Positions 1 through 64,000 of a stretch of DNA of 64,000 nt are shown piece after piece. This DNA comes from Brachybacterium tyrofermentans (GTDB taxonomy: Bacteria > Actinomycetota > Actinomycetes > Actinomycetales > Dermabacteraceae), in NCBI RefSeq assembly GCF_014897585.1, contig NZ_JABUXW010000020.1, positions 1 through 64,000 of the forward strand, given 5' to 3'. Below the pieces are notes generated by a model that saw only the letters and a program-made list of their open reading frames with translations, was not told the DNA's origin and searched no databases. The first letter of the stretch is position 1, and each line of letters begins with the position of its first letter. Made by a program: the position numbers and the translations under genes.

Positions 1-535
1 CGTTCATCAGCGCTTGTTGCGCTTGGTCTCGGTATCCGCGCTCTCGGAGATGTCCTCCAAGAGCGCGCGTGCTTTTCCCATGATCTCCAGCGCGGTCTCG
101 GTGCGATCCAGGCGCTGCTGGGTCGTCTCCAGCTCGCGCCGCAACCGGGCGATCTCGGCCTGCTCCTTGCTGGGCCGGCCGATCGCCTGCCCGGGCTGTT
201 TGCCCTGCAGCACGCCGGCATCGCGCAGCCGCCGCCACTCGGTGATCAACGAGGAATACAGGCCCTCGCGGCGCAGGTAGGCACCGCCTTGCTGCTGCTC
301 GCAGGCCTCCTCGTAGGCGGCCAGGTGGGCGAGCTTCTGCTCGGGCGTGAACCGGCGACGGCGCGGACCATCGGCGCGGGGATGCGAACTGCTCATGGAC
401 CCATCATCGCGGGTCGACGACGGCAGCGTGGAGAGAGTCGAGATGCTCATCGGGGTCGTTCCTGATCTCGCCCTGCGAAGGCGGACTTGCTATGAACCAC
501 TGGTCTCAACTCACCCTGACACGCAGGGGGCCACC
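1..535 (-). mobile_element. IS3-type insertion sequence, partial
   Basis: The element enters from the left edge and contains a complete orfA. The first codons of the next reading frame lie at the very edge: an ATG at 7-5 overlaps the orfA stop as ATGA. The end upstream of orfA lies somewhere in 451-540. I cannot fix the terminal inverted repeat because the partner end is outside the window, so the right limit given is a guess. Confidence 0.6.
7..450 (-). CDS. IS3-family transposase OrfA (DNA-binding subunit)
   Basis: This is a 147-residue protein with a basic N-terminus (RRRRFTPEQK), a helix-turn-helix region around residues 35-75 and a C-terminal leucine/arginine coiled coil around residues 95-130. 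This is the usual build of OrfA of IS3-type elements, which binds the terminal repeats and partners the DDE transposase OrfB. The stop codon overlaps an ATG (ATGA) at the window edge, so orfB probably follows by translational coupling rather than the classic -1 frameshift. Whether the element is active cannot be judged, because OrfB is not visible. Confidence 0.8.
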   Translation of the reverse strand: MSISTLSTLPSSTRDDGSMSSSHPRADGPRRRRFTPEQKLAHLAAYEEACEQQQGGAYLRREGLYSSLITEWRRLRDAGVLQGKQPGQAIGRPSKEQAEIARLRRELETTQQRLDRTETALEIMGKARALLEDISESADTETKRNKR

Positions 536-643
536 GATGCTGGGTGGCGCTGGGTGCTGCGGATACTGCGGGCGGCAGGCGCTGCGTGCAGCGGGGATTG
601 TGGACAGCGGACCCCACGTCCTCCGCTCTCGTAGAGTCCCCCT
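451..643. other. Intergenic, IS end and promoter of the next gene
   Basis: This stretch holds the undefined outer end of the insertion sequence and, at its right edge, the -10 element of the isochorismatase-like gene. I see no further gene. Confidence 0.5.
632..637 (+). promoter_or_regulatory. -10 box TAGAGT, leaderless start
   Basis: TAGAGT is followed by six bases and then the ATG at 644. No Shine-Dalgarno fits in between, so transcription probably starts at or next to the A of the start codon. Confidence 0.6.
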
Positions 644-1318
644 ATGGACAGTGCCGCCCGTCATTCCGACCCCGCTCCCGAGCCCCAGCCCTGGCTCCTG
701 ATCGTCGATCCGCAACGGATCTTCGCCGACCCCGCCTCCGAGTGGTGCTCGCCATTCTTCCCCACCGCGATGGAGAACATCGCGCGCCTGGCGGAGTCCG
801 TCGGCCCCGAGCGCACGCTGATCACCCGTTGGCTGCCCACCGCGGACCGGGCCACAGCCTGGGGCGACTATTTCCATGCCTGGCCCTTCGCCGACGTCCC
901 GGCGGAGGATCCCCGGTACGAGCTGGTCGCGCCCGCCCAGGGGCTGAGCGCCCATCCGACGATCGACGAGCCGACGTTCGGGAAATGGGGGCAGCAGCTG
1001 GCCGAGCGCGTGGGCTGGGCCACGAACCCAGCCACACATCTGCTGGTCACGGGCGTGACCACCGACTGCTGCGTCATCTCGACCGTGCTCCCCGCGGCCG
1101 ATGCCGGGGTGCGGCTCAGCGTGGTCACCGACGCCGTCGCGCACTCCGCCGCCGAGAACGGCCCACCGGCCCTGCACACGATGAGCCTGTTCCCGCCGCA
1201 GGTCGACCTGCGCACCACCGCCGACATCCTGGCGGACGGGACGATCCAGCTCGACCAGGGAAACCCGAACGCTCAGGCTCGGACGGAGCCTGACGACGAC
1301 CCACGAAAGGGACGCTGA
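644..1318 (+). CDS. Isochorismatase-family cysteine hydrolase
   Basis: A 224-residue cytoplasmic hydrolase of the isochorismatase/nicotinamidase fold. The expected catalytic triad is visible: Asp22 in LLIVDPQ, Lys114 in FGKWG and Cys143 in the GVTTDCCV motif. Family members hydrolyse isochorismate, nicotinamide or other amides and ureas, and the substrate cannot be told here. The last 25 residues are hydrophilic and probably disordered. The start at 644 is set by a TAGAGT -10 box six bases upstream. The stop overlaps the start of the next small zinc-ribbon gene (TGATG), so the two are probably co-translated. Confidence 0.85.
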   Translation: MDSAARHSDPAPEPQPWLLIVDPQRIFADPASEWCSPFFPTAMENIARLAESVGPERTLITRWLPTADRATAWGDYFHAWPFADVPAEDPRYELVAPAQGLSAHPTIDEPTFGKWGQQLAERVGWATNPATHLLVTGVTTDCCVISTVLPAADAGVRLSVVTDAVAHSAAENGPPALHTMSLFPPQVDLRTTADILADGTIQLDQGNPNAQARTEPDDDPRKGR

Positions 1319-1560
1319 TGGCCGCCAAGGAACAGGTCACCGCGACCGCGGCAGGGAAGTACGTGATGTGCGGGCACTGCGGCGGCGGCTGGTACTGGTG
1401 GCGGAAGATCGTGCTGAGCTCCGGGTCGGCGTCGTTCTTCGACGTCGAGGTGTTCAGTCCCGAGGCGATCGTGCTGTCCTGCTCGGGCTGCGGCAAGATC
1501 CAGCTCTTCGAGAGCGGGACGCTGGAGCTTCGCACCCAGCAGGAGCAGCAGCAGCGCTGA
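1318..1560 (+). CDS. Small zinc-ribbon protein
   Basis: An 80-residue protein with two CxxC pairs (MCGHCG near residue 18 and CSGCGK near residue 55), enough to bind one zinc ion in a ribbon. The middle is rich in aromatic and hydrophobic residues (GWYWWRK), and the tail is a run of glutamines. It overlaps the stop of the isochorismatase-like gene by one base (TGATG), so it is the second gene of a two-gene operon. I do not recognise a specific function. A nucleic-acid or protein contact role is possible, but nothing in the sequence proves it. Confidence 0.7.
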   Translation: MAAKEQVTATAAGKYVMCGHCGGGWYWWRKIVLSSGSASFFDVEVFSPEAIVLSCSGCGKIQLFESGTLELRTQQEQQQR

Positions 1561-1602
1561 AGGCCTTCCGCACGTGAGGGCGACAGGTGCCATCCTGGAG
1601 GC

Positions 1603-2157
1603 ATGGCCCCTTCACTGCTCACCGTCGGTCACGGCACCCTCTCGCGCCAGGAGCTCGCCGATCTGCTGCGCGGAGCAGGGATCGAGCAGCTCGTGGACGT
1701 GCGCCGCTTCCCCGGCTCCCGGGCGAACGACGCCGCCGCCCGCGGCGTCGCCGAGGAGATCTGCGCGGAGGCCGGCATCTCCTACCGCTGGGACGAGCGT
1801 CTGGGCGGACGGCGCCGGCTCACGAAGGACGAGGATGCGCAGTCGCCGGACACCTGGTGGCGCGTGAAGCAGTTCCGCGCCTACGCCAGCTGGACCCGCA
1901 GCGAGGACTTCCGCGCCGGTATCGCCGACCTGCTGGACGACGTGGCCCGCACCCGCACCGCGGTGATGTGCTCCGAGGCCGTGTGGTGGCGGTGCCACCG
2001 TCGTCTCATCGCCGACGTGATGCTGCTGGAGCACGAGGTCGACGTCGCAGACCTCATGCACCCGGGGAAGGAGCGCCCCCATGAGCCGAGCGAGGGGGCA
2101 CGGCTCGACGAGGACGGCCACGTGGTCTGGGATCTGCCGGACCGCGAGGAGTCCTGA
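1603..2157 (+). CDS. DUF488 family protein
   Basis: A 184-residue protein of the DUF488 family. The hallmarks are the N-terminal TVGHGT, the DVRRFPGSR segment near residue 33, LGG near residue 68, and the CSEAVWWRCHRRLIAD block near residue 125. The last carries the conserved Cys and Cys-His residues of the family. The biochemical role of DUF488 is not established. The start is uncertain: GGAGG lies only one base before the ATG, which is too close for a good ribosome site, while CATCCT sits six bases upstream as a possible weak -10 of a leaderless transcript. Confidence 0.85.
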   Translation: MAPSLLTVGHGTLSRQELADLLRGAGIEQLVDVRRFPGSRANDAAARGVAEEICAEAGISYRWDERLGGRRRLTKDEDAQSPDTWWRVKQFRAYASWTRSEDFRAGIADLLDDVARTRTAVMCSEAVWWRCHRRLIADVMLLEHEVDVADLMHPGKERPHEPSEGARLDEDGHVVWDLPDREES

Positions 2158-2261
2158 CAGCACGCGCCACGGGCCGGCAAGGCTGCTGACGGCACAGGCT
2201 CCCCTACTGCTCCGACCGGTCACCGCCCCGAAAAACAGTGGTCGCCGCGGAGTTCAGGCCT

Positions 2262-2267
2262 TAGCGT
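2262..2267 (+). promoter_or_regulatory. -10 box TAGCGT, leaderless start
   Basis: TAGCGT is followed by seven bases and the ATG at 2275, with no ribosome site between. Confidence 0.55.
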
Positions 2268-2274
2268 CGGCCCC

Positions 2275-3069
2275 ATGGACTCCCCCACCTCGCACACCAC
2301 CCCGCCGCTCCCCCGCACCGCGCTGATCACGGGCGTGGGCCGTCGGCGCGGGATCGGCGCCGCGATCGCCCGCGGTCTCGCGGCCGACGGCTATGACCTG
2401 GCCCTGAACTACCACGATCCCTATGACCGCCGGGTCCTCGGGGAACCGGCCGACGTGGACCTGCTGGCCGAGGAGCTACGAGCCGACGGGCGCCGCGTCG
2501 AACTGATCCCCGGCGACCTCGAGGACCCCGCGGTCCCGCCGGCGCTCGTGACCACGGCCCGGGAGGCCCTCGGCCCGCTCGGCGTGCTCGTGACCTGCCA
2601 CTGCGAGTCGGTGGACTCCTCGATCCTGGACACCACGGTGGAGAGCTTCGACCGCCACTACGCGGTCAATGTGCGCGCCACGTGGCTGCTGCTGAAGGCC
2701 TTCGCAGAACAGGTGGAGCTGGGCCGGGACACTCCCGGTGGTGCGATGATCGCCCTGACCAGCGACCACACGGTGCACAACCTGCCCTACGGCGCCACGA
2801 AGGGGGCGCTGGACCGGCTCGTGCTGGCCGGCACCCACGAGCTCGCCGACCGGGACGTGCGCACCAACGTCATCAACCCGGGCCCGATCGACACCGGCTG
2901 GATGGACGACGCGATCCGCGCGTCCGGGGCGGCCGCGACGCCCGCAGGGCATCTCGGCGAGCCCGGGACCGTGTCCGACCTGGTGCGCTTCCTGGTCTCC
3001 GAGCAGGGCGCCTGGATGCGCGGTCAGCTGCTCTACTCCAATGGAGGGTTCGCCTCGCCGGCCCTGTGA
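2275..3069 (+). CDS. SDR family oxidoreductase
   Basis: A 264-residue short-chain dehydrogenase/reductase. The N-terminal cofactor motif TGVGRRRGIG (residues 19-28) and the catalytic residues Asn132, Ser163, Tyr172 and Lys176 (YGATK) are present, so it should be an active NAD(P)-dependent alcohol/ketone enzyme. Two departures are visible. The usual NNAG motif reads TCHCES, and the Ser-Tyr spacing is nine instead of about thirteen residues, so the substrate loop is short. The basic Gly loop (GRRRG) suggests NADP(H). The closest general type is 3-oxoacyl-ACP reductase-like. The substrate is unknown, and the gene stands alone. Confidence 0.85.
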   Translation: MDSPTSHTTPPLPRTALITGVGRRRGIGAAIARGLAADGYDLALNYHDPYDRRVLGEPADVDLLAEELRADGRRVELIPGDLEDPAVPPALVTTAREALGPLGVLVTCHCESVDSSILDTTVESFDRHYAVNVRATWLLLKAFAEQVELGRDTPGGAMIALTSDHTVHNLPYGATKGALDRLVLAGTHELADRDVRTNVINPGPIDTGWMDDAIRASGAAATPAGHLGEPGTVSDLVRFLVSEQGAWMRGQLLYSNGGFASPAL

Positions 3070-3130
3070 AGGCTGCGGGAACCACGTAGCGGGAACCGGT
3101 CAGCAGGAGGCAGGCAGCAGGCGGGACGAC

Positions 3131-3403
3131 TCAGGCGTCGTCGGGATCCGTCGGTCGCACCTGAGGGTCTGCCTGCTGTGCGTCGGGGTCTGCCTGCCGC
3201 ACGTCCGGGCCCGTCGGCCGCACGTCGGGGTCCGTCGGCCGCACGTCGGGGTCCGTCGGCCGCACCGCTCCGCAGCGCCAGCAGGGCACGCTCGGATCGC
3301 GGGTGCCCTCCCCCTCGGGCATGGCGCCGCACTCCGGACACAGCAGACCGATCCAGCACACCGCCTCCCCGGCAGAGTCGGTCGGGTCGACCTCGTCGTC
3401 CAC
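3131..3403 (-). CDS. Zinc-ribbon protein with heptad repeat tail
   Basis: A 90-residue protein. The N-terminal half has LLCPECGAMPEG and PCWRCGA, two CxxC pairs that can bind zinc. The C-terminal half is built from about six copies of a seven-residue unit of the type VRPTDPD, encoded by 21-bp tandem repeats. It starts with GTG at 3403 behind GAGGAG six bases upstream, and TAGAGT on the minus strand about 40 bp further up is a possible -10 box. The zinc-ribbon half resembles short uncharacterised actinobacterial proteins. The repeat tail looks like a recent expansion and is probably disordered. Confidence 0.6.
   Translation of the reverse strand: MDDEVDPTDSAGEAVCWIGLLCPECGAMPEGEGTRDPSVPCWRCGAVRPTDPDVRPTDPDVRPTGPDVRQADPDAQQADPQVRPTDPDDA
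3137..3268. repeat. 21-bp coding tandem repeats
   Basis: About six copies of a unit close to GTCGGCCGCACGTCGGGGTCC, increasingly divergent towards the gene 3' end. They encode the (V/A)(R/Q)(P/Q)(T/A)(D/G)P(D/Q) heptads of the small zinc-ribbon protein. Confidence 0.75.
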
Positions 3404-3567
3404 GATTGGCTCCTCGTCCCAGTTCCGCCTGATCCCGCGCTCACGACTCTACGCCGCAGCGGAGAACCACTTCTGGCCTGGGACGATCGCCGGTCCCCGA
3501 GCAGCGCCCGCGGAACTGACACCGGCAGCTCCGCGCCGACGGGAGCCTCGCGACCCCCGCCGGGCTC

Positions 3568-5271
3568 TCAGATACCGCGGCGCAGCGCGAAGACCCCTCC
3601 GTGGTCGAGCACGGCCCAGGCCTTCTTGGTGCGGGGATCCACGCCGTAGGTGCCGACGTCGTAGCCCTCGCGGTAGGCACCCTTGACGAACTGCGTGGTG
3701 CCGGTGTGGTTCCCGGTCACGGCGTTGGCCCATCGGCCGCTGTCGGTGCGCTGGGCCACCCCATAGCTGCCGTCGGCGCGGAAGGGACGGGCGTCGCCGG
3801 TGAGCTCGAGGACGAAACGGTCGCCCTGCCCGGTCTCGTCCTGGTCGGGGAGCTGCCCGGTGAGATCCTCGTCGTGCAGCGCGATGTTGTGGTGCATCCC
3901 GTGGAGGTGGAGACGGTGGGAGGCGTCCCCTGCCTGCGCGGGCTCCCAGCCGGTGACGATGCGCCGGGACATGGTGCGCCCTGCATAGTCGGTCCGCTCG
4001 GACGTGTTCGTGCCCTCGATGATCGCGGCGGTGGTGCCCTCGAACTCGTCGGTCACCACGGTGTACCGCTCTCCGGGGGCGACGACGAAGCTGGCACCGT
4101 TCAGCGAGCTGCCCCATCCTTCGCGCCAGGACCACCCGGTCTCCGGCGGGGTCGCGGTGAGGGACGCCGGGCCGTAGTCGACGCCCGTGCTCATGGAGAA
4201 GAAGTCGACGCTCAGGTTCGGGCCGTCGACGGTGATGACGTAGTGGGTCAGCGTCCACAGCTCCTCGGCGAGGACCGTCTCGGACGGCCCGCCGTAGGTG
4301 TCGGCGATCGCCGGCCGATCGGGCGTGTAGAACTTCGAGCTGTCCGAGCCCGCGATCAGCTGTTCGACGCTGTGCCGACCGTCGGTGCTGGTGATGATGG
4401 AGCGCTTGTGGTGGTGGTCGTGACCGCCCCAGACGAAGGCGACACCACCTTCGTCGCAGATCCGCAGGAAGCGGTCGACGCCGTCCGGGTTGTCGGAGGG
4501 GTCCGCCCCGAACAGGCAGTCGACGTGGTTGCCGCCGATGAGGTTCTTGTGGGCGGCGATGATGCAGTGCATGTCCTCGCTGCGGCTCATCACCCGCTCC
4601 TCGATCCAGTCGAGCTGGTCCAGGATGTTGTCCCCCGTCGAGCCCGTGCCGTCGGGGCGGGTGAACTGGTCCAGCATGATGATCCGGACGTTCTTCACAT
4701 CGAAGGAGTAGGACAGCCCTGCGAGCAGTTCGGACGGGGAGGAGAAGTTCGTGGCGCCGCCCAGCGGATGGTCGCCCTCACCGAGATGCTGGGGGAAGAC
4801 CTCCGGCAGCTCCTGAGCGGCGGTCTGCGAGGACTCGTGGTTGCCGCGCAGGGTGTAGAAGCCGATCCCGGCGTCGTACAGGGGCTGGACGAGCTCGCCC
4901 TTGATCGGCAGGGTGCGCACCTCGGGGCGGCCGTTGTAGCGGTCGTCCTCCACGTCGACGTTGTCCCCGACCTGGATCAGGAAGGCTGCGCCCAGCTCGA
5001 TCATGCGCTCGTCGATCAGCCGCTGGAGGCCACCGGCAATGGCGCCGGGGTTCTCCCCGTCGGCGTCGGCGCCCCATTGGGTGTCGCACATCAGGCCGAA
5101 GGTCCAGGCATCGCCCGACGCCGGAGCCGTCGGAGCCATCGGAGCGGTGGGCGCGGTGGGCGCGGTGGCGGCAGCGGAGGCGGCAGATGCACCCGCACCG
5201 GTGCCGAGCGCACCGACTCCGATCGGCAGGCGAAGAACGGTGCGACGGTCCGGACGGGACAGAGCGGACAT
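3568..5271 (-). CDS. Tat-exported metallophosphoesterase
   Basis: A 567-residue calcineurin-like phosphoesterase. The N-terminus has a twin-arginine signal (DRRTVLRL, residues 8-15), then an Ala/Thr/Pro linker with APT repeats (residues 36-50). The di-metal site is complete by eye: Asp63-x-Gln65, Asp103, Asn144-His145 (GNHES), His241, and the GGHDHHH segment at residues 282-288. Asp-x-Gln replaces the usual Asp-x-His at the first site. A beta-rich C-terminal region follows. I chose ATG 5271 because GGAG sits six bases upstream and the Tat signal begins there. The open frame extends 30 codons further without signal character. The substrate is unknown; it acts outside the membrane. Confidence 0.85.
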   Translation of the reverse strand: MSALSRPDRRTVLRLPIGVGALGTGAGASAASAAATAPTAPTAPMAPTAPASGDAWTFGLMCDTQWGADADGENPGAIAGGLQRLIDERMIELGAAFLIQVGDNVDVEDDRYNGRPEVRTLPIKGELVQPLYDAGIGFYTLRGNHESSQTAAQELPEVFPQHLGEGDHPLGGATNFSSPSELLAGLSYSFDVKNVRIIMLDQFTRPDGTGSTGDNILDQLDWIEERVMSRSEDMHCIIAAHKNLIGGNHVDCLFGADPSDNPDGVDRFLRICDEGGVAFVWGGHDHHHKRSIITSTDGRHSVEQLIAGSDSSKFYTPDRPAIADTYGGPSETVLAEELWTLTHYVITVDGPNLSVDFFSMSTGVDYGPASLTATPPETGWSWREGWGSSLNGASFVVAPGERYTVVTDEFEGTTAAIIEGTNTSERTDYAGRTMSRRIVTGWEPAQAGDASHRLHLHGMHHNIALHDEDLTGQLPDQDETGQGDRFVLELTGDARPFRADGSYGVAQRTDSGRWANAVTGNHTGTTQFVKGAYREGYDVGTYGVDPRTKKAWAVLDHGGVFALRRGI

Positions 5272-5403
5272 GAGGTCTCCATATCGGGTCAGCTGGACGT
5301 GAACGATCACGCCCGAGGCTAGGCACCTGCCCTCTCGAACAGCTGGCCTCTGACCCAACACCGGATGGCCATCACGCGTACCGGCGACGACCTGACGTCA
5401 CTC

Positions 5404-6399
5404 CTACGAGGAGGACCCGCTCTCGACCCGGTTCCTGGAGCTCTTCGGGGGGATCAGCAGGGAGGCGGCGACGGCGGCGCCCATGGCGACCACGATGACG
5501 GTCAGCGAGAGCCAGATCGGGACCTCGGGGATCTTCTCCAGGGCGGAGAAGCCGGGGATGAAGTCCAGCGGGGCCTCGTGGATCGCGTGGATCATCAGCT
5601 TGATGCCGATGAAGCCGAGGATCGCGGCGATGCCGTAGTGCAGGTAGGCCAGGCGCTCCAGGAGGCCACCGAGCAGGAAGTACAGCTGGCGCAGCCCCAT
5701 CAGCGCGAACAGGTTGGCCGTGAAGACCAGGAACGGGCTCTGGGTGACCGCGAAGATCGCCGGGATCGAATCCAGCGCGAACATGACGTCGGTGAGGCCG
5801 ATCGTGATGAACACCAGCAGCATCGGGGTGAACAGCTTCTTGCCGTTCACGATGGTGCGCAGGTTGTTGCCGTCGTAATGGTCGGAGACGGGGAACAGCT
5901 TCCGGACCCCGCGCATGATGAACGAGTCGCCGCTGTCCTCGTCCTCCTCCTGGGTCTGCTTCCAGGCGGTCCACAGCAGGAAGAGGCCGAAGATGTAGAA
6001 GATCCACGCGAAGTTGTTGATGAGCACCGCGCCGGCCACGATGAACAGCGCGCGGGCGATCAGCGCGATGATGATGCCCACCATCAGCACTTCCTGCTGG
6101 TACTTCTTCGGGACCGCGAACTTGCCCATGATCACGATGAAGACGAACAGGTTGTCGATGCTCAGCGAGTACTCCAGCAGCCAGCCGGTGACGAACTCGG
6201 AGGCCGGTGCCACACCGCCCACGAAGAACAGCACCACCGCGAAGATGAGCGCGAGGCTGACGTAGAACCCGATCCACGCCGCGCACTCCTTCATGGAGGG
6301 CAGGTGGGGACGCTTGAGGACCAGCAGGAGGTCGACGAGCAGGATGGCCACGAGGACGACCAGTGCCGCGATCTCGAAGCCGAGGTGGAGCTCTCCCAT
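5404..6399 (-). CDS. TerC family integral membrane protein
   Basis: A 331-residue protein with about nine membrane segments. The family signatures are the acidic stretches SLSIDNLFVFIVIMGKF in the first half and GLTDVMFALDSIPAIFAVT in the second. These carry the conserved Asp/Asn residues thought to handle divalent metal. TerC proteins are linked to tellurite resistance and, in better studied cases, to manganese export that metallates secreted proteins. That link is suggestive next to the exported metallophosphoesterase downstream. Start ATG 6399 has AAGGA seven bases upstream. A second ATG two codons earlier lies inside the ribosome site and is less likely. Confidence 0.9.
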   Translation of the reverse strand: MGELHLGFEIAALVVLVAILLVDLLLVLKRPHLPSMKECAAWIGFYVSLALIFAVVLFFVGGVAPASEFVTGWLLEYSLSIDNLFVFIVIMGKFAVPKKYQQEVLMVGIIIALIARALFIVAGAVLINNFAWIFYIFGLFLLWTAWKQTQEEDEDSGDSFIMRGVRKLFPVSDHYDGNNLRTIVNGKKLFTPMLLVFITIGLTDVMFALDSIPAIFAVTQSPFLVFTANLFALMGLRQLYFLLGGLLERLAYLHYGIAAILGFIGIKLMIHAIHEAPLDFIPGFSALEKIPEVPIWLSLTVIVVAMGAAVAASLLIPPKSSRNRVESGSSS

Positions 6400-6522
6400 G
6401 TGCATTCCTTCGGGTGGTGCGGGCGATCTTCCCGAGGGGACGGGACGGGAGTGCTCGAGCAATCCCGGAGTCAGAGTACTAGGGAGCTCGCCCGGGATCC
6501 CCCGGAGTGAGGACCCTCTCCC

Positions 6523-7443
6523 TCAGCTCTCTCCCGCAGCCCGACGCCTCTCGGTCCGCACCGACGGCAGCACGTGTCCGCGACGGGTCGCGAGCACCAG
6601 CATCACGATGCCCACGGCGAAGCCCAGGAGCACTGTGACGAGGGACCCCTCGATCCCCATCGACCCGCCGGTCAGCCAGTCCGGTCCGTTCGTCTCGGCG
6701 AGGAGCAGTCCCCTCTGCTCGCCCGTCCCGGACACGGAGGAGGAGAACACGCCGCCCTGCACGGTGTTCCACGCGATGTGGATACCGATCACCAGCCACA
6801 GCCGCCGGGTCAGGAGGTAGGCGGCGCCCAGCAGCACTCCCGCCTCGACGACGAGGCCGAGCGCGGTCAGGACCGACGCCCCGGGGTTCGTCATGTGGAT
6901 CAGCCCGAACAGCAGCGAGGTGATCGCGAGAGCCGCCCAGCTTCCCACCCAGGAGTCGAGCACGCGCAGCAGGACCCCACGGAACAGGATCTCCTCGAGG
7001 AATCCGGCACCGATGCCGATCGCGAGCGGCGCCAGCAGCTGCGGCGACGCCGAGAAGCCGGTGACGCGGTAGCCGCCCAGCAGGGCGATCAGGCCGACGG
7101 CGAGGGCCATCAGGGCGGTGCCGAGCACCAGCCCCACGGCCAGCTCGGCGAGCTTGCCGCGGCCACGCAGGCCGAGCCCGGGGCTGCCGCCGATCGGGCC
7201 GACGATCAGGAGGTAGCCCCCGATGCCGAGGGCGGCGCCCACGCACGCTCCGAGCAGGAGCGCCCACGGACCGCCGAGAAGCGCGGCGAGCCCCGTCATC
7301 ACCACCTCGGCGACGACGAACAGGACGATGCCGAGCGGCAGCTGGAGTCCGCGGCGGCGATCGCTACGGTCCACGGGAGAAGCGCTCCGGGCGGTGAGAG
7401 AGGCGAGGCGAGACGTCGAGGTCGAAGAGTTCACGGAGGTCAT
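6523..7443 (-). CDS. CPBP family intramembrane metalloprotease
   Basis: A 306-residue polytopic membrane protein of the CAAX protease/bacteriocin-processing (Abi) family. The diagnostic motifs are EEILFRG, the FGLIHMTNPG segment with its histidine, and HIAWN. These supply the glutamates and histidines of the intramembrane active site. About eight hydrophobic segments are visible. The start is uncertain: ATG 7443 and ATG 7455 both fit and neither has a strong ribosome site. The natural substrate is unknown; relatives process prenylated or bacteriocin-related peptides or act in membrane stress responses. Confidence 0.85.
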   Translation of the reverse strand: MTSVNSSTSTSRLASLTARSASPVDRSDRRRGLQLPLGIVLFVVAEVVMTGLAALLGGPWALLLGACVGAALGIGGYLLIVGPIGGSPGLGLRGRGKLAELAVGLVLGTALMALAVGLIALLGGYRVTGFSASPQLLAPLAIGIGAGFLEEILFRGVLLRVLDSWVGSWAALAITSLLFGLIHMTNPGASVLTALGLVVEAGVLLGAAYLLTRRLWLVIGIHIAWNTVQGGVFSSSVSGTGEQRGLLLAETNGPDWLTGGSMGIEGSLVTVLLGFAVGIVMLVLATRRGHVLPSVRTERRRAAGES

Positions 7444-7632
7444 GGCGTTGAGCATGCGCCGTGACGGGCGCGCTGTCACTGCCTGCGACACGATCGTCGG
7501 GGCAGCCCGACATCGCCCGTCCGGCCACCAGGTCCCAGCGCCATCGATCGCGGACGAATGCGGGCGGACGCGGGCGAGCCCGGTCGGGCCGGCATGGAGC
7601 ACGGAGACCCGCAGCCACGACGCCGCCAGGTG

Positions 7633-8856
7633 TCAGCGGGCGTCGTCTCCCGCAGCGGCGAAGACCTCGCCGAGAGTGCGGATGCCGGTCTCGATCTGCT
7701 CGTCGGTGGAGCTCGTGAAGCTCAGGCGGAGGGTGCTGCGGCCGTCGCCGTGGGCGAAGAAGGGCTGCCCGGGGACGTAGGCGACCCCGGCCCGGACCGC
7801 CGTGTCCAGCAGGGCGCCGGTGTCGATCGCCCTGCCGGCCGTCGTACGCGGCTCCTCGGCCCCGGATCCCAGCTCGATCCAGCAGAACATGCCACCGTCG
7901 GGCTCGCTCGCCTGCGCATCCGCCGGGAAGTGCCGGCGCAGGGCGCTCGCCATGACGCCGGCCCGGTGCCCGTAGGTCTCCCGCAGGCGCTCGAGCTGCT
8001 GCGGGAGCACGTCCTCCACGAGTGCGTGGACGATCATCTGGTTGAGGGTCGGCGAGTGCAGATCGGCCCCCTGCTTGGCGAGCACGAGCCGGTCGATGAC
8101 GTGCCGGGGCGCCTGCACCCAGGCGTCGCGCAGGCCGGGCGCGAGAACCTTCGAGAAGCTGCCGAGGTGGACGACGTGCACGTCATCGAGCGAATCTGCC
8201 TGCTCGCGAGCGAGCTCGAAGAGGGTGGGCAGGTGCTCACCGCGGAAGCGCAGTTCGTTGTACGGGCCGTCCTCGAGCACCGTGACGCCATGGCGACGGG
8301 TCACCTCGAGCAGAGCCCGACGCCGTTCCAGGGGCAGGGTGCGGCCGGTCGGGTTCTGGAACGACGGGATCGTGTAGAGGAGCGTCGCGGGCGTCCGCTC
8401 GAGCTGCTCGGCGAGGGCCTCGGGGATGATCCCGTCCGCATCGCTCGCGATCTCGACGAACTGCGCGCCGTAGGGGCTCATGGCCTGGAGCGCACCGAGG
8501 TAGGTGGGCTGCTCGACGAGGACCACGTCGCCCGGATCCAGCAGCACACGGGAGACGAGGTCCAGGCCCTGCTGGCTCCCCGACGTGATCTGCACGCGAT
8601 CCGCGGTGGTCCCGGCGCGGTCGGCGATCCACTCGCGCAGCGGCAAGTGGCCCTCGGTGGTCGAGTACTGCAGCGCCTCGCGACCCTGCGTGCTGAGGAT
8701 GCTGTCGGTCGCGGCCTGGATCTCCTGCAGCGGGAACAGCTCCGGGGCGGGAAGGCCACCGGCGAAGGAGATGACGTGCGGCTGCTGGGTGACCTTGAGG
8801 ATCTCTCGGATGGCGCTCGAGGTCATCCGCCGGGAGGCGGAGCTGAGGGGGATCAT
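7633..8856 (-). CDS. PLP-dependent aminotransferase (class I/II, 2-aminoadipate type)
   Basis: A 407-residue fold-type I aminotransferase without a GntR domain. Visible features are FAGGLPAPELFP near the N-terminus, the SGSQQGLDL cofactor loop, NPTGRTLPL, the EDGPYNELRF aspartate motif and the PLP-binding lysine in GSFSKVLAPGLR. The C-terminal arginine for the carboxylate is in STLRLSF. Relatives such as LysN and KAT-II transaminate 2-aminoadipate, aromatic or branched-chain amino acids, so the substrate is not assigned. ATG 8856 has AGTAGGG about eight bases upstream. An in-frame GTG at 8865 is the alternative. It lies downstream of hutH on the same strand, after a repeat-rich gap. Confidence 0.85.
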   Translation of the reverse strand: MIPLSSASRRMTSSAIREILKVTQQPHVISFAGGLPAPELFPLQEIQAATDSILSTQGREALQYSTTEGHLPLREWIADRAGTTADRVQITSGSQQGLDLVSRVLLDPGDVVLVEQPTYLGALQAMSPYGAQFVEIASDADGIIPEALAEQLERTPATLLYTIPSFQNPTGRTLPLERRRALLEVTRRHGVTVLEDGPYNELRFRGEHLPTLFELAREQADSLDDVHVVHLGSFSKVLAPGLRDAWVQAPRHVIDRLVLAKQGADLHSPTLNQMIVHALVEDVLPQQLERLRETYGHRAGVMASALRRHFPADAQASEPDGGMFCWIELGSGAEEPRTTAGRAIDTGALLDTAVRAGVAYVPGQPFFAHGDGRSTLRLSFTSSTDEQIETGIRTLGEVFAAAGDDAR

Positions 8857-8897
8857 CCGTCGCACCCTACTCAGCGTTCCACCGGCGCGGCGGGTCG

Positions 8898-8987
8898 TCT
8901 CAGTGCCGTCCCGAAGCCGACTCAGCGCCGTCCCGAAGCCGGCTCAGTGCCTGCTCAGCGTCGGTTCAGCGCCGCTCAGCGCCGCTC
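8898..8987. repeat. 22-bp and 10-bp direct repeats downstream of hutH
   Basis: Two near-identical 22-bp copies (CTCAGTGCCGTCCCGAAGCC plus two bases) at 8898-8919 and 8920-8941 are followed by several CTCAGCGCCG-like copies up to 8987. They fill the gap between the hutH stop and the aminotransferase start. No hairpin is obvious. Confidence 0.7.
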
Positions 8988-8999
8988 AGGGCACCACGG

Positions 9000-10571
9000 T
9001 CACCGCAGCTCCCCGGCGACCTCCTGCACCGCTGCCAGCACCGTCCCGTCCAGCAGGCGGGCCTCGGCCTCGGCGATGTCCGGGGCGAGGAAGCGGTCCG
9101 GGCCGGGGCCCTGGACGGTGCGGCGCAGCACGGCGACCGCAGCGGCGCTCGCGGCCGACGGGGCCAGCGGCGCGCGCAGGTCGATCGCGCGGGAGGCGGT
9201 GAGCAGCTCGATGGCGAGCACGCGGCGCAGGTTCTCCACGCTCGTGCGCAGCTTGCGGGCGGCGTGCCAGCCCATCGACACGTGGTCCTCCTGCATCGCG
9301 GAGGACGGGATCGAGTCCACGCTGGCCGGCACCGCGAGCCGCTTCATCTCCGAGACCAGGGCGGCCTGGGTGTACTGGGCGATCATGAAGCCGGAGTCCA
9401 CGCCCGGGTCGTCTGCCAGAAACGGCGGCAGCCCGTGGGAGCGGGACTTATCCAGCATGCGGTCGGTGCGACGCTCGGCGATCGAGGCGAGATCCGCGGA
9501 GACGACCGCGAGGAAGTCGAGCACGTAGGCGACCGGTGCCCCGTGGAAGTTGCCGTTGGAGGTGACGGTGCCGTCCTCGAGCACGACGGGGTTGTCGATC
9601 GCGCTGGCGAGCTCGCGCTCGGCGACCGTGCGGGCATGGTCGATGGTGTCGCGCACGCCGCCGGCGACCTGCGGGGCGCAGCGCAGCGAGTAGGCATCCT
9701 GCACGCGCGAGCCCTCCGCGGCGACGTCGGCGATGATCGGCGAGCCCTCGAGCAGGGCGAAGATGTTGGCGGCCGACGCCTCCTGGCCCGGATGCGGGCG
9801 CAGCGGCGCATGCAGCTCGGGGCGGAACACGGAGTCCCGACCCCGCAGGCCCTGCACGGTCAGCGCCGTGGTGAGATCCGCGGTGCGCACCAGCTCGTCG
9901 AGGTCGGCGATGGCCATGAGCAGCATGCCGAGCATGCCGTCGGTGCCGTTGATCAGTGCGAGGCCCTCCTTCTCCTCGAGGAGCACCGGCTCGATCCCGG
10001 CCTCGGCGAGCAGCTCGGGCACGGGGCGCTCCACGCCGTCGCGGTCGCGGGCGCGCCCCTCCCCCATCAGCACGATCGCGCAGTGGGAGAGGGGGGCGAG
10101 GTCGCCGGAGCAGCCCAGGGACCCGTACTCGTGGACGATCGGGGTGATCTGCGCGTTCAGCAGCGCGAGGATCGTCTCGACCACGACGGGGCGCACGCCG
10201 GTGCGGCCGGAGGCGAGGGTGCGGGCGCGCAGCAGCATCAGGGCGCGCACCACCTCGGTCTCCACCTCGGGCCCGGCGCCGGCGGCGTGGGAGCGGATCA
10301 GGGAGCGCTGCAGGGCGTGGCGCATGGACGGCTCGATCGCCGTGTCCGCGAGGGCGCCGAATCCGGTGGAGACCCCGTAGACCGGCGCGTGGCCGGGGGC
10401 GGCGAGGGCGTCGATGTGCTCGCGCACCGCGGCGACCTGCTCACGGGCCGCGGGATCCAGCTCGACGGGGGCGAGACGGCGGGCGACCGCGAGGACGTCG
10501 GCCGCAGTGAGGCCGGAGCTGGCGAGAGCGACCGTGCGGTCGTCGGTGGAACGTGCGGTGGTGCTGGTCAT
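9000..10571 (-). CDS. hutH: Histidine ammonia-lyase
   Basis: A 523-residue enzyme that deaminates L-histidine to urocanate, the first step of histidine breakdown. The self-made MIO electrophile derives from residues 154-156, here Cys-Ser-Gly (GSLGCSGDLAP) instead of the textbook Ala-Ser-Gly. From memory, the Cys form is common in actinobacterial HutH. YGVSTGFGAL near residue 65 and the SRSHGLPPFL region are also typical. Start ATG 10571 has AAAGG seven bases upstream. It is the last gene of the run hutU-hutI-yjiH-hutH. Confidence 0.96.
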   Translation of the reverse strand: MTSTTARSTDDRTVALASSGLTAADVLAVARRLAPVELDPAAREQVAAVREHIDALAAPGHAPVYGVSTGFGALADTAIEPSMRHALQRSLIRSHAAGAGPEVETEVVRALMLLRARTLASGRTGVRPVVVETILALLNAQITPIVHEYGSLGCSGDLAPLSHCAIVLMGEGRARDRDGVERPVPELLAEAGIEPVLLEEKEGLALINGTDGMLGMLLMAIADLDELVRTADLTTALTVQGLRGRDSVFRPELHAPLRPHPGQEASAANIFALLEGSPIIADVAAEGSRVQDAYSLRCAPQVAGGVRDTIDHARTVAERELASAIDNPVVLEDGTVTSNGNFHGAPVAYVLDFLAVVSADLASIAERRTDRMLDKSRSHGLPPFLADDPGVDSGFMIAQYTQAALVSEMKRLAVPASVDSIPSSAMQEDHVSMGWHAARKLRTSVENLRRVLAIELLTASRAIDLRAPLAPSAASAAAVAVLRRTVQGPGPDRFLAPDIAEAEARLLDGTVLAAVQEVAGELR

Positions 10572-10667
10572 GGGGTGCCTTTCGGTCGGCGGAGGAGCTG
10601 ACTGGGGTGCTGACTGGTGCGGGCGGAGAGGGGGGCCGGCGGGTGCGCCGACGTGATCACGCGCCGG

Positions 10668-12089
10668 TCAGAGCAGCAGGTGTGCGAGAGGTGCGGTGAG
10701 GAGGATCGTGAGGATCACGCGCTCGAGCCACAGGATCACCAGGCGCCCCACGTTCACGGGGATCGAGGTGGCCAGGATCGAGGGGACCAGCGCGGAGAAG
10801 AACACGATCTGGGAGACGGCGGTGACGCCCACGGTGAAGCGGAGCACCTCGGACTCGTGGCCCGCCACCACCGTGGCCGGCAGGAACATCTCGGCGATGC
10901 CCACCGCGACAGCCTTCCCGGCGAGCGCCGGGTCCGGCAGGCCCACGAGCGCCGCGACGGGCACGAAGATCCAGCCGATCAGGTCGAACACCGGGGTGTA
11001 GGTGGCCAGCAGCAGGCCCGCGAGGCCGATCGACAGAATCGAGGGGACGATGGCGGAGCTCATGAGCACGCCGTCCTTGAAGGTCGACCAGGTCCCGCGC
11101 ACGAGGCCCGGGGCACCGGCGAGGGCGCGCATCGCCTCGTCCCAGGCATGGGCGAAGCGGTTGCCGGTGGGGACGGGTTCTGGTGCGTGGTCGACGCCTT
11201 CGAAGGGTTCGTCGGGCACCCCGCGCAGCGGCGGGATCCGCACCGTGATCGCCGTGACCGCGAAGGTCACCACCAGGGTGAGGAAGAAGTAGAGGGTCCA
11301 GTGGTGCATGAGGTCCAGCGTGCTGGCCACGATCACCATGAACGTCGCCGAGACCGTCGAGAAGCCGGTGGCGATGATCGCCGCCTCGCGGCCGGTGTAA
11401 CGGCCTTCGCGGTACACCTTGTCGGTGATCAGCAGCGCGAGGGAGTAGGAGCCGACGAAGGAGGCGACGGCGTCCACAGCGGCGCGGCCGGGGACCTTCC
11501 AGAGGGGTCGCATGATCGGCTGGACCAGCACGCCCACGAACTCCATCAGCCCGTAGTTGATCAGCAGGGCGAGGAACACGGCGCCGACGGGCACGATCAG
11601 GCCCACCGGGATCGCGAGCTTCTCCCACAGGAACGGCCCGATGTCGGGGTTCGCGAGCGGGCCCGGGTAGTAGCCGGCCGCAGCGCAGACCGCGACGACC
11701 AGGCCCACGACGTTGGCGAGGGCGAAGACGGTGCGCAGGGCGCCCTTGCGCCAGGAACCGGTGACGAAGGGGCGGATCGTGCCGAACGCGACGAGAGCCA
11801 CGACCACCCACGGCACGGCGGCGCCGAGCACCCGCTGCACGAGGGTCAGCACGTGGTCGACGAGGATGGTGGACTTCCCGCCGATCTCGATCGACACGAA
11901 GAACATCGCCAGGCCGATCGCGCTGTAGAGCAGGAAGCGCCAGCGGTGAGGAGGGATCGCCCGCTCGGTGCCGTCGGCTCCGATCACGGAGCCGGCGCGG
12001 CCGGTGGCGGAACCGGTGAAGTACTCATCGCCCGAGGAGGTGCGGGCGTCCTCGGGTCCAGGTGCGGCGAGAGCGTCAGGCGTCGTCAT
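10668..12089 (-). CDS. YjiH family membrane protein, possible histidine/urocanate permease
   Basis: A 473-residue polytopic membrane protein with about ten hydrophobic segments and the nucleoside-recognition (Gate) type repeats of the YjiH family. A soluble N-terminal leader of about 60 residues precedes the first helix. The start is ATG 12089 with AGGAGG seven bases upstream, only 11 bp behind hutI. The much longer open frame through hutI in this frame is a shadow. YjiH-type genes recur beside hut genes, so I infer uptake of histidine or a pathway intermediate. No transport assay is implied by the sequence. No other transporter in the cluster looks specific for histidine. Confidence 0.8.
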   Translation of the reverse strand: MTTPDALAAPGPEDARTSSGDEYFTGSATGRAGSVIGADGTERAIPPHRWRFLLYSAIGLAMFFVSIEIGGKSTILVDHVLTLVQRVLGAAVPWVVVALVAFGTIRPFVTGSWRKGALRTVFALANVVGLVVAVCAAAGYYPGPLANPDIGPFLWEKLAIPVGLIVPVGAVFLALLINYGLMEFVGVLVQPIMRPLWKVPGRAAVDAVASFVGSYSLALLITDKVYREGRYTGREAAIIATGFSTVSATFMVIVASTLDLMHHWTLYFFLTLVVTFAVTAITVRIPPLRGVPDEPFEGVDHAPEPVPTGNRFAHAWDEAMRALAGAPGLVRGTWSTFKDGVLMSSAIVPSILSIGLAGLLLATYTPVFDLIGWIFVPVAALVGLPDPALAGKAVAVGIAEMFLPATVVAGHESEVLRFTVGVTAVSQIVFFSALVPSILATSIPVNVGRLVILWLERVILTILLTAPLAHLLL

Positions 12090-12100
12090 CGACGGCCTCC

Positions 12101-13378
12101 TCAGGGGGTCGGGGCCCCGTGCCGCCACACCTGATGGGTGAGCGGCATACCGGGACGGTAGGCGAGATGGATGGCGGCGGGGGCGTCGAGCACGTGCAGG
12201 TCGGCGCGGGCGCCGACGGCGAGGTGGCCGACGTCGCTGCGGCGCAGGGCGAGGGCCCCGCCGCGGGTGGCGGCGCGGATCGCCTCGGCGAGCGAGAGGT
12301 GCATCTGCAGCACGGCGGTGGCCACGCAGAAGCCCATGGCGCTCGTGTAGCTGGTGCCGGGGTTGCAGTTGCTCGCGATCGCGACGGCCGCTCCGGCGTC
12401 GAGCAGGTCGCGGGCCGGGGCGAGCGGGGCGCGGGTGGAGAGGTCGCAGGCCGGGAGCACGGTCGCGACCGTCGGCCCGGCGTCGACCGAGAGGCGGCCC
12501 GGCAGGTCGGTCGCGCTGGTGGCGAGTGAGGCGGTCGCCGCGAGCGCGTCGACGTCGTCGGTCGAGAGGTGGTTGACGTGGTCCACGCTCGCGGCGCCCA
12601 GCTCGGCGGCGAGCGCGACGCCGCCGGAGCGGCCCAGCTGGTTGCCGTGCACGCGCAGTCCCAGCCCCGCCGCGGCGCCGGCGCGCAGCACGCGCTCGGA
12701 CTGCTCGGGGTCGAAGGCGCCGGCCTCGCAGAACACGTCGATCCAGCGCACGTGCGGGGCGACGGCGGCGAGCATTTCGCCGCTGACCAGCTCGACGTAC
12801 TCCTCCGTGCCGGGCCGGCCGTCGCGGCCGTCGAACTCCGCGGGCACCAGGTGGGCGCCGAGGAAGGTGGCCTCGTCGAGCTCGCCGGCCGCCACGAGGG
12901 AGGAGGCGAGGCGGGCGGAGCGCAGCTCGTGCTCGAGGGTGAGGCCGTAGCCGGTCTTTGTCTCCATCGTCGTGGTGCCGCCGGCGACCGCCTCCGCGAT
13001 CCGACCCCGGACGAGCTCGCGCAGGCGCTGGTCGGTGGCGGAGCGGGTGGCGCCGGTGGTCACGCCGATGCCGCCCGCGGCATAGGCCTCCCCCGCCATG
13101 CGGGCCTCGAACTCGGCGGCACGGTCGCCGTCGAAGATCAGGTGGGAGTGCGAATCGACCCAGCCGGGGAGCACCGCGCGACCGTCCACGTCGACCCGAC
13201 GATCGGCCGACGGGGCGTCGGCCGCGGGGCCGGTCCAGGCGACCACGCCGTCCTCGATGACGAGGGCAGCGTCGTGCAGCACCTGGGAGTCGGCGACGCC
13301 GTGCGGGGTCGAGGGGTCGTCGAGTGCGGGATCGAGGGTCCACAGCTCGCTGATGCCGGTGATCAGGGTGCTGGCCAT
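12101..13378 (-). CDS. hutI: Imidazolonepropionase
   Basis: A 425-residue amidohydrolase that opens 4-imidazolone-5-propionate to N-formimidoyl-L-glutamate, the third step of histidine breakdown. The metal-binding HxH lies in VDSHSHLIF (His77, His79). Further ligands are in the HGNQLGRSGG and DHVNHLS segments, and ASNCNPGTSY is the typical late motif. Start ATG 13378 has GGAGG seven bases upstream. It follows hutU after 119 bp that contain a strong hairpin, and is followed by the YjiH gene after 11 bp. Confidence 0.95.
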   Translation of the reverse strand: MASTLITGISELWTLDPALDDPSTPHGVADSQVLHDAALVIEDGVVAWTGPAADAPSADRRVDVDGRAVLPGWVDSHSHLIFDGDRAAEFEARMAGEAYAAGGIGVTTGATRSATDQRLRELVRGRIAEAVAGGTTTMETKTGYGLTLEHELRSARLASSLVAAGELDEATFLGAHLVPAEFDGRDGRPGTEEYVELVSGEMLAAVAPHVRWIDVFCEAGAFDPEQSERVLRAGAAAGLGLRVHGNQLGRSGGVALAAELGAASVDHVNHLSTDDVDALAATASLATSATDLPGRLSVDAGPTVATVLPACDLSTRAPLAPARDLLDAGAAVAIASNCNPGTSYTSAMGFCVATAVLQMHLSLAEAIRAATRGGALALRRSDVGHLAVGARADLHVLDAPAAIHLAYRPGMPLTHQVWRHGAPTP

Positions 13379-13419
13379 GACGGTGCCTCCTGCAGGTGAG
13401 GGTGGGGAGAGTATGCCCC

Positions 13420-13478
13420 GGGGCCGGTCCGACCTCCCGCGAGCTGTCGGAACGCTCGGACGAGGTCGGGCCGGCCCC
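13420..13478 (-). terminator. Large stem-loop between hutU and hutI
   Basis: A 17-bp stem (13420-13436 with 13462-13478, one wobble pair) encloses an inner GAGC/GCTC stem. It lies just after the hutU stop within the operon, so it could attenuate or protect the mRNA rather than end transcription fully. No T-run follows. Confidence 0.55.
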
Positions 13479-13497
13479 CGGGCAGGACGGGGCGTGG

Positions 13498-15180
13498 TCA
13501 GTCGCGGCGGGTGGGGGTCATCGGGACGCGCACGCCCCGCTCGTGGGCGACCTCGTCGGCCCGCGAGTAGCCGGCGTCGACGTGGCGGATCACGCCCATC
13601 GCCGGGTCGTTGGTGAGCAGGCGCTCGAGCTTGCGCCGCGCCAGGTCGGTGCCGTCGGCCACGCCCACCTGCCCGGCGTGGATCGAGCGGCCGATGCCCA
13701 CGCCGCCGCCGTGGTGGATGGACACCCAGGTGGCGCCCGAGGAGGCTGCGGTCAGGGCGTTCAGCAGCGGCCAGTCGGCGATCGCGTCGGACCCGTCGAG
13801 CATCGACTCGGTCTCGCGGTACGGGGAGGCGACGGAGCCGGAGTCGAGGTGATCGCGGCCGATGACGATGGGGGCCTTGACCTTGCCGTCGCGCACGAGG
13901 TCGTTGAAGAGCATCCCGGCGCGGTGGCGGTCGCCGTAGCCGAGCCAGCAGATGCGGGCGGGCAGGCCCTCGAACTCGACGAACTCGTTCGCCGCGTCGA
14001 GCCAGCGGTGCAGGTGCTCGTTCTCGGGGAAGAGCTCCTTGAGCGCGGCGTCGGTGACCGCGATGTCCTCGGGGTCACCGGAGAGGGCGACCCAGCGGAA
14101 CGGGCCGAGGCCCTCGCAGAACAGGGGACGGATGTAGGCGGGGACGAAGCCGGGGAACTCGAAGGCGCGGTCGTAGCCGGCGTGGCGGGCCTCGTCGCGG
14201 ATCGAGTTGCCGTAGTCGAACACCTCGGCGCCGGCGTCCTGGAACTCGACCATCGCGTGCACCTGGCGGGCCATCGACTCGCGGGACTTCTTGGTGAAGC
14301 CCTCCTCGTCGGCCTCGGACTCGCGCTGCCAGTCCTCGACGGAGACCTCGAGGGGCAGGTAGCTCAGCGGGTCGTGGGCGCTGGTCTGGTCGGTGACGAT
14401 GTCGATCTCGATGTCGCCCGCCTGATGGCGCTCGAGCAGGGCCGGGAAGATCTCCGCGGCGTTGCCGACGATGCCGATCGAGAGGCCGCGCTTCTCGGCC
14501 TTCGCGGCGTTGGCGCGGGCGATCGCGTCGTCGAGGTCGTCGGCGATCTCGTGGCAGTAGCGCTTGGCGACGCGGCGCTCGAGGCGGGTGCGGTCCACGT
14601 CGGCGATCAGGCACACGCCGTCGTTCAGGGTGACGGCCAGCGGCTGCGCGCCACCCATGCCGCCGCAGCCGCCGGTCAGCGTGATCGTGCCGGCGAGCGT
14701 GCCGCCGAAGCGCTTCTGCCCGATCGCGGCGAAGGTCTCGTAGGTGCCCTGGAGGATGCCCTGGGTGGCGATGTAGATCCAGGAGCCGGCGGTCATCTGG
14801 CCGTACATGGTCAGGCCCTCGGCCTCGAGCCGGCGGAACTCGGGCCAGGTCGCCCAGTCGCCCACGAGGTTGGAGTTGGCGAGCAGCACGCGCGGGGCCC
14901 ATTCGTTGGTGCGCAGCACGCCGACGGGCTTGCCGGACTGCACCAGCAGCGTCTCGTCGTCCTCGAGGTCCTCGAGGGTGCGGACGATCGCGTCGAACGC
15001 CTCCCAGGAGCGGGCCGCGCGGCCGGTGCCGCCGTAGACGACGAGGTCATCCGGGCGCTCGGCGACCTCGGGGTCGAGGTTGTTCATGAGCATCCGCAGC
15101 GGGGCCTCCGTCTGCCAGGACTTCGCGCTGAGGGTGGTGCCGCGGGCTGCGCGGACGGGGCGGGCTCCGGGGAGGGTCAT
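13498..15180 (-). CDS. hutU: Urocanate hydratase
   Basis: A 560-residue urocanase that hydrates urocanate to imidazolonepropionate, the second step of histidine breakdown, using tightly bound NAD. The glycine-rich NAD site [11 protein letters not shown] (about residues 169-179) and the active-site cysteine segment [11 protein letters not shown] are both intact. Length matches the family. Two ATGs stand side by side (15183 and 15180). AGGAG is six bases before the second, which I prefer. It is the first gene of the minus-strand hut run, with a candidate IclR operator about 110-125 bp upstream. Confidence 0.96.
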
Positions 15181-15475
15181 CATCGGCTCCTGGTGTCGGG
15201 GACTGCTCGGGAGGTTCCGAGGGGTCGGCGTGTTCCCACCAGGACACCACCGCCGACGGGGCGGGTCGAGACCGCGGAGAGCGGTTGTGTCCGGGATACC
15301 GGACAGTGTCGTCCGGGTGGATCAGCCGTCGTGACGCAGAGGCACCGTGGCGACGGGCCGTCCCGGGGCAGAACGCACCATCGCGCGGGCCTCCGCAGAG
15401 TCAGGCGCTCAGCCCACCCCGGAGAGTCGTCACACGCAATGACAACAGCTGCTCCGCCGTGCCGGCTCCGCCACG
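15181..15475. other. hut operon control region
   Basis: About 295 bp between the hutU start and the stop of the AAA ATPase gene. It holds the IclR-type palindrome and an extra half-site described separately. No gene is visible. Confidence 0.6.
15288..15305. promoter_or_regulatory. Candidate IclR operator upstream of hutU
   Basis: A perfect palindrome, TGTCCGG-GATA-CCGGACA. The same GTCCGG-N4-CCGGAC is found between iclR and hutG. A further half-site GTCCGG lies at 15311-15316. The position, about 110 bp before hutU, suits either activation or repression. Confidence 0.75.
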
Positions 15476-16618
15476 TCAGCCGCCCTCGCCGGCCAAGCCT
15501 TCGAGGGCGTCGTGAGCGGCGTGCTCTCGCAGGTGGTCCGCGGTATAGGGGATGGTGAAGCGGACCTTTCCGTGGCCGGCCGACTCGATGATGCCGTCAC
15601 GGATCAGTCGTCGGCGGTACTCGCCGGCGTATTGGGCAGTCACGTCCATGCGCTCGGCGATCTTCCCGGTGCGGGAGGGCCCGTCATCCTGAGCCATGGC
15701 GAGCAGGTAGGTGCGGTCGACGCTCGACAGAGGCCGCAGCGCTGGAGTGTGGACATGTCGGCCGAGGCGACGGCGCGCGGCCGCGATCCCGGCATTGACC
15801 TCGTCCGTGGTGATCGGACCAGTGGCCTTGTGAGCCTTGAGAGAGTGGTAGCCCACGAGCTGGAGCATAAAGGGGTACCCGTCGACAGCATCGGCCGCGA
15901 GGTCGAGGGCTTGGACGTCGATCTCACGGCCGCTGTCGGCGATCGTTCCGGCGAGGGCCGCTCGGACATCTGCACGGCTCACGCGACCGACGGGATAGTG
16001 CTCGGCGCGGCGCAGGAACGTCGCTCCGGGATGGTCGAGGAGCTCTTCGATGGGAGTCGAGAGCCCCGCGCCCATGAAGGCAAGGAGTCGCTCCTCCCGG
16101 CGGCCGTACTGGATGATCTCGCCGACCTTGCGAAGGTCTTCGATATCGGCAGCCTGAACCTCATCGATGGTGATGACGAGGCCTCGGCCGGAGGGCCGGA
16201 GAGCATCGGTGAGCTCGGTGATCTGCGATCGGAGTGTGGACTCGGCGGGATAGCGCTCGGTCCAGGAGACACCACCTCCGAGAGGGCCGACGGTGCCGCT
16301 CGCGGACTCGAGCCGTGTCCGCGGTTCGTCGGAGTGGTCACGGAGCAGGCGGGGCAGATGATCTCGCGTGAGTCGCTCCAGGAGTCCGGCGCTGGAGCTC
16401 TCGGTGATGACCAGCCATCCAGCGCTTTCAGCGGCCCGCCTGTAGGAGTCGAGCAGCACCGTCTTGCCCATCCCCCGCTGGCCGGACAAAAGGACCGTCA
16501 GACCGGCCGGGTCGAGGATCCCGTCGAAGGCGTCCTCGAACTCGTCGAGCAGCTGATCGCGGCCGACCAGGAGGTGCGGGTAGGTTCCGAATGATGGCTT
16601 GAACAGATTGCGCGACAT
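15476..16618 (-). CDS. Orphan AAA/STAND-like ATPase with winged-helix end
   Basis: A 380-residue P-loop ATPase. Walker A is GQRGMGKT (residues 46-53) and Walker B is LVITIDEVQ with Asp152-Glu153. The layout (N-terminal LVGRDQLLDEF, central ATPase, C-terminal winged-helix part near TGKIAERMDVTAQYAG) resembles the archaeal-type/ORC1-Cdc6-like NTPases found singly in many bacteria, whose role is unknown. The start at 16618 is set by the -10 box TATACT six bases upstream on the minus strand, arguing for a leaderless mRNA. The promoter is strikingly AT-rich for this window. It sits between hutU and the rest of the hut locus and may be an acquired gene. Confidence 0.7.
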   Translation of the reverse strand: MSRNLFKPSFGTYPHLLVGRDQLLDEFEDAFDGILDPAGLTVLLSGQRGMGKTVLLDSYRRAAESAGWLVITESSSAGLLERLTRDHLPRLLRDHSDEPRTRLESASGTVGPLGGGVSWTERYPAESTLRSQITELTDALRPSGRGLVITIDEVQAADIEDLRKVGEIIQYGRREERLLAFMGAGLSTPIEELLDHPGATFLRRAEHYPVGRVSRADVRAALAGTIADSGREIDVQALDLAADAVDGYPFMLQLVGYHSLKAHKATGPITTDEVNAGIAAARRRLGRHVHTPALRPLSSVDRTYLLAMAQDDGPSRTGKIAERMDVTAQYAGEYRRRLIRDGIIESAGHGKVRFTIPYTADHLREHAAHDALEGLAGEGG

Positions 16619-16634
16619 ATAAAGAGTATAAAGC
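16619..16634 (-). promoter_or_regulatory. AT-rich promoter with TATAAAG direct repeats
   Basis: On the minus strand TATACT (16630-16625) is followed by six bases and the ATG at 16618. On the plus strand TATAAAG occurs twice with a 9-bp period (from 16618 and 16627), a possible regulator site. It is the most AT-rich spot I noticed in the window. Confidence 0.55.
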
Positions 16635-16790
16635 GAAGGGCTCATATCCAAAGGGATCAAAAGACCGCCCCACCGAGGTCAGGACTGAGGCGCATCGAGT
16701 GTCGGCTGGCGCTGACCAGCGGTTCAGCCTTCCCTTTCGGTCGCCAGCTGCCCATGGGAGTCGAGTACCCGCGGGGGACGGGCGCCTGCG

Positions 16791-17789
16791 CTACTGCCCG
16801 TCGGTCGCCCGCAGCGCGTCCCGCTCCTCGCGCACGAGCTCCCAGGTGCGCACGAGGCGCGGGAGGGTGAGCATCAGCAGGCCGCCGGCCATGTTCAGCG
16901 GGATCACCCAGGCGAACCACACGAGCCAGGACAGGTAGGAGATGTCCGCCCCGGCGTGCATCGCCCCGAAGATCACGGCCGAGCTCAGGGCGCCGTGGAG
17001 CATGCCGAGACCCACCACGAGAAGGCCGCTGATCAGGGAGTTCGCAATGGTCGCGATGCCCTCGGTGGAGCCCTGCGCCATCCGGGTCACGAGGGTGATG
17101 GTGAAGCCGGCCAGCAGCGCGAGCGCAGCGGTCTCGACGGTCAGTCCCTTGTCCATATACCCGGTGGCCGCCTCGATCAGCACGTCGTCGAAGGCAGGGA
17201 AGGCCGCCACGACGACCCAGGCGAACGCCCAGCCGCCCACGAGGTTCGTCACCAGCGTCACCGTCCACAACCTCACCAGTTGCCCCCAGGTGCCGTGGCC
17301 GGCCACGATCGCATTGATCGGCACCAGGAAGTCCTCGGTGAACAGCTCGGAGTGGGCCAGACGCAGGGCGTACAGCCCGATGCCGAAGGCGAGCCCGCCG
17401 AGCAGCTTCGACCCGGTCGCATCCAGCACCGCGAGCATCGCCAGAAGACCGATGCCCACGTCGATCCCGCCGAACAGCCCGGTGATGACCAGCGCGCGCC
17501 AGGTGCGGTTCAGGCGGTTCGCGCCCTCCTCGACGGTGCCGCGGAACTCCTCGACGAGCTTGTCCTCGAGCGGCTCGTCGGACTCGCCGAGGTGCTCACG
17601 CTCGTCGTGCTGGCTCCGCGTGTTCGGCGCAGGCTGCTTCGCCCGGGGTCGCAGCCTGTCCCGACCGCGCTGCCCGGCCCGCCCGCTCTGGTACTCCCGC
17701 TCGCGCCGGTTCCCCCGCTCGCGCCGATCAACCTGCCCGGCCTGCTCATCCCGTTCGCCCTGTTCACTGTCAGCAGCCACGGTCGGCAC
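16791..17789 (-). CDS. Formate/nitrite transporter family channel
   Basis: A 332-residue protein. Residues 1-75 are hydrophilic and very rich in Arg, Glu and Gln. The rest has six hydrophobic segments arranged as in FNT channels (GLFGGIDVGIGLLAML, HSELFTEDFLVPIN, LVTNLVGGWAF, and LNMAGGLL near the end). FNT proteins move formate, nitrite, hydrosulfide or similar small anions. The long charged N-terminus is seen in an actinobacterial subgroup. The start is uncertain: GTG 17789 has GGAG five bases upstream, and GTG 17780 is an alternative. It lies between hutU/ATPase and iclR. Confidence 0.8.
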   Translation of the reverse strand: MPTVAADSEQGERDEQAGQVDRRERGNRREREYQSGRAGQRGRDRLRPRAKQPAPNTRSQHDEREHLGESDEPLEDKLVEEFRGTVEEGANRLNRTWRALVITGLFGGIDVGIGLLAMLAVLDATGSKLLGGLAFGIGLYALRLAHSELFTEDFLVPINAIVAGHGTWGQLVRLWTVTLVTNLVGGWAFAWVVVAAFPAFDDVLIEAATGYMDKGLTVETAALALLAGFTITLVTRMAQGSTEGIATIANSLISGLLVVGLGMLHGALSSAVIFGAMHAGADISYLSWLVWFAWVIPLNMAGGLLMLTLPRLVRTWELVREERDALRATDGQ

Positions 17790-17952
17790 CTTCTCTCCGG
17801 AGTTGCGGTGGAGTTGCAGTGCGCCGCACGCTATCAGCGGGAACGGGACTCTTCCGCAGTCGCCGGGCGATCATCCTCTGCTGCACGCGGCTGAGCCGGA
17901 CCGGACGAGTTGCGGCATGCGGCGCATCCTGACGCCGCACTTGCTGCCGCAC

Positions 17953-18759
17953 TCACTGCAGAGCAGAGGGTTCGGTGGAGGGGTGTCCCGAGCGCCGGCC
18001 CAGCAGGCGACGGGTGATCTCGTCGGCCGCGAGCCGCACCGCGGCATCGAGCCGTTCGCGCAGCTCGTCGTCCACCCTCGCCTCGACGAACGTCAGCGCG
18101 ACGGCCGCCGCCGGCCAGCCGGTGTGGTCGCGCACCACGGCGGCCACGGAGCCCAGCTCGTCGGTGACCGCCCCGGATTCGTGCGCGATGCCGTCCGCCC
18201 GCACCCCGGCCAGCAGCTCCCGCAGGGCGCGCGGCGTCTCGGGGCCGGGCGCCTCGGTGCGGGAGGTGAAATCCCCCTGGTGGCCGAACAGGGCGCGCAG
18301 CTGCGCCGGTGGCAGCTCGGCGAGGATCGCGCGGCCGCTCGCGGTGAGGTGCGCGGACAGCCGCACACCGACGTCGGTCACCAGGCTGGGCCGGTTCCGG
18401 GCGCGCTCCTCGACCACGTAGAGCACATCGCGTCCGTGCAGGACCGCGAGGTGGCCGGATTCCCCGATCTCGTCGACCATCGCCTCGATGACCCGTCGGC
18501 CGATGCGCGCGAGCGGCTCCTGGCGCAGGTAGGCGCCGGAGAGCTCGTGGGCGGCGGGGCCCAGCCCGTACAGCCGCTCCTCCCCCAGGTGCATGACATA
18601 GCCGTGCTCGACGAGGGTCGCCAGCAGGTCGTAGGTGCGCGAGCGCGGCAGGTCCAGCTCCTCGGCGAGGCGCACGGCGGCGACCGGGGAGCGGCACGAG
18701 GCGAGGAAGGTCAGCAGGCGCAGCGTCGCGTCCGCCGCCGGGACTTTCGGGGGTGTCAT
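17953..18759 (-). CDS. IclR family regulator, probable control protein of the hut genes
   Basis: A 268-residue IclR-type protein. The N-terminal winged helix covers about residues 12-65 (LAEELDLPRSRTYDLLATLVEHGYV). The C-terminal effector domain is recognisable from ESGHLAVLHGRDVLYV through LTASGRAILAELP to GIAHESGAVTDELGSVAAVV. It is divergent from hutG, with the palindrome GTCCGG-N4-CCGGAC between them. The same site is upstream of hutU, so I infer that it controls both hut transcription units, with histidine or urocanate as plausible ligand. Start ATG 18759 lacks a clear ribosome site; GTG 18777 is the alternative. Confidence 0.85.
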   Translation of the reverse strand: MTPPKVPAADATLRLLTFLASCRSPVAAVRLAEELDLPRSRTYDLLATLVEHGYVMHLGEERLYGLGPAAHELSGAYLRQEPLARIGRRVIEAMVDEIGESGHLAVLHGRDVLYVVEERARNRPSLVTDVGVRLSAHLTASGRAILAELPPAQLRALFGHQGDFTSRTEAPGPETPRALRELLAGVRADGIAHESGAVTDELGSVAAVVRDHTGWPAAAVALTFVEARVDDELRERLDAAVRLAADEITRRLLGRRSGHPSTEPSALQ

Positions 18760-18783
18760 GATCGGCAAGGATGCCACCGGAGC

Positions 18784-18801
18784 TGTCCGGTGGGCCGGAC
18801 G
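18784..18801. promoter_or_regulatory. Candidate IclR operator between iclR and hutG
   Basis: The palindrome TGTCCGG-TGGG-CCGGACG, with perfect arms GTCCGG at 18785-18790 and CCGGAC at 18795-18800. It lies in the divergent iclR/hutG promoter region and matches the site before hutU. Confidence 0.75.
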
Positions 18802-18887
18802 GTGGCTCTCGACGCGCCGTTCCGCGCGGCGCGGCGGGTGCCATGATGGAACGATCGCACGCCCTGACCCGCCGACGAGGAGCCCCG

Positions 18888-19901
18888 ATGACGACCTCTG
18901 CGCACCGCGAGAGCCCCTGGACCGGGCGGCACGACGGCGACGGCCCCGAGCATGCCCGCTGGCACCAGACGGTGCAGGTCGTGGCGCCGGGGGCGGCCGA
19001 CGCGGATCCTGCGGCGCCGCACGTCGCGCTGCTCGGCTTCCGCTCCGACGAGGGGGTGCGCCGCAATCGCGGCCGGGTCGGAGCCGCCGACGGCCCCGCG
19101 GCCCTGCGCGGAGCGCTCGCCCCGCTCGCCCTGCACGGGCCGCTCGCCCGCGGTGAGGTCGGTCTGCACGATCTGGGCGATGCGGTGACCGTGGGCGAGG
19201 ACCTCGAGAGCGGCCAGGCCGACGCCGCCGCCCTCACCGCGCACGCCCTGGATCGCGCGGGCTCACGCCTCGCCGTGGTGCTGGGCGGCGGGCACGAGAC
19301 CGCCTGGTCCTCGTACAGCGGGCTGATGGGCTCCGGTCTCGGCCCGCGCGCGGGGCAGCGCTGGGGTGTGCTGAACCTCGACGCCCACTTCGACCTGCGC
19401 GAGGAGCCCCGCCCCACCTCCGGCACCCCCTTCGCCCAGATGGCCGCCGCCGAGCGGGCCGCCGGGCGGGACCTGCGCTACGCCGTGCTCGGGATCGCCG
19501 AGCCCTCCAACACCGGCGCCCTCTTCGCGAGGGCCCAGGAGCTGGGCGTGCAGTGGTGGACCGACGAGCAGTGCCTCGCCGCGGGGGCCGACGGGATCCG
19601 CGAGTTCGTCGCAGACTTCGCCGCTGACCTGGACATCCTGTACCTGACCATCGACCTGGACGTGCTCCCGGCCGCCACCGCCCCCGGCGTCTCGGCGCCG
19701 GCGGCCTACGGGGTGCCGCTGCCGCTGATCGCAGCGGCCGTGCAGGCTGCGGCCGGCAGCGGGAAGCTCGCCCTGCTCGACGTCGTGGAGCTGAACCCCT
19801 CGCTCGACGTCGACGGCCGGACGGCGCGTGCCGCGGCCCGCCTGATCGACGACGCGGTGCGCATCGTGGTCGGTACGCGGGCTCTGCGCTCCGCACCTTG
19901 A
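18888..19901 (+). CDS. hutG: Formimidoylglutamase
   Basis: A 337-residue ureohydrolase (arginase fold). It should split N-formimidoyl-L-glutamate into glutamate and formamide, the last step of the four-enzyme hut pathway. The Mn-binding motifs are intact: GGGHET, NLDAHFDLR and TIDLDVLPA. ATG 18888 has GAGGAG six bases upstream. A longer open frame from 18771 overlaps the operator and is unlikely to be translated. Its last codons (AARLIDDAVRIVVG) are echoed by a remnant about 1 kb downstream, see 20826-20894. Confidence 0.93.
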   Translation: MTTSAHRESPWTGRHDGDGPEHARWHQTVQVVAPGAADADPAAPHVALLGFRSDEGVRRNRGRVGAADGPAALRGALAPLALHGPLARGEVGLHDLGDAVTVGEDLESGQADAAALTAHALDRAGSRLAVVLGGGHETAWSSYSGLMGSGLGPRAGQRWGVLNLDAHFDLREEPRPTSGTPFAQMAAAERAAGRDLRYAVLGIAEPSNTGALFARAQELGVQWWTDEQCLAAGADGIREFVADFAADLDILYLTIDLDVLPAATAPGVSAPAAYGVPLPLIAAAVQAAAGSGKLALLDVVELNPSLDVDGRTARAAARLIDDAVRIVVGTRALRSAP

Positions 19902-19912
19902 GCAGACCACCC

Positions 19913-20776
19913 CTATCTCACGCTACTCTTCGGAAGGCTCATGCGATAAGGCCGCGTCGCCGCCTCGAGCTCGAAACCGAGGGAGGCGTAGAACGCCCGC
20001 GCCTCCGGGCGATGCTCATCGACGGTCAGCACCACTCGCTCCCGGCCGGAGCTCTGCTGCGCACCGTCGATCAGTGTGACCCCGATGCCCGCCCGGCGAG
20101 CGTCCTGGTGGACGGCGATGAAGTCCATGTAGAGGGTGGACTCACCCTGCAGCTGGAAAGCCACGTAGCCGAGAACGGTGCCTTCAGGCTCGATGACCAG
20201 TGTCGAATAGGGGCCATCGGGACTCACCAGTTCCGCAGCACGCGCATAGGTGCCCGGGAATTCCTGATCATGCAGCTCCTGGATGGCTGCTTCGTCGGCC
20301 AGGACAGCAGGTCGGACCCCCGGGGCGAACTCAACCTTCGGCACCGAAGAGGTGCGGGCGTACTCGAAGTTGGCCTCGCCTGACCGCCATCCGCAGTGGG
20401 ACGCGAGCCAGGCCATTCCGTCATGGTCGACGCTCGCATACATCTCATGGTGTCCCACGGGGGCTTGCGTCGTGACCGCCGCCAGCAGAGCGGGGCTCAG
20501 GGACTGCCACTCATCGTCTTCGGCCCAGGGCCCATGCACCCACGAGCGGTCCATGCCCTCGTCCCATTCGATGACCGCTGCACCGATGATCCGCCCGGTA
20601 TCCGACACAGCCACGCGGACCGTCTCGGTCCAGTGCTGGTCCAGCGCCTCCAGGTCACCCCGGATGTCGGGCGGCTCGGTGCCGAGATAGGCGCACGCCG
20701 TACCGACGGATTGCTGCTGGCGGACGATGAAGTCCACTACCGCATGCTGGTCGAAGCCTTCAGAAATGATGCCCAT
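19913..20776 (-). CDS. GNAT family N-acetyltransferase
   Basis: A 287-residue protein whose second half is a clear GNAT domain (YMDFIAVHQDARRAGIGVTLIDGA, the acetyl-CoA loop, and AFYASLGFELE near the end). The first half is also GNAT-like but degenerate (IIGAAVIEWDEGMD), so it is probably a tandem-GNAT protein. ATG 20776 has GGAG nine bases upstream. The longer frame runs antisense through the hutG remnant and is not real. It lies between hutG and that remnant, convergent to hutG with an 11-bp gap, and looks slightly lower in GC than its neighbours. The substrate is unknown. Confidence 0.8.
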   Translation of the reverse strand: MGIISEGFDQHAVVDFIVRQQQSVGTACAYLGTEPPDIRGDLEALDQHWTETVRVAVSDTGRIIGAAVIEWDEGMDRSWVHGPWAEDDEWQSLSPALLAAVTTQAPVGHHEMYASVDHDGMAWLASHCGWRSGEANFEYARTSSVPKVEFAPGVRPAVLADEAAIQELHDQEFPGTYARAAELVSPDGPYSTLVIEPEGTVLGYVAFQLQGESTLYMDFIAVHQDARRAGIGVTLIDGAQQSSGRERVVLTVDEHRPEARAFYASLGFELEAATRPYRMSLPKSSVR

Positions 20777-20825
20777 GGCGCCATGCTCCGGCCTCGGTCG
20801 TGCCAGGTCAACCGACTTCTCCGCT

Positions 20826-20894
20826 CGAACCGGCCGCGTCGCGGCCCGACTGATCGACGACGCGATACGCATCGTGGTCGGCGCTGGCGCCTGA
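20826..20894 (+). pseudogene. Remnant of the hutG 3' end
   Basis: Read on the plus strand this piece encodes TGRVAARLIDDAIRIVVGAGA followed by TGA. The true end of hutG reads AARLIDDAVRIVVG then diverges. No start or further hutG sequence precedes the piece. It marks a second hutG tail left on the far side of the acetyltransferase gene. Confidence 0.75.
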
Positions 20895-20898
20895 GCGG

Positions 20899-21672
20899 TC
20901 ACACCGAGGTGCGGAGCCACTCCTCGAGGTCCATGTCGTCGACCTCCGCGTCAACGGGGAGCAGCCCGCCGCCGGCGATGGCCGAGCCCAGGTACGGGAG
21001 CTCGACGACCAGGCGAGGGGACCTGCCCTCGATGTCACCGCGACGTGCCAGGATGCGTCGCACGAGCTGCGCGGAGGTGAGCTCCTTGGGGCCGCGCAGC
21101 GCGAAGGTGCGGTCGGTGGAGTCCTCGTCGACCTCGACTTCGCAGGCGATCCGTGCCGCGAGCCTGTCCGCGGCGACAGGGGCCATGCGCATGGTGGGCA
21201 GCAGAGCGACGGGTCCGATGCTCGCCTGGGACAGCAGCAGCCCCGCGATCTCGAACCACTGCGTCGAGCGCACCAGCGTGACCGGGAGGGCCGCCTCCAG
21301 ATAGGTGGCCTCCTGGGCGGCCTTGCCCCGGTAGTAGGCGAAGTACCGGTGCACGTCCGGATCCGCGGCGCCGGCGATGGAGACACACAGGATGCGACGC
21401 GCTCCGCCCTGCTCCGCGGCGCGGGCGATGTTCCCGGCGGCCCGCGTATGGGTCTCGACGGCGCGCCGGGCGCTGAGCGACGGGGTGCTGATCGTGTCGA
21501 TCACGAGGTCCGTGCCCTGCAGGGCCTCCGCGAGGCCGGCGCCGGTCACGGCGTCAACCCCGGTGCGTCGGCCGAGGGCGCGGACTGTGTGCCCCGCGGC
21601 CTCGAGATGGGTGACGAGATGGTGGCCGAGGGTCCCGGCCGCTCCGAGCACGGCGATGTCCATGTCCGTCAC
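20899..21672 (-). CDS. NAD(P)-binding NmrA/SDR-like protein
   Basis: A 257-residue atypical SDR. The N-terminus carries the dinucleotide motif VLGAAGTLGHHLV, followed by a short Rossmann core with ILCVSIAGAAD and the YYRGKAAQE motif, where the Tyr-x3-Lys active pair appears as YRGK. Such proteins act as redox sensors or reductases; the role here is unknown. The start is GTG 21672, overlapping the stop of the double-acetyltransferase gene (GTGA), so the two are translationally coupled. ATG 21663 is an alternative. Confidence 0.75.
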   Translation of the reverse strand: MTDMDIAVLGAAGTLGHHLVTHLEAAGHTVRALGRRTGVDAVTGAGLAEALQGTDLVIDTISTPSLSARRAVETHTRAAGNIARAAEQGGARRILCVSIAGAADPDVHRYFAYYRGKAAQEATYLEAALPVTLVRSTQWFEIAGLLLSQASIGPVALLPTMRMAPVAADRLAARIACEVEVDEDSTDRTFALRGPKELTSAQLVRRILARRGDIEGRSPRLVVELPYLGSAIAGGGLLPVDAEVDDMDLEEWLRTSV

Positions 21673-22769
21673 TGTAGACGCACGAAGGAGCGCAGCTCCG
21701 GCTCGTGGTCGTGGGCCTCGATGAATCCGAGCGACTCGTAGAAGGCGCGCTGGCCGGGCTCCGCATCGGTGAGCAGCACCTGCTGGCGCACCGTCGCGAA
21801 GGGGGCGAAGGCCGCGTCGACCAGGCGTCGGCCGATGCCGGCCCGGTGGACGTCGGGCCGCACGAGCACGTCCTGCAGGTAGGCGATGGTGGCGCCGTCG
21901 CCGACCACCCGGGCCAGGCCCAGCAGTCGGCCGTCACGGCGTGCCGTGACCACCTGGGCGCTCCCGGCGAGCGCGCGCAGCAGCGTCGAGGGGTCCTCGG
22001 TGTACGCGCCCCACCCCACGGCGTCATAGAGGTCCAGGACCTCCTGCAGCGCCGGGACCTCGGTGCCGACCACGAGCTCCCCGGCTGGTGGGGCAGACGG
22101 CGGGTCCGACGGCCGCCATCGCGAGTCGACCAGCTGGAACAGGCGGCAGTCCGCCCACTCCCCGCCGAGCCGCAGGTAGGAGGGCGCCAGACCGTACTCG
22201 GCGAAGCCGCAGTGCTCGAGCACGCGCGCCGAGGCGTCGTTGCCGACCTTCACCTCCGCCTGGATCCGGTGCAGGCCGAGACCGCCGAAGGCCACGGCGA
22301 TCGCGCTGCGCACCGCCGCCGTGGCGATGCCCCGCCCGCTGACGGCGTCGTCGACCCAGTAGCCCAGCGACGCCGAGTCGAACGCGCCACGGATGATGCC
22401 CGAGAGGTTGAGCCGGCCGACGATCCGCGTCACCCCCTTCTCCTCGAGCCGGATGGCGAGCGGCAGGCTGCGCCCGGCCTCGCGGTCGGCGAGGGCGTGG
22501 GCGATCGCGGTGCGCTGCCCGGCCTCGGTGAACCAGCTCTCCGACCGGGCGGGTGCGCCGACCATCAGCTGGTCGCGGTTGCGGGTCTCGAGCTCCACGA
22601 GGGCCGGGGCGTCATCGGCCGCGAGGAGGGTCAGCGTGACCTGATGGGTCTGGACGGGAGTTCGCGGCGCGGGCTGGGGCTTTCGCGGCGCGGACTGCGG
22701 AGGCTGCGGCGCGGGCTGGGAGTGTCGCGGCTCGGGCCGTGGAGGCTGCGGCGCGGGGTTGTCGGACAT
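21669..22769 (-). CDS. Fused double GNAT acetyltransferase (RimJ-like plus GNAT)
   Basis: A 366-residue protein. Residues 1-40 form a Pro/Gln-rich repetitive arm. Residues about 42-215 are a RimJ/RimL-type domain (LGYWVDDAVSGRGIATAAV, NDASARVLEHCGFAEYG). Residues about 230-366 are a second GNAT domain (LQDVLVRPDVHRAGIGRRLV, RAFYESLGF). Family members acetylate protein N-termini or small amines. The joint action of two different GNAT domains in one chain is uncommon but known in actinobacteria. GATACT lies seven bases before ATG 22769, so a leaderless start is possible. It overlaps the next gene by GTGA. Confidence 0.8.
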   Translation of the reverse strand: MSDNPAPQPPRPEPRHSQPAPQPPQSAPRKPQPAPRTPVQTHQVTLTLLAADDAPALVELETRNRDQLMVGAPARSESWFTEAGQRTAIAHALADREAGRSLPLAIRLEEKGVTRIVGRLNLSGIIRGAFDSASLGYWVDDAVSGRGIATAAVRSAIAVAFGGLGLHRIQAEVKVGNDASARVLEHCGFAEYGLAPSYLRLGGEWADCRLFQLVDSRWRPSDPPSAPPAGELVVGTEVPALQEVLDLYDAVGWGAYTEDPSTLLRALAGSAQVVTARRDGRLLGLARVVGDGATIAYLQDVLVRPDVHRAGIGRRLVDAAFAPFATVRQQVLLTDAEPGQRAFYESLGFIEAHDHEPELRSFVRLQ

Positions 22770-22842
22770 GCCGCCCAGTATCCGGCACGTGCCCGGCACC
22801 TGCGGTGACGTCCCATCCACTCCGCCCCTCAGTCTCCGTTCC

Positions 22843-23406
22843 TCAGTACCCGGTGCCGCCGTCGATCGCCTCGCGCAGCAGGTCGAGATGGCCCAGGTGG
22901 CGGGCGTACTCCTCGATCAAGTGGGTGAGGATCCACCGCAGGTTCACCTGCTCACCGTGGCGCAGCCCGAGCACGGGGCCGTCGAGGTCGCTCCAGCTCG
23001 CCTGGGCGGCGCGGGTGGCCACGAGTTCCGCGCAGTAGGCCTCGACATCGGCGAGCGCGGTCGCGGGGTCGACGTCGTCGAAGTCCCCGTCGGGATTGTC
23101 GTCGGTGCAGTGCGGGTCGGGCTGCTCGTCGTCGAGCAGCACCTCGCGCAGCCAATAGGCCTCGACGTCGGTGAGGTGGCGGACGATCCCGATCGGGCTC
23201 AGGACCGACGGCGGCACGGAGCGACGCGACAGCTGCTCCGCGTCGAGTCCGTCGATCTTCCGCAGCAGGGTCTCGCGGTAGAACTCGACCCAGCGGTCGA
23301 GGGACTCGCGCTCCCCGGCCATCGGCGGCGGGTCGACGCGGGTGTCGACCGCGGGGGTGGCTGGAGGCGTGGTGGACGGGGCAGAGGACGGTTCGGGTGT
23401 GCTCAT
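22843..23406 (-). CDS. DinB/DUF664 family metal enzyme
   Basis: A 187-residue four-helix-bundle protein of the DinB (YfiT/DUF664) superfamily. Typical motifs are IGIVRHLTDVEAYWLREVL in the middle and HLIEEYARHLGHLDLLREAI near the end, which together supply the three histidines of the metal site. In actinobacteria this group includes mycothiol-dependent transferases, so a detoxification role is plausible but unproven. I chose ATG 23406. The frame is open for 96 more codons upstream, but that part is low-complexity and crosses a hairpin. Confidence 0.8.
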   Translation of the reverse strand: MSTPEPSSAPSTTPPATPAVDTRVDPPPMAGERESLDRWVEFYRETLLRKIDGLDAEQLSRRSVPPSVLSPIGIVRHLTDVEAYWLREVLLDDEQPDPHCTDDNPDGDFDDVDPATALADVEAYCAELVATRAAQASWSDLDGPVLGLRHGEQVNLRWILTHLIEEYARHLGHLDLLREAIDGGTGY

Positions 23407-23618
23407 AGGGGCACACTTCCACGGCACCGGGCTGACCACGAGCGATTTTGGGGGCGGAGATCCGCACTCGCCCCCTGGGAGTGGAGGACGCAGGACCCCA
23501 TGTGGTGCCGTGCGTCGGTATCGCCCGCCCATTCCGACGCACCAGGCCACATGGATGCGGGAGTAGCTGCGTGCGGGGCAGTACGCGGTGGGCTGCGTGC
23601 GGGTGCAGCGCCCGGGCA

Positions 23619-23646
23619 GGGCCGGGGCCGGGGCCGGGGCCGGGGA
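23619..23646. repeat. (GCCGGG)n hexanucleotide repeat
   Basis: Four uninterrupted GCCGGG units (23621-23644) flanked by more G/C runs. Both strands carry at least four runs of three or more G or C, so a G-quadruplex or i-motif is possible. Confidence 0.75.
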
Positions 23647-23660
23647 GCGCGGAAGGGCTG

Positions 23661-23702
23661 CTGGTGACGTGAGCTGGCAGTATCGCCAGCTCACGTCACC
23701 AG
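23661..23702. terminator. Long palindrome, 17-bp perfect stem
   Basis: The left arm CTGGTGACGTGAGCTGG (23661-23677) and right arm (23686-23702) are exact reverse complements around an 8-base loop. The pairing continues outward with one wobble. It lies about 90 bp past the TauE stop and can serve as that gene's terminator. The inner GAGCTGGC...GCCAGCTC core recurs inside the exonuclease gene at 51632-51655. Confidence 0.7.
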
Positions 23703-23788
23703 CGGCCCTCCGGCTACATGAACCGTCCTCGCCCCCGGTTGTGGTCCCGCCCAGCCCCGCAGGGTCTGACCGGGCAGCGCCCGCGGTG

Positions 23789-24712
23789 TCAGCCGAGCAG
23801 GGTCTGGGCCAGCGTCACGGCGGCCACCCCGCCCAGCAGCACCGAGAACAGCAGCGTGAGCGTCGAGGGGCGCGCCTTCGTGGACAGCGGTCCGCCGAGG
23901 ATGCCGCCCACCGCGGAGCCGGCGGCGAAGATCAGTGTGATCGTCCAGTCCACGTGCACGTCGGTGCCCAGACGCGCCAGCAGGCTGGTGGCGGTCGCGA
24001 TCACCATGACCAGCAGGCTCGTCCCCGAGGCGCGACGCATCGCCAGACCCAGGGCGATCACCAGCATCGGCACCACGATGAAGCCTCCGCCCACGCCGAA
24101 GAACCCGGTGAGGAAGCCGGTGAGGGTCGCCGCGGCGATGACGAGCGGCAGGCGCGGGGACGCCGACGCGGCCGGGGTCGTGGGCAGCTCGGGCTCGCCG
24201 TGGTGGCGCTGGATCCCGTCGGCCGATTCGACGGTGTCGGGGCCAGGCTGATCCAGCACCGGGTCGTCGTGCACGGCGACCGGTTCCTCGGCCTCGAGCT
24301 CCGCGGGGGTGCCGTGCGCGATCGCCTCGGCCCGTTCGTCCCGGCGGGTGCGCAGGGCCCGGCGCAGCATCGCGATCGCCACCCCCACGAGCATCACGCC
24401 GAACAGGGTGAGCAGCACGGGCGCCGGCACCAGGGCGCTCAGGCGCGAGCCGACGACGGCGCCGACCACCGAGACGCCCGCGAAGACCAGGCCGTTCTTC
24501 CACTCCACGTTCCCGTGCCGGGCGTGGTGCGGGAGGCTGACCAGGGCGGTGATCAGCACGATGATCAGACTCGATGCCGTCGCGGAATGCGTGGGCATGC
24601 CGAGCAGGAACACGAGCACGGGGACCGCGAGGATGCCGCCGCCCGCTCCGAGGGCTCCGACCACGATCCCGACTCCGAGGCCGACGCCGATCGCGAGCAG
24701 GGCGAGCTCCAT
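23789..24712 (-). CDS. TauE/SafE family anion exporter
   Basis: A 307-residue membrane protein with two four-helix halves. Each half starts with the family's glycine/alanine pattern (GALGAGGGILAVPVLVFLLG near residue 20 and LTGFLTGFFGVGGGFIVVPM near residue 190). A charged loop of about 70 residues joins the halves (acidic, with EAEEPVAVHDDP). TauE/SafE proteins export sulfite, sulfoacetate or related organosulfonates. The substrate is not set by neighbours here. ATG 24712 has GAGGAG eight bases upstream. Confidence 0.88.
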   Translation of the reverse strand: MELALLAIGVGLGVGIVVGALGAGGGILAVPVLVFLLGMPTHSATASSLIIVLITALVSLPHHARHGNVEWKNGLVFAGVSVVGAVVGSRLSALVPAPVLLTLFGVMLVGVAIAMLRRALRTRRDERAEAIAHGTPAELEAEEPVAVHDDPVLDQPGPDTVESADGIQRHHGEPELPTTPAASASPRLPLVIAAATLTGFLTGFFGVGGGFIVVPMLVIALGLAMRRASGTSLLVMVIATATSLLARLGTDVHVDWTITLIFAAGSAVGGILGGPLSTKARPSTLTLLFSVLLGGVAAVTLAQTLLG

Positions 24713-24878
24713 GGAGGGACTCCTCAGGGTGCGGGGCCGAGGAGTCGTAGGCCCCGGCGACGATCAGATCGCCTCTACCGTACGTGCCGGTCGCCGGACG
24801 TCAGCCCTCCTCGTGGCGAAGGAAACTCCCCGAATCCTGCCCACGTAGGATCGAAGGCCCCGCTTCCCAGGAGTCGAC

Positions 24879-26009
24879 ATGGTCCCCGCTGCGCCCGATC
24901 ACCCCACGGCCCTGATGGATCCGGCATCGCCCGCGATGGGGCAGCGGCTGGTCGAGGCGTGGCGCACCGGCGCGCTGATCATGCCGCTGGGCGCGGACTC
25001 CTCCCCCGTGCACCTGCCCGGCCTGCACCGCTCCGTGCTGCCCGCCTCGCTGTCCGGCACCGCCCGCGTCTCGCTCGCGGGGGTGGGCGAGCGCTTCGCC
25101 GCCTGGCGTGTGACGCCTCAGGAGAACGCCCCGCTCATCGTGCGGATCCCCCATGTCCCGCCGGATGAGCTGCACCAGGACCTCTCCCAGGAGATCGCGG
25201 CGCTGACCCTGATCCCCACCGGGGTGGGGCCCGCACCGATCGCCGTCCACGATGATCCCGTGACCAGCCCGATCGGGCACGCCTATGTCGTCGCGTCCGA
25301 CGTGCCCGGCATCGCGGCGGCCCCCGAGGCCTGGACCGACCAGGGCCTGGCCGCGCACGCGCGGGTGCTCGCCCGCCTCCACGGCGTCCCTGCCCCGGGC
25401 CGTGGCCCGGTGGTGCTCGGCGCGGACCCGTGGGCGGCGGTGCCGCGCGGCGTCCCGTCCCTGCTCAACGAGGTGGAGGAGGAGGTCGCGGCCTGGCGCG
25501 GCGCGCACGCCCCCGTGATCGAAGAGCACGGCCTGGAGCTCTTCCTCGAGGCGGCGCTCGCGCGGGTCGCGGCGGTCGAGGGGGAGATCGCCGGACTGGA
25601 CGACTTCGTGCTGTCCCACGGCGACCTGTGCGCCACGAACATCCTGTGGGAGCACGCCTCGGTCGTGCGGTACATCGACTTCGAGTGGGCGCAGGGCGAC
25701 GACCCTGCCCGCGACCTCGCGATCATCGGCGGCGCTGTGCACGGCGGGCCCTGGTACGTCCCCCTGGTCGAGGAGCAGATCACTACCTTCGTCGACACCT
25801 ACGTGCAGGCACGCGGAGAGAACGGCGAGCTGCCCGCCTCGGTCGCCGACACCGCCTCGCTCCGCGACCGGATGCGGGCGTGGACCGCGTACGAGCGCAC
25901 CGCGATGCTCGTCCACGTCGCCTCGCGCGCCTCCACCCGGTCCTCGCACCGTCGGGTGCTCCCGATCCTGCGCGGCACCCTCGCCCGGGAGCTCGGGCTC
26001 ACCGACTGA
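24879..26009 (+). CDS. Aminoglycoside-phosphotransferase-fold kinase
   Basis: A 376-residue protein of the APH/choline-kinase superfamily. The catalytic loop reads LSHGDLCATNIL and the metal-binding motif YIDFEWAQGDDPARDLA. The N-lobe is visible around residues 65-130. It resembles macrolide or aminoglycoside phosphotransferases, but such folds also phosphorylate metabolites, so a resistance role should not be assumed. ATG 24879 has CCAGGAG six bases upstream. A tandem 8-bp repeat and a second kinase-fold gene follow on the same strand. Confidence 0.82.
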   Translation: MVPAAPDHPTALMDPASPAMGQRLVEAWRTGALIMPLGADSSPVHLPGLHRSVLPASLSGTARVSLAGVGERFAAWRVTPQENAPLIVRIPHVPPDELHQDLSQEIAALTLIPTGVGPAPIAVHDDPVTSPIGHAYVVASDVPGIAAAPEAWTDQGLAAHARVLARLHGVPAPGRGPVVLGADPWAAVPRGVPSLLNEVEEEVAAWRGAHAPVIEEHGLELFLEAALARVAAVEGEIAGLDDFVLSHGDLCATNILWEHASVVRYIDFEWAQGDDPARDLAIIGGAVHGGPWYVPLVEEQITTFVDTYVQARGENGELPASVADTASLRDRMRAWTAYERTAMLVHVASRASTRSSHRRVLPILRGTLARELGLTD

Positions 26010-26020
26010 CCTCCGGGCCG

Positions 26021-26095
<75 letters not shown>

Positions 26096-26133
26096 GCATC
26101 CTGCGTGCTGTGCCACGCTCAGGCCGGGCACGG

Positions 26134-26161
26134 TTGCCCTCCGGGGCGATCTGCGTACGGT
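26134..26161 (+). promoter_or_regulatory. Promoter TTGCCC-16-TACGGT, leaderless start
   Basis: The -35 TTGCCC (26134-26139), a 16-bp spacer and the -10 TACGGT (26156-26161) are followed by six bases and the ATG at 26168. Confidence 0.6.
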
Positions 26162-26167
26162 GGGGCC

Positions 26168-26956
26168 ATGAGCGACTTCGTGAAGAACGGTCCGAACGCC
26201 CCCAAGGGGTACTTCGCCGCGGAGGCCGCCGGCCTCGAGTGGCTGGCAGAGCCGAAGACGGTGCCGGTGGTCCCGGTGCTCGAGGTGGGCAAGGGCGAGC
26301 TGCGCCTGGAGCGCCTCGAGGAGATCGCCCCGTCGGCCGACGCCGCCCGCGCCTTCGGCGCGCAGCTGGCCCGCCTGCACGACGCCGGGGCGCCCGGCTT
26401 CGGCTGGACCCCGGGGGACGGTGCCTGGTTCGGCCCCCTCGAGAGCCCCTTCGACGTCCCGACCGTCGAGCACGAGGACTTCCCCGACTTCTGGGCCGAC
26501 GACCGCCTGCGCCCCCTGGCCGACCGCATCACCCGCACCCTCGGCGCCGACGGGCACGACACCGTCGACGAGGCGATCGACGTGATCGCCGACGGCGCCT
26601 TCGACGGCATCAGCGGACAGGGCGCCGAGGAGCCCTCACGGGTCCACGGCGACCTGTGGTCGGGGAACCTGCTGTGGACCGCGGACGGCGCCACCCTCAT
26701 CGACCCGTCGGCCCACGGCGGCCACCGCCTCGAGGACCTCGCGATGCTGTCCCTGTTCAGCGCGCCCTTCCTCGACGAGATCTTCGAGGGCTACGAGAGC
26801 GAGCACCCGATGCCCGGCGACTGGCAGCAGGACCTGCCCGCCCACCTGTTCTTCGGCCTGCTCGCCCACGTGCACCTGTTCGGCGAGGCCTACGTGGACC
26901 AGGCGATCGCCACCGCCGAGTCGATCATCGCCCGGGGTGACGAGCTGGGGTTCTGA
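26168..26956 (+). CDS. Fructosamine kinase family protein
   Basis: A 262-residue kinase of the fructosamine-3-kinase group. Conserved parts are FAAEAAGLEWL near the N-terminus, LARLHDAGAPGFGW, the catalytic loop RVHGDLWSGNLLW and LIDPSAHGGHRLEDLAML. These enzymes phosphorylate sugar adducts on amines and so help remove glycation damage. The N-lobe is a little shorter than in the usual 285-300 residue forms. The start is supported by a TACGGT -10 box six bases upstream and no ribosome site. Confidence 0.88.
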   Translation: MSDFVKNGPNAPKGYFAAEAAGLEWLAEPKTVPVVPVLEVGKGELRLERLEEIAPSADAARAFGAQLARLHDAGAPGFGWTPGDGAWFGPLESPFDVPTVEHEDFPDFWADDRLRPLADRITRTLGADGHDTVDEAIDVIADGAFDGISGQGAEEPSRVHGDLWSGNLLWTADGATLIDPSAHGGHRLEDLAMLSLFSAPFLDEIFEGYESEHPMPGDWQQDLPAHLFFGLLAHVHLFGEAYVDQAIATAESIIARGDELGF

Positions 26957-27073
26957 GCCCCGCAGACTCCCCACCACACCACCGGCACCGATCGGCCACC
27001 CGCGCCGAGGCCCGCGCGACAGGTGCAGGACGAGCGCAGGAGGAGTTCAGGACGCCTCCGGAGCCCTTGCACG

Positions 27074-27125
27074 ACGCGAGTGTGCGCTGTGCTTCCACCG
27101 AGGGAAGTGCAGCGCACACTCGCGT
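27074..27125. terminator. 52-bp hairpin between convergent genes (copy 1)
   Basis: A perfect 16-bp arm pair (27074-27089 with 27110-27125) continues inward by two wobble and five Watson-Crick pairs to a 6-base loop. It is placed between the fructosamine kinase gene (+) and the AztD-like gene (-), so it can act in both directions. The sequence resembles copy 2 at 29438-29489. Confidence 0.75.
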
Positions 27126-27236
27126 TCTGGAGGGATGGTGGGGACAGGAAGGTCACAGTGTCGACCGGGGTCGGGCGTCTGGCGTCAGGCCGTGACCGGA
27201 GTCGGCCTCAGCGGCAGCATGCCGCTCGAGTCCAGG

Positions 27237-28664
27237 TCAGTGGTCGTGGTCTTCGTGCTCCGCGTCGCCCTCGTGCTCCTCGTGGCCGCCGGCGTCGCTC
27301 GCCTCCGACTCGTCGTGGTCGTCGTGCTCACTCGCCTCGGCATCGTCGTGCTCGTCGGCGCCCGGCGCGATCTCGTACTCGCCTGACGCGGTCCCGGTGG
27401 TCACCTGGATCTCGTGCGGCACCACGGGCAGGTCCAGCTCGCGGTAGATCTCGCCGCTGGCGACGTCGACCATCGTGAGCTTCTGCGCCGCGGGGTCGAC
27501 GACGAAGGCGGTGCCGTCGGCCACGGACATCATGGGGCCGGCCTCCTGCCAGTTGTCCGGCTCGGTCCACTCCCCCGTCACGGGGACCTCGTGGAGAATC
27601 TCGCCGCTCTCGGGGTCCAGGATGTTCAGCTCGCCGTCGGCGGTGAGCACCAGGGCCTCACCGTTCGGACCGCGGTCCAGGGAGCGGAACCAGTACTCCG
27701 AGCCCAGGTCCACGATCTGCTGGGTGTTGTCGCTGGTGTCGATCAGGGCGATCTCGGTGGGGTGCTCGGCACCGCCCTCGGGATCGGCCTCGACCTTGTG
27801 GTCGGCCAGCACGATCGACGAGTCCTCGTGACCCTTCTGGTTGCCGGAGCGCTGGAAGTCGCCGTCGATCGCGACCTTGTGGAACTCGCCGTCGCGGTAG
27901 ATCACGGAGCCGTTCTCGCAGCCCAGGCTGATCACGTCGCCGGATTCCGTGGGCTTCGCAGCGGCTTCGCCGTGCACGCCGGGGCAGTCGTCGGTCTCGG
28001 CGGTGACGTTCCCGTCGGCGTCGAGCGCCTGCACAGTGTGGCGCTCGTCCTCGGTGCCCTGGGTGACGAGCAGGCCCCCGTCGGAGAGCGGTACCGCGAC
28101 GCCGTGGTGGGGGGCCTCGGTGCTGGTCTCCTCGAGGATCCCGAGGTCGCCGTCGACCAGCGCGGTGGGGTCGATCAGGGTGATGTCGCCGGTGCCGTCG
28201 GCGAACAGGGCGGTGCGGTCCCCGTGGGGGACGACGTGGCCGGGCATCGGCGCCGGGACGGACAGATCGGTGAGGGCGGGGTCCTGCACGTAGTAGTGGA
28301 AGTGGTCGCCGTGGCCCTGGGCGAGCAGGCCGGTGTCGTACATCGTGATGGCGTCGGAGGCGCTTACGGCGACGTGGCGGCCGTCCCCGGCCGGATTCAG
28401 CCGCACGTACCCCTCGACGTCGGAGCTGCCGACGGTGCTGCCGTCGGAGGAGTCCAGCGTGGTCACGCCGCCCTCGTGGGCGAGCACGATGCGCGGCGAG
28501 AGAGCGGCCACCTCGGTGCGGTCCGTCTCCGGGGCCGCCGCGTCGCCGGCCGTCCCGCCGTCGGAGGCTCCGTCGGACCCGTCTGAACCGCCTCCAGCCG
28601 GACCGCCGCAGGCGGAGAGCGCGAGCACGCCGACACCGAGGAGCGCAACAGCACGCCGTTTCAT
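27237..28664 (-). CDS. AztD-like zinc metallochaperone lipoprotein
   Basis: A 475-residue secreted lipoprotein. The signal peptide ends in LALSACGG with lipid-bearing Cys19, followed by a Gly/Ser/Asp linker. The body is a beta-propeller-like chain with repeated DGxxTLID-type turns. A HGDHFHYY segment near residue 120 and other histidines fit the AztD group, which hands zinc to an ABC importer. The last 40 residues are a metal-grabbing tail of Asp, Glu and eight His. A 15-bp site resembling a Zur box overlaps the start codon, which supports zinc repression. No zinc ABC transporter lies nearby. The AztD assignment is by overall look, not by alignment. Confidence 0.7.
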   Translation of the reverse strand: MKRRAVALLGVGVLALSACGGPAGGGSDGSDGASDGGTAGDAAAPETDRTEVAALSPRIVLAHEGGVTTLDSSDGSTVGSSDVEGYVRLNPAGDGRHVAVSASDAITMYDTGLLAQGHGDHFHYYVQDPALTDLSVPAPMPGHVVPHGDRTALFADGTGDITLIDPTALVDGDLGILEETSTEAPHHGVAVPLSDGGLLVTQGTEDERHTVQALDADGNVTAETDDCPGVHGEAAAKPTESGDVISLGCENGSVIYRDGEFHKVAIDGDFQRSGNQKGHEDSSIVLADHKVEADPEGGAEHPTEIALIDTSDNTQQIVDLGSEYWFRSLDRGPNGEALVLTADGELNILDPESGEILHEVPVTGEWTEPDNWQEAGPMMSVADGTAFVVDPAAQKLTMVDVASGEIYRELDLPVVPHEIQVTTGTASGEYEIAPGADEHDDAEASEHDDHDESEASDAGGHEEHEGDAEHEDHDH

Positions 28665-28678
28665 GACAATGGTTCTCA
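28664..28678. promoter_or_regulatory. Candidate Zur box at the AztD-like start
   Basis: TGACAATGGTTCTCA matches the actinobacterial Zur consensus TGAAAATGATTTTCA as I remember it at 12 of 15 positions. It touches the ATG on the minus strand. Further upstream a perfect palindrome GAGAACTGTTCTC (28711-28723) may be a second site. Confidence 0.6.
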
Positions 28679-28826
28679 TCTGAATCATGATCAGAACAGT
28701 AGCAGTTCCTGAGAACTGTTCTCGGCAATGGGAGGGTACCCCGGGTCACACTCGGCGGGTACCCTGAACGGGGCGATGGGGGTCGCCTGCTGGGGGAACC
28801 GCTCGACATGCTCAGGGGGAGCCGAC

Positions 28827-29366
28827 ATGGAACGACGTGATGCCACGACAGCGCAGAATCCACTCGGAGAGCGCGGCGATCGCCGACGCCCGCGGCGACA
28901 TCGCAGGCGCCGCCTCCGCCGGGGAACGACGGTCGCCGCGGTTCTGACCCTGGCTCTTACCAGCTGCTATCTGCTGGATCCGGACCTGCTGCCCGAGGGC
29001 ACGGACGAGGTGTCGATCGAGGTCGGCGAGACGGCCCAGGTGGATCTCGGCGAGTGGTCGCCGAGCATCGGGGACCGCTGGGGTGCGGTCCCCCTGCAGG
29101 AGGGCGACGCCGCCGAGTACGCCGCCGTGGACGACGGCGTCGTCACCGCCCACGTGGTCCAGGGCGCCGAGGTGTTCGGGGTGCGTGCACGCCGGGACGG
29201 CCCCGAAGCGGGCGGCACCACCCCTCACGCCATCGAGCTCACCGGCGTCGCGCCCGGCACCTCGACGGTGCGGATCGTGCACTGCTACCGCGTCGGGATC
29301 GCCGAGGACTGCGACCAGGGGCCCCGCGACATCGATCCGATCGAGCTCACCGTGACGGTCACCTGA
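28827..29366 (+). CDS. Small secreted lipoprotein, possibly chagasin-like
   Basis: A 179-residue protein with a very arginine-rich n-region (residues 18-32), a hydrophobic stretch and the lipobox LALTSC (Cys47). The exported part is about 130 residues, beta-rich and acidic. The pattern VSIEVGETAQVDLG at its start and GVAPGTSTVRIVHCY followed by IELTVTV at its end is reminiscent of the immunoglobulin-like inhibitors of cysteine peptidases (I42/chagasin). This is a weak resemblance, not an identification. ATG 28827 has GGGGGAG about seven bases upstream. It is divergent from the AztD-like gene. Confidence 0.6.
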   Translation: MERRDATTAQNPLGERGDRRRPRRHRRRRLRRGTTVAAVLTLALTSCYLLDPDLLPEGTDEVSIEVGETAQVDLGEWSPSIGDRWGAVPLQEGDAAEYAAVDDGVVTAHVVQGAEVFGVRARRDGPEAGGTTPHAIELTGVAPGTSTVRIVHCYRVGIAEDCDQGPRDIDPIELTVTVT

Positions 29367-29437
29367 CGCGGTCGTCCGCACTGCCCGACCCCTCACGCCG
29401 GTTCCGCTCCGCCGGGAAGTCCACGGCCTCGTGGCGA

Positions 29438-29489
29438 ACGCGATCGTGCGCCGCGCTTCCGACAGGGGAAGCACGGCGCACGATGGCGT
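29438..29489. terminator. 52-bp hairpin between convergent genes (copy 2)
   Basis: The tip GCTTCC-GACAGG-GGAAGC and a long outer stem with GTGCGCCG/CGGCGCAC carry two mismatches (29454/29473 and 29442/29485). It lies between the lipoprotein gene (+) and gdhA (-). The left arm matches copy 1 (27074-27125) at about 17 of 21 bases. Confidence 0.75.
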
Positions 29490-29579
29490 CTCGCGCCGGG
29501 TCGGACCCGGCCAGATCGGCCCAGGGCCAGATCAGACCGGGGCCGGCTCAGCTCTGGACCGGCTCAGCTCAGGGCCGGC

Positions 29580-30992
<1,413 letters not shown>

Positions 30993-31186
30993 CTACGGTC
31001 AGAGCCGTTCCAGAGTACGTAGTCATCCCAGATGTTGGAACACCGCGTCCGAGCAGTGAGCCACTCTCCGGGGCAGTTCTCGTCGGATTCAGCAGAAGTC
31101 CCTGCTCGACACCGATTTCCGCAGATCGGGCAACCCGCCGGCGCAGCGAGGCGAGGATCACTGTCGACAGCACATCAGGTCGTTAA

Positions 31187-31198
31187 GTACGATCGTAC
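31187..31198. promoter_or_regulatory. Operator palindrome over the MFS -10 box
   Basis: GTACGATCGTAC is a perfect 12-bp palindrome. It contains TACGAT (31188-31193), which lies seven bases before the ATG at 31201 and so reads as the -10 of a leaderless transcript. A repressor bound here would block transcription. The TetR gene next door is the obvious candidate. Confidence 0.65.
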
Positions 31199-31200
31199 GC

Positions 31201-32481
31201 ATGCCTCTTCCCCTCCCCGAGGTGCGCCGCGCCCGTGGCGCCGTCGCCGCGATGTTCCTGACCAACGGCGCTCTGCTCGCGAACCTCCTGCCCCGCTATC
31301 CCGAGATCAAGGGAGAGCTGGGCCTGGCGAACTCCACCTACGGCCTGGTACTCGCCGCGTTCCCCGCCGGCGCGATCCTCGCCGGACTGGGAGCCGGAGC
31401 GCTGATCCGACGCGTCGGATCCGCCCCGCTGGCGGTGGCCGGCACGATCCTCACGGCGATCGGGCTCTGCGCCGCCTCCTGGGCACCAGTCGCCGGCCTC
31501 CTGGCGCTCGCGCTCCTCGTCGCCGGAGCGTGCGACGCGATCACCGACGTCGCCCAGAACGCCCACGGCCTGCGGGTCCAGCGCCGCTACGGACGATCGA
31601 TCATCAACTCCTTCCATGCCGTGTGGTCCATCGGAGCGGTGCTCGGCGGCTCCATGGCAGCCCTGGCGATCGCGCTCGATGTGCCCCTTCGGGTGCATCT
31701 GAGCGTCTCCGGAGCGCTGTTCGCCGCGATCTCCCTGGTGGCGCTCCGATTCGCCCTCCCGGGCAAGGACCCGGAGAACTCCGCAGGCGGGGCCGACGGG
31801 GGCACCGCGGCGACGGACAGCGCGGAGGCGGCAGCTGCGGCCGGCCCGACGGGCACTCCCCCGTCGGCCGCCCTGCGCCCGACCCGAGGACGCACCGCGC
31901 TCCTGCTGGGTGCCCTCATCGTGATCGCCATCGGCGGCACGCTCGTCGAGGACGCCGGGAACTCCTGGGCGACCCTCTACCTCGCCCGTGACCTCGGCGC
32001 CCCGGCGGCGATCGCCGCCACCGGATACATCGCCCTGGTGGGTGCGCAGTTCGTGGGGCGCCTGGCCGGTGACTCCCTGGTGGACCGCTTCGGGCAGCGC
32101 ACCGTGGCCCGCGCCGGCGGCCTGATCATCGCCGTGGGCATGGCCACCGCGCTGGCGTTCCCGACCGTGCCCGGCACGATCATCGGTTTCGCCCTGGCCG
32201 GGCTGGGCAGCGCGACCCTGGTGCCCGCCGCGATGCAGGAGGCCGACGACCTGCCCGGGCTGCGCCACGGCACCGGTCTCACGGTCGTGTCCTGGCTGAT
32301 GCGGCTGGGGTTCCTCGCCTCACCTCCGCTGGTGGGCCTGGTGGCCGACGCCGCCGGGCTCCGATTCGGCCTGCTCGTGGTCCCGATCGCCGGAGTGCTG
32401 GTGATCGCGCTGTCCGGCGTGCTCAGCGGCCGACGCCCACTACGGCGCACCGAGCCCGAGAGCGTCTCCGCCGGGCTCTGA
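31201..32481 (+). CDS. MFS transporter
   Basis: A 426-residue carrier with twelve hydrophobic segments in two six-helix halves joined by an Ala/Gly-rich loop (about residues 195-225). The GALIRRVG and GDSLVDRFGQR loops match the MFS motif A positions. It belongs to the group with ITDVAQNAHGLRVQRRYGRSIINSFH, an arrangement seen in YbjJ-like and other sugar/drug exporters. The substrate is unknown. The operator over its -10 box and the convergent TetR gene suggest inducible export. It starts at 31201 without a ribosome site, consistent with a leaderless mRNA. Confidence 0.85.
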   Translation: MPLPLPEVRRARGAVAAMFLTNGALLANLLPRYPEIKGELGLANSTYGLVLAAFPAGAILAGLGAGALIRRVGSAPLAVAGTILTAIGLCAASWAPVAGLLALALLVAGACDAITDVAQNAHGLRVQRRYGRSIINSFHAVWSIGAVLGGSMAALAIALDVPLRVHLSVSGALFAAISLVALRFALPGKDPENSAGGADGGTAATDSAEAAAAAGPTGTPPSAALRPTRGRTALLLGALIVIAIGGTLVEDAGNSWATLYLARDLGAPAAIAATGYIALVGAQFVGRLAGDSLVDRFGQRTVARAGGLIIAVGMATALAFPTVPGTIIGFALAGLGSATLVPAAMQEADDLPGLRHGTGLTVVSWLMRLGFLASPPLVGLVADAAGLRFGLLVVPIAGVLVIALSGVLSGRRPLRRTEPESVSAGL

Positions 32482-32503
32482 GCAGACCGGTTCTTCCCGA
32501 TGG

Positions 32504-33061
32504 TCAGTCCGGCCGGGCCAGACGCCCCAGCGCGCCGCGGATCAGCGCGGCGGCCGACGGATCGATGTGCAGCGCACGATGCAGGGCGAGGCCCTCGTTC
32601 AGGGCGTCCAGCATGACCGCGGTGTCGGCGTCGACGAAGGGCGCCAACGTGGCCCGCGTGCGCGCCATCCAGCCGCTGGTGATGTCCCGGAACTCCGGAC
32701 GGCGGGCCGCCAGGGTATAGAGCTCCTGGCTGATGACCAGGTCGCGCTGGGTCACGAAGACGTCCTCGTCGATGTTCGCGGCGAAAGCATCGAGCGCCTC
32801 GTCGAGAGTCGTGGCCGACGCCATCCGGCGCTCCACCAGGGCCGCGCCCCGATCCGCGTAGCGGAAGAAGGCCTCGCGCAGCAGGTCGTCCATCCCGTCG
32901 AAGTGATAGGTCATCGACCCCAGCGGGACGTCCGCGGCCGCCGCGACCCGGCGGTGCGACGTGCCGGCCACGCCGTGCTCCGCGATCACGTCGAGACAGG
33001 CATCGATGATGCGGTCGCGGCGCTGCGGGTCATGGCGGCGGGTACGGGCGGAATCGGGCAC
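32504..33061 (-). CDS. TetR/AcrR family repressor
   Basis: A 185-residue regulator. The N-terminal helix-turn-helix is clear (RDRIIDACLDVIAEHGVAGT, then RRVAAAADVPLGSMTYHF). The rest is the helical ligand domain (YADRGAALVERRM, LYTLAARRPEFRDI). It is convergent with the MFS gene, 22 bp apart. I infer that it represses the MFS promoter through the palindrome at 31187-31198. I chose GTG 33061 because the family domain begins right after it. The frame is open 60 codons further with only low-complexity Arg/Pro sequence. Confidence 0.82.
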   Translation of the reverse strand: MPDSARTRRHDPQRRDRIIDACLDVIAEHGVAGTSHRRVAAAADVPLGSMTYHFDGMDDLLREAFFRYADRGAALVERRMASATTLDEALDAFAANIDEDVFVTQRDLVISQELYTLAARRPEFRDITSGWMARTRATLAPFVDADTAVMLDALNEGLALHRALHIDPSAAALIRGALGRLARPD

Positions 33062-33150
33062 GGACCTGACCCTAGCGGGGTCGGGCGGATACGCGACCGT
33101 CGGACTCGGCGCTCGGGTCGAAGGCGCCGTCGCGGACGACGGCACGTGGG

Positions 33151-33543
33151 TCACTCGGCATGGCCGTCGACGATCGTCCGATCGCCGACGGGCTGCTCGG
33201 TCTCGACGAGGGTCGTGTACTCGAGCAGAGGGGCGTCGCATCCCCCGATGTGACGCGGGAGGCCCCCGGTGGAGGCCGAGATCGTGATCGAGCTGGCCGT
33301 CTCCTCGACGTCGACGTCATGGCCGTAGCAGTCGTCGACGCCGCCCAGGAAGGTCACACGGATGTGGGTGTCGTCGACGATCTCGGTGCTCTCCCACGCG
33401 GTGGGCAGAGCGTCCACCAGGTCGGATTGCGGCAGCTGGTCCCCCGCGTCGCTGTAGCTGGTCGTCGCCGAACAGCCGGCGAGGAGGAGCACGGCGGCTC
33501 CCAGAGCGGTCAGTCGCTGCCTGGAGCGACGTAGTCTGCCCAT
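33151..33543 (-). CDS. Small lipoprotein of unknown function
   Basis: A 130-residue protein with an arginine-rich n-region (MGRLRRSRQR), a hydrophobic core and the lipobox LLAGC (Cys24). The exported part is acidic with three Cys at residues 72, 102 and 24. One Cys pair brackets a segment with DCYGHDVDV and HIGGCDAPL and could form a disulfide. ATG 33543 has GGGAG eight bases upstream. I do not recognise the family. It lies between the TetR gene and the divergent Nudix gene. Confidence 0.75.
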   Translation of the reverse strand: MGRLRRSRQRLTALGAAVLLLAGCSATTSYSDAGDQLPQSDLVDALPTAWESTEIVDDTHIRVTFLGGVDDCYGHDVDVEETASSITISASTGGLPRHIGGCDAPLLEYTTLVETEQPVGDRTIVDGHAE

Positions 33544-33657
33544 ATCCGAACTCCCTGCTGCGCGATGTGCGGTGCGTGAGTCCTGATCCTGCCATCCTTG
33601 CTGACTCCGTCGGCGAGATGACGCCGCTCTCGCTCCCTCGAGCGAATGCCCCGCTGG

Positions 33658-33663
33658 TACGTT
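33658..33663 (+). promoter_or_regulatory. -10 box TACGTT, leaderless start
   Basis: TACGTT is followed by six bases and the ATG at 33670, without a ribosome site. Confidence 0.55.
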
Positions 33664-33669
33664 GACGCG

Positions 33670-34137
33670 ATGGATTTCACCGAGTGGGACACGCGTTTGA
33701 GCGCCTATGCCGTGATCACCGATGGCCACGGACACATCCTGCTGACCTGGTTCAACGGCGCCGCTCCGCTGTGGACCCTCCCCGGCGGCGGGGTCGAGTT
33801 CGAGGAGTCCCTCGAGGCGGCTGTGGCGCGCGAGGTCTTCGAGGAGACCGGGTTCCATGTGGCCGTCGGCCGACCGCTGTTCAGCAGCACGATGACAGCG
33901 GACGTGGGCTCCAGGTCGCCGCGACCGTTCAAAGCGGTCCGCATCATCTTCGAGGCCACCATCGTCGGCGGGGAGCTCGGGACCACCGAGATCGGCGGGG
34001 AGCTCGGGACCACCGAGATCGGTGGGACGACGGACGAGGCACGCTGGATGCCGCTGACAGGGCTCCCGGACCACGAGCCCCGAGCGGGCATCGTCGACCA
34101 GGCCTACGAGAGCCTCCGGCGCACGACCGGCAGCTGA
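33670..34137 (+). CDS. Nudix hydrolase
   Basis: A 155-residue protein with a complete Nudix box: GGGVEFEESLEAAVARE continued by VFEETG, carrying the Glu residues that bind Mg. Nudix enzymes cleave nucleoside diphosphates linked to other groups; the substrate is unknown. An exact 27-bp tandem duplication gives GGELGTTEI twice (residues 100-117), probably a recent insertion in a surface loop. The start is supported by TACGTT six bases upstream. The stop lies three bases from the stop of the convergent phosphotransferase gene. Confidence 0.87.
   Translation: MDFTEWDTRLSAYAVITDGHGHILLTWFNGAAPLWTLPGGGVEFEESLEAAVAREVFEETGFHVAVGRPLFSSTMTADVGSRSPRPFKAVRIIFEATIVGGELGTTEIGGELGTTEIGGTTDEARWMPLTGLPDHEPRAGIVDQAYESLRRTTGS
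33967..34020. repeat. Exact 27-bp tandem duplication in the Nudix gene
   Basis: Two identical 27-bp copies (33967-33993 and 33994-34020) encode GGELGTTEI twice in frame. Confidence 0.9.
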
Positions 34138-34140
34138 GTG

Positions 34141-35310
34141 CTACCGGGACAGCGGCCCCTCCTCGACGAACGCCGGGAACAGCGGTGCCGACGGTTGCGT
34201 GGCGTCCGGCCACCGGGCGATCATCGCGTCCCTCAGCGCGCCGAGCCAGTCGCTGACGGCAGCCAGCCCCTCGGCCCGCTCCGCGAGCTGCAGGAAGGTG
34301 CGTATCTGCTGCACCACCTGCCCGCGGCGACGCCAGCTGTCCTGCGGCGCCTGGTCCGGCCGGGAGACCTGTCGCAGCCTGCTGATCCGTCCGATCAGGA
34401 CGATGGCTGCGCCCTCCGCGAGCAGCTGGCCATAGGAGTCGAGAACCTGGTGCGCGCCGCCGTCGGCGAGGGCTGTGCGGTAGGCCGCGTCGGCGGAGTC
34501 GACGACGCCATCCGGCAGCAGTCCCCAGGGGCTGCTGTGATGCGGGAACGGGTAGTGCAGGAAGCAGGCGTCGATCCCGAGGTGCCCGAAGCCGCTTCCC
34601 TCGACGTCGACCAGGCGTGCTCCGGCATCGGTGAGCAGCACATTCGTCGGGTTCAGGTCCCGATGGATGAGCGCTGAGGAGGGGCCTGGGCCGGTGGATC
34701 GCGCCAGGAGGCAGGTCACCTCGTTGCGAGCCCTCGTCGCGGACGGAAGGCCGAGCTCGGTGCAGGCCTGTTCGATCCCGTCCCAGTGCTCCGCGCCGTC
34801 TACGTACATCTGGCCGGTCTCCACGTCCGCGGAGAAGGCGGCGAGGTGTCGCTGGTGCTCAGCACGCCGGTCGATCGTGCTGGCATGCAACCGGCCGACG
34901 GCAGTGGCCATCTCGACCATGCCCCGGGCAGCAGCCGCCGGATCGTCACCGAGCAGGACGTCCTGCAGGGTCGGCCACTCGCCCAGGTCGGTCTGGAGCA
35001 TCACGCCCGCGTCGTCGTCGACATGGATCCCCTGGGCGGTGACCCCGCTGGACGCGGCGGTTCGCAGCGCCGCGACCTCGCGGCGCAGGAACGCCGGACC
35101 ACCGTGCCCTTCCCCGTCGACTCGGCGGGTCTTGGCCACGACCGTCGAGCCGATTCCGGGAATGTCCCGATCCAGGCCGAGACGGGTGACGGGCGCCGAC
35201 TCGTGACCGACGTGCTGCTCAGAGGTCACTCTCACGGGGCCGCCGGCGAGACGGGACAGCGCGGAGCAGATCTGGTCGCGCCGTGCGGCGGTCAGCGGGT
35301 ACGCGGGCAT
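34141..35310 (-). CDS. Phosphotransferase of the APH superfamily
   Basis: A 389-residue protein with the APH catalytic loop ALIHRDLNPTNVLL and the following metal motif RLVDVEGSGFGHLG, in which Asp-Val-Glu replaces the usual Ile-Asp-Trp/Phe. The N-lobe with STVVAKTRR gives the ATP-site lysine. It is the third kinase-fold protein of this kind in the window. The substrate is unknown; resistance should not be assumed. TACTCT lies seven bases before ATG 35310, so the mRNA may be leaderless, though GAGG is also close. The much longer open frame upstream is a shadow of the GH84 gene. Confidence 0.8.
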   Translation of the reverse strand: MPAYPLTAARRDQICSALSRLAGGPVRVTSEQHVGHESAPVTRLGLDRDIPGIGSTVVAKTRRVDGEGHGGPAFLRREVAALRTAASSGVTAQGIHVDDDAGVMLQTDLGEWPTLQDVLLGDDPAAAARGMVEMATAVGRLHASTIDRRAEHQRHLAAFSADVETGQMYVDGAEHWDGIEQACTELGLPSATRARNEVTCLLARSTGPGPSSALIHRDLNPTNVLLTDAGARLVDVEGSGFGHLGIDACFLHYPFPHHSSPWGLLPDGVVDSADAAYRTALADGGAHQVLDSYGQLLAEGAAIVLIGRISRLRQVSRPDQAPQDSWRRRGQVVQQIRTFLQLAERAEGLAAVSDWLGALRDAMIARWPDATQPSAPLFPAFVEEGPLSR

Positions 35311-35317
35311 GCACCTC

Positions 35318-35323
35318 AGAGTA
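35318..35323 (-). promoter_or_regulatory. -10 box TACTCT, leaderless start
   Basis: On the minus strand TACTCT is followed by seven bases and the ATG at 35310. Confidence 0.5.
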
Positions 35324-35381
35324 GGCGGGCCGCCGGGGCGCGGCATCACCGCGCCCCGGCGCCGCACCCCGGCCCTGCACC

Positions 35382-37790
35382 TCAGGAGGCCGGCGGGGTC
35401 TCCCCGACGCCGAACTCGCGGATCTGCACCCACTGACCGGTGGGGTTCTTCGCAGTGACGCGAAGGCGGCAGAAGCGGGCGTCGAGGGGTTCGTCCAGGG
35501 TCGCCGTGGCCACGGCGGAACCGTCGGTCGTGCCGATCTCGGTCCACGTCTCCCCGTCGGCGGAGAGCTCGAGGACCCCCTCGTAGACCTGGTCGCCGGG
35601 GGTCGAGTCGCTCTTGGCCATCTGCACCTGCACGTGCCGGATCGGGTGGGTCTCCTCGAGCTCGACCTGCACCACGTCGTCGACCTTCGGGGCCTTGCTG
35701 GACCAGAACATGGTCGCGAGGTCGCCGTCGACGATCCGCTCGATCGCATAGTCCTTGTACGTGCCCAGCGTGGTGGTCGCCGTGCCCGGCAGGCCGCGGA
35801 ACGGCAGGGACGGATCCTCCGGCAGCACCTCGCGCAGCTCCTCCCAGGCCCGCGCGATGAAGCCCTCGAACACGCCGTCGCCCACGCTCGGGACGATCTG
35901 GTTCTCCTTGTAGACGCCGTCGGCGCGCTGGTCGGGCACCGTGGCCTGGCCCGCAGCGGCGATGTGCTCCGCCACGCCGGCCGCCGCGGCGGAGGCGTCC
36001 TCGAGCCGGCCCTCGGTGAGCGCGAGGAGCATCTGCTGCTGGGCGAGGAGGGCGCGGGCCCACTGCCCGGCGGCGACCATCCACGGCTTCGTATCCTCGT
36101 AGAACCCGGTCGAGGCCATCGGCTCGAGGCTCGGGGCGAGCTCGGTGATGGCGGTCAGCCGGGCGACGAGGGCCTCCCCTGCCGCATCCCCGGACTCGTA
36201 CGCCGTCCAGAACTCCTCGACATCGGCGGCGAGCTCCGGCGCCATCGGGGACCCGCTGCGATAGGGCCAGTTCTGGTTGAGATCCGTGAACACGCGCAGG
36301 TCCTCACGGATCGACTCCGTCGGCCCCGCGAGCTCGTCGACCGCCGCCTCCCAGGAGTCCTCGGCGTCGTACGCGGGCGGGTTCCAGCAGTAGTCGGCGT
36401 AGTTCGCCAGGGAGATCAGCGAGGCGTACGGCTGGATCATCGGGTTCGCCGTGAACCCGGCGAGATGCTCGTGCAGCGTCGGCGCCCGCCCCTCGAGCGG
36501 GTTGAGGAACAGGCGGTCGCGCCGGCCGTCGTTCACGGGGAAGTTGTCCCAGATGTACAGGTGCTCGGTGTGGTACGACGCCACCGCCGTGACCACGGAC
36601 TTCTCGGTGATCGACGGGGAGAAGACCCCTTCGCCGGTCCACTGGATGCGGGTCTCCGGGTGGGCGCCCTCCCCGAAGTCCGTCTTGTACTCGCTGGGGC
36701 CGGAGCCCGAGTAATGGGTGGGGACCGTCTGGAGCGGGGCGAGGTCGTGGGCCTCGACGTAGTCCGTCTGCACACGGTTGAGGTAATGGACCTGCGCCTC
36801 GGCCAGGGAGCCGAACTGCGCGGCATCCTCCTCGCCGAGCTCGGTGGGAATGTCGTCCAGCGCGATGTAGAAGCTGGTCACGCCCAGCTCGCGCAGCTGC
36901 TCGAACTTCGTGACCGTGGCCTCGAAGTCGTCGTCGCTGCCGTAGGTGATGTCGTTGCCGGGCGAGAGGGCGAAGGTGAAGCTCACGTGGTGCGCGTTCG
37001 CGGTCTCGACCAGCTCGGCGAGGTTCTCGAGCTCGTCGCCCGCGTAGAGCTCGCGCCACTTCGAGCGCAGCAGCAGGTCATCCTTCGGGGTGTAGATGTA
37101 GGTGTTCAGCTTGTGGGCGCCATAGAAGGCGAAGTGATCCAGGCGCGCCTGATGCGACCAGGGGATGCCGTAGAACCCCTCGATCGCGCCCCGGATCTCC
37201 ATGAGCGGTTCGTCGCGCACCTGCACGGCGGGCAGACGGGTGCCCCCGGCGAGGAGCTGGCGCAGGGTCTGCACGGCGTAGAACGTGCCTCGTGCATCGC
37301 GCCCGGCGAGAGCCACCACGGCGCCCTTGTCCTTCGCCGCGGCGAGCACATACCCGTCGGCGGCGAGACCGTCGGGGCCCTCGACGCCGACGGTCTCGAG
37401 TGCCGCAGCGAGCGTCGGGTTGTCCTCGGGGGTCCCGAGGTGGATGCGGGTGCCGGAGGCCGTGGTGTCGGCGCCCTGGGCGGTGACCGTCCGGACCGTG
37501 CAGCCGTTGGTCTCCAGCAGCTCGGTCAGTGCTCGTTGGGCGGCCGCGTCGGTGTCCTTGCCGACGATCACGCTGACCTGGCGGCTGAGGACCACCTCCC
37601 GGTCGGCGCTCTCGACGGCACCGGGCTGGGGCCTCACCGTGCGATCCCCGCCCCGGGAGGCGTTGCCCCCGGCAAGCGCACCGCCCGCGGGGAGGGCGAG
37701 CGTTCCGCCGGCGGCCAGTCCGAGCCCGAGGGCGGCGCGGCGGGTGAGGGAGGTGGGGAGAGACGAGATGTCAGCGGTGGATCGATTCAC
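35382..37790 (-). CDS. GH84 beta-N-acetylhexosaminidase with C-terminal F5/8 domain
   Basis: An 802-residue secreted glycosidase. The N-terminus has a twin-arginine signal (LTRRAALGLGLA, about residues 16-27). Residues about 60-190 form the alpha/beta hexosaminidase N-domain. The catalytic GH84 barrel begins at RGAIEGFYGIPWS (200-212) and carries the paired acid residues Asp312-Asp313 in FYIALDDIP, needed for substrate-assisted catalysis on GlcNAc. The last 140 residues resemble a discoidin/CBM32 sugar-binding domain (TTTLGTYKDYAI, CRLRVTAKNPTG). It probably trims host or environmental glycans. GTG 37790 has GGAAGG upstream and begins the signal. Confidence 0.9.
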   Translation of the reverse strand: MNRSTADISSLPTSLTRRAALGLGLAAGGTLALPAGGALAGGNASRGGDRTVRPQPGAVESADREVVLSRQVSVIVGKDTDAAAQRALTELLETNGCTVRTVTAQGADTTASGTRIHLGTPEDNPTLAAALETVGVEGPDGLAADGYVLAAAKDKGAVVALAGRDARGTFYAVQTLRQLLAGGTRLPAVQVRDEPLMEIRGAIEGFYGIPWSHQARLDHFAFYGAHKLNTYIYTPKDDLLLRSKWRELYAGDELENLAELVETANAHHVSFTFALSPGNDITYGSDDDFEATVTKFEQLRELGVTSFYIALDDIPTELGEEDAAQFGSLAEAQVHYLNRVQTDYVEAHDLAPLQTVPTHYSGSGPSEYKTDFGEGAHPETRIQWTGEGVFSPSITEKSVVTAVASYHTEHLYIWDNFPVNDGRRDRLFLNPLEGRAPTLHEHLAGFTANPMIQPYASLISLANYADYCWNPPAYDAEDSWEAAVDELAGPTESIREDLRVFTDLNQNWPYRSGSPMAPELAADVEEFWTAYESGDAAGEALVARLTAITELAPSLEPMASTGFYEDTKPWMVAAGQWARALLAQQQMLLALTEGRLEDASAAAAGVAEHIAAAGQATVPDQRADGVYKENQIVPSVGDGVFEGFIARAWEELREVLPEDPSLPFRGLPGTATTTLGTYKDYAIERIVDGDLATMFWSSKAPKVDDVVQVELEETHPIRHVQVQMAKSDSTPGDQVYEGVLELSADGETWTEIGTTDGSAVATATLDEPLDARFCRLRVTAKNPTGQWVQIREFGVGETPPAS

Positions 37791-38027
37791 AGCAGGAGCC
37801 TTCCGGGGCCTCGGGCAGGAGGCGCGGGGTGGGGGACGCGGGACGACGCACGCCACAGGACTGTGACGCGCGCCATAGGGTCCCGGTCAACGTACCAGGA
37901 AGAAGAGTCGGGGTTCCGAACATCGGGGAGACGGGGGTCGAACGACAGCACGACGTGGCTCACGCCCCCGGAGAGACGGGGCTCTGCCCTCGGGGTGGAG
38001 TCCGGGAGGCCGTACCGAGGAGCTGGA

Positions 38028-38267
38028 TCAGCTCCCCTCGTCAGCCCCGTCCTCGACGCCGCCGGCTCCCTCCGGGTCCTCGGGCTGGAAGATCTCCTCG
38101 ATCGGGGCCCCGAAGAGGGCGGAGATCCGGAAGGCCAGCGGGAGGGAGGGGTCGTACTTGTCGTTCTCCAGCGCGATGACCGTCTGCCGGGAGACGCCGA
38201 GGGCCTTGCCGAGCTCGGCCTGCGACCAGCGCAGCTCCGCACGACGAGCCTTGATCTCGTTACGCAT
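38028..38267 (-). CDS. XRE-family HTH regulator
   Basis: A 79-residue protein. Residues 1-60 are a Cro/CI-type helix-turn-helix (WSQAELGKALGVSRQTVIALE, then FRISALFGAPIEEIF). The tail is acidic. It belongs to the short YozG/immR-like repressors that are often paired with a small membrane protein, as here: it starts 11 bp after that gene. GGGGGAG precedes ATG 38267. It most likely represses its own operon through the TTGAC repeat array at 38766-38816. Confidence 0.88.
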   Translation of the reverse strand: MRNEIKARRAELRWSQAELGKALGVSRQTVIALENDKYDPSLPLAFRISALFGAPIEEIFQPEDPEGAGGVEDGADEGS

Positions 38268-38278
38268 GACTCCCCCTC

Positions 38279-38671
38279 TCAGCGGTAGCGGACGGCGGAG
38301 ACGATGGTGCCCACGATCCACGAGACCATGAGGATCGAGAACGCGAAGATCCAGTTGATCTCCGGCAGCACCGAGAACTGCAGCACGCCGACGGCCAGGA
38401 TCAGCGGCGTCGCGATGAGGAAGGCGAGCAGGATCACCTCGGCGATCTTGCGGCGCTCGAACTCGTCGCCGCTGCGGTACATCTCGATGTTCGCCCAGGC
38501 CATGAGGCCGATGCCGGGGAAGACCAGGAGGGCGGGGAGGAGGGCGGGGATGCCGATGACGTCGGAGATGTCGGCGAACAGGACGCCGAGGACGTAGAGC
38601 GCGACGCCGATCGCGAAGCGGACGGCGAACGCGCGGTTGGCGCGAGTGCGGGGGCTGGCGGCGGCATTCAT
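38279..38671 (-). CDS. Small integral membrane protein paired with XRE regulator
   Basis: A 130-residue protein with about four hydrophobic segments (starting AVRFAIGVALYVLGVLF, then ALLPALLVFPGIGLMAW, VILLAFLIATPLILAVG, and IFAFSILMVSWIVGTIV). A charged loop RSGDEFERRKI lies in the middle. This layout is common beside short XRE regulators in Gram-positives. The function is unknown. ATG 38671 has AAGGAG seven bases upstream. The promoter is well defined, see 38754-38782. Confidence 0.8.
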   Translation of the reverse strand: MNAAASPRTRANRAFAVRFAIGVALYVLGVLFADISDVIGIPALLPALLVFPGIGLMAWANIEMYRSGDEFERRKIAEVILLAFLIATPLILAVGVLQFSVLPEINWIFAFSILMVSWIVGTIVSAVRYR

Positions 38672-38753
38672 GGCGAACTCCTTGCATCGAGGGCTTCCCG
38701 CGCGATCGACCAGCCATCCATCCAGTGCCGGTATCGCTCGTGGTGTGCCCCAA

Positions 38754-38782
38754 ATGTAAGGCATCCTTGACATCAAGGTCAA
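38754..38782 (-). promoter_or_regulatory. Promoter TTGACC-17-TTACAT of the XRE operon
   Basis: On the minus strand the -35 TTGACC (38782-38777), a 17-bp spacer and the -10 TTACAT (38759-38754) give the best sigma-70-like promoter in the window. It lies about 80 bp before the membrane-protein gene. Confidence 0.7.
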
Positions 38783-38816
38783 GGGGTCTTGACATAAAAA
38801 GTCAATGTTCCTTGAC
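38766..38816. promoter_or_regulatory. CTTGAC operator array
   Basis: CTTGAC (38766-38771) pairs with GTCAAG (38778-38783). TTGAC (38789-38793) pairs with GTCAA (38801-38805). A further CTTGAC lies at 38811-38816. The first pair covers the -35 box, as expected for autorepression by the XRE protein. Confidence 0.7.
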
Positions 38817-38873
38817 TTCGCAGGTCATCTGACGGTCACAGCCGCCTCGCGGCCCCCTGCCCAGGAGTGCCGC

Positions 38874-39611
38874 TCAGAGTCCCCGCACGTCGAGCTCGTG
38901 CTGCACCCACGCCGGATCATCGGTCGTGATCGTGTCGACACCGCACGCCAGCGCCACGGCGAGCTGCTCGGGCGTGTTCACCGTCCAGGGGTTCACCGCC
39001 AGCCCTGCCTCGTGCGTGGCCTCGGCGGCGCGCAGCGAGAGACCCGTGATCGACGGGCCGATGCCGGCCGCGCCGAGCTCGCGCGCGGTCGCCAGCTCCT
39101 GCTCGCCGACCTCCCTCACGAGATAGGAGACCGGGGTGTCGGTGGAACGGCGGATCTCGGAGAGCGCGTCGGGATGGAAGGAGATCACGGTGGAGGCCGC
39201 CGCCGGCGATCCGACGGGGAGCGCGCGCAGCAGTTCGGCCACTGCCTTCGCCGCCGCCGCGACCTTGACCTCGATGAAGATCGGCACGGTGGTCATCGCC
39301 AGCAGCTCCTCGAGCGAGGGCACCTTCTCACCGTCCGCGAGCAGCACGGTGTCCAGCTCGGCGCGGGTGAGGTCGCCGATCGCGCCGGTGCGACGAGGGG
39401 AGTCCGGCGCGGCGGTGCGGTCGATGGTCTCGTCGTGCATGACCACGACGTGCCCGTCCGCACTGAGGTGGACATCGCACTCGAGCACCTGCGCGCCGTC
39501 CTCGATGCCGCGCCGGAAGGCGGCGAGCGTGTTCTCGGGGGCGTGCGCGGAGGCGCCGCGGTGGCCGACGATCGCGGGACGCTGCAGGGACGGGGCGGAC
39601 TGCTCGGACAT
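38874..39611 (-). CDS. Glycerophosphodiester phosphodiesterase (paralogue 1)
   Basis: A 245-residue GDPD-type barrel. The active-site set is complete: GHRGA (His17, Arg18), PENT, LECDVHLS and HDETIDRT. Such enzymes split glycerophosphodiesters into glycerol 3-phosphate and an alcohol. It has no signal peptide, so it should work in the cytosol on imported substrate. It is the last gene of the operon permease-permease-binding protein-GDPD3-GDPD2-GDPD1. It is separated from GDPD2 by 196 bp containing 15-bp repeats. ATG 39611 has AGGAG five bases upstream. Confidence 0.9.
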   Translation of the reverse strand: MSEQSAPSLQRPAIVGHRGASAHAPENTLAAFRRGIEDGAQVLECDVHLSADGHVVVMHDETIDRTAAPDSPRRTGAIGDLTRAELDTVLLADGEKVPSLEELLAMTTVPIFIEVKVAAAAKAVAELLRALPVGSPAAASTVISFHPDALSEIRRSTDTPVSYLVREVGEQELATARELGAAGIGPSITGLSLRAAEATHEAGLAVNPWTVNTPEQLAVALACGVDTITTDDPAWVQHELDVRGL

Positions 39612-39760
39612 TGTTCTCCTGGACTGCTTCGGAGCCGGCCCGCGGGCCGGCGCTGGTGGTGGACTGCTGAGCGCAGGGATCGAGCGCGAGGATTGCTGAA
39701 TCGAGCGCGGGTCGCGCACGGAAGGATCCTTGGACCCTACCGGCGGCCCGGCTCGCCAGG

Positions 39761-39820
39761 GGTCAGTCCCGGGAAGGTCAGTCCCGGGACGGTCAGTCCC
39801 GGGACGGTCAGTCCCGGGAC
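39761..39820. repeat. 15-bp tandem repeat over the GDPD2 stop codon
   Basis: Four copies of GGTCAGTCCCGGGAC (the first ends in AA). The rightmost copy contains the stop codon and last codons of GDPD2 (minus strand), so the repeat spread by copying the end of that gene. Confidence 0.88.
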
Positions 39821-40578
39821 GCGAGGTGCTCCTCGACGACGCGTCGGGCATGGGCCGGATCGTCCGCCCCGATCGCCGGCACGCCGAGATCCACAGCCCG
39901 ACGGATCTCGTCATCCGTGCGGGCGGCCCAGGCCGACGGGATCAGGCCCACGCCGCGGATCCGGTCGAAATCGCCGTCGCGCAGATCCGAGAGCCTCACG
40001 CCCAGGATCTCGGCCTTCGTCGCCATCGCGTCGTCGAGCGCCTCCTCGCTGAGCGCCCGGACGAGCAGCCCGCGGGGCACGGCCGGGGCCACCTCGAGCG
40101 CGATCCGCAGCGCCTCGGCGTGGAAGGAGATGATCCGCGCCGGGGCGACGGCCTCCCCCGACCAGGCGGAGTCGGGGAAGGTGTCCCGGAGGACCTGACC
40201 GGCCAGTGCGGCCGCCGCCGGGGCCTTGATCTCCACGAGCACGGGCAGCCGTGTGCCGTCCTCCCGCACCGCGGCATCGAGCACCTGGACGAGAGTGGGG
40301 ATGTGCTCGCCCTCCCCCACCAGGACCTCGTCGAGCTCGGCCCGCGTGAGGTCCGCGACCGCACCGGTGCGCCGGGGCGAATCGCCCTGGGCCGTGCGGT
40401 CGATGGTGGCGTCGTGGATGATCACGTCGCGCCGGTCGCGGCTCAGGTGCACATCGCACTCGAGCTGATCGGCGCCGTCGGCCACCCCGCGGCGGAAGGC
40501 GGCCACCGTGTTCTCCGGGGCCACGGCCGCCGCGCCGCGGTGACCGGTGATTCGGGGGGCGGATGGTCGTCGGTTCAT
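39808..40578 (-). CDS. Glycerophosphodiester phosphodiesterase (paralogue 2)
   Basis: A 256-residue GDPD with GHRGA, PENT, LECDVHLS and HDATIDRT intact. The late motif ISFHAEALR and the LGVPAIGADDPAHA end are typical. No signal peptide, so cytosolic. Its start overlaps the stop of GDPD3 (ATGA), showing coupled translation, with GGAGGAG further upstream inside GDPD3. The protein end falls inside a 15-bp tandem repeat. It is closest in sequence to its immediate neighbour, so the set probably arose by duplication. Confidence 0.9.
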   Translation of the reverse strand: MNRRPSAPRITGHRGAAAVAPENTVAAFRRGVADGADQLECDVHLSRDRRDVIIHDATIDRTAQGDSPRRTGAVADLTRAELDEVLVGEGEHIPTLVQVLDAAVREDGTRLPVLVEIKAPAAAALAGQVLRDTFPDSAWSGEAVAPARIISFHAEALRIALEVAPAVPRGLLVRALSEEALDDAMATKAEILGVRLSDLRDGDFDRIRGVGLIPSAWAARTDDEIRRAVDLGVPAIGADDPAHARRVVEEHLASRD

Positions 40579-41390
40579 GCGTTCACCAGCTCCTCCAGCA
40601 GCGTGGATGCCCACGCCGGGTCGTCCACGGTGATCGTGTCGCAGCCCAGCTCGAGGGCTCGGGCCAGCTCCTCCTCGGAGCGGGCGGTCCACAGGTTCAG
40701 CTCCACCCCGAGCTCGCGGGCCCGGACCACGTCCGCCTGGCGGGCGTCGGCGATCCGCACCCCCACCTGGACGACCCCGAGCTCCTGGGCGGTCTCGAAG
40801 AACTCCGGGGAGGTCGCCGTGGTGGTCAGCAGCAACGGCAGCCGAGCATCGGCCTCTTTGACGGCACGCAGGGCCTCGGCGTGGAAGGAGATCACCAGCG
40901 CCGGAGGCGTCGGCCCCTCCCAGGCCTCGCCCGGGAAGTAGGCGGTGAGGATCTCGACCACCCGTCGGGCGGCGGCCGGTGCCTTGATCTCCACCAGCAC
41001 GGGCACCCGCGTGCCGTCCTCCCGGACGGCGACGTCGAGCACCTGCTCGAGGGTCGGGAGGTGCTCGCCGCCGCCCACCAGCACCCGGTCCAGCTGCGCC
41101 CGGGTGAGGTCGGCGACCGCCCCGGTGCGCAGGGGCGAATCGTCCTGCGCGGTGCGGTCGATGGTGGCGTCGTGGATGATCGCGTCGACCCCGTCGCTGC
41201 TCAGGTGCACATCGCACTCCAGCAGCTGGGACCCCTCGGCGATGCCGCGACGGAACGAGAGCACAGTGTTCTCGGGCTCCACCGCAGCGGCTCCGCGGTG
41301 GCCGACGAGGGCTGGCAGCACGGCCAGGGCGGGCGCCGCCATGGCCGCGCCCGTGGCATCGGGGGCGACGGTGCGGGCTGCGGCGGTCAT
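40575..41390 (-). CDS. Glycerophosphodiester phosphodiesterase (paralogue 3)
   Basis: A 271-residue GDPD with an Ala-rich leader of about 28 residues, then GHRGA, PENT, LECDVHLS and HDATIDRT. The leader lacks the charge and hydrophobic core of a clear signal peptide. Its ATG at 41390 overlaps the stop of the substrate-binding protein gene (TGATG), so it belongs to the same operon and is probably fed by that importer. Together with two further paralogues it suggests specialisation for different glycerophosphodiesters or a dosage effect. Confidence 0.9.
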   Translation of the reverse strand: MTAAARTVAPDATGAAMAAPALAVLPALVGHRGAAAVEPENTVLSFRRGIAEGSQLLECDVHLSSDGVDAIIHDATIDRTAQDDSPLRTGAVADLTRAQLDRVLVGGGEHLPTLEQVLDVAVREDGTRVPVLVEIKAPAAARRVVEILTAYFPGEAWEGPTPPALVISFHAEALRAVKEADARLPLLLTTTATSPEFFETAQELGVVQVGVRIADARQADVVRARELGVELNLWTARSEEELARALELGCDTITVDDPAWASTLLEELVNA

Positions 41391-42784
41391 CACTTCCACC
41401 CCTGGAAGTCGACGGCCTCGTAGCCCTCGCGCTTGTCGTCGAGCGTGTCCTGCAGCTCGGCGGCGAGGGCGTCCAGGACCTTCTGGGGAGCGGCGCCGTC
41501 GCCGTAGACCTGGCCCTGCGTGGCGCCGATCTCGGTGACCATGCCGGAGTCCCAGTTGGTGTAGTCCGCGGTGCGGGCGTTTTCCAGCTGGTTGAGCGCC
41601 ACCAGGTAGTTCGGGTTCTTCGCGACGAGGTCCTTGACCGACTGGGTCTCGGCGGCGGCCTGCACGATCGGCACGTAGCCGGTGGCGATGTGCCAGGCGG
41701 CGGACTGCTCGGCGCCGGCGAGGAAGCGGAACAGCTCGGCGCAGGCGTCCTGACGCTCCTGCGACTCGGTGCGCACGATCGAGAGGCCGGAGCCGCCGGT
41801 GGGGACCTGCTTCTTCTCGCCCTCCTTGGAGAGCATGAAGGCCACGCCCACGTCGAACTTGTCGCCCGCGGCCTCGGTCTGGCCGGTCAGCGAGGCTGTC
41901 GAGCCGCGCCAGCCGGCAGTCACGCCGGCCTGGAAGTCGGTCCCGGCATCCTTGGCGAGGTAGCCGAAGCCGTCGTCGTGGATGAACTTGCGCTGCCACT
42001 CGAGCCACTCGGCGCCGGCCTCGTCGTTGATCGTGACCTCGAAGTCCTGGTTCGCATTCGCTCCGCCGAAGCCCCAGATATCGGCCTGGCCCGTCCAGGC
42101 GTCGGCCGAGAACGCCATCGCGGACAGCGGGCGGCCCTCGACCTCGATCTTCGCCAGCTCGGGGGCGAACTCCGCGAGGTCCTCCCAGGTCTCGGGGCCC
42201 TCCTCGGGAAGGCCTGCGTCGCGGTAGATCGAGCGGTTGAAGTAGAACAGCGGCGTGGAGCGGGCGAAGGGCACCACGAAGGTCTCCCCGGCGGCGACCC
42301 CCTCGTTCACGTAGTTGGGGATGTAGATGTCCGTGTTCCACTCGTCGTCGAAGTACCCGTCCAGCGGGGCGAGAGCGTCGGAGGCATGGAACTGCAGCCA
42401 CTGCATCTCGGGGAAGCAGACGATGTCGGGCACCGCGCGGGCCTGCAGGGCCGCGGTGAACTTCTGCGTCAGATCGGCGTAGCCGCCCACGGACTCCGCG
42501 ATCGCGACGATCTCGTCCTGCGACTCGTTGAACTCGGTGAACAACGTCATGAGGGACTCGTAGAGCTCTCCGGTCCAGGGGGCCCAGAACAGGATCGCGG
42601 TACGGCCCTCGTAGCCGGCGGGCACGGTGTGATCCGCCTGCGAGAAGCCGTCGCGGACATTGCTCTCGGCGTTGTCGCCGCCGCCGTTCGGGGAACCGCA
42701 GGCGGCGAGGCCGGCGGCGCCGGCTCCGAGTCCCAGGGCGGCGAGCAGGCTGCGACGGGACGGGCTGGAGAGGTGACGGGACAT
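41390..42784 (-). CDS. ABC transporter substrate-binding lipoprotein (carbohydrate/glycerol-phosphate type)
   Basis: A 464-residue solute-binding protein of the CUT1 family. It has a twin-arginine-like lipoprotein signal (SPSRRSLLAALGLG) with lipobox GLAACG (Cys29). The mature part shows VVPFARSTPLFYFNRSIYRDAGLP, the usual family motif, and GSGLSIVRTESQERQDACAE. The closest functional type by context is UgpB, because three glycerophosphodiesterases follow in the same operon. ATG 42784 has AGGAG eight bases upstream. A 128-bp gap with short direct repeats separates it from the permeases. Confidence 0.9.
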   Translation of the reverse strand: MSRHLSSPSRRSLLAALGLGAGAAGLAACGSPNGGGDNAESNVRDGFSQADHTVPAGYEGRTAILFWAPWTGELYESLMTLFTEFNESQDEIVAIAESVGGYADLTQKFTAALQARAVPDIVCFPEMQWLQFHASDALAPLDGYFDDEWNTDIYIPNYVNEGVAAGETFVVPFARSTPLFYFNRSIYRDAGLPEEGPETWEDLAEFAPELAKIEVEGRPLSAMAFSADAWTGQADIWGFGGANANQDFEVTINDEAGAEWLEWQRKFIHDDGFGYLAKDAGTDFQAGVTAGWRGSTASLTGQTEAAGDKFDVGVAFMLSKEGEKKQVPTGGSGLSIVRTESQERQDACAELFRFLAGAEQSAAWHIATGYVPIVQAAAETQSVKDLVAKNPNYLVALNQLENARTADYTNWDSGMVTEIGATQGQVYGDGAAPQKVLDALAAELQDTLDDKREGYEAVDFQGWK

Positions 42785-42912
42785 ACGAGGTGCTCCTTGG
42801 AGAGTGGTCCGGTTCGGGGACGGGCGGGGGGTGGTCATCGGGTCAGCGGTCGGGAGGTCGGGTCGGGAGGTCGGGGGCTGCGGGAGAGGTCGGGCCCGGG
42901 CGTGGCCAGCGA

Positions 42913-43848
42913 TCACTTCAGGGCTCCTGCGGCGAGGCCGCCGATGATGCGCTTCTGGGCCAGGAAGAAGAGGATGAGCATCGGGAGGGAGACGAACACG
43001 GCGCCGGCCATGATCACGCCCCAGTTGCTGTAGCCCTCCTGGCTGCGGAGGAACAGCAGGCCGATGGGCAGCGTGCGCATATCCGCGGTGGAGGTGACGA
43101 TCAGCGGCCACACGTACTCGTTCCACTTGCCGACCATCACGATCAGCGTCGCGGTGAGGATCATGGGGCTGGACAGCGGCACCACGATCAGGACCATCCG
43201 GCGCAGATGCCCGGCGCCGTCGATCTCCGCGGCCTGCAGGATGTCCTTGTCGATGGTTCGCATGAACTGGTAGAGCAGGAACATCGCGAAGGCGCTGGCG
43301 ATGCCGGGCAGGATGATTCCGGCGTAGGAGTTCAGCCAGCCGAGGTTCGCCACGGTGATGTAGTTGACGATCAGCGTGACGTGACCCGGCAGCATCATCG
43401 AGGCGATGATCAGCGCGAAGGCGATCTTCTTGAAGCGGAAGTCGACGAACACGAAGGCGTAGGCGCACAGGATCGCGAGCGAGAGCTCGAGGAACGTGCC
43501 CACCCCGGTGGTGATGATCGAGTTGACGAAGAACCGGTCGAAGGGCGCCGAGTTCCACGCATCGGTGAAGTTCTCCAGCGTCAGCGAGGTGGGGATCCAC
43601 TGCAGCGGCCAGGAGTAGATCTCGCCGTGCGGCTTCAACGACGAGGAGAACAGCCAGTACAGCGGGACCAGGAACATCGCGATGGTGCCGAGCACGGCGA
43701 GGATCAGCAGGACTCGGAGCCACAGGGGGCGGCGCGGTCCGCGCCGGCGGCCGCGGTTCGCGCGGGGGCCGCCGCCGGCGGCGTCGGCCGAACCGGACGA
43801 GCCTGCGGCGCCGGAGAGCTTCTGGTTCTCGAGGGTCAGAGCGCTCAT
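42913..43848 (-). CDS. ABC permease, CUT1 family, second subunit
   Basis: A 311-residue inner-membrane protein with a basic N-terminal tail (residues 28-44, many Arg), then six membrane segments. The cytoplasmic coupling loop reads QAAEIDGAGHLRRMVLIVVP, the EAA motif. The UgpE-type end ALFFLAQKRIIGGLAAGALK is recognisable as FFLAQKRIIGGLAAGAL. Its ATG overlaps the stop of the first permease gene (ATGA). No ATP-binding subunit is encoded in the operon. Confidence 0.92.
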   Translation of the reverse strand: MSALTLENQKLSGAAGSSGSADAAGGGPRANRGRRRGPRRPLWLRVLLILAVLGTIAMFLVPLYWLFSSSLKPHGEIYSWPLQWIPTSLTLENFTDAWNSAPFDRFFVNSIITTGVGTFLELSLAILCAYAFVFVDFRFKKIAFALIIASMMLPGHVTLIVNYITVANLGWLNSYAGIILPGIASAFAMFLLYQFMRTIDKDILQAAEIDGAGHLRRMVLIVVPLSSPMILTATLIVMVGKWNEYVWPLIVTSTADMRTLPIGLLFLRSQEGYSNWGVIMAGAVFVSLPMLILFFLAQKRIIGGLAAGALK

Positions 43849-44888
43849 GAGGAGTAGTTCACCTTCTTCTCGCCGACGCGGACCTGCAGGTAGGTGATGA
43901 CCAGCAGGATCGCGAGCAGCACGGTGGCGGCCGCGGACGCGGAGCCGATGTCGAACTTCTGGAAGGCCTCCTCGTAGACCATCCAGCTCAGCGTGCTGGA
44001 GGAGACCCCGGGGCCGCCGCTGGTCATGATCGAGATGATGTCGAAGGCCTGAGCGGCGGAGATGATGCCCGTGATCGAGAGGAAGAACGTGATCGGGCTC
44101 AGCAGCGGCAGGGTGAGGTTGCGGAACAGCTTCCAGCCGTGCGCGCCGTCCAGCGCCGCCGCCTCGTAGAGGTCCTTGGGCAGGTCGAGGATCGCGGTGT
44201 AGCAGATGACGGTGACGAAGCCGAGGCGCTGCCAGGTGTACGCGATGGTGATCGCCCACAGCGACCAGTCCGAGGTGGTGGTCCAGTCCGGGGAATCGGC
44301 ACCGACCAGGGAGAACGCCCAGCGGGAGAGCCCGTAGTTGGGGTCGAACATGAACAACCACAGGATGCCGACGGCCGCGCCGGGCAGCATGTGCGGCGCG
44401 AAGGCCATGGTCTGGGCGAAACCGGTCAGCGGGACCTTCGTGGCCAGCAGGCTTCCCAGCAGCAGGCCGCCGATGATCGACCCGACCACGCTGACGCCGG
44501 TGAAGATCAGCGTGTTCATCATGACCTGGCCGAAGTTCGGATCGGTGAACAGGTCCGTGTAGTTCTCCAGGCCCACGAACTCCGGGCTCGGCGCCACGAA
44601 GTCCCACTCCATGAAGCTCAGGCCGATGTTGTAGATCGCCGGGTAGTAGGAGAAGACGATGATCGCGATCAGGTTCGGAGCGATCAGCGCGCCGAACAGG
44701 AGCGCGTCACGGCGGCGCCGGCGACGGCGCTGGGGCGAGGGCGGGCGTCGCTCGAACGTCGGCCGGGCGGCGTCCGTCGGACCGGAGGGATCCGAGGGAT
44801 CTGCAGGATCTGCGGGTCCGCCGTTCTGGTCGCCCCGGGATCGGGCCCGGGGGTCCGCATCGCGGGGCGGTCGGACTGCGAGTGTCAT
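43845..44888 (-). CDS. ABC permease, CUT1 family, first subunit
   Basis: A 347-residue inner-membrane protein. Residues 1-62 are a soluble, Asp/Pro/Arg-rich tail. Six membrane segments follow, starting at LLFGALIAPNLIAIIVFS. The coupling loop is YEAAALDGAHGWKLFRNLTL. It is the first gene of the operon. Its start codon and ribosome site (GGGAG, seven bases before the ATG) lie within the LacI-type operator, so binding would block both transcription and, physically, the same sequence used for translation. Confidence 0.92.
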   Translation of the reverse strand: MTLAVRPPRDADPRARSRGDQNGGPADPADPSDPSGPTDAARPTFERRPPSPQRRRRRRRDALLFGALIAPNLIAIIVFSYYPAIYNIGLSFMEWDFVAPSPEFVGLENYTDLFTDPNFGQVMMNTLIFTGVSVVGSIIGGLLLGSLLATKVPLTGFAQTMAFAPHMLPGAAVGILWLFMFDPNYGLSRWAFSLVGADSPDWTTTSDWSLWAITIAYTWQRLGFVTVICYTAILDLPKDLYEAAALDGAHGWKLFRNLTLPLLSPITFFLSITGIISAAQAFDIISIMTSGGPGVSSSTLSWMVYEEAFQKFDIGSASAAATVLLAILLVITYLQVRVGEKKVNYSS

Positions 44889-44901
44889 GGGAGCGCTCCC
44901 A
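44888..44901. promoter_or_regulatory. LacI/CebR-type operator
   Basis: TGGGAGCGCTCCCA is a perfect 14-bp palindrome and, as I recall it, identical to the CebR operator of Streptomyces. It overlaps the start of the first permease gene. A weaker version, CGCCAGCGCTCCCG, lies at 45067-45080 in the same divergent region. Confidence 0.8.
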
Positions 44902-45389
44902 GCTTCCTGGTCGGAGGGGCGGTCCGCAGGGCGGACTGCCGGATGGAGGGCCGTGGACCGGCGGGCGGATCAGGCCCGACGGGAGCTGGTCACGGTTCTG
45001 CACCTGCAGGTCCGCTGCCGCTCCGAGGGCCGACGTCCCACACCGTAGGAAGGGTTCGACGCAACGCGCCAGCGCTCCCGTCGACCCGGTGAACCACACA
45101 TGAACGACCTTCATCACTGCAGGTCATCTAGCTGTTCCGGGGCACCGGCGGCGCACGCTCGATACAGAGCGCGCGCCCTCGGGGTGCCGGTCCACCGAGT
45201 GTTCATCCAGCAGTCCGGAACTGTTCGCCGAGGAGCCGTGCTCGCAGATCGCACGCGCACCGAGGCTTCACCTGGAGGTCACCCGTGCGCCCTGGTGGCT
45301 GCCGTGGGCTGCGCTACCCTGCGCAGACCACGCACACCGTTCCGCGGCCGCCTCGCAGCCCGCACCGACTGCCGGGAGACCCCCAGACC
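44902..45389. other. Divergent control region, permease operon and LacI gene
   Basis: About 490 bp without a credible gene. Apart from the two operator-like sites I see no defined element. The length leaves room for both promoters. Confidence 0.5.
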
Positions 45390-46463
45390 ATGCCCCGACC
45401 ACCGACGATGGAGGACGTGGCGCGGACCGCCGGGGTCTCCCGCTCCACCGTGTCGCGCGTGTTCCACCACGGCGGCGAGCGCGTCTCCCCCGATGCGGTG
45501 ATCGCGGTCCATGAGGCGGCCGAGCGCCTCGGCTACGTGCACAACCTCGTGGCCAGCGGACTGGCCCAGCGCCATGGCACCCAGCTCGGACTGCTGATCC
45601 GCGACGCGACCAACCCGGCCTACGGGCACCTCCATGCCGAGATGAATCGGGCCGTCGAGGCGACGGGCCGCACCCTGATCTCGGTGACCGCCTCCCGCCA
45701 CGACTACGGCACCGCCGAGGTCGACGGGCTGAAGCGTCTGATCGGTCAGAGGGTGGCCGGCCTGTTCGTCGGGACCGGCGTGACCGCCGCCGAGGACCTT
45801 GTCGAGACCGTCAGCGCGACGCCGATGATGATCGTCGGCCGCCCCAACCGACACCCGCAGATCGAGTCCGTCAGCTACGACGAGCGGGCGCACGGTCGAC
45901 TCATCGCGGACCGGATCGCGGAGGCGGGCCACCGCCGGATCGCAGTGCTCTCTGCACCCCTGCTCTACTCCCGGGTGTTCGACCTGCGGGTGCGCAGCCT
46001 CGTGGAGCGGTGCGCCGAGCTCGGGGTGCAGACCGTGCCGGTGGAGCTGCTCCCGGTCGAGAAGGGCGTGGTGAGAGCGCTCGACCTGGCCCGCGAGGAG
46101 CAGCTGACCTGCATCGTGAGCCCGGTGGACTATGTAGCTCTCGACCTGCTGCGCGCGGCCGCCGAGCGCGGGGTGCGCATCCCGGAGGAGCTCAGCACCG
46201 TGGGCTTCGACGGGCTCAGCGACGGCATCGACCTCATCGGCCTGGCGACCGTGAAGCTGCCGGTGGCCGAGGTCGCCCGAGAGGCGGTGGACCGGATGGG
46301 CGAGCTGCTGAGGCGAGCGCAGGCCTCACCCGGCCCCGGCCCCGAGGGCACGCCGTCGGCCCTTCACTCCGAACAGGCTCCGCCCGCTCGTCACACCGTG
46401 CACGCGGGCAGGTTCCTGCCCGGCCGGACGCTCGGTCCCGTGCCCGAGACGATGCGGCCGTGA
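45390..46463 (+). CDS. LacI family transcriptional regulator
   Basis: A 357-residue repressor. The N-terminal HTH is MEDVARTAGVSRSTVSRVF (residues 7-25), followed by the hinge helix region and a periplasmic-binding-protein-like ligand domain (QLGLLIRDATNPAYGHLH, GHRRIAVLSAP, STVGFDGLSDGID). It diverges from the ABC importer/GDPD operon, so I infer that it represses that operon through TGGGAGCGCTCCCA. The effector is probably a sugar or glycerophosphodiester product. The start at ATG 45390 has a weak ribosome site; ATG 45408 is possible but would trim the HTH. Confidence 0.88.
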   Translation: MPRPPTMEDVARTAGVSRSTVSRVFHHGGERVSPDAVIAVHEAAERLGYVHNLVASGLAQRHGTQLGLLIRDATNPAYGHLHAEMNRAVEATGRTLISVTASRHDYGTAEVDGLKRLIGQRVAGLFVGTGVTAAEDLVETVSATPMMIVGRPNRHPQIESVSYDERAHGRLIADRIAEAGHRRIAVLSAPLLYSRVFDLRVRSLVERCAELGVQTVPVELLPVEKGVVRALDLAREEQLTCIVSPVDYVALDLLRAAAERGVRIPEELSTVGFDGLSDGIDLIGLATVKLPVAEVAREAVDRMGELLRRAQASPGPGPEGTPSALHSEQAPPARHTVHAGRFLPGRTLGPVPETMRP

Positions 46464-46522
46464 ACTCCGGACTCCACCCCCGACCTCGCACGTGACCTCA
46501 GGCACGGCAAGGCTCTCCACGG

Positions 46523-46551
46523 CTGACAGCGCACGTCAAGGGGGCTATCGT
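46523..46551 (+). promoter_or_regulatory. Promoter CTGACA-17-TATCGT, leaderless start
   Basis: The -35 CTGACA (46523-46528), an exact 17-bp spacer and the -10 TATCGT (46546-46551) are followed by seven bases and the ATG at 46559. Confidence 0.7.
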
Positions 46552-46558
46552 CGGCTCC

Positions 46559-47080
46559 ATGAAGATGAGCAATGACCTTGAGAAGAAGTTCCAGGAACAG
46601 ATCACCCTCGAGTTCGAGGCATCGATGACCTACCGACAGCTGGCGATCGAGGCCGACGAGCAGGACCTCCCGGGCATCGCCGCGTGGCTGCGCCACCAGG
46701 CAGATGAGGAGATCGTCCACGCCAACAAGTTCATCCAGCACGTCTCGGACCGCGACAACCACGCCGCCATCGGCGCCATCAAGGCCCCGGGCGTGACGCC
46801 GGGCCTGTCGGTGCTCGAGATCTTCGAGGCCGCCCTCGCGCATGAGCAGAAGGTATCCGAGGCGATCCGCGAGCTGTACCGCAGCGCCGACAAGGAAGGC
46901 GACTACGACTCCCGCCCGCTGCTGAACTGGTTCGTCGACGAGCAGATCGAGGAGGAGGCCACCGCCTCCGAGATCATCGGCCGCGTGAAGCTGATCGGCG
47001 ACGACGGCTCCGGCCTGCTGCGCCTCGACTCCGAGCTGGGCGCCCGCCCCACCGAGTCGACCGAGGCCGACGCCGGCTGA
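46559..47080 (+). CDS. Ferritin
   Basis: A 173-residue non-haem ferritin that oxidises and stores iron in a 24-subunit shell. The ferroxidase ligands are in EFEASMTYRQ (first Glu near residue 18), DEEIVHANKF (Glu and His near residues 50-54) and the later AALAHEQK and DEQIEEEA segments. The C-terminal tail is hydrophilic. It is a single gene with a good promoter and a strong terminator hairpin 90 bp downstream. ATG 46559 fits the leaderless rule; ATG 46565 is the other option. Confidence 0.93.
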   Translation: MKMSNDLEKKFQEQITLEFEASMTYRQLAIEADEQDLPGIAAWLRHQADEEIVHANKFIQHVSDRDNHAAIGAIKAPGVTPGLSVLEIFEAALAHEQKVSEAIRELYRSADKEGDYDSRPLLNWFVDEQIEEEATASEIIGRVKLIGDDGSGLLRLDSELGARPTESTEADAG

Positions 47081-47096
47081 TCCCCTCGGGAGCTAC

Positions 47097-47159
47097 GAGC
47101 TCCTCGGGTGCCGCGAGCTCCTCGGGTGCCGCGAGCTCCTCGGGTGCCGCGAGCTCCTC
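47097..47159. repeat. 18-bp tandem repeat downstream of ferritin
   Basis: Three exact units of GAGCTCCTCGGGTGCCGC (47097-47150) and a partial fourth, starting 17 bp after the ferritin stop. Confidence 0.88.
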
Positions 47160-47167
47160 ACCTCTGC

Positions 47168-47208
47168 CGAACGGGCCGATCCGCTGACGACGCGGATCGG
47201 CCCGTTCG
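47168..47208 (+). terminator. Ferritin terminator hairpin
   Basis: CGAACGGGCCGATCCGC (47168-47184) pairs perfectly with 47192-47208 over a 7-base loop: a 17-bp stem without a following T-run, which is usual in high-GC actinobacteria. Confidence 0.85.
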
Positions 47209-47255
47209 CTGTTCGCCCCGGAGGGGACGGGTCCCAGAAGTCTCGAATCCGGCGC

Positions 47256-47315
47256 GTCGAGCCTGCACCACGTGTCGTTGAGGCTCCTCTCACCGACACA
47301 TGGCGCAGGCTCGAC
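47256..47315. terminator. 60-bp hairpin between convergent genes
   Basis: An outer 11-bp perfect stem (GTCGAGCCTGC at 47256-47266 with 47305-47315) is followed inwards by about 14 more pairs with three mismatches and one wobble, to a 4-base loop. It sits between ferritin (+) and BCCT (-), closer to the latter. Confidence 0.75.
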
Positions 47316-47429
47316 AGTGGCCAGCGAGGTGCGGGGCCCATCCACGCCGCGGCACGAGGCGACGCGGCACGAGGCGACGCGGGGCGAGGCGCGGCCGTGG
47401 AGTGGGAAGTCGCCCGTCGGCCCCGCGGC

Positions 47430-49151
47430 TCAGCTCGTGCTGAGGCGGGACTCCTCGTCGGTCCGGCGTTCGCGGTTTCGCACCATCGGGTCGCGGCGCA
47501 GCATCATCACGAGCGAGACGGCGAGCGCGAGGATCACGAAGATGAACGGCGCCGCGGAGAGCATCACCGCCGTCTGCAGCGCCTGCAGGCCGCCGGCGTA
47601 GAGCAGCACGGCGGCCGTCGCACCGGTGAGCACGCCCCACATGCCCATCAGCGGACGGCTGGGGTTCAGACGGCCGTCGGAGGAGATCACCGCGAGCACG
47701 TAGGTGTTCGAGTCCGCGCTGGTCACGAAGTACATGATCACCAGAGCCACGGCGACCACCGAGGTGAGGCCCGTCAGCGGCAGCTCATCGAGCAGGGCGA
47801 AGAATGCGGTGTTGACGTTCTCGGTCGCGGCCTCGCCGATCCCGGTTCCGCGCTCGAGGTCCATGAACATCGCCGAGCCGCCGAACACGGTGAACCAGGC
47901 GGAGAAGATCAGGCTCGGCACGCCGAGCACGACCAGCACGAACTGACGGATCGTGCGACCGCGGGAGATGCGGGCGAGGAAGATGCCCACGAAAGCGCCC
48001 CAGGAGATCCACCAGGCCATCATGAAGTAGGTCCAGAACTGCATCCATTCCACGTCGGCGCCGTCGGTGGGCAGCATCAGGCTGATCTCGACGAAATCTC
48101 CGACATAGCCGCCGAGCGAGCGGAGGAAGAGGTTGATCAGCCAGCTGGTGGGGCCGGTGGCGAGGACGAACAGCAGCAGGGCTGCAGCCACCACCATCGT
48201 GGTCTGGCTCAGGTAGCGGATCCCTCGCCCGATGCCGCTCATCGCCGACGCCGTGAACAGCACGGTGACCAGCGCGATGATCACGAGCTGCACGCCGGTG
48301 GTGGTGAGGTCGAGGCCGGTCAGGCGGCTCATGCCCTGGCTGATCTGGGCGGCTCCGAGCCCCAGCGAGGTCGTGGTGCCGAACAGGGTGGACAGGATGA
48401 CCAGCACGTCGATCGCCTTTCCGACCGGGCCGTCGGCGTGACGGCCGATCAGCGGGCGCAGGATCGGCGAGACCAGTCCCTTGTTCCCCAGGCGGTGGGT
48501 GGAGTACCCGATCGCCAGGCCGAAGGTGGCGAACACCGCCCAGGCGTGCAGCCCCCAGTCCAGGAACGTGAAGCGCAGGGCATCGACCACGGCCTCCCGG
48601 CTGCCGGGCTCGGCGAGGCCGTGTGGAGGGGTGACCAGGTGGGAGACCGGTTCGGCGACGCCGTAGGTGACCATCCCGATACCCATCACGGCACCCAGCA
48701 GCATCGCGATCCACGCGAAGGTGGGGTACTCGGGGCGGGAGTCGTCCGGGCCCAGGCGGATGTCGCCGAAGCGGGTCACGGCGAGCACGAGCAGCAGCCC
48801 GATCAGGCACAGCGGGATCAGCAGCAGCGACCATCCGCCGGTGGTGGTCACCCACTGCATCGCGCTCTCGGCGGCGGAGCTCATCTGCGCGGGCCAGAAG
48901 CCAGCGGCGACGAGGAGGGCGACGATGAGCGCCACGGCCACCCACACCACGGCGCCGCCGGTGCTGCCGGGGACCTGCGGGTCGCGCGGGAAGCGATCCG
49001 CATCGCGCCGGGCGCGGCGTGGAGCGTCGTCGCGTGGGCTGCGGCGTGGGCCGGGGCCATCGTCGGCACCAGCAGGGAGCGGGTCGGCAGGAAGCGGTTC
49101 CCCGGGAGGAGGCTCCGAGGGACGTGGGTCGGCAGAGGGGTCCAGCGACAT
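47430..49151 (-). CDS. BCCT family betaine/carnitine/choline transporter
   Basis: A 573-residue carrier with a soluble N-terminal tail of about 65 residues (Pro, Asp and Arg rich) and twelve membrane segments. The family signature is seen in MGIGMVTYGVAEPVSH and in WTYFMMAWWISWGAFVGIFL followed by ARISRGRTIRQF. The tryptophans of the substrate box are in place. BCCT proteins import glycine betaine, choline or similar osmoprotectants, with Na or H. The short C-terminal tail has charged residues but no long sensor domain. The start at 49151 has a weak ribosome site. Confidence 0.9.
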   Translation of the reverse strand: MSLDPSADPRPSEPPPGEPLPADPLPAGADDGPGPRRSPRDDAPRRARRDADRFPRDPQVPGSTGGAVVWVAVALIVALLVAAGFWPAQMSSAAESAMQWVTTTGGWSLLLIPLCLIGLLLVLAVTRFGDIRLGPDDSRPEYPTFAWIAMLLGAVMGIGMVTYGVAEPVSHLVTPPHGLAEPGSREAVVDALRFTFLDWGLHAWAVFATFGLAIGYSTHRLGNKGLVSPILRPLIGRHADGPVGKAIDVLVILSTLFGTTTSLGLGAAQISQGMSRLTGLDLTTTGVQLVIIALVTVLFTASAMSGIGRGIRYLSQTTMVVAAALLLFVLATGPTSWLINLFLRSLGGYVGDFVEISLMLPTDGADVEWMQFWTYFMMAWWISWGAFVGIFLARISRGRTIRQFVLVVLGVPSLIFSAWFTVFGGSAMFMDLERGTGIGEAATENVNTAFFALLDELPLTGLTSVVAVALVIMYFVTSADSNTYVLAVISSDGRLNPSRPLMGMWGVLTGATAAVLLYAGGLQALQTAVMLSAAPFIFVILALAVSLVMMLRRDPMVRNRERRTDEESRLSTS

Positions 49152-49528
49152 GGCGCGGTCCGTTCATGAGGGCGCTGCCGTGCCGGGACTGCTGGAGGGC
49201 AGAGGGGCAGGCGACGACAGAGGAGGAGGTCCGCAACGGCCCATGGGCTGACGGGAGCGCCGCAGGGGTCCGGTTGCGAAGCGCCCCACCCTACGGGGAC
49301 GAAGACCTCGCACCAGGGCTCTCGCGGAAAGTTGGGGCGCAGGTCTCGTCCACAGGCAGAGGACCGCCCCGACAGAGCCACGGTGGAGCGCGCCCGCCGC
49401 ATGGTCGGCGAGCGGCTCGTCGTCGACGATCCTGACCGGGTGTGCGCCGTCGGATCCGAGCGGGACGTGCCAGACTGCGCTGACGTGGACGGCAAGGACG
49501 CCGCCCGATCTCGACCTGGGAGGACGTC
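49152..49528. other. Divergent region, BCCT and VOC genes
   Basis: About 375 bp with no credible gene, repeat or strong palindrome that I could find. It should hold both promoters. Confidence 0.4.
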
Positions 49529-50020
49529 ATGCCCGCACCGCAGAACTCGCCGTACATCAGCTTCCCGAACAACGCCGCAGAGGTCCTCGCCCACTGGCAG
49601 GAACTGTTCGGCGGCACGCTCGACATCACCCTCTACGACGACCTCCCGGACCTCTCCGGCTTCCCCTTCACGCCCCCGCCCGGCACGGTCGCGCACGGCA
49701 CCCTCACCGGCGGACTCCTGACCGTCGCGGGCGGGGATGGCATCGGCGAGCCGGGCCAGGAGCTGCCACCGCTGGAGTCGGAGGTGTACTCCTTCCTCGT
49801 CGGCCTCGACGCGGTCGATCAGGCGCACACGCTCATCGACACCGTCACCGCGGCGGGCGGCCGGGTCGCGATGCCCTTCGCCCTCGCCCCCTGGGGCGAT
49901 CACTACGGCCAGGTGGTCGACCGCTACGGCGTGATGTTCGCGCTGGTCGTGGCTGGGAACGCCGAGAGCGCCGAGAGCGCCGAGAGCGCCGAGAGCGCCG
50001 AGAAAGCCGAGAAAGCCTGA
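49529..50020 (+). CDS. VOC family protein (PhnB-like) with AES-repeat tail
   Basis: A 163-residue protein of the glyoxalase/VOC fold in the PhnB-like group (YISFPNNAAEVLAHWQELFG, WGDHYGQVVDRYGVMF). These are common in actinobacteria and have no fixed function. The last 19 residues are four AES and two AEK units encoded by 9-bp repeats, a low-complexity helix. ATG 49529 has GGAGG five bases upstream. Confidence 0.82.
   Translation: MPAPQNSPYISFPNNAAEVLAHWQELFGGTLDITLYDDLPDLSGFPFTPPPGTVAHGTLTGGLLTVAGGDGIGEPGQELPPLESEVYSFLVGLDAVDQAHTLIDTVTAAGGRVAMPFALAPWGDHYGQVVDRYGVMFALVVAGNAESAESAESAESAEKAEKA
49961..50014. repeat. 9-bp coding repeat
   Basis: Six units of GCCGAGAGC or GCCGAGAAA encode the AES/AEK tail of the VOC protein. 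Confidence 0.9.
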
Positions 50021-50095
50021 CCGGCCGGGGGTCGACGCCGAGCCCATGGCCGGCAGTCGTGGACGAGCCGATGGCGACCGGGACCCATCCCACTC

Positions 50096-50124
50096 TTGTT
50101 GAAAACTGAACCACTGGATAGGGT
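50096..50124 (+). promoter_or_regulatory. Promoter TTGTTG-17-TAGGGT, leaderless start
   Basis: The -35 TTGTTG (50096-50101), 17-bp spacer and -10 TAGGGT (50119-50124) are followed by six bases and the ATG at 50131. Confidence 0.65.
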
Positions 50125-50130
50125 GGCCCC

Positions 50131-51198
50131 ATGCGAGCCTTCGGATTCCTCAGTTTCGGCCACTACGGCGGCAGCCCGGCGCAGGGTGGCCTCAGCGCCC
50201 GCCAGATGCTGCACGACGCGATCGACATCTCCGTCGGCGCGGACGAGCTCGGCGTCAACGGCGCCTACTTCCGCGTCCACCACTACGCCAAGCAGTCCAC
50301 CTCTCCGATGCCCCTGCTCGCCGCGGTCGCCGCGCGCACGCAGCGCATCGAGGTCGGTACCGGCGTGATCGACATGCGCTACGAGAACCCGCTCTACCTC
50401 GCCGAGGAGGCCGCCGCCCTGGACCTGATCGCCGACGGCCGCGTGGCGCTCGGCATCTCCCGCGGCGCCCCCGAGGCGGCGGATCGCGGCTGGGAATCCT
50501 TCGGGTACACCGGCTCCACGGACCCGCGCGGGGCCGACATCGCCCAGTCGAAGTTCGAGGCGTTCCTGCAGGCCATCCAGGGGCAGCCGATGGCCCGTGC
50601 GGCCGCGCAGCCCTATATGTCCGACGCCGCACCCCACGCCCCGCTGCGCATCGAGCCGCAGTCCGAGGACCTCCTCCAGCACATCTGGTGGGGCGCCGGA
50701 TCCCGCGAGACCGCCGAGCGCACCGGCACCCAGGGACTGAACCTCATGAGCTCGACCCTGCTCACCGAGGCCACCGGCGCCTCCTTCGGCGACCTCCAGG
50801 CCGAGCAGATCGACGTCTTCCGCGAGGCGTTCCGCGAGGCCGGGCACGAGCACACCCCGCGGGTGTCCGTCTCCCGCAGCGTCTTCCCGATCGTCACCGA
50901 GCAGGATCGCCTGATGTTCGGCATGCGCCCGGGCGAGGACACCGACCAGATCGGCATCATCGACAACACCCGCTCGACGTTCGGCCGCTCCTACACGGGC
51001 GAGCCGGACCAGCTCATCGAGCAGCTGAAGGCCGACGCCGCCGTGCAGTCCGCCGACACCCTCATGCTCACGATCCCCTCGCAGGCCGGCGTGGAGCTGA
51101 ACCTGCACATCCTGGAGTCCTTCGCGCAGCATGTGGCGCCGGCCCTGGGCTGGGTGCCGAACACCGAGGGCCCGGTCCAGGGCGACCCGATCGCCTGA
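50131..51198 (+). CDS. LLM-class flavin-dependent oxidoreductase
   Basis: A 355-residue luciferase-like monooxygenase. Typical features are the N-terminal FGFLSFGHY, the HHYAKQSTSPMPLLAAVAARTQ segment in shortened form, IEVGTGVIDMRYENPLYLAE and GRVALGISRGAP. These proteins use reduced FMN or F420. The class and substrate cannot be told from motifs alone. A clear promoter gives a leaderless start at 50131. Confidence 0.87.
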   Translation: MRAFGFLSFGHYGGSPAQGGLSARQMLHDAIDISVGADELGVNGAYFRVHHYAKQSTSPMPLLAAVAARTQRIEVGTGVIDMRYENPLYLAEEAAALDLIADGRVALGISRGAPEAADRGWESFGYTGSTDPRGADIAQSKFEAFLQAIQGQPMARAAAQPYMSDAAPHAPLRIEPQSEDLLQHIWWGAGSRETAERTGTQGLNLMSSTLLTEATGASFGDLQAEQIDVFREAFREAGHEHTPRVSVSRSVFPIVTEQDRLMFGMRPGEDTDQIGIIDNTRSTFGRSYTGEPDQLIEQLKADAAVQSADTLMLTIPSQAGVELNLHILESFAQHVAPALGWVPNTEGPVQGDPIA

Positions 51199-51223
51199 CC
51201 GGCACGGCTGGCTGACCAGCACG

Positions 51224-51229
51224 TACCCT
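51224..51229 (+). promoter_or_regulatory. -10 box TACCCT, leaderless start
   Basis: TACCCT is followed by six bases and the ATG at 51236. No convincing -35 is seen. Confidence 0.5.
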
Positions 51230-51235
51230 CGACGC

Positions 51236-52327
51236 ATGCTGCGCATCGCCACGGCCAACATCAACGGGATCCGCGCCACGCATCGTCGGGGGTTCGACGA
51301 TTGGCTGGCCACGCGGGGCTGCGACGTGATCGCGCTCCAGGAGGTGCGGGCGCAGGCGGACAGGATCCCCGAGCGCGCGTTCGGGGACTTCCACGTCGCC
51401 CTCGACACAGGGACCCTGCCCGGGCGCAACGGCGTCGCGGTGCTCACCCAGCAGGCCCCCGCGGCGGTGCGGACCTGGAGCGGGACCGCCCTCATGGGTG
51501 GGCCGACGGGAACCCCCGGCGCGAGCGGCACCACGGGAACGCCGGACGCAGGCAGCACCACGGGAACGCCGGATGCGGGCAGCGCCACGGGGTCACCGGG
51601 CGCGCGTGACACGGGCTGGCCGATGATGACTGGAGCTGGCGATATCGCCAGCTCCCATCACGATCGGCCCGCCGGCGGCACCAGCACCCTCGAGCTCATC
51701 CCGTCCCCCGACCACGTCCCGCTCTCGCGCGGGCTCGGCCCCTTCGCCACCCACGGCCGCTACCTGGAGGTCGACCTCGCCGACGCACCGGTCACGATCG
51801 CCTGCCTCTACCTGCCCAAGGGCGGCCTTCCCGTCGAGCTGCAGCGCCCCGAACGGATGCGCGAGGCACCCGACGGTGGGGCCCGCTACGCCCGGAAGAT
51901 GGGCTTCATGGCGGCGTTCTCGCGGTATCTGACCAGCACCCGACGGGCGGCCGCCGCCGCGGGCCGCGAGTTCCTCCTCATGGGCGACCTCAACATCGCG
52001 CACACCCGGCAGGACCTCGCCGCGTGGAGACGGAATCAGCAGAACGACGGCTTCCTCCCGGAGGAGCGGGAGTGGTTCGGGCAGCAGCTCTCCCCGCGCA
52101 CGCTGGTCGACGTCGTGCGGAGCCTGCATCCGGATGAGGACGGTCCGTACTCATGGTGGTCGTGGCTGGGGCAGTCCTTCGCGAAGGATGCGGGATGGCG
52201 CCTGGACTATCACCTGGCCACGCCGCGTCTGGCCCGCAGCGCCGTCCGCGCCGAGGTCGACCGGGAGTTCCGCGGCGTGCGGCTCTCGGATCACTCACCG
52301 GTGATCGTCGACTACGACCTGCGCTGA
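51236..52327 (+). CDS. xth: Exodeoxyribonuclease III / AP endonuclease with large insertion
   Basis: A 363-residue enzyme of the exonuclease III fold that repairs abasic sites. The conserved residues are ATANINGIRA (Asn8), LQEVRAQ (Glu36), GRYLEVDLA, LPKGG, FLLMGDLNIAH and SDHSPVIVDYD. Between the RNGVAVL strand and the LGPFATHGRYLE strand an insertion of about 60 residues (88-149) is present. It is made of 9-residue repeats (TTGTPDAGS type) and then a segment encoded by a perfect 24-bp palindrome. The core motifs are intact, so the enzyme is probably active, with the insertion as a surface loop. Confidence 0.87.
   Translation: MLRIATANINGIRATHRRGFDDWLATRGCDVIALQEVRAQADRIPERAFGDFHVALDTGTLPGRNGVAVLTQQAPAAVRTWSGTALMGGPTGTPGASGTTGTPDAGSTTGTPDAGSATGSPGARDTGWPMMTGAGDIASSHHDRPAGGTSTLELIPSPDHVPLSRGLGPFATHGRYLEVDLADAPVTIACLYLPKGGLPVELQRPERMREAPDGGARYARKMGFMAAFSRYLTSTRRAAAAAGREFLLMGDLNIAHTRQDLAAWRRNQQNDGFLPEEREWFGQQLSPRTLVDVVRSLHPDEDGPYSWWSWLGQSFAKDAGWRLDYHLATPRLARSAVRAEVDREFRGVRLSDHSPVIVDYDLR
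51497..51604. repeat. 27-bp coding repeats in xth
   Basis: Four diverged 27-bp units (51497, 51524, 51551, 51578) encode the TTGTPDAGS-like repeats of the inserted loop. Confidence 0.85.
51632..51655. repeat. 24-bp perfect palindrome in frame within xth
   Basis: The 12-bp arm GGAGCTGGCGAT is followed directly by its exact reverse complement. It covers eight whole codons (Gly-Ala-Gly-Asp-Ile-Ala-Ser-Ser, residues 133-140). Its inner core differs from the intergenic palindrome at 23661-23702 by two central bases. Confidence 0.9.
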
Positions 52328-52501
52328 CATGCTCGCCCTCCACCCCCGCACAGACGGGCGGACCATGGCGGGATCGTGAACGGTCTCGGCTGCGGGGATG
52401 GCCAGTCGATGACGATCCGGTCAGCCCCGCCCAGAACGCCTCGCGCGGCGCAACGGCCGTGGCGAGGATGAGAATCCCGTGTCCCCCAGAACAGGATTCC
52501 C

Positions 52502-54151
52502 ATGAGCGATCTCTCCGGAAGCCTCCTCGGCCAGGAGCCCCAGCAGTCCACCCGATTCATCGCGCCGGACCGTCGGGCGAACCTCGCCCGGCAGCGCCGG
52601 ATGAGCCGCCGGATCTTCACCGGCGCCTCCCTGACCACGCTCGCCACGGCCGGGGTGCTCGGCATCCAGACGGCCAGCGCCGAGGGGAACTGGCGCGAGA
52701 AGGAGCCCTTCACCCTGGGGATCGCCTCCGGGGACCCCACCAGCAGCTCGGTGGTGCTGTGGACCCGGCTCGCCATCGACCCGCACGTGATCGACGGTCG
52801 CGGCGGCATGCCGAACGTCCCCGTCGAGGTGCGCTGGGAGCTCGCGAGCGACGAACGCTTCCGCTCGATCGTGCGCCGCGGCACCGAGACCGCCCGTCCC
52901 GAGGAGGCGCACAGCGTCCACGTGGAGCTCGAGGACCTGCCCGCCGATTCCGAGTTCTACTACCGCTTCCGCACCGGGCGGCACGTCTCCCCCGTCGGCC
53001 GCACGCTGACCACCCCGGCCAGCGGCAGCACCCGGAACCTGCGGATGGTGCACCTGTCCTGCTCCCACTGGGAGGGCGGATGGTTCACCGCCTACCGGCG
53101 CGCCGCCGAGGACCACCCCGACCTGGTGTTCGGGCTCGGGGACTACATCTACGAGGGCCGGCCCGCCACCGGGAAGACCCGTACCCACCCGGGCAAGCTG
53201 TGCACCACGCTCGAGGACTACCGCCTGCGGTATGCGACCTACAAGACCGACCCCGACCTGCAGCTGCTGCACGCGACCGCGCCGTGGATCGTCACCTGGG
53301 ACGACCACGAGATCCAGAACAACTGGGCCGGTGAGTACCCCACGGACGGCGTGCCGACCGACGCGTGGGTGGCCCGCAAGATCGCCGCGGAGCAGGCCTA
53401 CTACGAGAACATGCCGCTGCGACGCTCGAGCGCCCCGACGGGCTCGTCGATCCAGCTCTTCCGTCGGCTGAGCTGGGGCGACCTCGCCACCTTCCATGTG
53501 CTCGACACCCGCCAGTACCGAGACCTGCAGGCCTGCCACGACGGCGGCAAGACCTGGTGGTTCGAGGACTGCGAGGAGCAGACCGATCCGTCGCGCACCC
53601 TGCTCGGCGACCGTCAGGAGCAGTGGCTGCTGGACGGGATGGGCGAGTCGACGTCGACCTGGCAGCTCTTCGCGCAGAGCGTCTTCTTCGCCAAGCGCGA
53701 TGGGCTCGTGGGGCCGGGGGCGACCGCCAGCTCGGACGGGTGGGACGGGTACCGCGCTGACCGCGACACCCTGGTGGACAGCTGGGCGGAACGGGGCGTC
53801 GTGAATCCCGTGGTGCTCACCGGCGATGTGCACGTGCACTACGCCAACGAGCTGAAGGCCGATTTCGACGACCCGGGCTCGGCGACCCGTGGCGTGGAGC
53901 TCGTGGCGACCTCGATCACCTCCGGCGGCGACGGCAGCGACACGGTCAGCAACGAGGAGACGATCTACGCCGAGAACCCGCACATCAAGTACATCCGCGG
54001 CCGCCGCGGGTACGTGTTCTCGGAGTACTCGGCCGAGGAGCTGCGGGTGGATTTCAAGACCGTCTCGGCGGTCACCACCCCCGATGCCCCGGTATCGATC
54101 GACAGGTCGTTCGTGGTGCCCGCCGGGGAGCCCGCGCTGCACGAGGCGTGA
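52502..54151 (+). CDS. Alkaline phosphatase D (PhoD) family, copy 1
   Basis: A 549-residue exported metallo-phosphatase/phosphodiesterase. A 33-residue hydrophilic leader precedes the twin-arginine motif SRRIFTG (35-41), and the likely signal peptidase site is TASA-EG after residue 60. The N-terminal beta domain starts with PFTLGIASGDPTSSSVVLWTR. The metal-site motifs GDYIYEG, WDDHEIQNNWAG and GDVHVHY are intact. PhoD enzymes use Ca/Fe and release phosphate from diesters such as teichoic acids and phospholipids. ATG 52502 has AGGA five bases upstream. A near-copy of the same length follows directly. Confidence 0.93.
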   Translation: MSDLSGSLLGQEPQQSTRFIAPDRRANLARQRRMSRRIFTGASLTTLATAGVLGIQTASAEGNWREKEPFTLGIASGDPTSSSVVLWTRLAIDPHVIDGRGGMPNVPVEVRWELASDERFRSIVRRGTETARPEEAHSVHVELEDLPADSEFYYRFRTGRHVSPVGRTLTTPASGSTRNLRMVHLSCSHWEGGWFTAYRRAAEDHPDLVFGLGDYIYEGRPATGKTRTHPGKLCTTLEDYRLRYATYKTDPDLQLLHATAPWIVTWDDHEIQNNWAGEYPTDGVPTDAWVARKIAAEQAYYENMPLRRSSAPTGSSIQLFRRLSWGDLATFHVLDTRQYRDLQACHDGGKTWWFEDCEEQTDPSRTLLGDRQEQWLLDGMGESTSTWQLFAQSVFFAKRDGLVGPGATASSDGWDGYRADRDTLVDSWAERGVVNPVVLTGDVHVHYANELKADFDDPGSATRGVELVATSITSGGDGSDTVSNEETIYAENPHIKYIRGRRGYVFSEYSAEELRVDFKTVSAVTTPDAPVSIDRSFVVPAGEPALHEA

Positions 54152-54440
54152 CGAGCAGGCTCGCCCACCACCTCGGCCGGGAGGAGCGGGGCACCTGCTG
54201 AACGGTGAGGTCCCTGAGCAGGCCTCCCGTCAGCAGGACCGCGGAGACGAGGCCGTGGGTGATCGCTCCGCGCGGGGTGCCCCCGCAGCCGACAGACGGG
54301 CCGCCCGTGTCGACCCGATGAACCGCCGCCGCCGGAACGATGGCCGGTCGATGACGTTCTCAGCGGACTTCCGCGAACCTCGAGCGAGACGGCCGCCCGG
54401 ATGGTACCTATGGAAATCCTTACCTCAGATTGGGAACTCC
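54152..54440. other. Gap between the two PhoD genes
   Basis: No credible gene. The part from about 54289 resembles the 120 bp upstream of copy 1 (shared ACAGACGGGC and TCGATGACG words), so the promoter region was duplicated with the gene and has diverged. Confidence 0.5.
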
Positions 54441-56090
54441 GTGAACAATATTTCCGGCAGTGCACTCGGCTCGACACCCTCGGAACCCACCCGTTTCATC
54501 GCCCCCGATCACCGCGCGAACCTGGCTCGGCAACGGCGGATGAGCCGCCGGATCTTCACCGGGGTGACGCTGAGCGCGCTCACCACCGCCGGCGTGCTGG
54601 GCACCCTGCCCGCCTCGGCCGACGGCGGCTGGCGCCAGCAGGATCCCTTCACTCTCGGGATCGCGTCGGGCGACCCGACCAGCAGCTCGGTGGTGCTGTG
54701 GACCCGCCTCGCGGTGGACCCGCACGTGCTCGACGGTCGCGGCGGGATGCTGGATGTCGCCATGGACGTGCGGTGGGAGCTCGCGAGCGACGAGAGGTTC
54801 CGCTCGATCGTGCGCCGCGGCACGGAGACCGCCCGACCGGAGGAGGCGCACAGCGTCCACGTGGAGCTCGAGGACCTCCCCGCCGATTCCGAGTTCTACT
54901 ACCGCTTCCGCACCGGTCGGAGCGTCTCTCCTGTGGGCCGCACGCTGACCACCCCGGCCAGCGGGAGCACACGGAACCTGCGGATGGTGCACCTGTCCTG
55001 CGCGCACTGGGAGGGGGGCTGGTTCACCGCCTACCGTCGCGCCGCGGAGGACCGCCCCGACCTGGTGTTCTGCCTCGGCGACTACATCTACGAGGGTGGC
55101 CCCGGCACCGGGAAGATCCGCACCCACCCGCACAAGCTGTGCACCACGCTCGAGGACTACCGGCTGCGGTATGCGACGTACAAGACCGACCCGGACCTGC
55201 AGCTGCTGCACGCGACCGCGCCGTGGATCGTCACCTGGGACGACCACGAGATCCAGGACAACTGGGCCGGTGAGTACCCCAAGGACGGAGTCCCCACCGA
55301 TGCGTGGGTGGCGCGGAGGATCGCCGCGGAGCAGGCCTACTACGAGAACATGCCGCTGCGTCGCAGCAGCGCCCCGGTGGGCTCCTCGATGCAGCTTTTC
55401 CGTCGGCTGAGCTGGGGCGACCTCGCCACCTTCCACGTGCTCGACACCCGCCAGTACCGGGACCTGCAAGCCTGCCACGATGGCGGCAAGACCTGGTGGT
55501 TCGCTGACTGCGAGGAGCAGACCGATCCGTCGCGCACCCTGCTCGGCGACCGTCAGGAGCAGTGGCTGCTGGACGGGATGGGCGCCTCCGAGACGACCTG
55601 GCAGCTCTTCGCCCAGGGCGTCTTCTTCGCCAAGCGCGACATCACCGCCGGGCCCACGACGACCCTCGCCTCGGACGGCTGGGACGGCTACCGCGCGGAT
55701 CGCGACACCCTCATCGACAGCTGGGCGCAGCGAGGCGTCACGAACCCGGTGGTGCTCACCGGGGACGTGCACGTGCACTTCGCCAATGAGCTGACCACGG
55801 ACTTCTGGGACCCGTCCGCCCCGACGGTCGGCGTCGAGCTGGTCACCACCTCGATCACCTCGGGCGGCGACGGCGGTGATGTCGTGAACGGCGAGGAGGA
55901 TGTCTACGCCGAGAACCCGCACGTGCGCTACATCCGTGGGCGCCGCGGCTACGTTCTCTCGGAGTACTCGACCGAGGAGCTCCGCGTGGACTACAAGACC
56001 CTTCCCGCCGTCACGGTCCCGGACGCCGAGGCGAGCATCGACCGCACCTACGTGGTGCCGGCCGGGGAGCCGTCGCTCCACGAGGCGTGA
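54441..56090 (+). CDS. Alkaline phosphatase D (PhoD) family, copy 2
   Basis: Also exactly 549 residues and collinear with copy 1 without visible gaps, including the 33-residue leader, the Tat motif SRRIFTG and the motifs GDYIYEG, WDDHEIQDNWAG and GDVHVHF. I chose GTG 54441 because alignment with copy 1 places its first residue there; GGGAA lies just upstream. Differences cluster in the first 70 residues and in the last third. It is probably a second, diverged enzyme for extracellular phosphate supply. Confidence 0.9.
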   Translation: MNNISGSALGSTPSEPTRFIAPDHRANLARQRRMSRRIFTGVTLSALTTAGVLGTLPASADGGWRQQDPFTLGIASGDPTSSSVVLWTRLAVDPHVLDGRGGMLDVAMDVRWELASDERFRSIVRRGTETARPEEAHSVHVELEDLPADSEFYYRFRTGRSVSPVGRTLTTPASGSTRNLRMVHLSCAHWEGGWFTAYRRAAEDRPDLVFCLGDYIYEGGPGTGKIRTHPHKLCTTLEDYRLRYATYKTDPDLQLLHATAPWIVTWDDHEIQDNWAGEYPKDGVPTDAWVARRIAAEQAYYENMPLRRSSAPVGSSMQLFRRLSWGDLATFHVLDTRQYRDLQACHDGGKTWWFADCEEQTDPSRTLLGDRQEQWLLDGMGASETTWQLFAQGVFFAKRDITAGPTTTLASDGWDGYRADRDTLIDSWAQRGVTNPVVLTGDVHVHFANELTTDFWDPSAPTVGVELVTTSITSGGDGGDVVNGEEDVYAENPHVRYIRGRRGYVLSEYSTEELRVDYKTLPAVTVPDAEASIDRTYVVPAGEPSLHEA

Positions 56091-56277
56091 GACCACCCGA
56101 ACGACTCTGACCTGCAGAATCGAGGACATCGGGCTCGCGGGTCGGTCCGTCGGTCCTCCGTGTGACGACCGGCGGGGATCACAGCCCACGGCCTGTTCCC
56201 ACGACGCTCCCTCCCGTAAGGTGAGGACTCGCGCGTGCCCGTCGGGGCACCCGTCCCGCACCGCTCACGGAGGATCG

Positions 56278-57303
56278 ATGCCCTCGCCGCAGCTCGCCGC
56301 CGCACCGGCCGCGCCTGCCGCACCCCTCCTGGCGGCCCCGCCCTCCTCGGCCACCGGCACCGAGGCCTCCCGACGCCTGCTGGACCTCGAATCCGGCTCT
56401 CGCCCGATGACGCTCTGGGGCTCCTCCTCGATGAGCTCCGAGGGCGGCGCGGAGGCGACTCCGCTGCCCGTGCGGATCCACGAGCACCTCACCCTCTCGG
56501 CCTCCCCCGCCCCGGTGCACGCGTTCGGTGTGGGCGCCACCCGCTCCGCCCACACCCTGCTCCTGCGCGGCCTGGACACCCCGCGCCTGGCGGTCGTCGG
56601 TGGGCCGGCCGCGGGCACAGCGGCAGGCTCGACGGCGAACTCCGCGACCCCCTCCGATCGAGTCGAGGTCACGCTGGATTCCGGCCTCGCCCCGAGCGGC
56701 CCGATCCAGGTCCCCGGCACGGTCGACGGGCTCGCAGGGATGCTCGACGGCAGCAGCGGGACCTGGTACTTCACGCCCGACGATCCGGCCGCCGTCCCGG
56801 CCGACGATCTCGCCGCGACGGTCGCGGGCGGCGTCTTCACGTCCTCCCTCGTGGAGATCGCGGCCTCGTCCCGTCAGGTGCTGTGGGTGGGCAAGAACAA
56901 CATCCTCGACGTCACCGGGGTGCTGCAGGACGTGCAGCGCCTGTGGGACGCGGCGGAGACTCCGGAGGCGGACTCGCTGGTGCTCGGCCACTGGTGCACC
57001 GAGCACGATGCGCACGGCTCCGCGACCGGAGACGCCGTCGCCGCCGTCAACACGGAGCAGGCCCGCCGATACGGCGACCATTTCCTGGATCTCCAGCAGC
57101 TGCTCACCAGCGAGGAGGGCCTGCACTGCTCCCCGCTCGCCCCGCTGCAGCTGCTCGCGCAGGGCACGACGCAGGATGCCCTGGACCGTGGCGTGGTGCC
57201 ACCGCTGCTCGTCGCCTCGGACGGCATCCATCTCAACGGCTGGGGAAACCTCGCCGTGAGCTGGGCGATCGTGCGCCGGATGAGGGAGCTGCAGTGGCTG
57301 TGA
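56278..57303 (+). CDS. SGNH/GDSL-like hydrolase
   Basis: A 341-residue protein with the four-block pattern of SGNH hydrolases: the nucleophile block TLWGSSSMSS (about residues 45-54), a strand with VLWVGKNNILD (the Asn block), and the closing DGIHLNGWGNLAVS, whose Asp-x-x-His completes the triad. The N-terminus is Ala/Pro-rich and not a clear signal peptide. The nucleophile block WGSSS is a variant of GDSL. It could deacetylate or de-esterify a cell-wall or exopolysaccharide sugar. ATG 56278 has GGAGG five bases upstream. The stop overlaps the next start (GTGA). Confidence 0.78.
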   Translation: MPSPQLAAAPAAPAAPLLAAPPSSATGTEASRRLLDLESGSRPMTLWGSSSMSSEGGAEATPLPVRIHEHLTLSASPAPVHAFGVGATRSAHTLLLRGLDTPRLAVVGGPAAGTAAGSTANSATPSDRVEVTLDSGLAPSGPIQVPGTVDGLAGMLDGSSGTWYFTPDDPAAVPADDLAATVAGGVFTSSLVEIAASSRQVLWVGKNNILDVTGVLQDVQRLWDAAETPEADSLVLGHWCTEHDAHGSATGDAVAAVNTEQARRYGDHFLDLQQLLTSEEGLHCSPLAPLQLLAQGTTQDALDRGVVPPLLVASDGIHLNGWGNLAVSWAIVRRMRELQWL

Positions 57304-58244
57304 GACGACCTGCCGCGCCCCGGCTGCGAGCAGGCCGACCCGGCGCCCCCGACAGGTCATCGACCCCGGACGCCGCGCCGGAGAACGCTCCGGTGAGTGC
57401 TCCGGGCCTGTCGATGCCGTCCTCGCCGGTCCCTGCCCGGCGACTGCACGGGCGTCGTTCCCTCCTGCTGGCCGGAGCGGCGGCGGCCGCGGTGACCGGC
57501 GCGGTGGGCGTGGGCGCCCTGCTCACCAGGTCCGGTGGGCCCGCTCCGCTCGCCGCGGCCCAGGGCGGTGCCGCGGCGTCGGCCACCAGTCCGTTCTCGG
57601 ATGTGAAGGATGGTGCGGAGGGTCTGGACGCCATGGTCTGGGCCGACGAGAACGGCGTGCAGCCGGCCCTGGACGGGAGCTCCTACTCCCCCGGCGCCGC
57701 CGTCACGCGCGGCGACCTGGCCCTCGCGCTGCACCGCTTCGCCGGGTCCCCGGCCGTGCCCCTCGAGGGCACGCCCGTACTGATCGTCGACCTCGGCGAG
57801 GAGCCCGCTCGCGCCGCCGCCCTGCTGTGGCTGCACGGCCGCGGCGCCCTGTGGGGCGACGCCTCCCTGAAGGTGCATCCGGACGATCCCGCCACCCAGG
57901 ACTGCGCGGCCGGCCTGCTCACAGCCCTCCTGCGCCCGGCGCTGGCCGGGGTCGGTGTCACCTGGGATCCGTCGACCGGCGGGCCGTCTGCCGATGACTC
58001 GTCGGGCGAGGAGTCGCCCGCCGCAGGCACGTCGGGCGACGAGCCGTCGCCAGCGGGCGCCGCAGCGGCAGAGGACGTCGCGCCCTGGTCCGCGCTCGCC
58101 GACGCCTCCTGGCTCGAGGCGGCCGGCATGCTCACGGGCACCCTCACCGTTTCCGGCTGGACCGGTGAGGAGAGCGTCACCCGGGGCGAGCTCGCGGTGA
58201 CGCTGCACCGCGCGGACTCCGTGGTCGCCGCCGCCCTCGCCTGA
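57300..58244 (+). CDS. Exported protein with SLH-like repeats
   Basis: A 314-residue protein from GTG 57300, which overlaps the previous stop (GTGA). ATG 57414 is the alternative start and would place a Tat-like signal (GRRSLLLAGAAAAAVTG) near the N-terminus. After the signal come S-layer-homology-like units: SPFSDV followed by AMVWADENGVQP and VTRGDLALALHRFAG, and later SWLEAAGMLTG with VTRGELAVTLHR. A Ser/Ala/Glu-rich linker separates them. Such domains bind cell-wall polymers. Its coupling to the SGNH gene suggests that the two work together at the cell surface. Confidence 0.72.
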   Translation: MRRPAAPRLRAGRPGAPDRSSTPDAAPENAPVSAPGLSMPSSPVPARRLHGRRSLLLAGAAAAAVTGAVGVGALLTRSGGPAPLAAAQGGAAASATSPFSDVKDGAEGLDAMVWADENGVQPALDGSSYSPGAAVTRGDLALALHRFAGSPAVPLEGTPVLIVDLGEEPARAAALLWLHGRGALWGDASLKVHPDDPATQDCAAGLLTALLRPALAGVGVTWDPSTGGPSADDSSGEESPAAGTSGDEPSPAGAAAAEDVAPWSALADASWLEAAGMLTGTLTVSGWTGEESVTRGELAVTLHRADSVVAAALA

Positions 58245-58311
58245 CGGCACCTCCCCACGGTCGCCTGTCCGCTCGGGGCAGATATCCCCTCGACGTGGCG
58301 CCGCTCACCCC

Positions 58312-58317
58312 TAGAGT
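58312..58317 (+). promoter_or_regulatory. -10 box TAGAGT, leaderless start
   Basis: TAGAGT is followed by six bases and the ATG at 58324. Confidence 0.6.
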
Positions 58318-58323
58318 TGGACC

Positions 58324-61300
58324 ATGCCTTCGACTCCCGCTCATGCCGCCTACCTCCGCCACCCTGACGTCCGTGGCGATCTCGTCGCCTTCACCGCCGC
58401 GAACGACGTATGGCTGGCCCCGCTCTCCGGTGGTCGGGCCTGGCGCCTGACCGACGAGGGCGCCCCGGTCGCCTTCCCGCGCTTCTCGCCCGACGGCACG
58501 CACGTCGCCTACACCTCCCGCACCACCGGCGGGCCCGAGGTGTGGGTCATCGCGACCGAGGGCGACACCGCACCGCGCCGGCTGACCGTCTGGGGCAAGC
58601 CGTCCACGAAGGTCGTCGGCTGGCTCCCGGACGGCCGCATCGTCGCCACCACCAGCTACAACGCCCCGATCGCACGGGATGCGCAGCTCTGGGCGATCGA
58701 TCTGGACGGGAACGCCGAGGTGCTGCCCCTGGGCCGCTCCGGCGAGGTCGCGATCCACCCGTCGGGCACCACCGTGGTCGCCACCCCGTGGCGCCGCGAC
58801 CAGGCCGGCTGGAAGCACTACCAGGGCGGCACCGCCGTGAAGCTCTGGATCTCCCGCGAGGACGTCGCCCTCGACGCCCCGGTCGCCGCGCACGCGGCGC
58901 GCTCCTGGGAGCCGCTGCTCGAGGACATCCTGGCCTCGACGCTGTGCATCTCCTGGTACAGGGACCGCCTGATCTTCGCCTCGGACACCCCCGGCCCCGG
59001 CGCAGCCCGCACCGACCGCGCCAGCGCGAACCTGTGGTCCGTCGCGGCCGACGGCACCGACCTGCAGGTCCACACCTCGCTGACCTCCGAGGAGGGCTAC
59101 CTGCGCGAGCCCTCGACCGACGGCAGCGCCATCGTGTTCACCTCCCGCGGCCGTCTGTTCGCCCTGGACTCCCTGGACGCGCAGCCCCGCGAGATCGAGA
59201 TCCTGGCCTCCGGCGTCGGCGCGGCACGCCTGCCCCGCCCGGCCTCCCCCAGCTCGAACCTGCTGGCCATGCGGCCGGTGCACGACGCCCGCTCGAGCGT
59301 CGTCGAATGGCGCGGCGGCGCCCACGCGCTCACCCACCGCGGCGGCCCGGCACGGCTGCTGGCCGGCACCTGCGGGCTGCGGCTCCGCGAGGTGCGGCCG
59401 CTGGGCCGGTCCCCCTACGCCCTGCTGGTCACCGACGCCGAGGCGCTCGCGGACCGGGAGGACGGCGGCGTCGGCTCCGACGTGCTCGCGCTCGCGCGGC
59501 TCGACGGCGGCGGCGAGGAGATCCGCTTCGACCTCGGGGACGTGGGCCGGATCCTGCACGCGATCCCCTCCCCCGACGGCTCCAAGATCGCGATCTCCAC
59601 CCACGACAACGTGGTGCGCCTGGTGACCCTGCGCGGCCTGACCGATCCGGCCCGCACCTCGCACTCCGCGAAGGCCGGCACCGGCTCCAGCACCGGCGCC
59701 GGAGCCGATGCCCCGGAGGCGCCGCGCCTGGACCATGTGCGCGAGGTGGGCCGCTCCAACGGCGGCGAGGTGCAGGACCTCGCCTGGTCGCCGGACGGCC
59801 GGTGGCTGGTGTGGAGCGAGCCGAACTCGTGGATGCTCAGCCGCCTGCTGATCTCCGACACCGAGGACGCCGAACCGATGGGACGGGCCCTCACCTCGGG
59901 CAAGTACCAGGACGCCGCCCCGGCCTTCAGCGCCGACGGCAAGCATCTGGCGCTGCTCTCGCTGCGCACCTTCGAGACCGTGTACGACGACATGGTCTTC
60001 GACCTCGGCTTCGTCAACGCCGAGCGCCCCTTCCTCATCCCGCTCGAGCGCTCCACCCCGGACCCGTTCGGCCCCCACCCGGACGGCTGGAGCGGCAGCG
60101 CCGCGGAACCGGCGGCGAAGGACCCGGCAGCGCATGGCGCGCACGCCGAGGGCGCAGATGCCCCCGGCACAGGCGCCCCCGGACACGGGGCGCAGGGGCA
60201 GGGTGCCGGAGCGGCGCACGCCGGCGGCGCCCTGGCCGCCGACCCGTCGGCCCACCCGGCGAGCGCGACCAGCCCCTCGGGCACCGACGAGGCGACCGCG
60301 CCGCCCACCACCCGGGTCGACATGGACGCGGTGGAGGCACGGATGGTGCCCTTCCCGGTCATCTCGGGCTCGTACTCGCACCTCACCGCGGTCAGCGGCG
60401 GCTTCGTCTGGCTGCGCCATCCCCAGCAGGGGGTGCTCGGCAGCACCCGCGCCGGCGTCGAGGGCGAGGCCCCCGGTCCCGCCCTGGAGCACTGGAGCCT
60501 CGCCGACCGCAAGCTCACCGTGCTCGCCGAGGGCGTCACCGATCTCGAGGCGTCCGGCGACGGCGAGACCCTGGTCATCCGGCAGGGCGAGAGCTGGGTG
60601 CAGATCCCGGCCGCCCGCAAGGCCGAGGACGACGACCCTGCTCGCGTGGTGATCGACACCGGGCGGCTGCGCCTGTTCGTCGACCCCGTCAAGGAGCGTC
60701 GCGGGATGCTCTGGGACAACTACCGGATCATGGCGCAGCAGTACTGGCGCGCCGACATGGACGGCATGGACTGGCACGCGATGACCTCCTGGTACGACCC
60801 GGGCATCGAGCGTGTGGTCACCGACGACGACTTCCAGGACCTGATGTGGGAGGTCCAGGGCGAGCTCGGCACCTCGCACGCCTATGTGCAGGGCACCCCG
60901 TACCAGGCCGATCCGCCGATGCTGCCCGCCTACCTCGGCGCGGACATCGAGCACCGCGACGGGCGCTGGGTGATCACCCGGATCCTGCCCGGCGACTCCT
61001 CCGATCCCGACGCCCGCTCCCCGCTGCTCGCCCCCGGCGTGGCCGCCGAGGTGGGCGACGCGATCGTGCGCGTGGACGGCCGGGAGATGGGTGAGGCCGG
61101 GACCGGCGTGCAGGGCCAGCTGGTCGGCTCGGCGAACACCCCCACCGAGCTGGTGCTCGAGCGGGACGGCGTGGAGCGGCGGGTCGCCGTGACCCCGCTG
61201 CCCGACGACTCCGCGCTGCGCTACCAGGCGTGGGTCGCCTCGCGCCGCGCGCTGGTCGAGGAGCTCTCGGACGGCCGCCTCGGCTACCTGCACATTCCGG

Positions 61301-61887
61301 ACATGGTCTCCTCCGGCTGGGCGCAGATGCACCGTGACCTGCGCGAGGCCACCACCAAGGAGGGCCTCGTGGTGGACGTGCGCTACAACAGCGGCGGCCA
61401 CACCTCGCAGCTGGTCACCGACCGGCTCGCCCGGCGAGTGCTCTCCTGGGACTACCCGCGCCACGAGACGCCCGGCACCTACCCGCAGTTCGCCCCGCGC
61501 GGCGCGGTGGTGCTGGTGACCAACCAGGAGGCGGGATCGGACGGCGACATCGTCAACGCCGTCTCCAAGGCGATGAAGATCGGGCCCGTGATCGGCACCC
61601 GCACCTGGGGCGGCGTGATCGGCATCGACGGCCGCTATGACCTCGTCGACGGCACCGGCGTCACCCAGCCGAAGTACGCCAGCTGGTTCGAGGGCGTGGA
61701 CTGGGAGATCGAGAACTACGGCGTGGATCCCGACATCGAGGTGCCGCTGCCGCCGAACGCGTGGGTGGGCGGCCAGGACCCGCAGCTCGAGCGCAGCATC
61801 ACCGAGGCCCTCGACCTGCTCGCGCAGACCCCGGCCTCGACCGCGCCTCCGCTGCCTGCGCCGCGCTTCGGGCGCCCGAAGGGCTGA
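58324..61887 (+). CDS. Tricorn-type protease (S41 family)
   Basis: A 1187-residue cytosolic protease. Residues about 1-690 carry two beta-propellers (FPRFSPDGTHVAYTSR, DLAWSPDGRWLVWSE). The catalytic part has His852 in GTSHAYVQ, a PDZ domain at about 900-960 (VGDAIVRVDGREM) and the nucleophile Ser1072 in QEAGSDGDIVNAV, with GVIGIDGRYDLVDGT following. Tricorn trims peptides released by the proteasome or other proteases. Residues about 582-665 are an Ala/Gly/His/Pro-rich insertion between two propeller blades. The start is set by TAGAGT six bases upstream. Confidence 0.95.
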   Translation: MPSTPAHAAYLRHPDVRGDLVAFTAANDVWLAPLSGGRAWRLTDEGAPVAFPRFSPDGTHVAYTSRTTGGPEVWVIATEGDTAPRRLTVWGKPSTKVVGWLPDGRIVATTSYNAPIARDAQLWAIDLDGNAEVLPLGRSGEVAIHPSGTTVVATPWRRDQAGWKHYQGGTAVKLWISREDVALDAPVAAHAARSWEPLLEDILASTLCISWYRDRLIFASDTPGPGAARTDRASANLWSVAADGTDLQVHTSLTSEEGYLREPSTDGSAIVFTSRGRLFALDSLDAQPREIEILASGVGAARLPRPASPSSNLLAMRPVHDARSSVVEWRGGAHALTHRGGPARLLAGTCGLRLREVRPLGRSPYALLVTDAEALADREDGGVGSDVLALARLDGGGEEIRFDLGDVGRILHAIPSPDGSKIAISTHDNVVRLVTLRGLTDPARTSHSAKAGTGSSTGAGADAPEAPRLDHVREVGRSNGGEVQDLAWSPDGRWLVWSEPNSWMLSRLLISDTEDAEPMGRALTSGKYQDAAPAFSADGKHLALLSLRTFETVYDDMVFDLGFVNAERPFLIPLERSTPDPFGPHPDGWSGSAAEPAAKDPAAHGAHAEGADAPGTGAPGHGAQGQGAGAAHAGGALAADPSAHPASATSPSGTDEATAPPTTRVDMDAVEARMVPFPVISGSYSHLTAVSGGFVWLRHPQQGVLGSTRAGVEGEAPGPALEHWSLADRKLTVLAEGVTDLEASGDGETLVIRQGESWVQIPAARKAEDDDPARVVIDTGRLRLFVDPVKERRGMLWDNYRIMAQQYWRADMDGMDWHAMTSWYDPGIERVVTDDDFQDLMWEVQGELGTSHAYVQGTPYQADPPMLPAYLGADIEHRDGRWVITRILPGDSSDPDARSPLLAPGVAAEVGDAIVRVDGREMGEAGTGVQGQLVGSANTPTELVLERDGVERRVAVTPLPDDSALRYQAWVASRRALVEELSDGRLGYLHIPDMVSSGWAQMHRDLREATTKEGLVVDVRYNSGGHTSQLVTDRLARRVLSWDYPRHETPGTYPQFAPRGAVVLVTNQEAGSDGDIVNAVSKAMKIGPVIGTRTWGGVIGIDGRYDLVDGTGVTQPKYASWFEGVDWEIENYGVDPDIEVPLPPNAWVGGQDPQLERSITEALDLLAQTPASTAPPLPAPRFGRPKG

Positions 61888-61954
61888 CCTGCTGGTCCGA
61901 CTTGCTGCTCTGACCTACGGATCTGACCTGCTGGATTGACCCGATCACACCGGT

Positions 61955-61994
61955 GCCGGCCACCCGTGCGGACCCCTCCGCGCGGGTGGCCGGC
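61955..61994. terminator. Bidirectional terminator hairpin
   Basis: GCCGGCCACCCG (61955-61966) pairs with 61983-61994, extended inwards by four pairs (one wobble) over an 8-base loop. It lies between the tricorn gene (+) and the marR gene (-). Confidence 0.8.
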
Positions 61995-62047
61995 CGTCTG
62001 CGCGACGCCGACGGCTCGACAGCTCGGACGGCTCGCGGCGGCCCCGC

Positions 62048-62602
62048 TCAGCCCTGGTCGGCCGACGGCAGGTGCTCGGCGATCGCGGAGAGGTCGTCGA
62101 CCAGGCGATCGGCGTCCCGTCCCGCGATCGCCTCGATCATCTGCGCCTCGATCCGGCGCACCGACCCGTCGGCCTCGGCGAGCAGTGCGCGACCCGACTC
62201 GGTGAGCTCGGCGGGGCGGCGCCGGCCGCTCGGGGCGACGTCCTCGCGCGCCACGAGGCCCCGCTCCTGCAGCGACGTCACCACGGAGTTCATCGACTGC
62301 GCGGTGACGAAGGCGCCCCGGGCGAGCTCGGCATTGGTGAGCGGCCCGGAGGCCAGGAGCTCGAGGCACGCGTACTGCGGAACGGTGAGCCCGAGGGGCC
62401 TCAGCGCCCCATCCATGCGAGAGCGCAGGGCGGACTGCGCCTGCTTGAGCACGTAGCCGAGGCGGCGGGCGAGGTCGGAGTCGTCGGCGCCGGCAGCGCC
62501 CTCGGCGTCACCAGCGGAGCGAGCGTCACTCACGGAGTCGGCGTCACGTTCGCCCTCGACATCACGAGCGGAGTCGGCACGGGACGGGTCCGGAGTCTGC
62601 AT
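62048..62602 (-). CDS. MarR family transcriptional regulator
   Basis: A 184-residue regulator. The first 40 residues are a hydrophilic Asp/Ala/Glu-rich tail. The winged HTH follows (LGLTVPQYACLELLASG, LARGAFVTAQSMNSVVTSL, RPAELTESGRALL). It is divergent from a VOC-family gene. The shared 80-bp region has repeated TGACATAC words and a CGTCGGCCGACG palindrome, so it probably controls itself and that gene. The ATG at 62602 has CAAGAT six bases upstream, a possible weak -10. Confidence 0.88.
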   Translation of the reverse strand: MQTPDPSRADSARDVEGERDADSVSDARSAGDAEGAAGADDSDLARRLGYVLKQAQSALRSRMDGALRPLGLTVPQYACLELLASGPLTNAELARGAFVTAQSMNSVVTSLQERGLVAREDVAPSGRRRPAELTESGRALLAEADGSVRRIEAQMIEAIAGRDADRLVDDLSAIAEHLPSADQG

Positions 62603-62611
62603 ATCAGCATC

Positions 62612-62658
62612 TTGACATACCCCGTCGGCCGACGTTCAATGTAAGGGTCCTGACATAC
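62612..62658. promoter_or_regulatory. Divergent marR/VOC control site
   Basis: The direct repeats TTGACATAC (62612-62620) and CTGACATAC (62650-62658) flank the perfect palindrome CGTCGGCCGACG (62623-62634). TTGACA with a 17-bp spacer and TTCAAT could be the promoter of the VOC gene. Confidence 0.55.
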
Positions 62659-62684
62659 AGGAGTTCCGATCCCAGGAGGACCCC

Positions 62685-63059
62685 ATGACCACCACCGGAC
62701 CCGACTTCCTCGCCCTCCAGGTGCGCGACCTCGAGGCCGCCGCCCAGTTCTTCGAGCAGCACCTGGGCATGACACGCGCCCCCGCGGGCCCTCCCGGGGC
62801 GATCGTGTTCGACACCGCGCCGATCCCCTTCGCCGTGCGCGAGCCGCTGCCAGGGGTCGACCTCGACGCCGCCTCCCCACGCCCCGGCGTCGGGGTCGCC
62901 ATGTGGTTCGGCGTCGACGACGCGGACGCGCTGCACGACCGGCTCCTCGCGGCCGACGTCCAGATCCTCGGCGCCCCGACGGACTCCCCGTTCGGACGGA
63001 TGGTCGCCTTCATCGGCCCCGAGGGCTATGCGCTCACGGCCCACACCACCGCCGACTGA
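62685..63059 (+). CDS. VOC family protein
   Basis: A 124-residue glyoxalase-fold protein (FLALQVRDLEAAAQFFEQHLGM, MWFGVDDADALHDRLLAADV, GRMVAFIGPEGYALTAH). The paired beta-alpha-beta-beta-beta units are visible. VOC proteins include lyases, dioxygenases and drug-binding proteins. Regulation by the divergent MarR gene hints at a detoxification role. ATG 62685 has AGGAGG six bases upstream. Confidence 0.85.
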   Translation: MTTTGPDFLALQVRDLEAAAQFFEQHLGMTRAPAGPPGAIVFDTAPIPFAVREPLPGVDLDAASPRPGVGVAMWFGVDDADALHDRLLAADVQILGAPTDSPFGRMVAFIGPEGYALTAHTTAD

Positions 63060-63202
63060 GCGGGCCGCCGAGGAACGACGGCGGCGGGGCGGGGAAGCGC
63101 GGCGAATCAGGAGATCAGCAGTGCGCCAGCGCAGCAGATGGGCAACTCGGCAGCGCAGCAGTGAGGGGGCGCGGCAGGCGAGACCAGTCCGTCCCCCACA
63201 AC

Positions 63203-63514
63203 TCAGCGCAGGGCGTGGGCGGCGATCTCGGGATATCGGACCGCGAGGTCCTGGCGCTGAACCGGCCCGTCGGCCCACCCGGCCCGAGCATCGCGCGATG
63301 CGGTGCGGGCGATCGGGTGGGTGTCGTCGGGCTGGAGGTCGCGGGCGATGATCTCGTTGCCCAGGGCGATGCGCTCGAGCGGGGTGAGCGGGGCGTCGGA
63401 CGGCGAGCGCGGGCCGACGATCCGGGCGGCGAGCAGACGCGTGAGCGCCCCGAGGGCGACGGTGACGACGGCGATGAGGAGGATGAGGGCGAGGCCGATC
63501 AGTGCGGAGGACAT
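63203..63514 (-). CDS. Small membrane protein of unknown function
   Basis: A 103-residue protein with one N-terminal membrane segment (LIGLALILLIAVVTVALGAL, residues 5-24) and a charged cytosolic part (LTPLERIALGNEIIARDLQPDD, shortened here). The ATG at 63514 has AGGA about eight bases upstream. I recognise no family. It is divergent from the LysR gene at the right edge. Confidence 0.6.
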   Translation of the reverse strand: MSSALIGLALILLIAVVTVALGALTRLLAARIVGPRSPSDAPLTPLERIALGNEIIARDLQPDDTHPIARTASRDARAGWADGPVQRQDLAVRYPEIAAHALR

Positions 63515-63566
63515 GGTCTGATCCTGCGCCCGCCCTCCCGTAAGGACAAGCGATGATTCGCTCCGC

Positions 63567-63589
63567 TCTGTTCAGTCGAACTGAACAGA
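63567..63589. promoter_or_regulatory. Operator palindrome before the LysR gene
   Basis: TCTGTTCAGT (63567-63576), a CGA spacer and the exact reverse complement (63580-63589). It ends three bases before the -10 box of the LysR gene, as expected for autoregulation. Confidence 0.7.
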
Positions 63590-63591
63590 TG

Positions 63592-63597
63592 TAGGGT
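63592..63597 (+). promoter_or_regulatory. -10 box TAGGGT, leaderless start
   Basis: TAGGGT is followed by six bases and the ATG at 63604. Confidence 0.6.
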
Positions 63598-63603
63598 CGG
63601 GTC

Positions 63604-64000
63604 ATGCTCGATCCTCTCAAGCTCCGCGTGCTGCGCTCCGTCGTCGAGACCGGCAGCATCCGTGCCAGCGCCGAGGCGCTCGGCTACACCCCGTCGGCGG
63701 TCAGCCAGCACCTCACGAACCTGCGTCGCGAGACCGGTCTCGAGCTGATCGAACGATCCGGGCGCGGCATCACCGTCACCGCCCACGCCCGGCTCATCGC
63801 CGCCGAAGCCGGACCGGCGCTCGACGCGCTCCGCGCACTCGAGCGCACCGTGAAGGATCTGCGATCCGGCCGCACCGGCACACTGCGCCTCGGCTACGCG
63901 ACGTCGATCGCGGCGACCTGGATCCCCGAGCTCGCCCAGGACGTGCGGCGCACCTACCCCGACCTGGGGCTCGAGCTCGCTCTGAGAGACTGCAGCTGTG
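63604..64000 (+). CDS. LysR family transcriptional regulator, partial
   Basis: The first 132 codons of a LysR-type regulator, cut by the right edge. The HTH is complete (LRVLRSVVETGSIRASAEAL followed by GYTPSAVSQHLTNLRRETGL). The start of the effector domain is also visible (GTLRLGYATSIAATWIPELA). The start is set by TAGGGT six bases upstream. A perfect 23-bp palindrome lies just upstream. Confidence 0.9.
   Translation, partial: MLDPLKLRVLRSVVETGSIRASAEALGYTPSAVSQHLTNLRRETGLELIERSGRGITVTAHARLIAAEAGPALDALRALERTVKDLRSGRTGTLRLGYATSIAATWIPELAQDVRRTYPDLGLELALRDCSC

What the first reader, a model, noticed from the sequence alone, without database searches (positions are those of the whole stretch)
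51632..51655. Palindromic element inside the exonuclease III gene
A perfect 24-bp palindrome occupies exactly eight codons in a loop insertion of xth. Its 22-bp core equals the core of the intergenic hairpin at 23661-23702 except for two central bases. This suggests a dispersed palindromic element (REP or MITE-like) that can enter a gene in frame.
Basis: partly seen in the sequence, partly recalled or inferred. Interest (0 to 1): 0.7.

Follow-up and report, generated by a model that had tools for sequence, protein, structure and literature searches.

The report
Dispersed hairpin repeat inside xth gene
The palindrome in this DNA-repair gene is one copy of a 74-letter hairpin repeat scattered through Brachybacterium genomes, and related hairpins sit in matched pairs around small nuclease genes more often than chance, which hints at a repeat-plus-enzyme partnership.

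Summary
The 24-bp palindrome is the centre of a 74-bp imperfect palindrome (51607-51680) with sharp ends. It belongs to a dispersed family: 10 places in this genome, 21 of 36 sampled genomes of the genus, 0 of 369 genomes of other genera in a wider draw. Apart from xth, the copies examined lie almost entirely between genes, mainly downstream of them. The stem covaries. Copies at corresponding sites of two species are no more alike than other copies of those species, while copies within a genome are alike: sites persist, sequences turn over in concert. It is REP-like, but no RAYT/Y1 transposase was found in the 36 genomes and no target duplication. In five species the family brackets a Vsr-like nuclease gene (PF18741/DUF559) beside fumC (one orthologous locus). 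More widely, 13 of 79 such loci are bracketed by a matched hairpin pair, against 2 of 1102 random positions. In a genome without this family, the nuclease-bracketing hairpin recurs at 25 places. I read this as a REP/RAYT-like system with another candidate enzyme. Dispersal is shown; the nuclease's role is inferred. 66 of 79 loci are not bracketed, and no nuclease bracketed by this family was found in this genome.

The parts
51607..51680 (.). 74-bp palindromic element (family R1) inside xth; arms TGACACGGGCTGGCCGATGATGACTGGAGCTGGCGAT and, read back, TGCCGCCGGCGGGCCGATCGTGATGGGAGCTGGCGAT
   Evidence: (75.7 bits)
51236..52327 (+). xth paralogue (exonuclease III family) that carries the element
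51479..51757 (+). variable linker of xth, 93 aa here; 35-66 aa in the 19 loci read that have no element in the gene, 69-169 aa in the four with it
51526..51599 (+). short tandem repeats in the linker next to the element (read by eye)
23645..23718 (.). second R1 element in the window, between two genes on the minus strand
27063..27136 (.). palindrome of another dispersed family (fam2, ..TGCGCTGTGCTTCC), which in G015 brackets a nuclease gene
29427..29500 (.). second fam2 palindrome
47249..47322 (.). palindrome of a third dispersed family (fam0, CGAGCCTGCACCATGTGTCGGTGAG)

Best explanation
SHOWN: the thing in xth is one copy of a 74-bp, hairpin-forming, mostly intergenic repeat dispersed in the genus. 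It occupies lasting sites, mainly 3' of genes, and its sequence evolves in concert within each genome. One copy lies in the variable linker of xth in four species. SHOWN as an association: hairpins of this kind, in many sequence families, form matched pairs around small Vsr-like nuclease genes (PF18741/DUF559) more often than at random positions, and nuclease similarity and hairpin similarity correlate. INFERRED: the nuclease is the trans-acting partner that recognises the hairpin and spreads or homogenises it, so the pair works like REP/REPIN plus RAYT but with a PD-(D/E)XK-type enzyme in place of the Y1 transposase. INFERRED: hairpins are tolerated, or kept, downstream of genes because they act in the 3' ends of transcripts or at least do no harm there. 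In xth the copy is probably a tolerated passenger, since the linker varies freely.
For: Family size. Sharp ends and sequence-conserved outer 9-10 bp. Stem covariation: 15 of 24 pairs with changes on both sides, 0 of 500 shuffles reach the covariation score (on a hand-chosen set of 15). Position: convergent 33, tandem 37, divergent 6 of 76 elements (correcting); control gaps weighted by length 10%, 45%, 45%. Concerted evolution: within-genome identity 0.842 (324 pairs), between genomes 0.713 (3044 pairs), corresponding sites 0.746 (35 pairs); corresponding minus other pairs of the same two genomes 0.002. Nuclease link: 21 of 29 same-family pairs in 59 nuclease loci bracket the nuclease, in 12 loci; loop-tolerant scan 13 of 79 loci against 2 of 1102 random positions, two of the 13 in other genera; nuclease identity against hairpin similarity, Mantel r 0.574, p 0.0002, 18 loci. 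A test made after the idea: in G035, which has no R1 match, the hairpin that brackets its nuclease gives 47 arm matches at 25 places (two of them the bracketing pair), 0 for the reversed control and 0 in G000. One place is the gap after fumC, where other species carry other families.
Against: 66 of 79 nuclease loci are not bracketed at this threshold; 8 of the 79 have cut flanks. The hairpin family around this genome's C24 nuclease was not seen elsewhere in the roughly 0.5 Mb of this genome examined. No R1-bracketed nuclease was found in G000, G025 or G027 among the nuclease loci fetched (not all were), though all three carry R1 elements; at the fumC nuclease of G000 the neighbouring hairpin is of another family by eye. 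Nucleases 72-77% identical to the R1-bracketed ones have different hairpins in G025. PF18741 genes occur also in genomes without R1. The five R1-bracketed nucleases are one orthologous locus and count once. No clean empty site or fresh insertion was found, so mobility is inferred from dispersal. For 29 of 81 copies the nearest relative is in another genome. Several of these proteins score below the PF18741 cut-off, and the fold prediction failed (pLDDT 39).
Confidence: 0.55

Rival explanations
1. The hairpins are RNA 3'-end structures (terminators or stability hairpins) kept by selection downstream of genes; the nuclease link is only neighbourhood.
For: Excess in convergent gaps and lack in divergent gaps; G-U outnumbers A-C on the sense strand in tandem gaps, 31 to 17 of 864 pairs, with 64 other mismatches; the gap after fumC carries different hairpin families in different species.
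Against: No T-run after the hairpin. Terminators would not be expected to share one sequence family per genome nor to evolve in concert. Nuclease genes are bracketed far above random positions.
Confidence: 0.2
2. Operator-like sites of a fast-evolving DNA-binding protein; copies change in concert because they follow the protein.
For: Species-specific arms at conserved sites; conserved outer 9-10 bp and centre.
Against: Few sites in divergent gaps, where promoters lie (6 of 76). A long stem with compensatory changes at otherwise variable positions is more than a protein site needs.
Confidence: 0.1
3. A MITE of a DDE transposon, its parent IS lost or not sampled.
For: Dispersed, sharp TGTC..GACA ends.
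Against: No target-site duplication at any tested width. In the rows shown of the arm search (G017, G030 and part of G025; those of G000 and G027 were cut off) close matches are nearly all paired at 50 bp; the exceptions seen include further direct copies of the arm 41-1800 bp from an element in G017.
Confidence: 0.1
4. Two unrelated chance palindromes.
For: None beyond GC-rich sequence.
Against: 0 expected in shuffles; 10 places in the genome with conserved 37-bp arms.
Confidence: 0.01

Closest known systems
REP/REPIN sequences with RAYT (REP-associated tyrosine transposase)
   Same: Short hairpin repeats, mostly intergenic, dispersed; a vertically kept partner gene; long persistence (background from passages of PMC8049555). 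That RAYT genes are flanked by a matching pair of repeats is recalled.
   Different: No Y1_Tnp gene in any of the 36 same-genus genomes; ends are TGTC..GACA, not GTAG (the GTAG motif is recalled); the flanked gene is a Vsr-like nuclease.
Rickettsia palindromic elements (RPE)
   Same: A palindromic repeat found inside a protein-coding gene in frame (RPE recalled; only a search listing was seen).
   Different: Here only one gene, xth, in 4 of 26 loci; nearly all other copies examined are intergenic.
MITEs
   Same: Short, non-coding, dispersed, inverted symmetry.
   Different: No target-site duplication and no parent element seen (list cut).
MTES_1575 / DUF559 Vsr-type nucleases (PF18741, PF04480)
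   Same: The candidate partner carries this domain, in part below the curated cut-off. The domain was defined in giant HEPN-helicase proteins (passages of PMC3710099), and a phage paper lists one next to homing-type endonucleases (passage of PMC10459684).
   Different: Here it is a stand-alone protein of about 300 aa, sometimes bracketed by hairpins; no such link was found by the searches.

Membership tests
REP/REPIN-RAYT | dispersed, mostly intergenic hairpin repeat | tested here: met
REP/REPIN-RAYT | RAYT (Y1 transposase) gene in the genome | tested here: not met
   0 of 36 same-genus genomes (own included) have PF01797; the family rings in 5 of 14 control genomes and in 2 of 22 genomes of other genera
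REP/REPIN-RAYT | GTAG-type tetranucleotide at the repeat end (recalled) | tested here: not met
   the end is TGTC
REP/REPIN-RAYT | gene flanked by the repeats and dispersing them | tested here: inconclusive
   a nuclease gene is bracketed in some loci and its hairpin is dispersed in G035; dispersal by the enzyme is not shown
MITE | target-site duplication | tested here: not met
MITE | related autonomous element with the same ends | tested here: inconclusive
   none seen in the rows shown; list cut
RPE-like in-frame element | found inside many different genes | tested here: not met
   75 of 80 loci called intergenic (L163 and L166 there stand for the same element). Of the other five, three are xth (L122, L160, L174), one lies at a called gene start (L193), one overlaps a gene end (L176). 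The xth copy L161 was called intergenic because my gene finder split xth.
intrinsic terminator | T-run after the hairpin | tested here: not met
   no marked A or T excess outside the 37-bp arms
intrinsic terminator | transcript 3' ends at the hairpin | not testable with these tools
   needs RNA data

The most novel reading that the evidence does not exclude
A new kind of repeat-enzyme partnership in Micrococcales: stand-alone Vsr-like PD-(D/E)XK nucleases, each with its own cognate hairpin that brackets the gene and is copied to many sites, overwriting older families at lasting 3' sites. It would be REP/RAYT reinvented with a repair-type nuclease.
Probability: 0.4. Interest if true: 0.88.

Novelty: new variant of a known kind. 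Interest (0 to 1): 0.68.

Why it matters
If the nuclease spreads or homogenises its hairpin, bacteria have a second, independently evolved repeat-spreading system, with an enzyme class that I do not know to do this. The corresponding-site pattern (same site, new sequence) also makes a long-standing question testable: whether such repeats stay because they are selfish or because the host uses a hairpin downstream of genes.

Tried and rejected
MITE reading: no target duplications. RAYT: absent from the genus sample. IS ends: single arms nearly always paired in the rows shown (cut). The first idea that the R1 element goes with a nuclease everywhere was dropped: the five R1-bracketed cases are one orthologous locus and other nuclease genes lie elsewhere. 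A first palindrome count around nuclease genes (52 in 60 loci against 5-6 in shuffles) was set aside as a weak control, since the window itself holds 7; same-family bracketing against random positions replaced it.

Limits of the samples. The control positions come from G018, G000 and the window only and overlap one another; the 79 test loci come from 40 genomes. Test loci were picked by hand from cut lists. L383 was added after its palindromes had been seen; it is not among the 13. The 400 kb of G018 was chosen because it holds three known nuclease genes; two are bracketed, the third is not at that threshold (a weak R1 match, E 0.002, lies beside it), and the two also appear among the 59 loci. 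One search counted one xth copy (L161) as tandem and missed the nuclease gene in L179 and L195; one search corrects this. Seven of 83 elements are not in that count: four in xth, L193, L147 (no left gene) and L166.

A frame argument for xth was dropped: phase 0 is open in 125 of 158 readings of the other copies. The xth tree does not settle whether the in-gene copy is one insertion or several. The fold of the nuclease was too poor to use, so no fold search was made. Six of 41 corresponding-site pairs were dropped because one copy lies in xth and the other upstream of it (with them the mean is 0.728). Gene calls come from my own codon-usage finder. The 31 viral stretches with the short core were not examined for family membership; a viral scan with the nuclease gave one partial match that was not followed.

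Full report
OBSERVATION. The 24-bp perfect palindrome is at 51632-51655, on codon boundaries of an exonuclease III family gene, xth (51236-52327). Its core equals that of the hairpin at 23671-23692 except for two central bases; none is expected by chance. Both are centres of longer palindromes.

THE FAMILY. Loose patterns gave 13 centres in this genome that I laid out; ten of them share the outer arms. From 15 copies (these 10 and 5 of relatives, chosen by hand) I built a covariance model, R1. It finds 10 clear places here, each on both strands, plus one weak place at E 0.08. In 58 genomes, 21 of 36 of the same genus (this one included) have matches at E 0.01 or better, and 3 of 22 of other genera have weak ones. 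In a wider draw of 396 genomes of the order at E 1e-4, 15 of 27 genomes of the genus match and 0 of the other 369. A strict pattern scan of a genome collection hits 12 stretches, all titled Brachybacterium (near relatives of the window's genome may be left out there). Copy numbers, as half of the matches: about 17 in G027, 15 in G030, 14 in G017, 12 in G023, 11 in G022, 10 in G000 and G011.

ANATOMY. I fetched 80 loci. They cover part of the places, since the list was cut. They hold 83 elements of 14 genomes. Conservation stops sharply 37 bp from the centre (79 loci). The consensus arm is about TGTCRYGGACGGGCCGMTGGTGANGTGMNSTGGCNAT. The outer part is conserved in sequence but its two sides do not covary; positions -24 to -8 mostly covary. 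The centre is TGGCNATATNGCCA. On the 15-copy alignment 83% of stem cells pair, against 30-52% when slid. Arms are species-specific: for example GGGACGCTGGTGATGTGCACTGGC in G030 and GGGCCGATGGTGAGGAGCCGTGGC in G025. Tandem duplications of arm and flank lie beside several copies. There is no target-site duplication.

POSITION. By my own gene finder 75 of 80 loci were intergenic, 4 coding and 1 partial (L163 and L166 stand there for one element). The coding ones are xth in G000, G015 and G022, plus L193 at a called gene start. The xth copy of G017 (L161) was called intergenic because xth was split. After correction 76 elements lie in gaps: 33 convergent, 37 tandem, 6 divergent. In this genome it is 4, 4 and 1. 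Control gaps of the same loci and the window, weighted by length, are 10%, 45% and 45%. Related species share sites, so the elements are not independent. In tandem gaps the element is nearer to the upstream stop (median 81) than to the next start (177, before correction). G-U exceeds A-C on the sense strand, 31 to 17 of 864 pairs, a weak hint of selection on RNA.

XTH. All 58 searched genomes have some match, but 26 same-genus genomes, counting this one, gave a locus of this xth paralogue. Of these, 4 carry an element in the linker, 3 carry one upstream of the gene (G011, G018, G027), and the other 19 showed neither. The scan was tuned to the R1 core and missed the G018 copy, so it is not exhaustive. 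Linkers are 69-169 aa with the element and 35-66 aa in the 19 others that could be read; G021 could not be read through, and the values printed for G019 and G001 are artefacts of the pattern. The carriers are not resolved as one clade.

CONCERTED EVOLUTION. Flanking genes define 41 corresponding-site pairs; 6 were dropped because one copy lies in xth and the other upstream. Mean identity is 0.842 within genomes, 0.713 between genomes and 0.746 at corresponding sites. Against other pairs of the same two genomes the excess is 0.002, positive in 16 of 35. The nearest neighbour is in the same genome for 52 of 81 copies, in another genome for 29. Some same-genome likeness is local duplication: L157/L158 and L199/L200 share flanks. 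On the whole sites persist while sequence is homogenised within a genome.

THE NUCLEASE. In G017, G018, G030 and G011 two R1 elements lie 1.1-1.6 kb apart, and the gene between them encodes a protein with a PF18741/DUF559 domain, between fumC and a phoH-like gene (fumC and phoH named by me from the sequence). G023 has R1 elements around the corresponding gene. At the same locus other species carry other palindrome families: G014 and G003 on both sides of the gene, and G027, G002 and G015 downstream of fumC. I took 59 loci of small PF18741/DUF559 genes of the genus and one fumC locus of G014. In the 59, 21 of 29 same-family pairs within 5 kb bracket the nuclease, in 12 loci. In 400 kb of G018, chosen because it holds three nuclease genes, 5 of 8 pairs bracket one, 2 adjoin one and 1 is elsewhere. 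In the 80 R1 loci 5 of 6 do, two of them the same pair seen in overlapping loci; in the 30 fumC loci 3 of 3; in the 26 xth loci there is no pair; the window has one (27099 and 29463) without a nuclease. These sets overlap in part. A scan that allows loops brackets 13 of 79 nuclease loci (17 of the 79 from other genera) against 2 of 1102 random positions. Two of the 13 are from other genera (L431, L438). Among 18 of 66 loci that have a bracketing pair at a looser cut, nuclease identity and hairpin similarity correlate (Mantel r 0.574, p 0.0002). Orthologous loci are included, so descent contributes, and the G025 nuclease, 72-77% identical to those with R1, has another hairpin.

A TEST. G035 has no R1 match. 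The hairpin that brackets its nuclease on C11 was searched in its genome: 47 arm matches at 25 places (two of them the bracketing pair; three places show one arm only), 0 for the reversed pattern, 0 in G000. One place is the gap after fumC (fumC at C1:994939-995394, minus strand; hairpin at 994796-994845). Of 13 copies placed, 7 are convergent, 2 tandem, 3 divergent and 1 open. The centre of several copies, TGCCATATATGGCA, resembles that of R1.

OWN GENOME. In 445 kb of this genome at least three families recur: R1 (3 in this scan), fam0 (4) and fam2 (3). The window carries two R1, two fam2 and one fam0. The C24 nuclease of this genome is bracketed by a fourth family, which I did not find elsewhere in the part examined. 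The fumC nuclease of this genome lies near a contig end, beside a hairpin of another family.

READING. Dispersal, anatomy, position and concerted turnover are shown. The nuclease association is shown statistically, within the limits of hand-picked loci. That the nuclease moves or homogenises the hairpins is inference. It works like REP/RAYT but cannot be filed there, since RAYT was not found in the genus sample.

LITERATURE (open-licence library only). No paper was listed for DUF559 with palindromic and Actinobacteria, REP elements with Brachybacterium, repetitive extragenic palindromic with RAYT, endonuclease and actinobacteria, or DUF559 with endonuclease, repeat and inverted. MTES_1575 gives 4 papers: passages of three were seen and none of those passages speaks of flanking palindromes; the fourth, on a Mycoplasma secretome, was not opened. 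DUF559 with 'palindrom' gives 2: one passage seen, unrelated; the other, on NAD in cancer, not opened. One search (palindromic repeats and concerted evolution) listed 12 of 23 papers; none was opened.

Noticed in passing
window 27063-27136 and 29427-29500: Two palindromes of a second family (fam2); in G015 four hairpins of this family lie around a nuclease gene, and a third copy is on the same contig here at about 69675.
   Followed up: partly
window 47249-47322: Palindrome of a third dispersed family (fam0), four copies in 445 kb of this genome; a perfect 17-bp hairpin lies just before it at 47168-47208.
   Followed up: partly
window 39766-39820: Cluster of short inverted and tandem GTCCCGGGAC repeats.
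   Followed up: no
L067 (G021 xth): The xth gene of G021 looks frame-shifted in the linker.
   Followed up: no
L128:5400 and L128:5612: Two palindromes with the same arm, 212 bp apart, in this genome, not matched by the R1 model.
   Followed up: no
L325, L326, L328: Three of the five small nuclease genes of this genome that I fetched lie within about 1 kb of a contig end, perhaps because flanking hairpins break assembly.
   Followed up: no
L294-L323, gap after fumC: Different palindrome families occupy the gap after fumC in different species.
   Followed up: partly
G017:C19:31666-31687: An exact R1 arm without its partner, 1.8 kb from a full element, with a gene between.
   Followed up: partly
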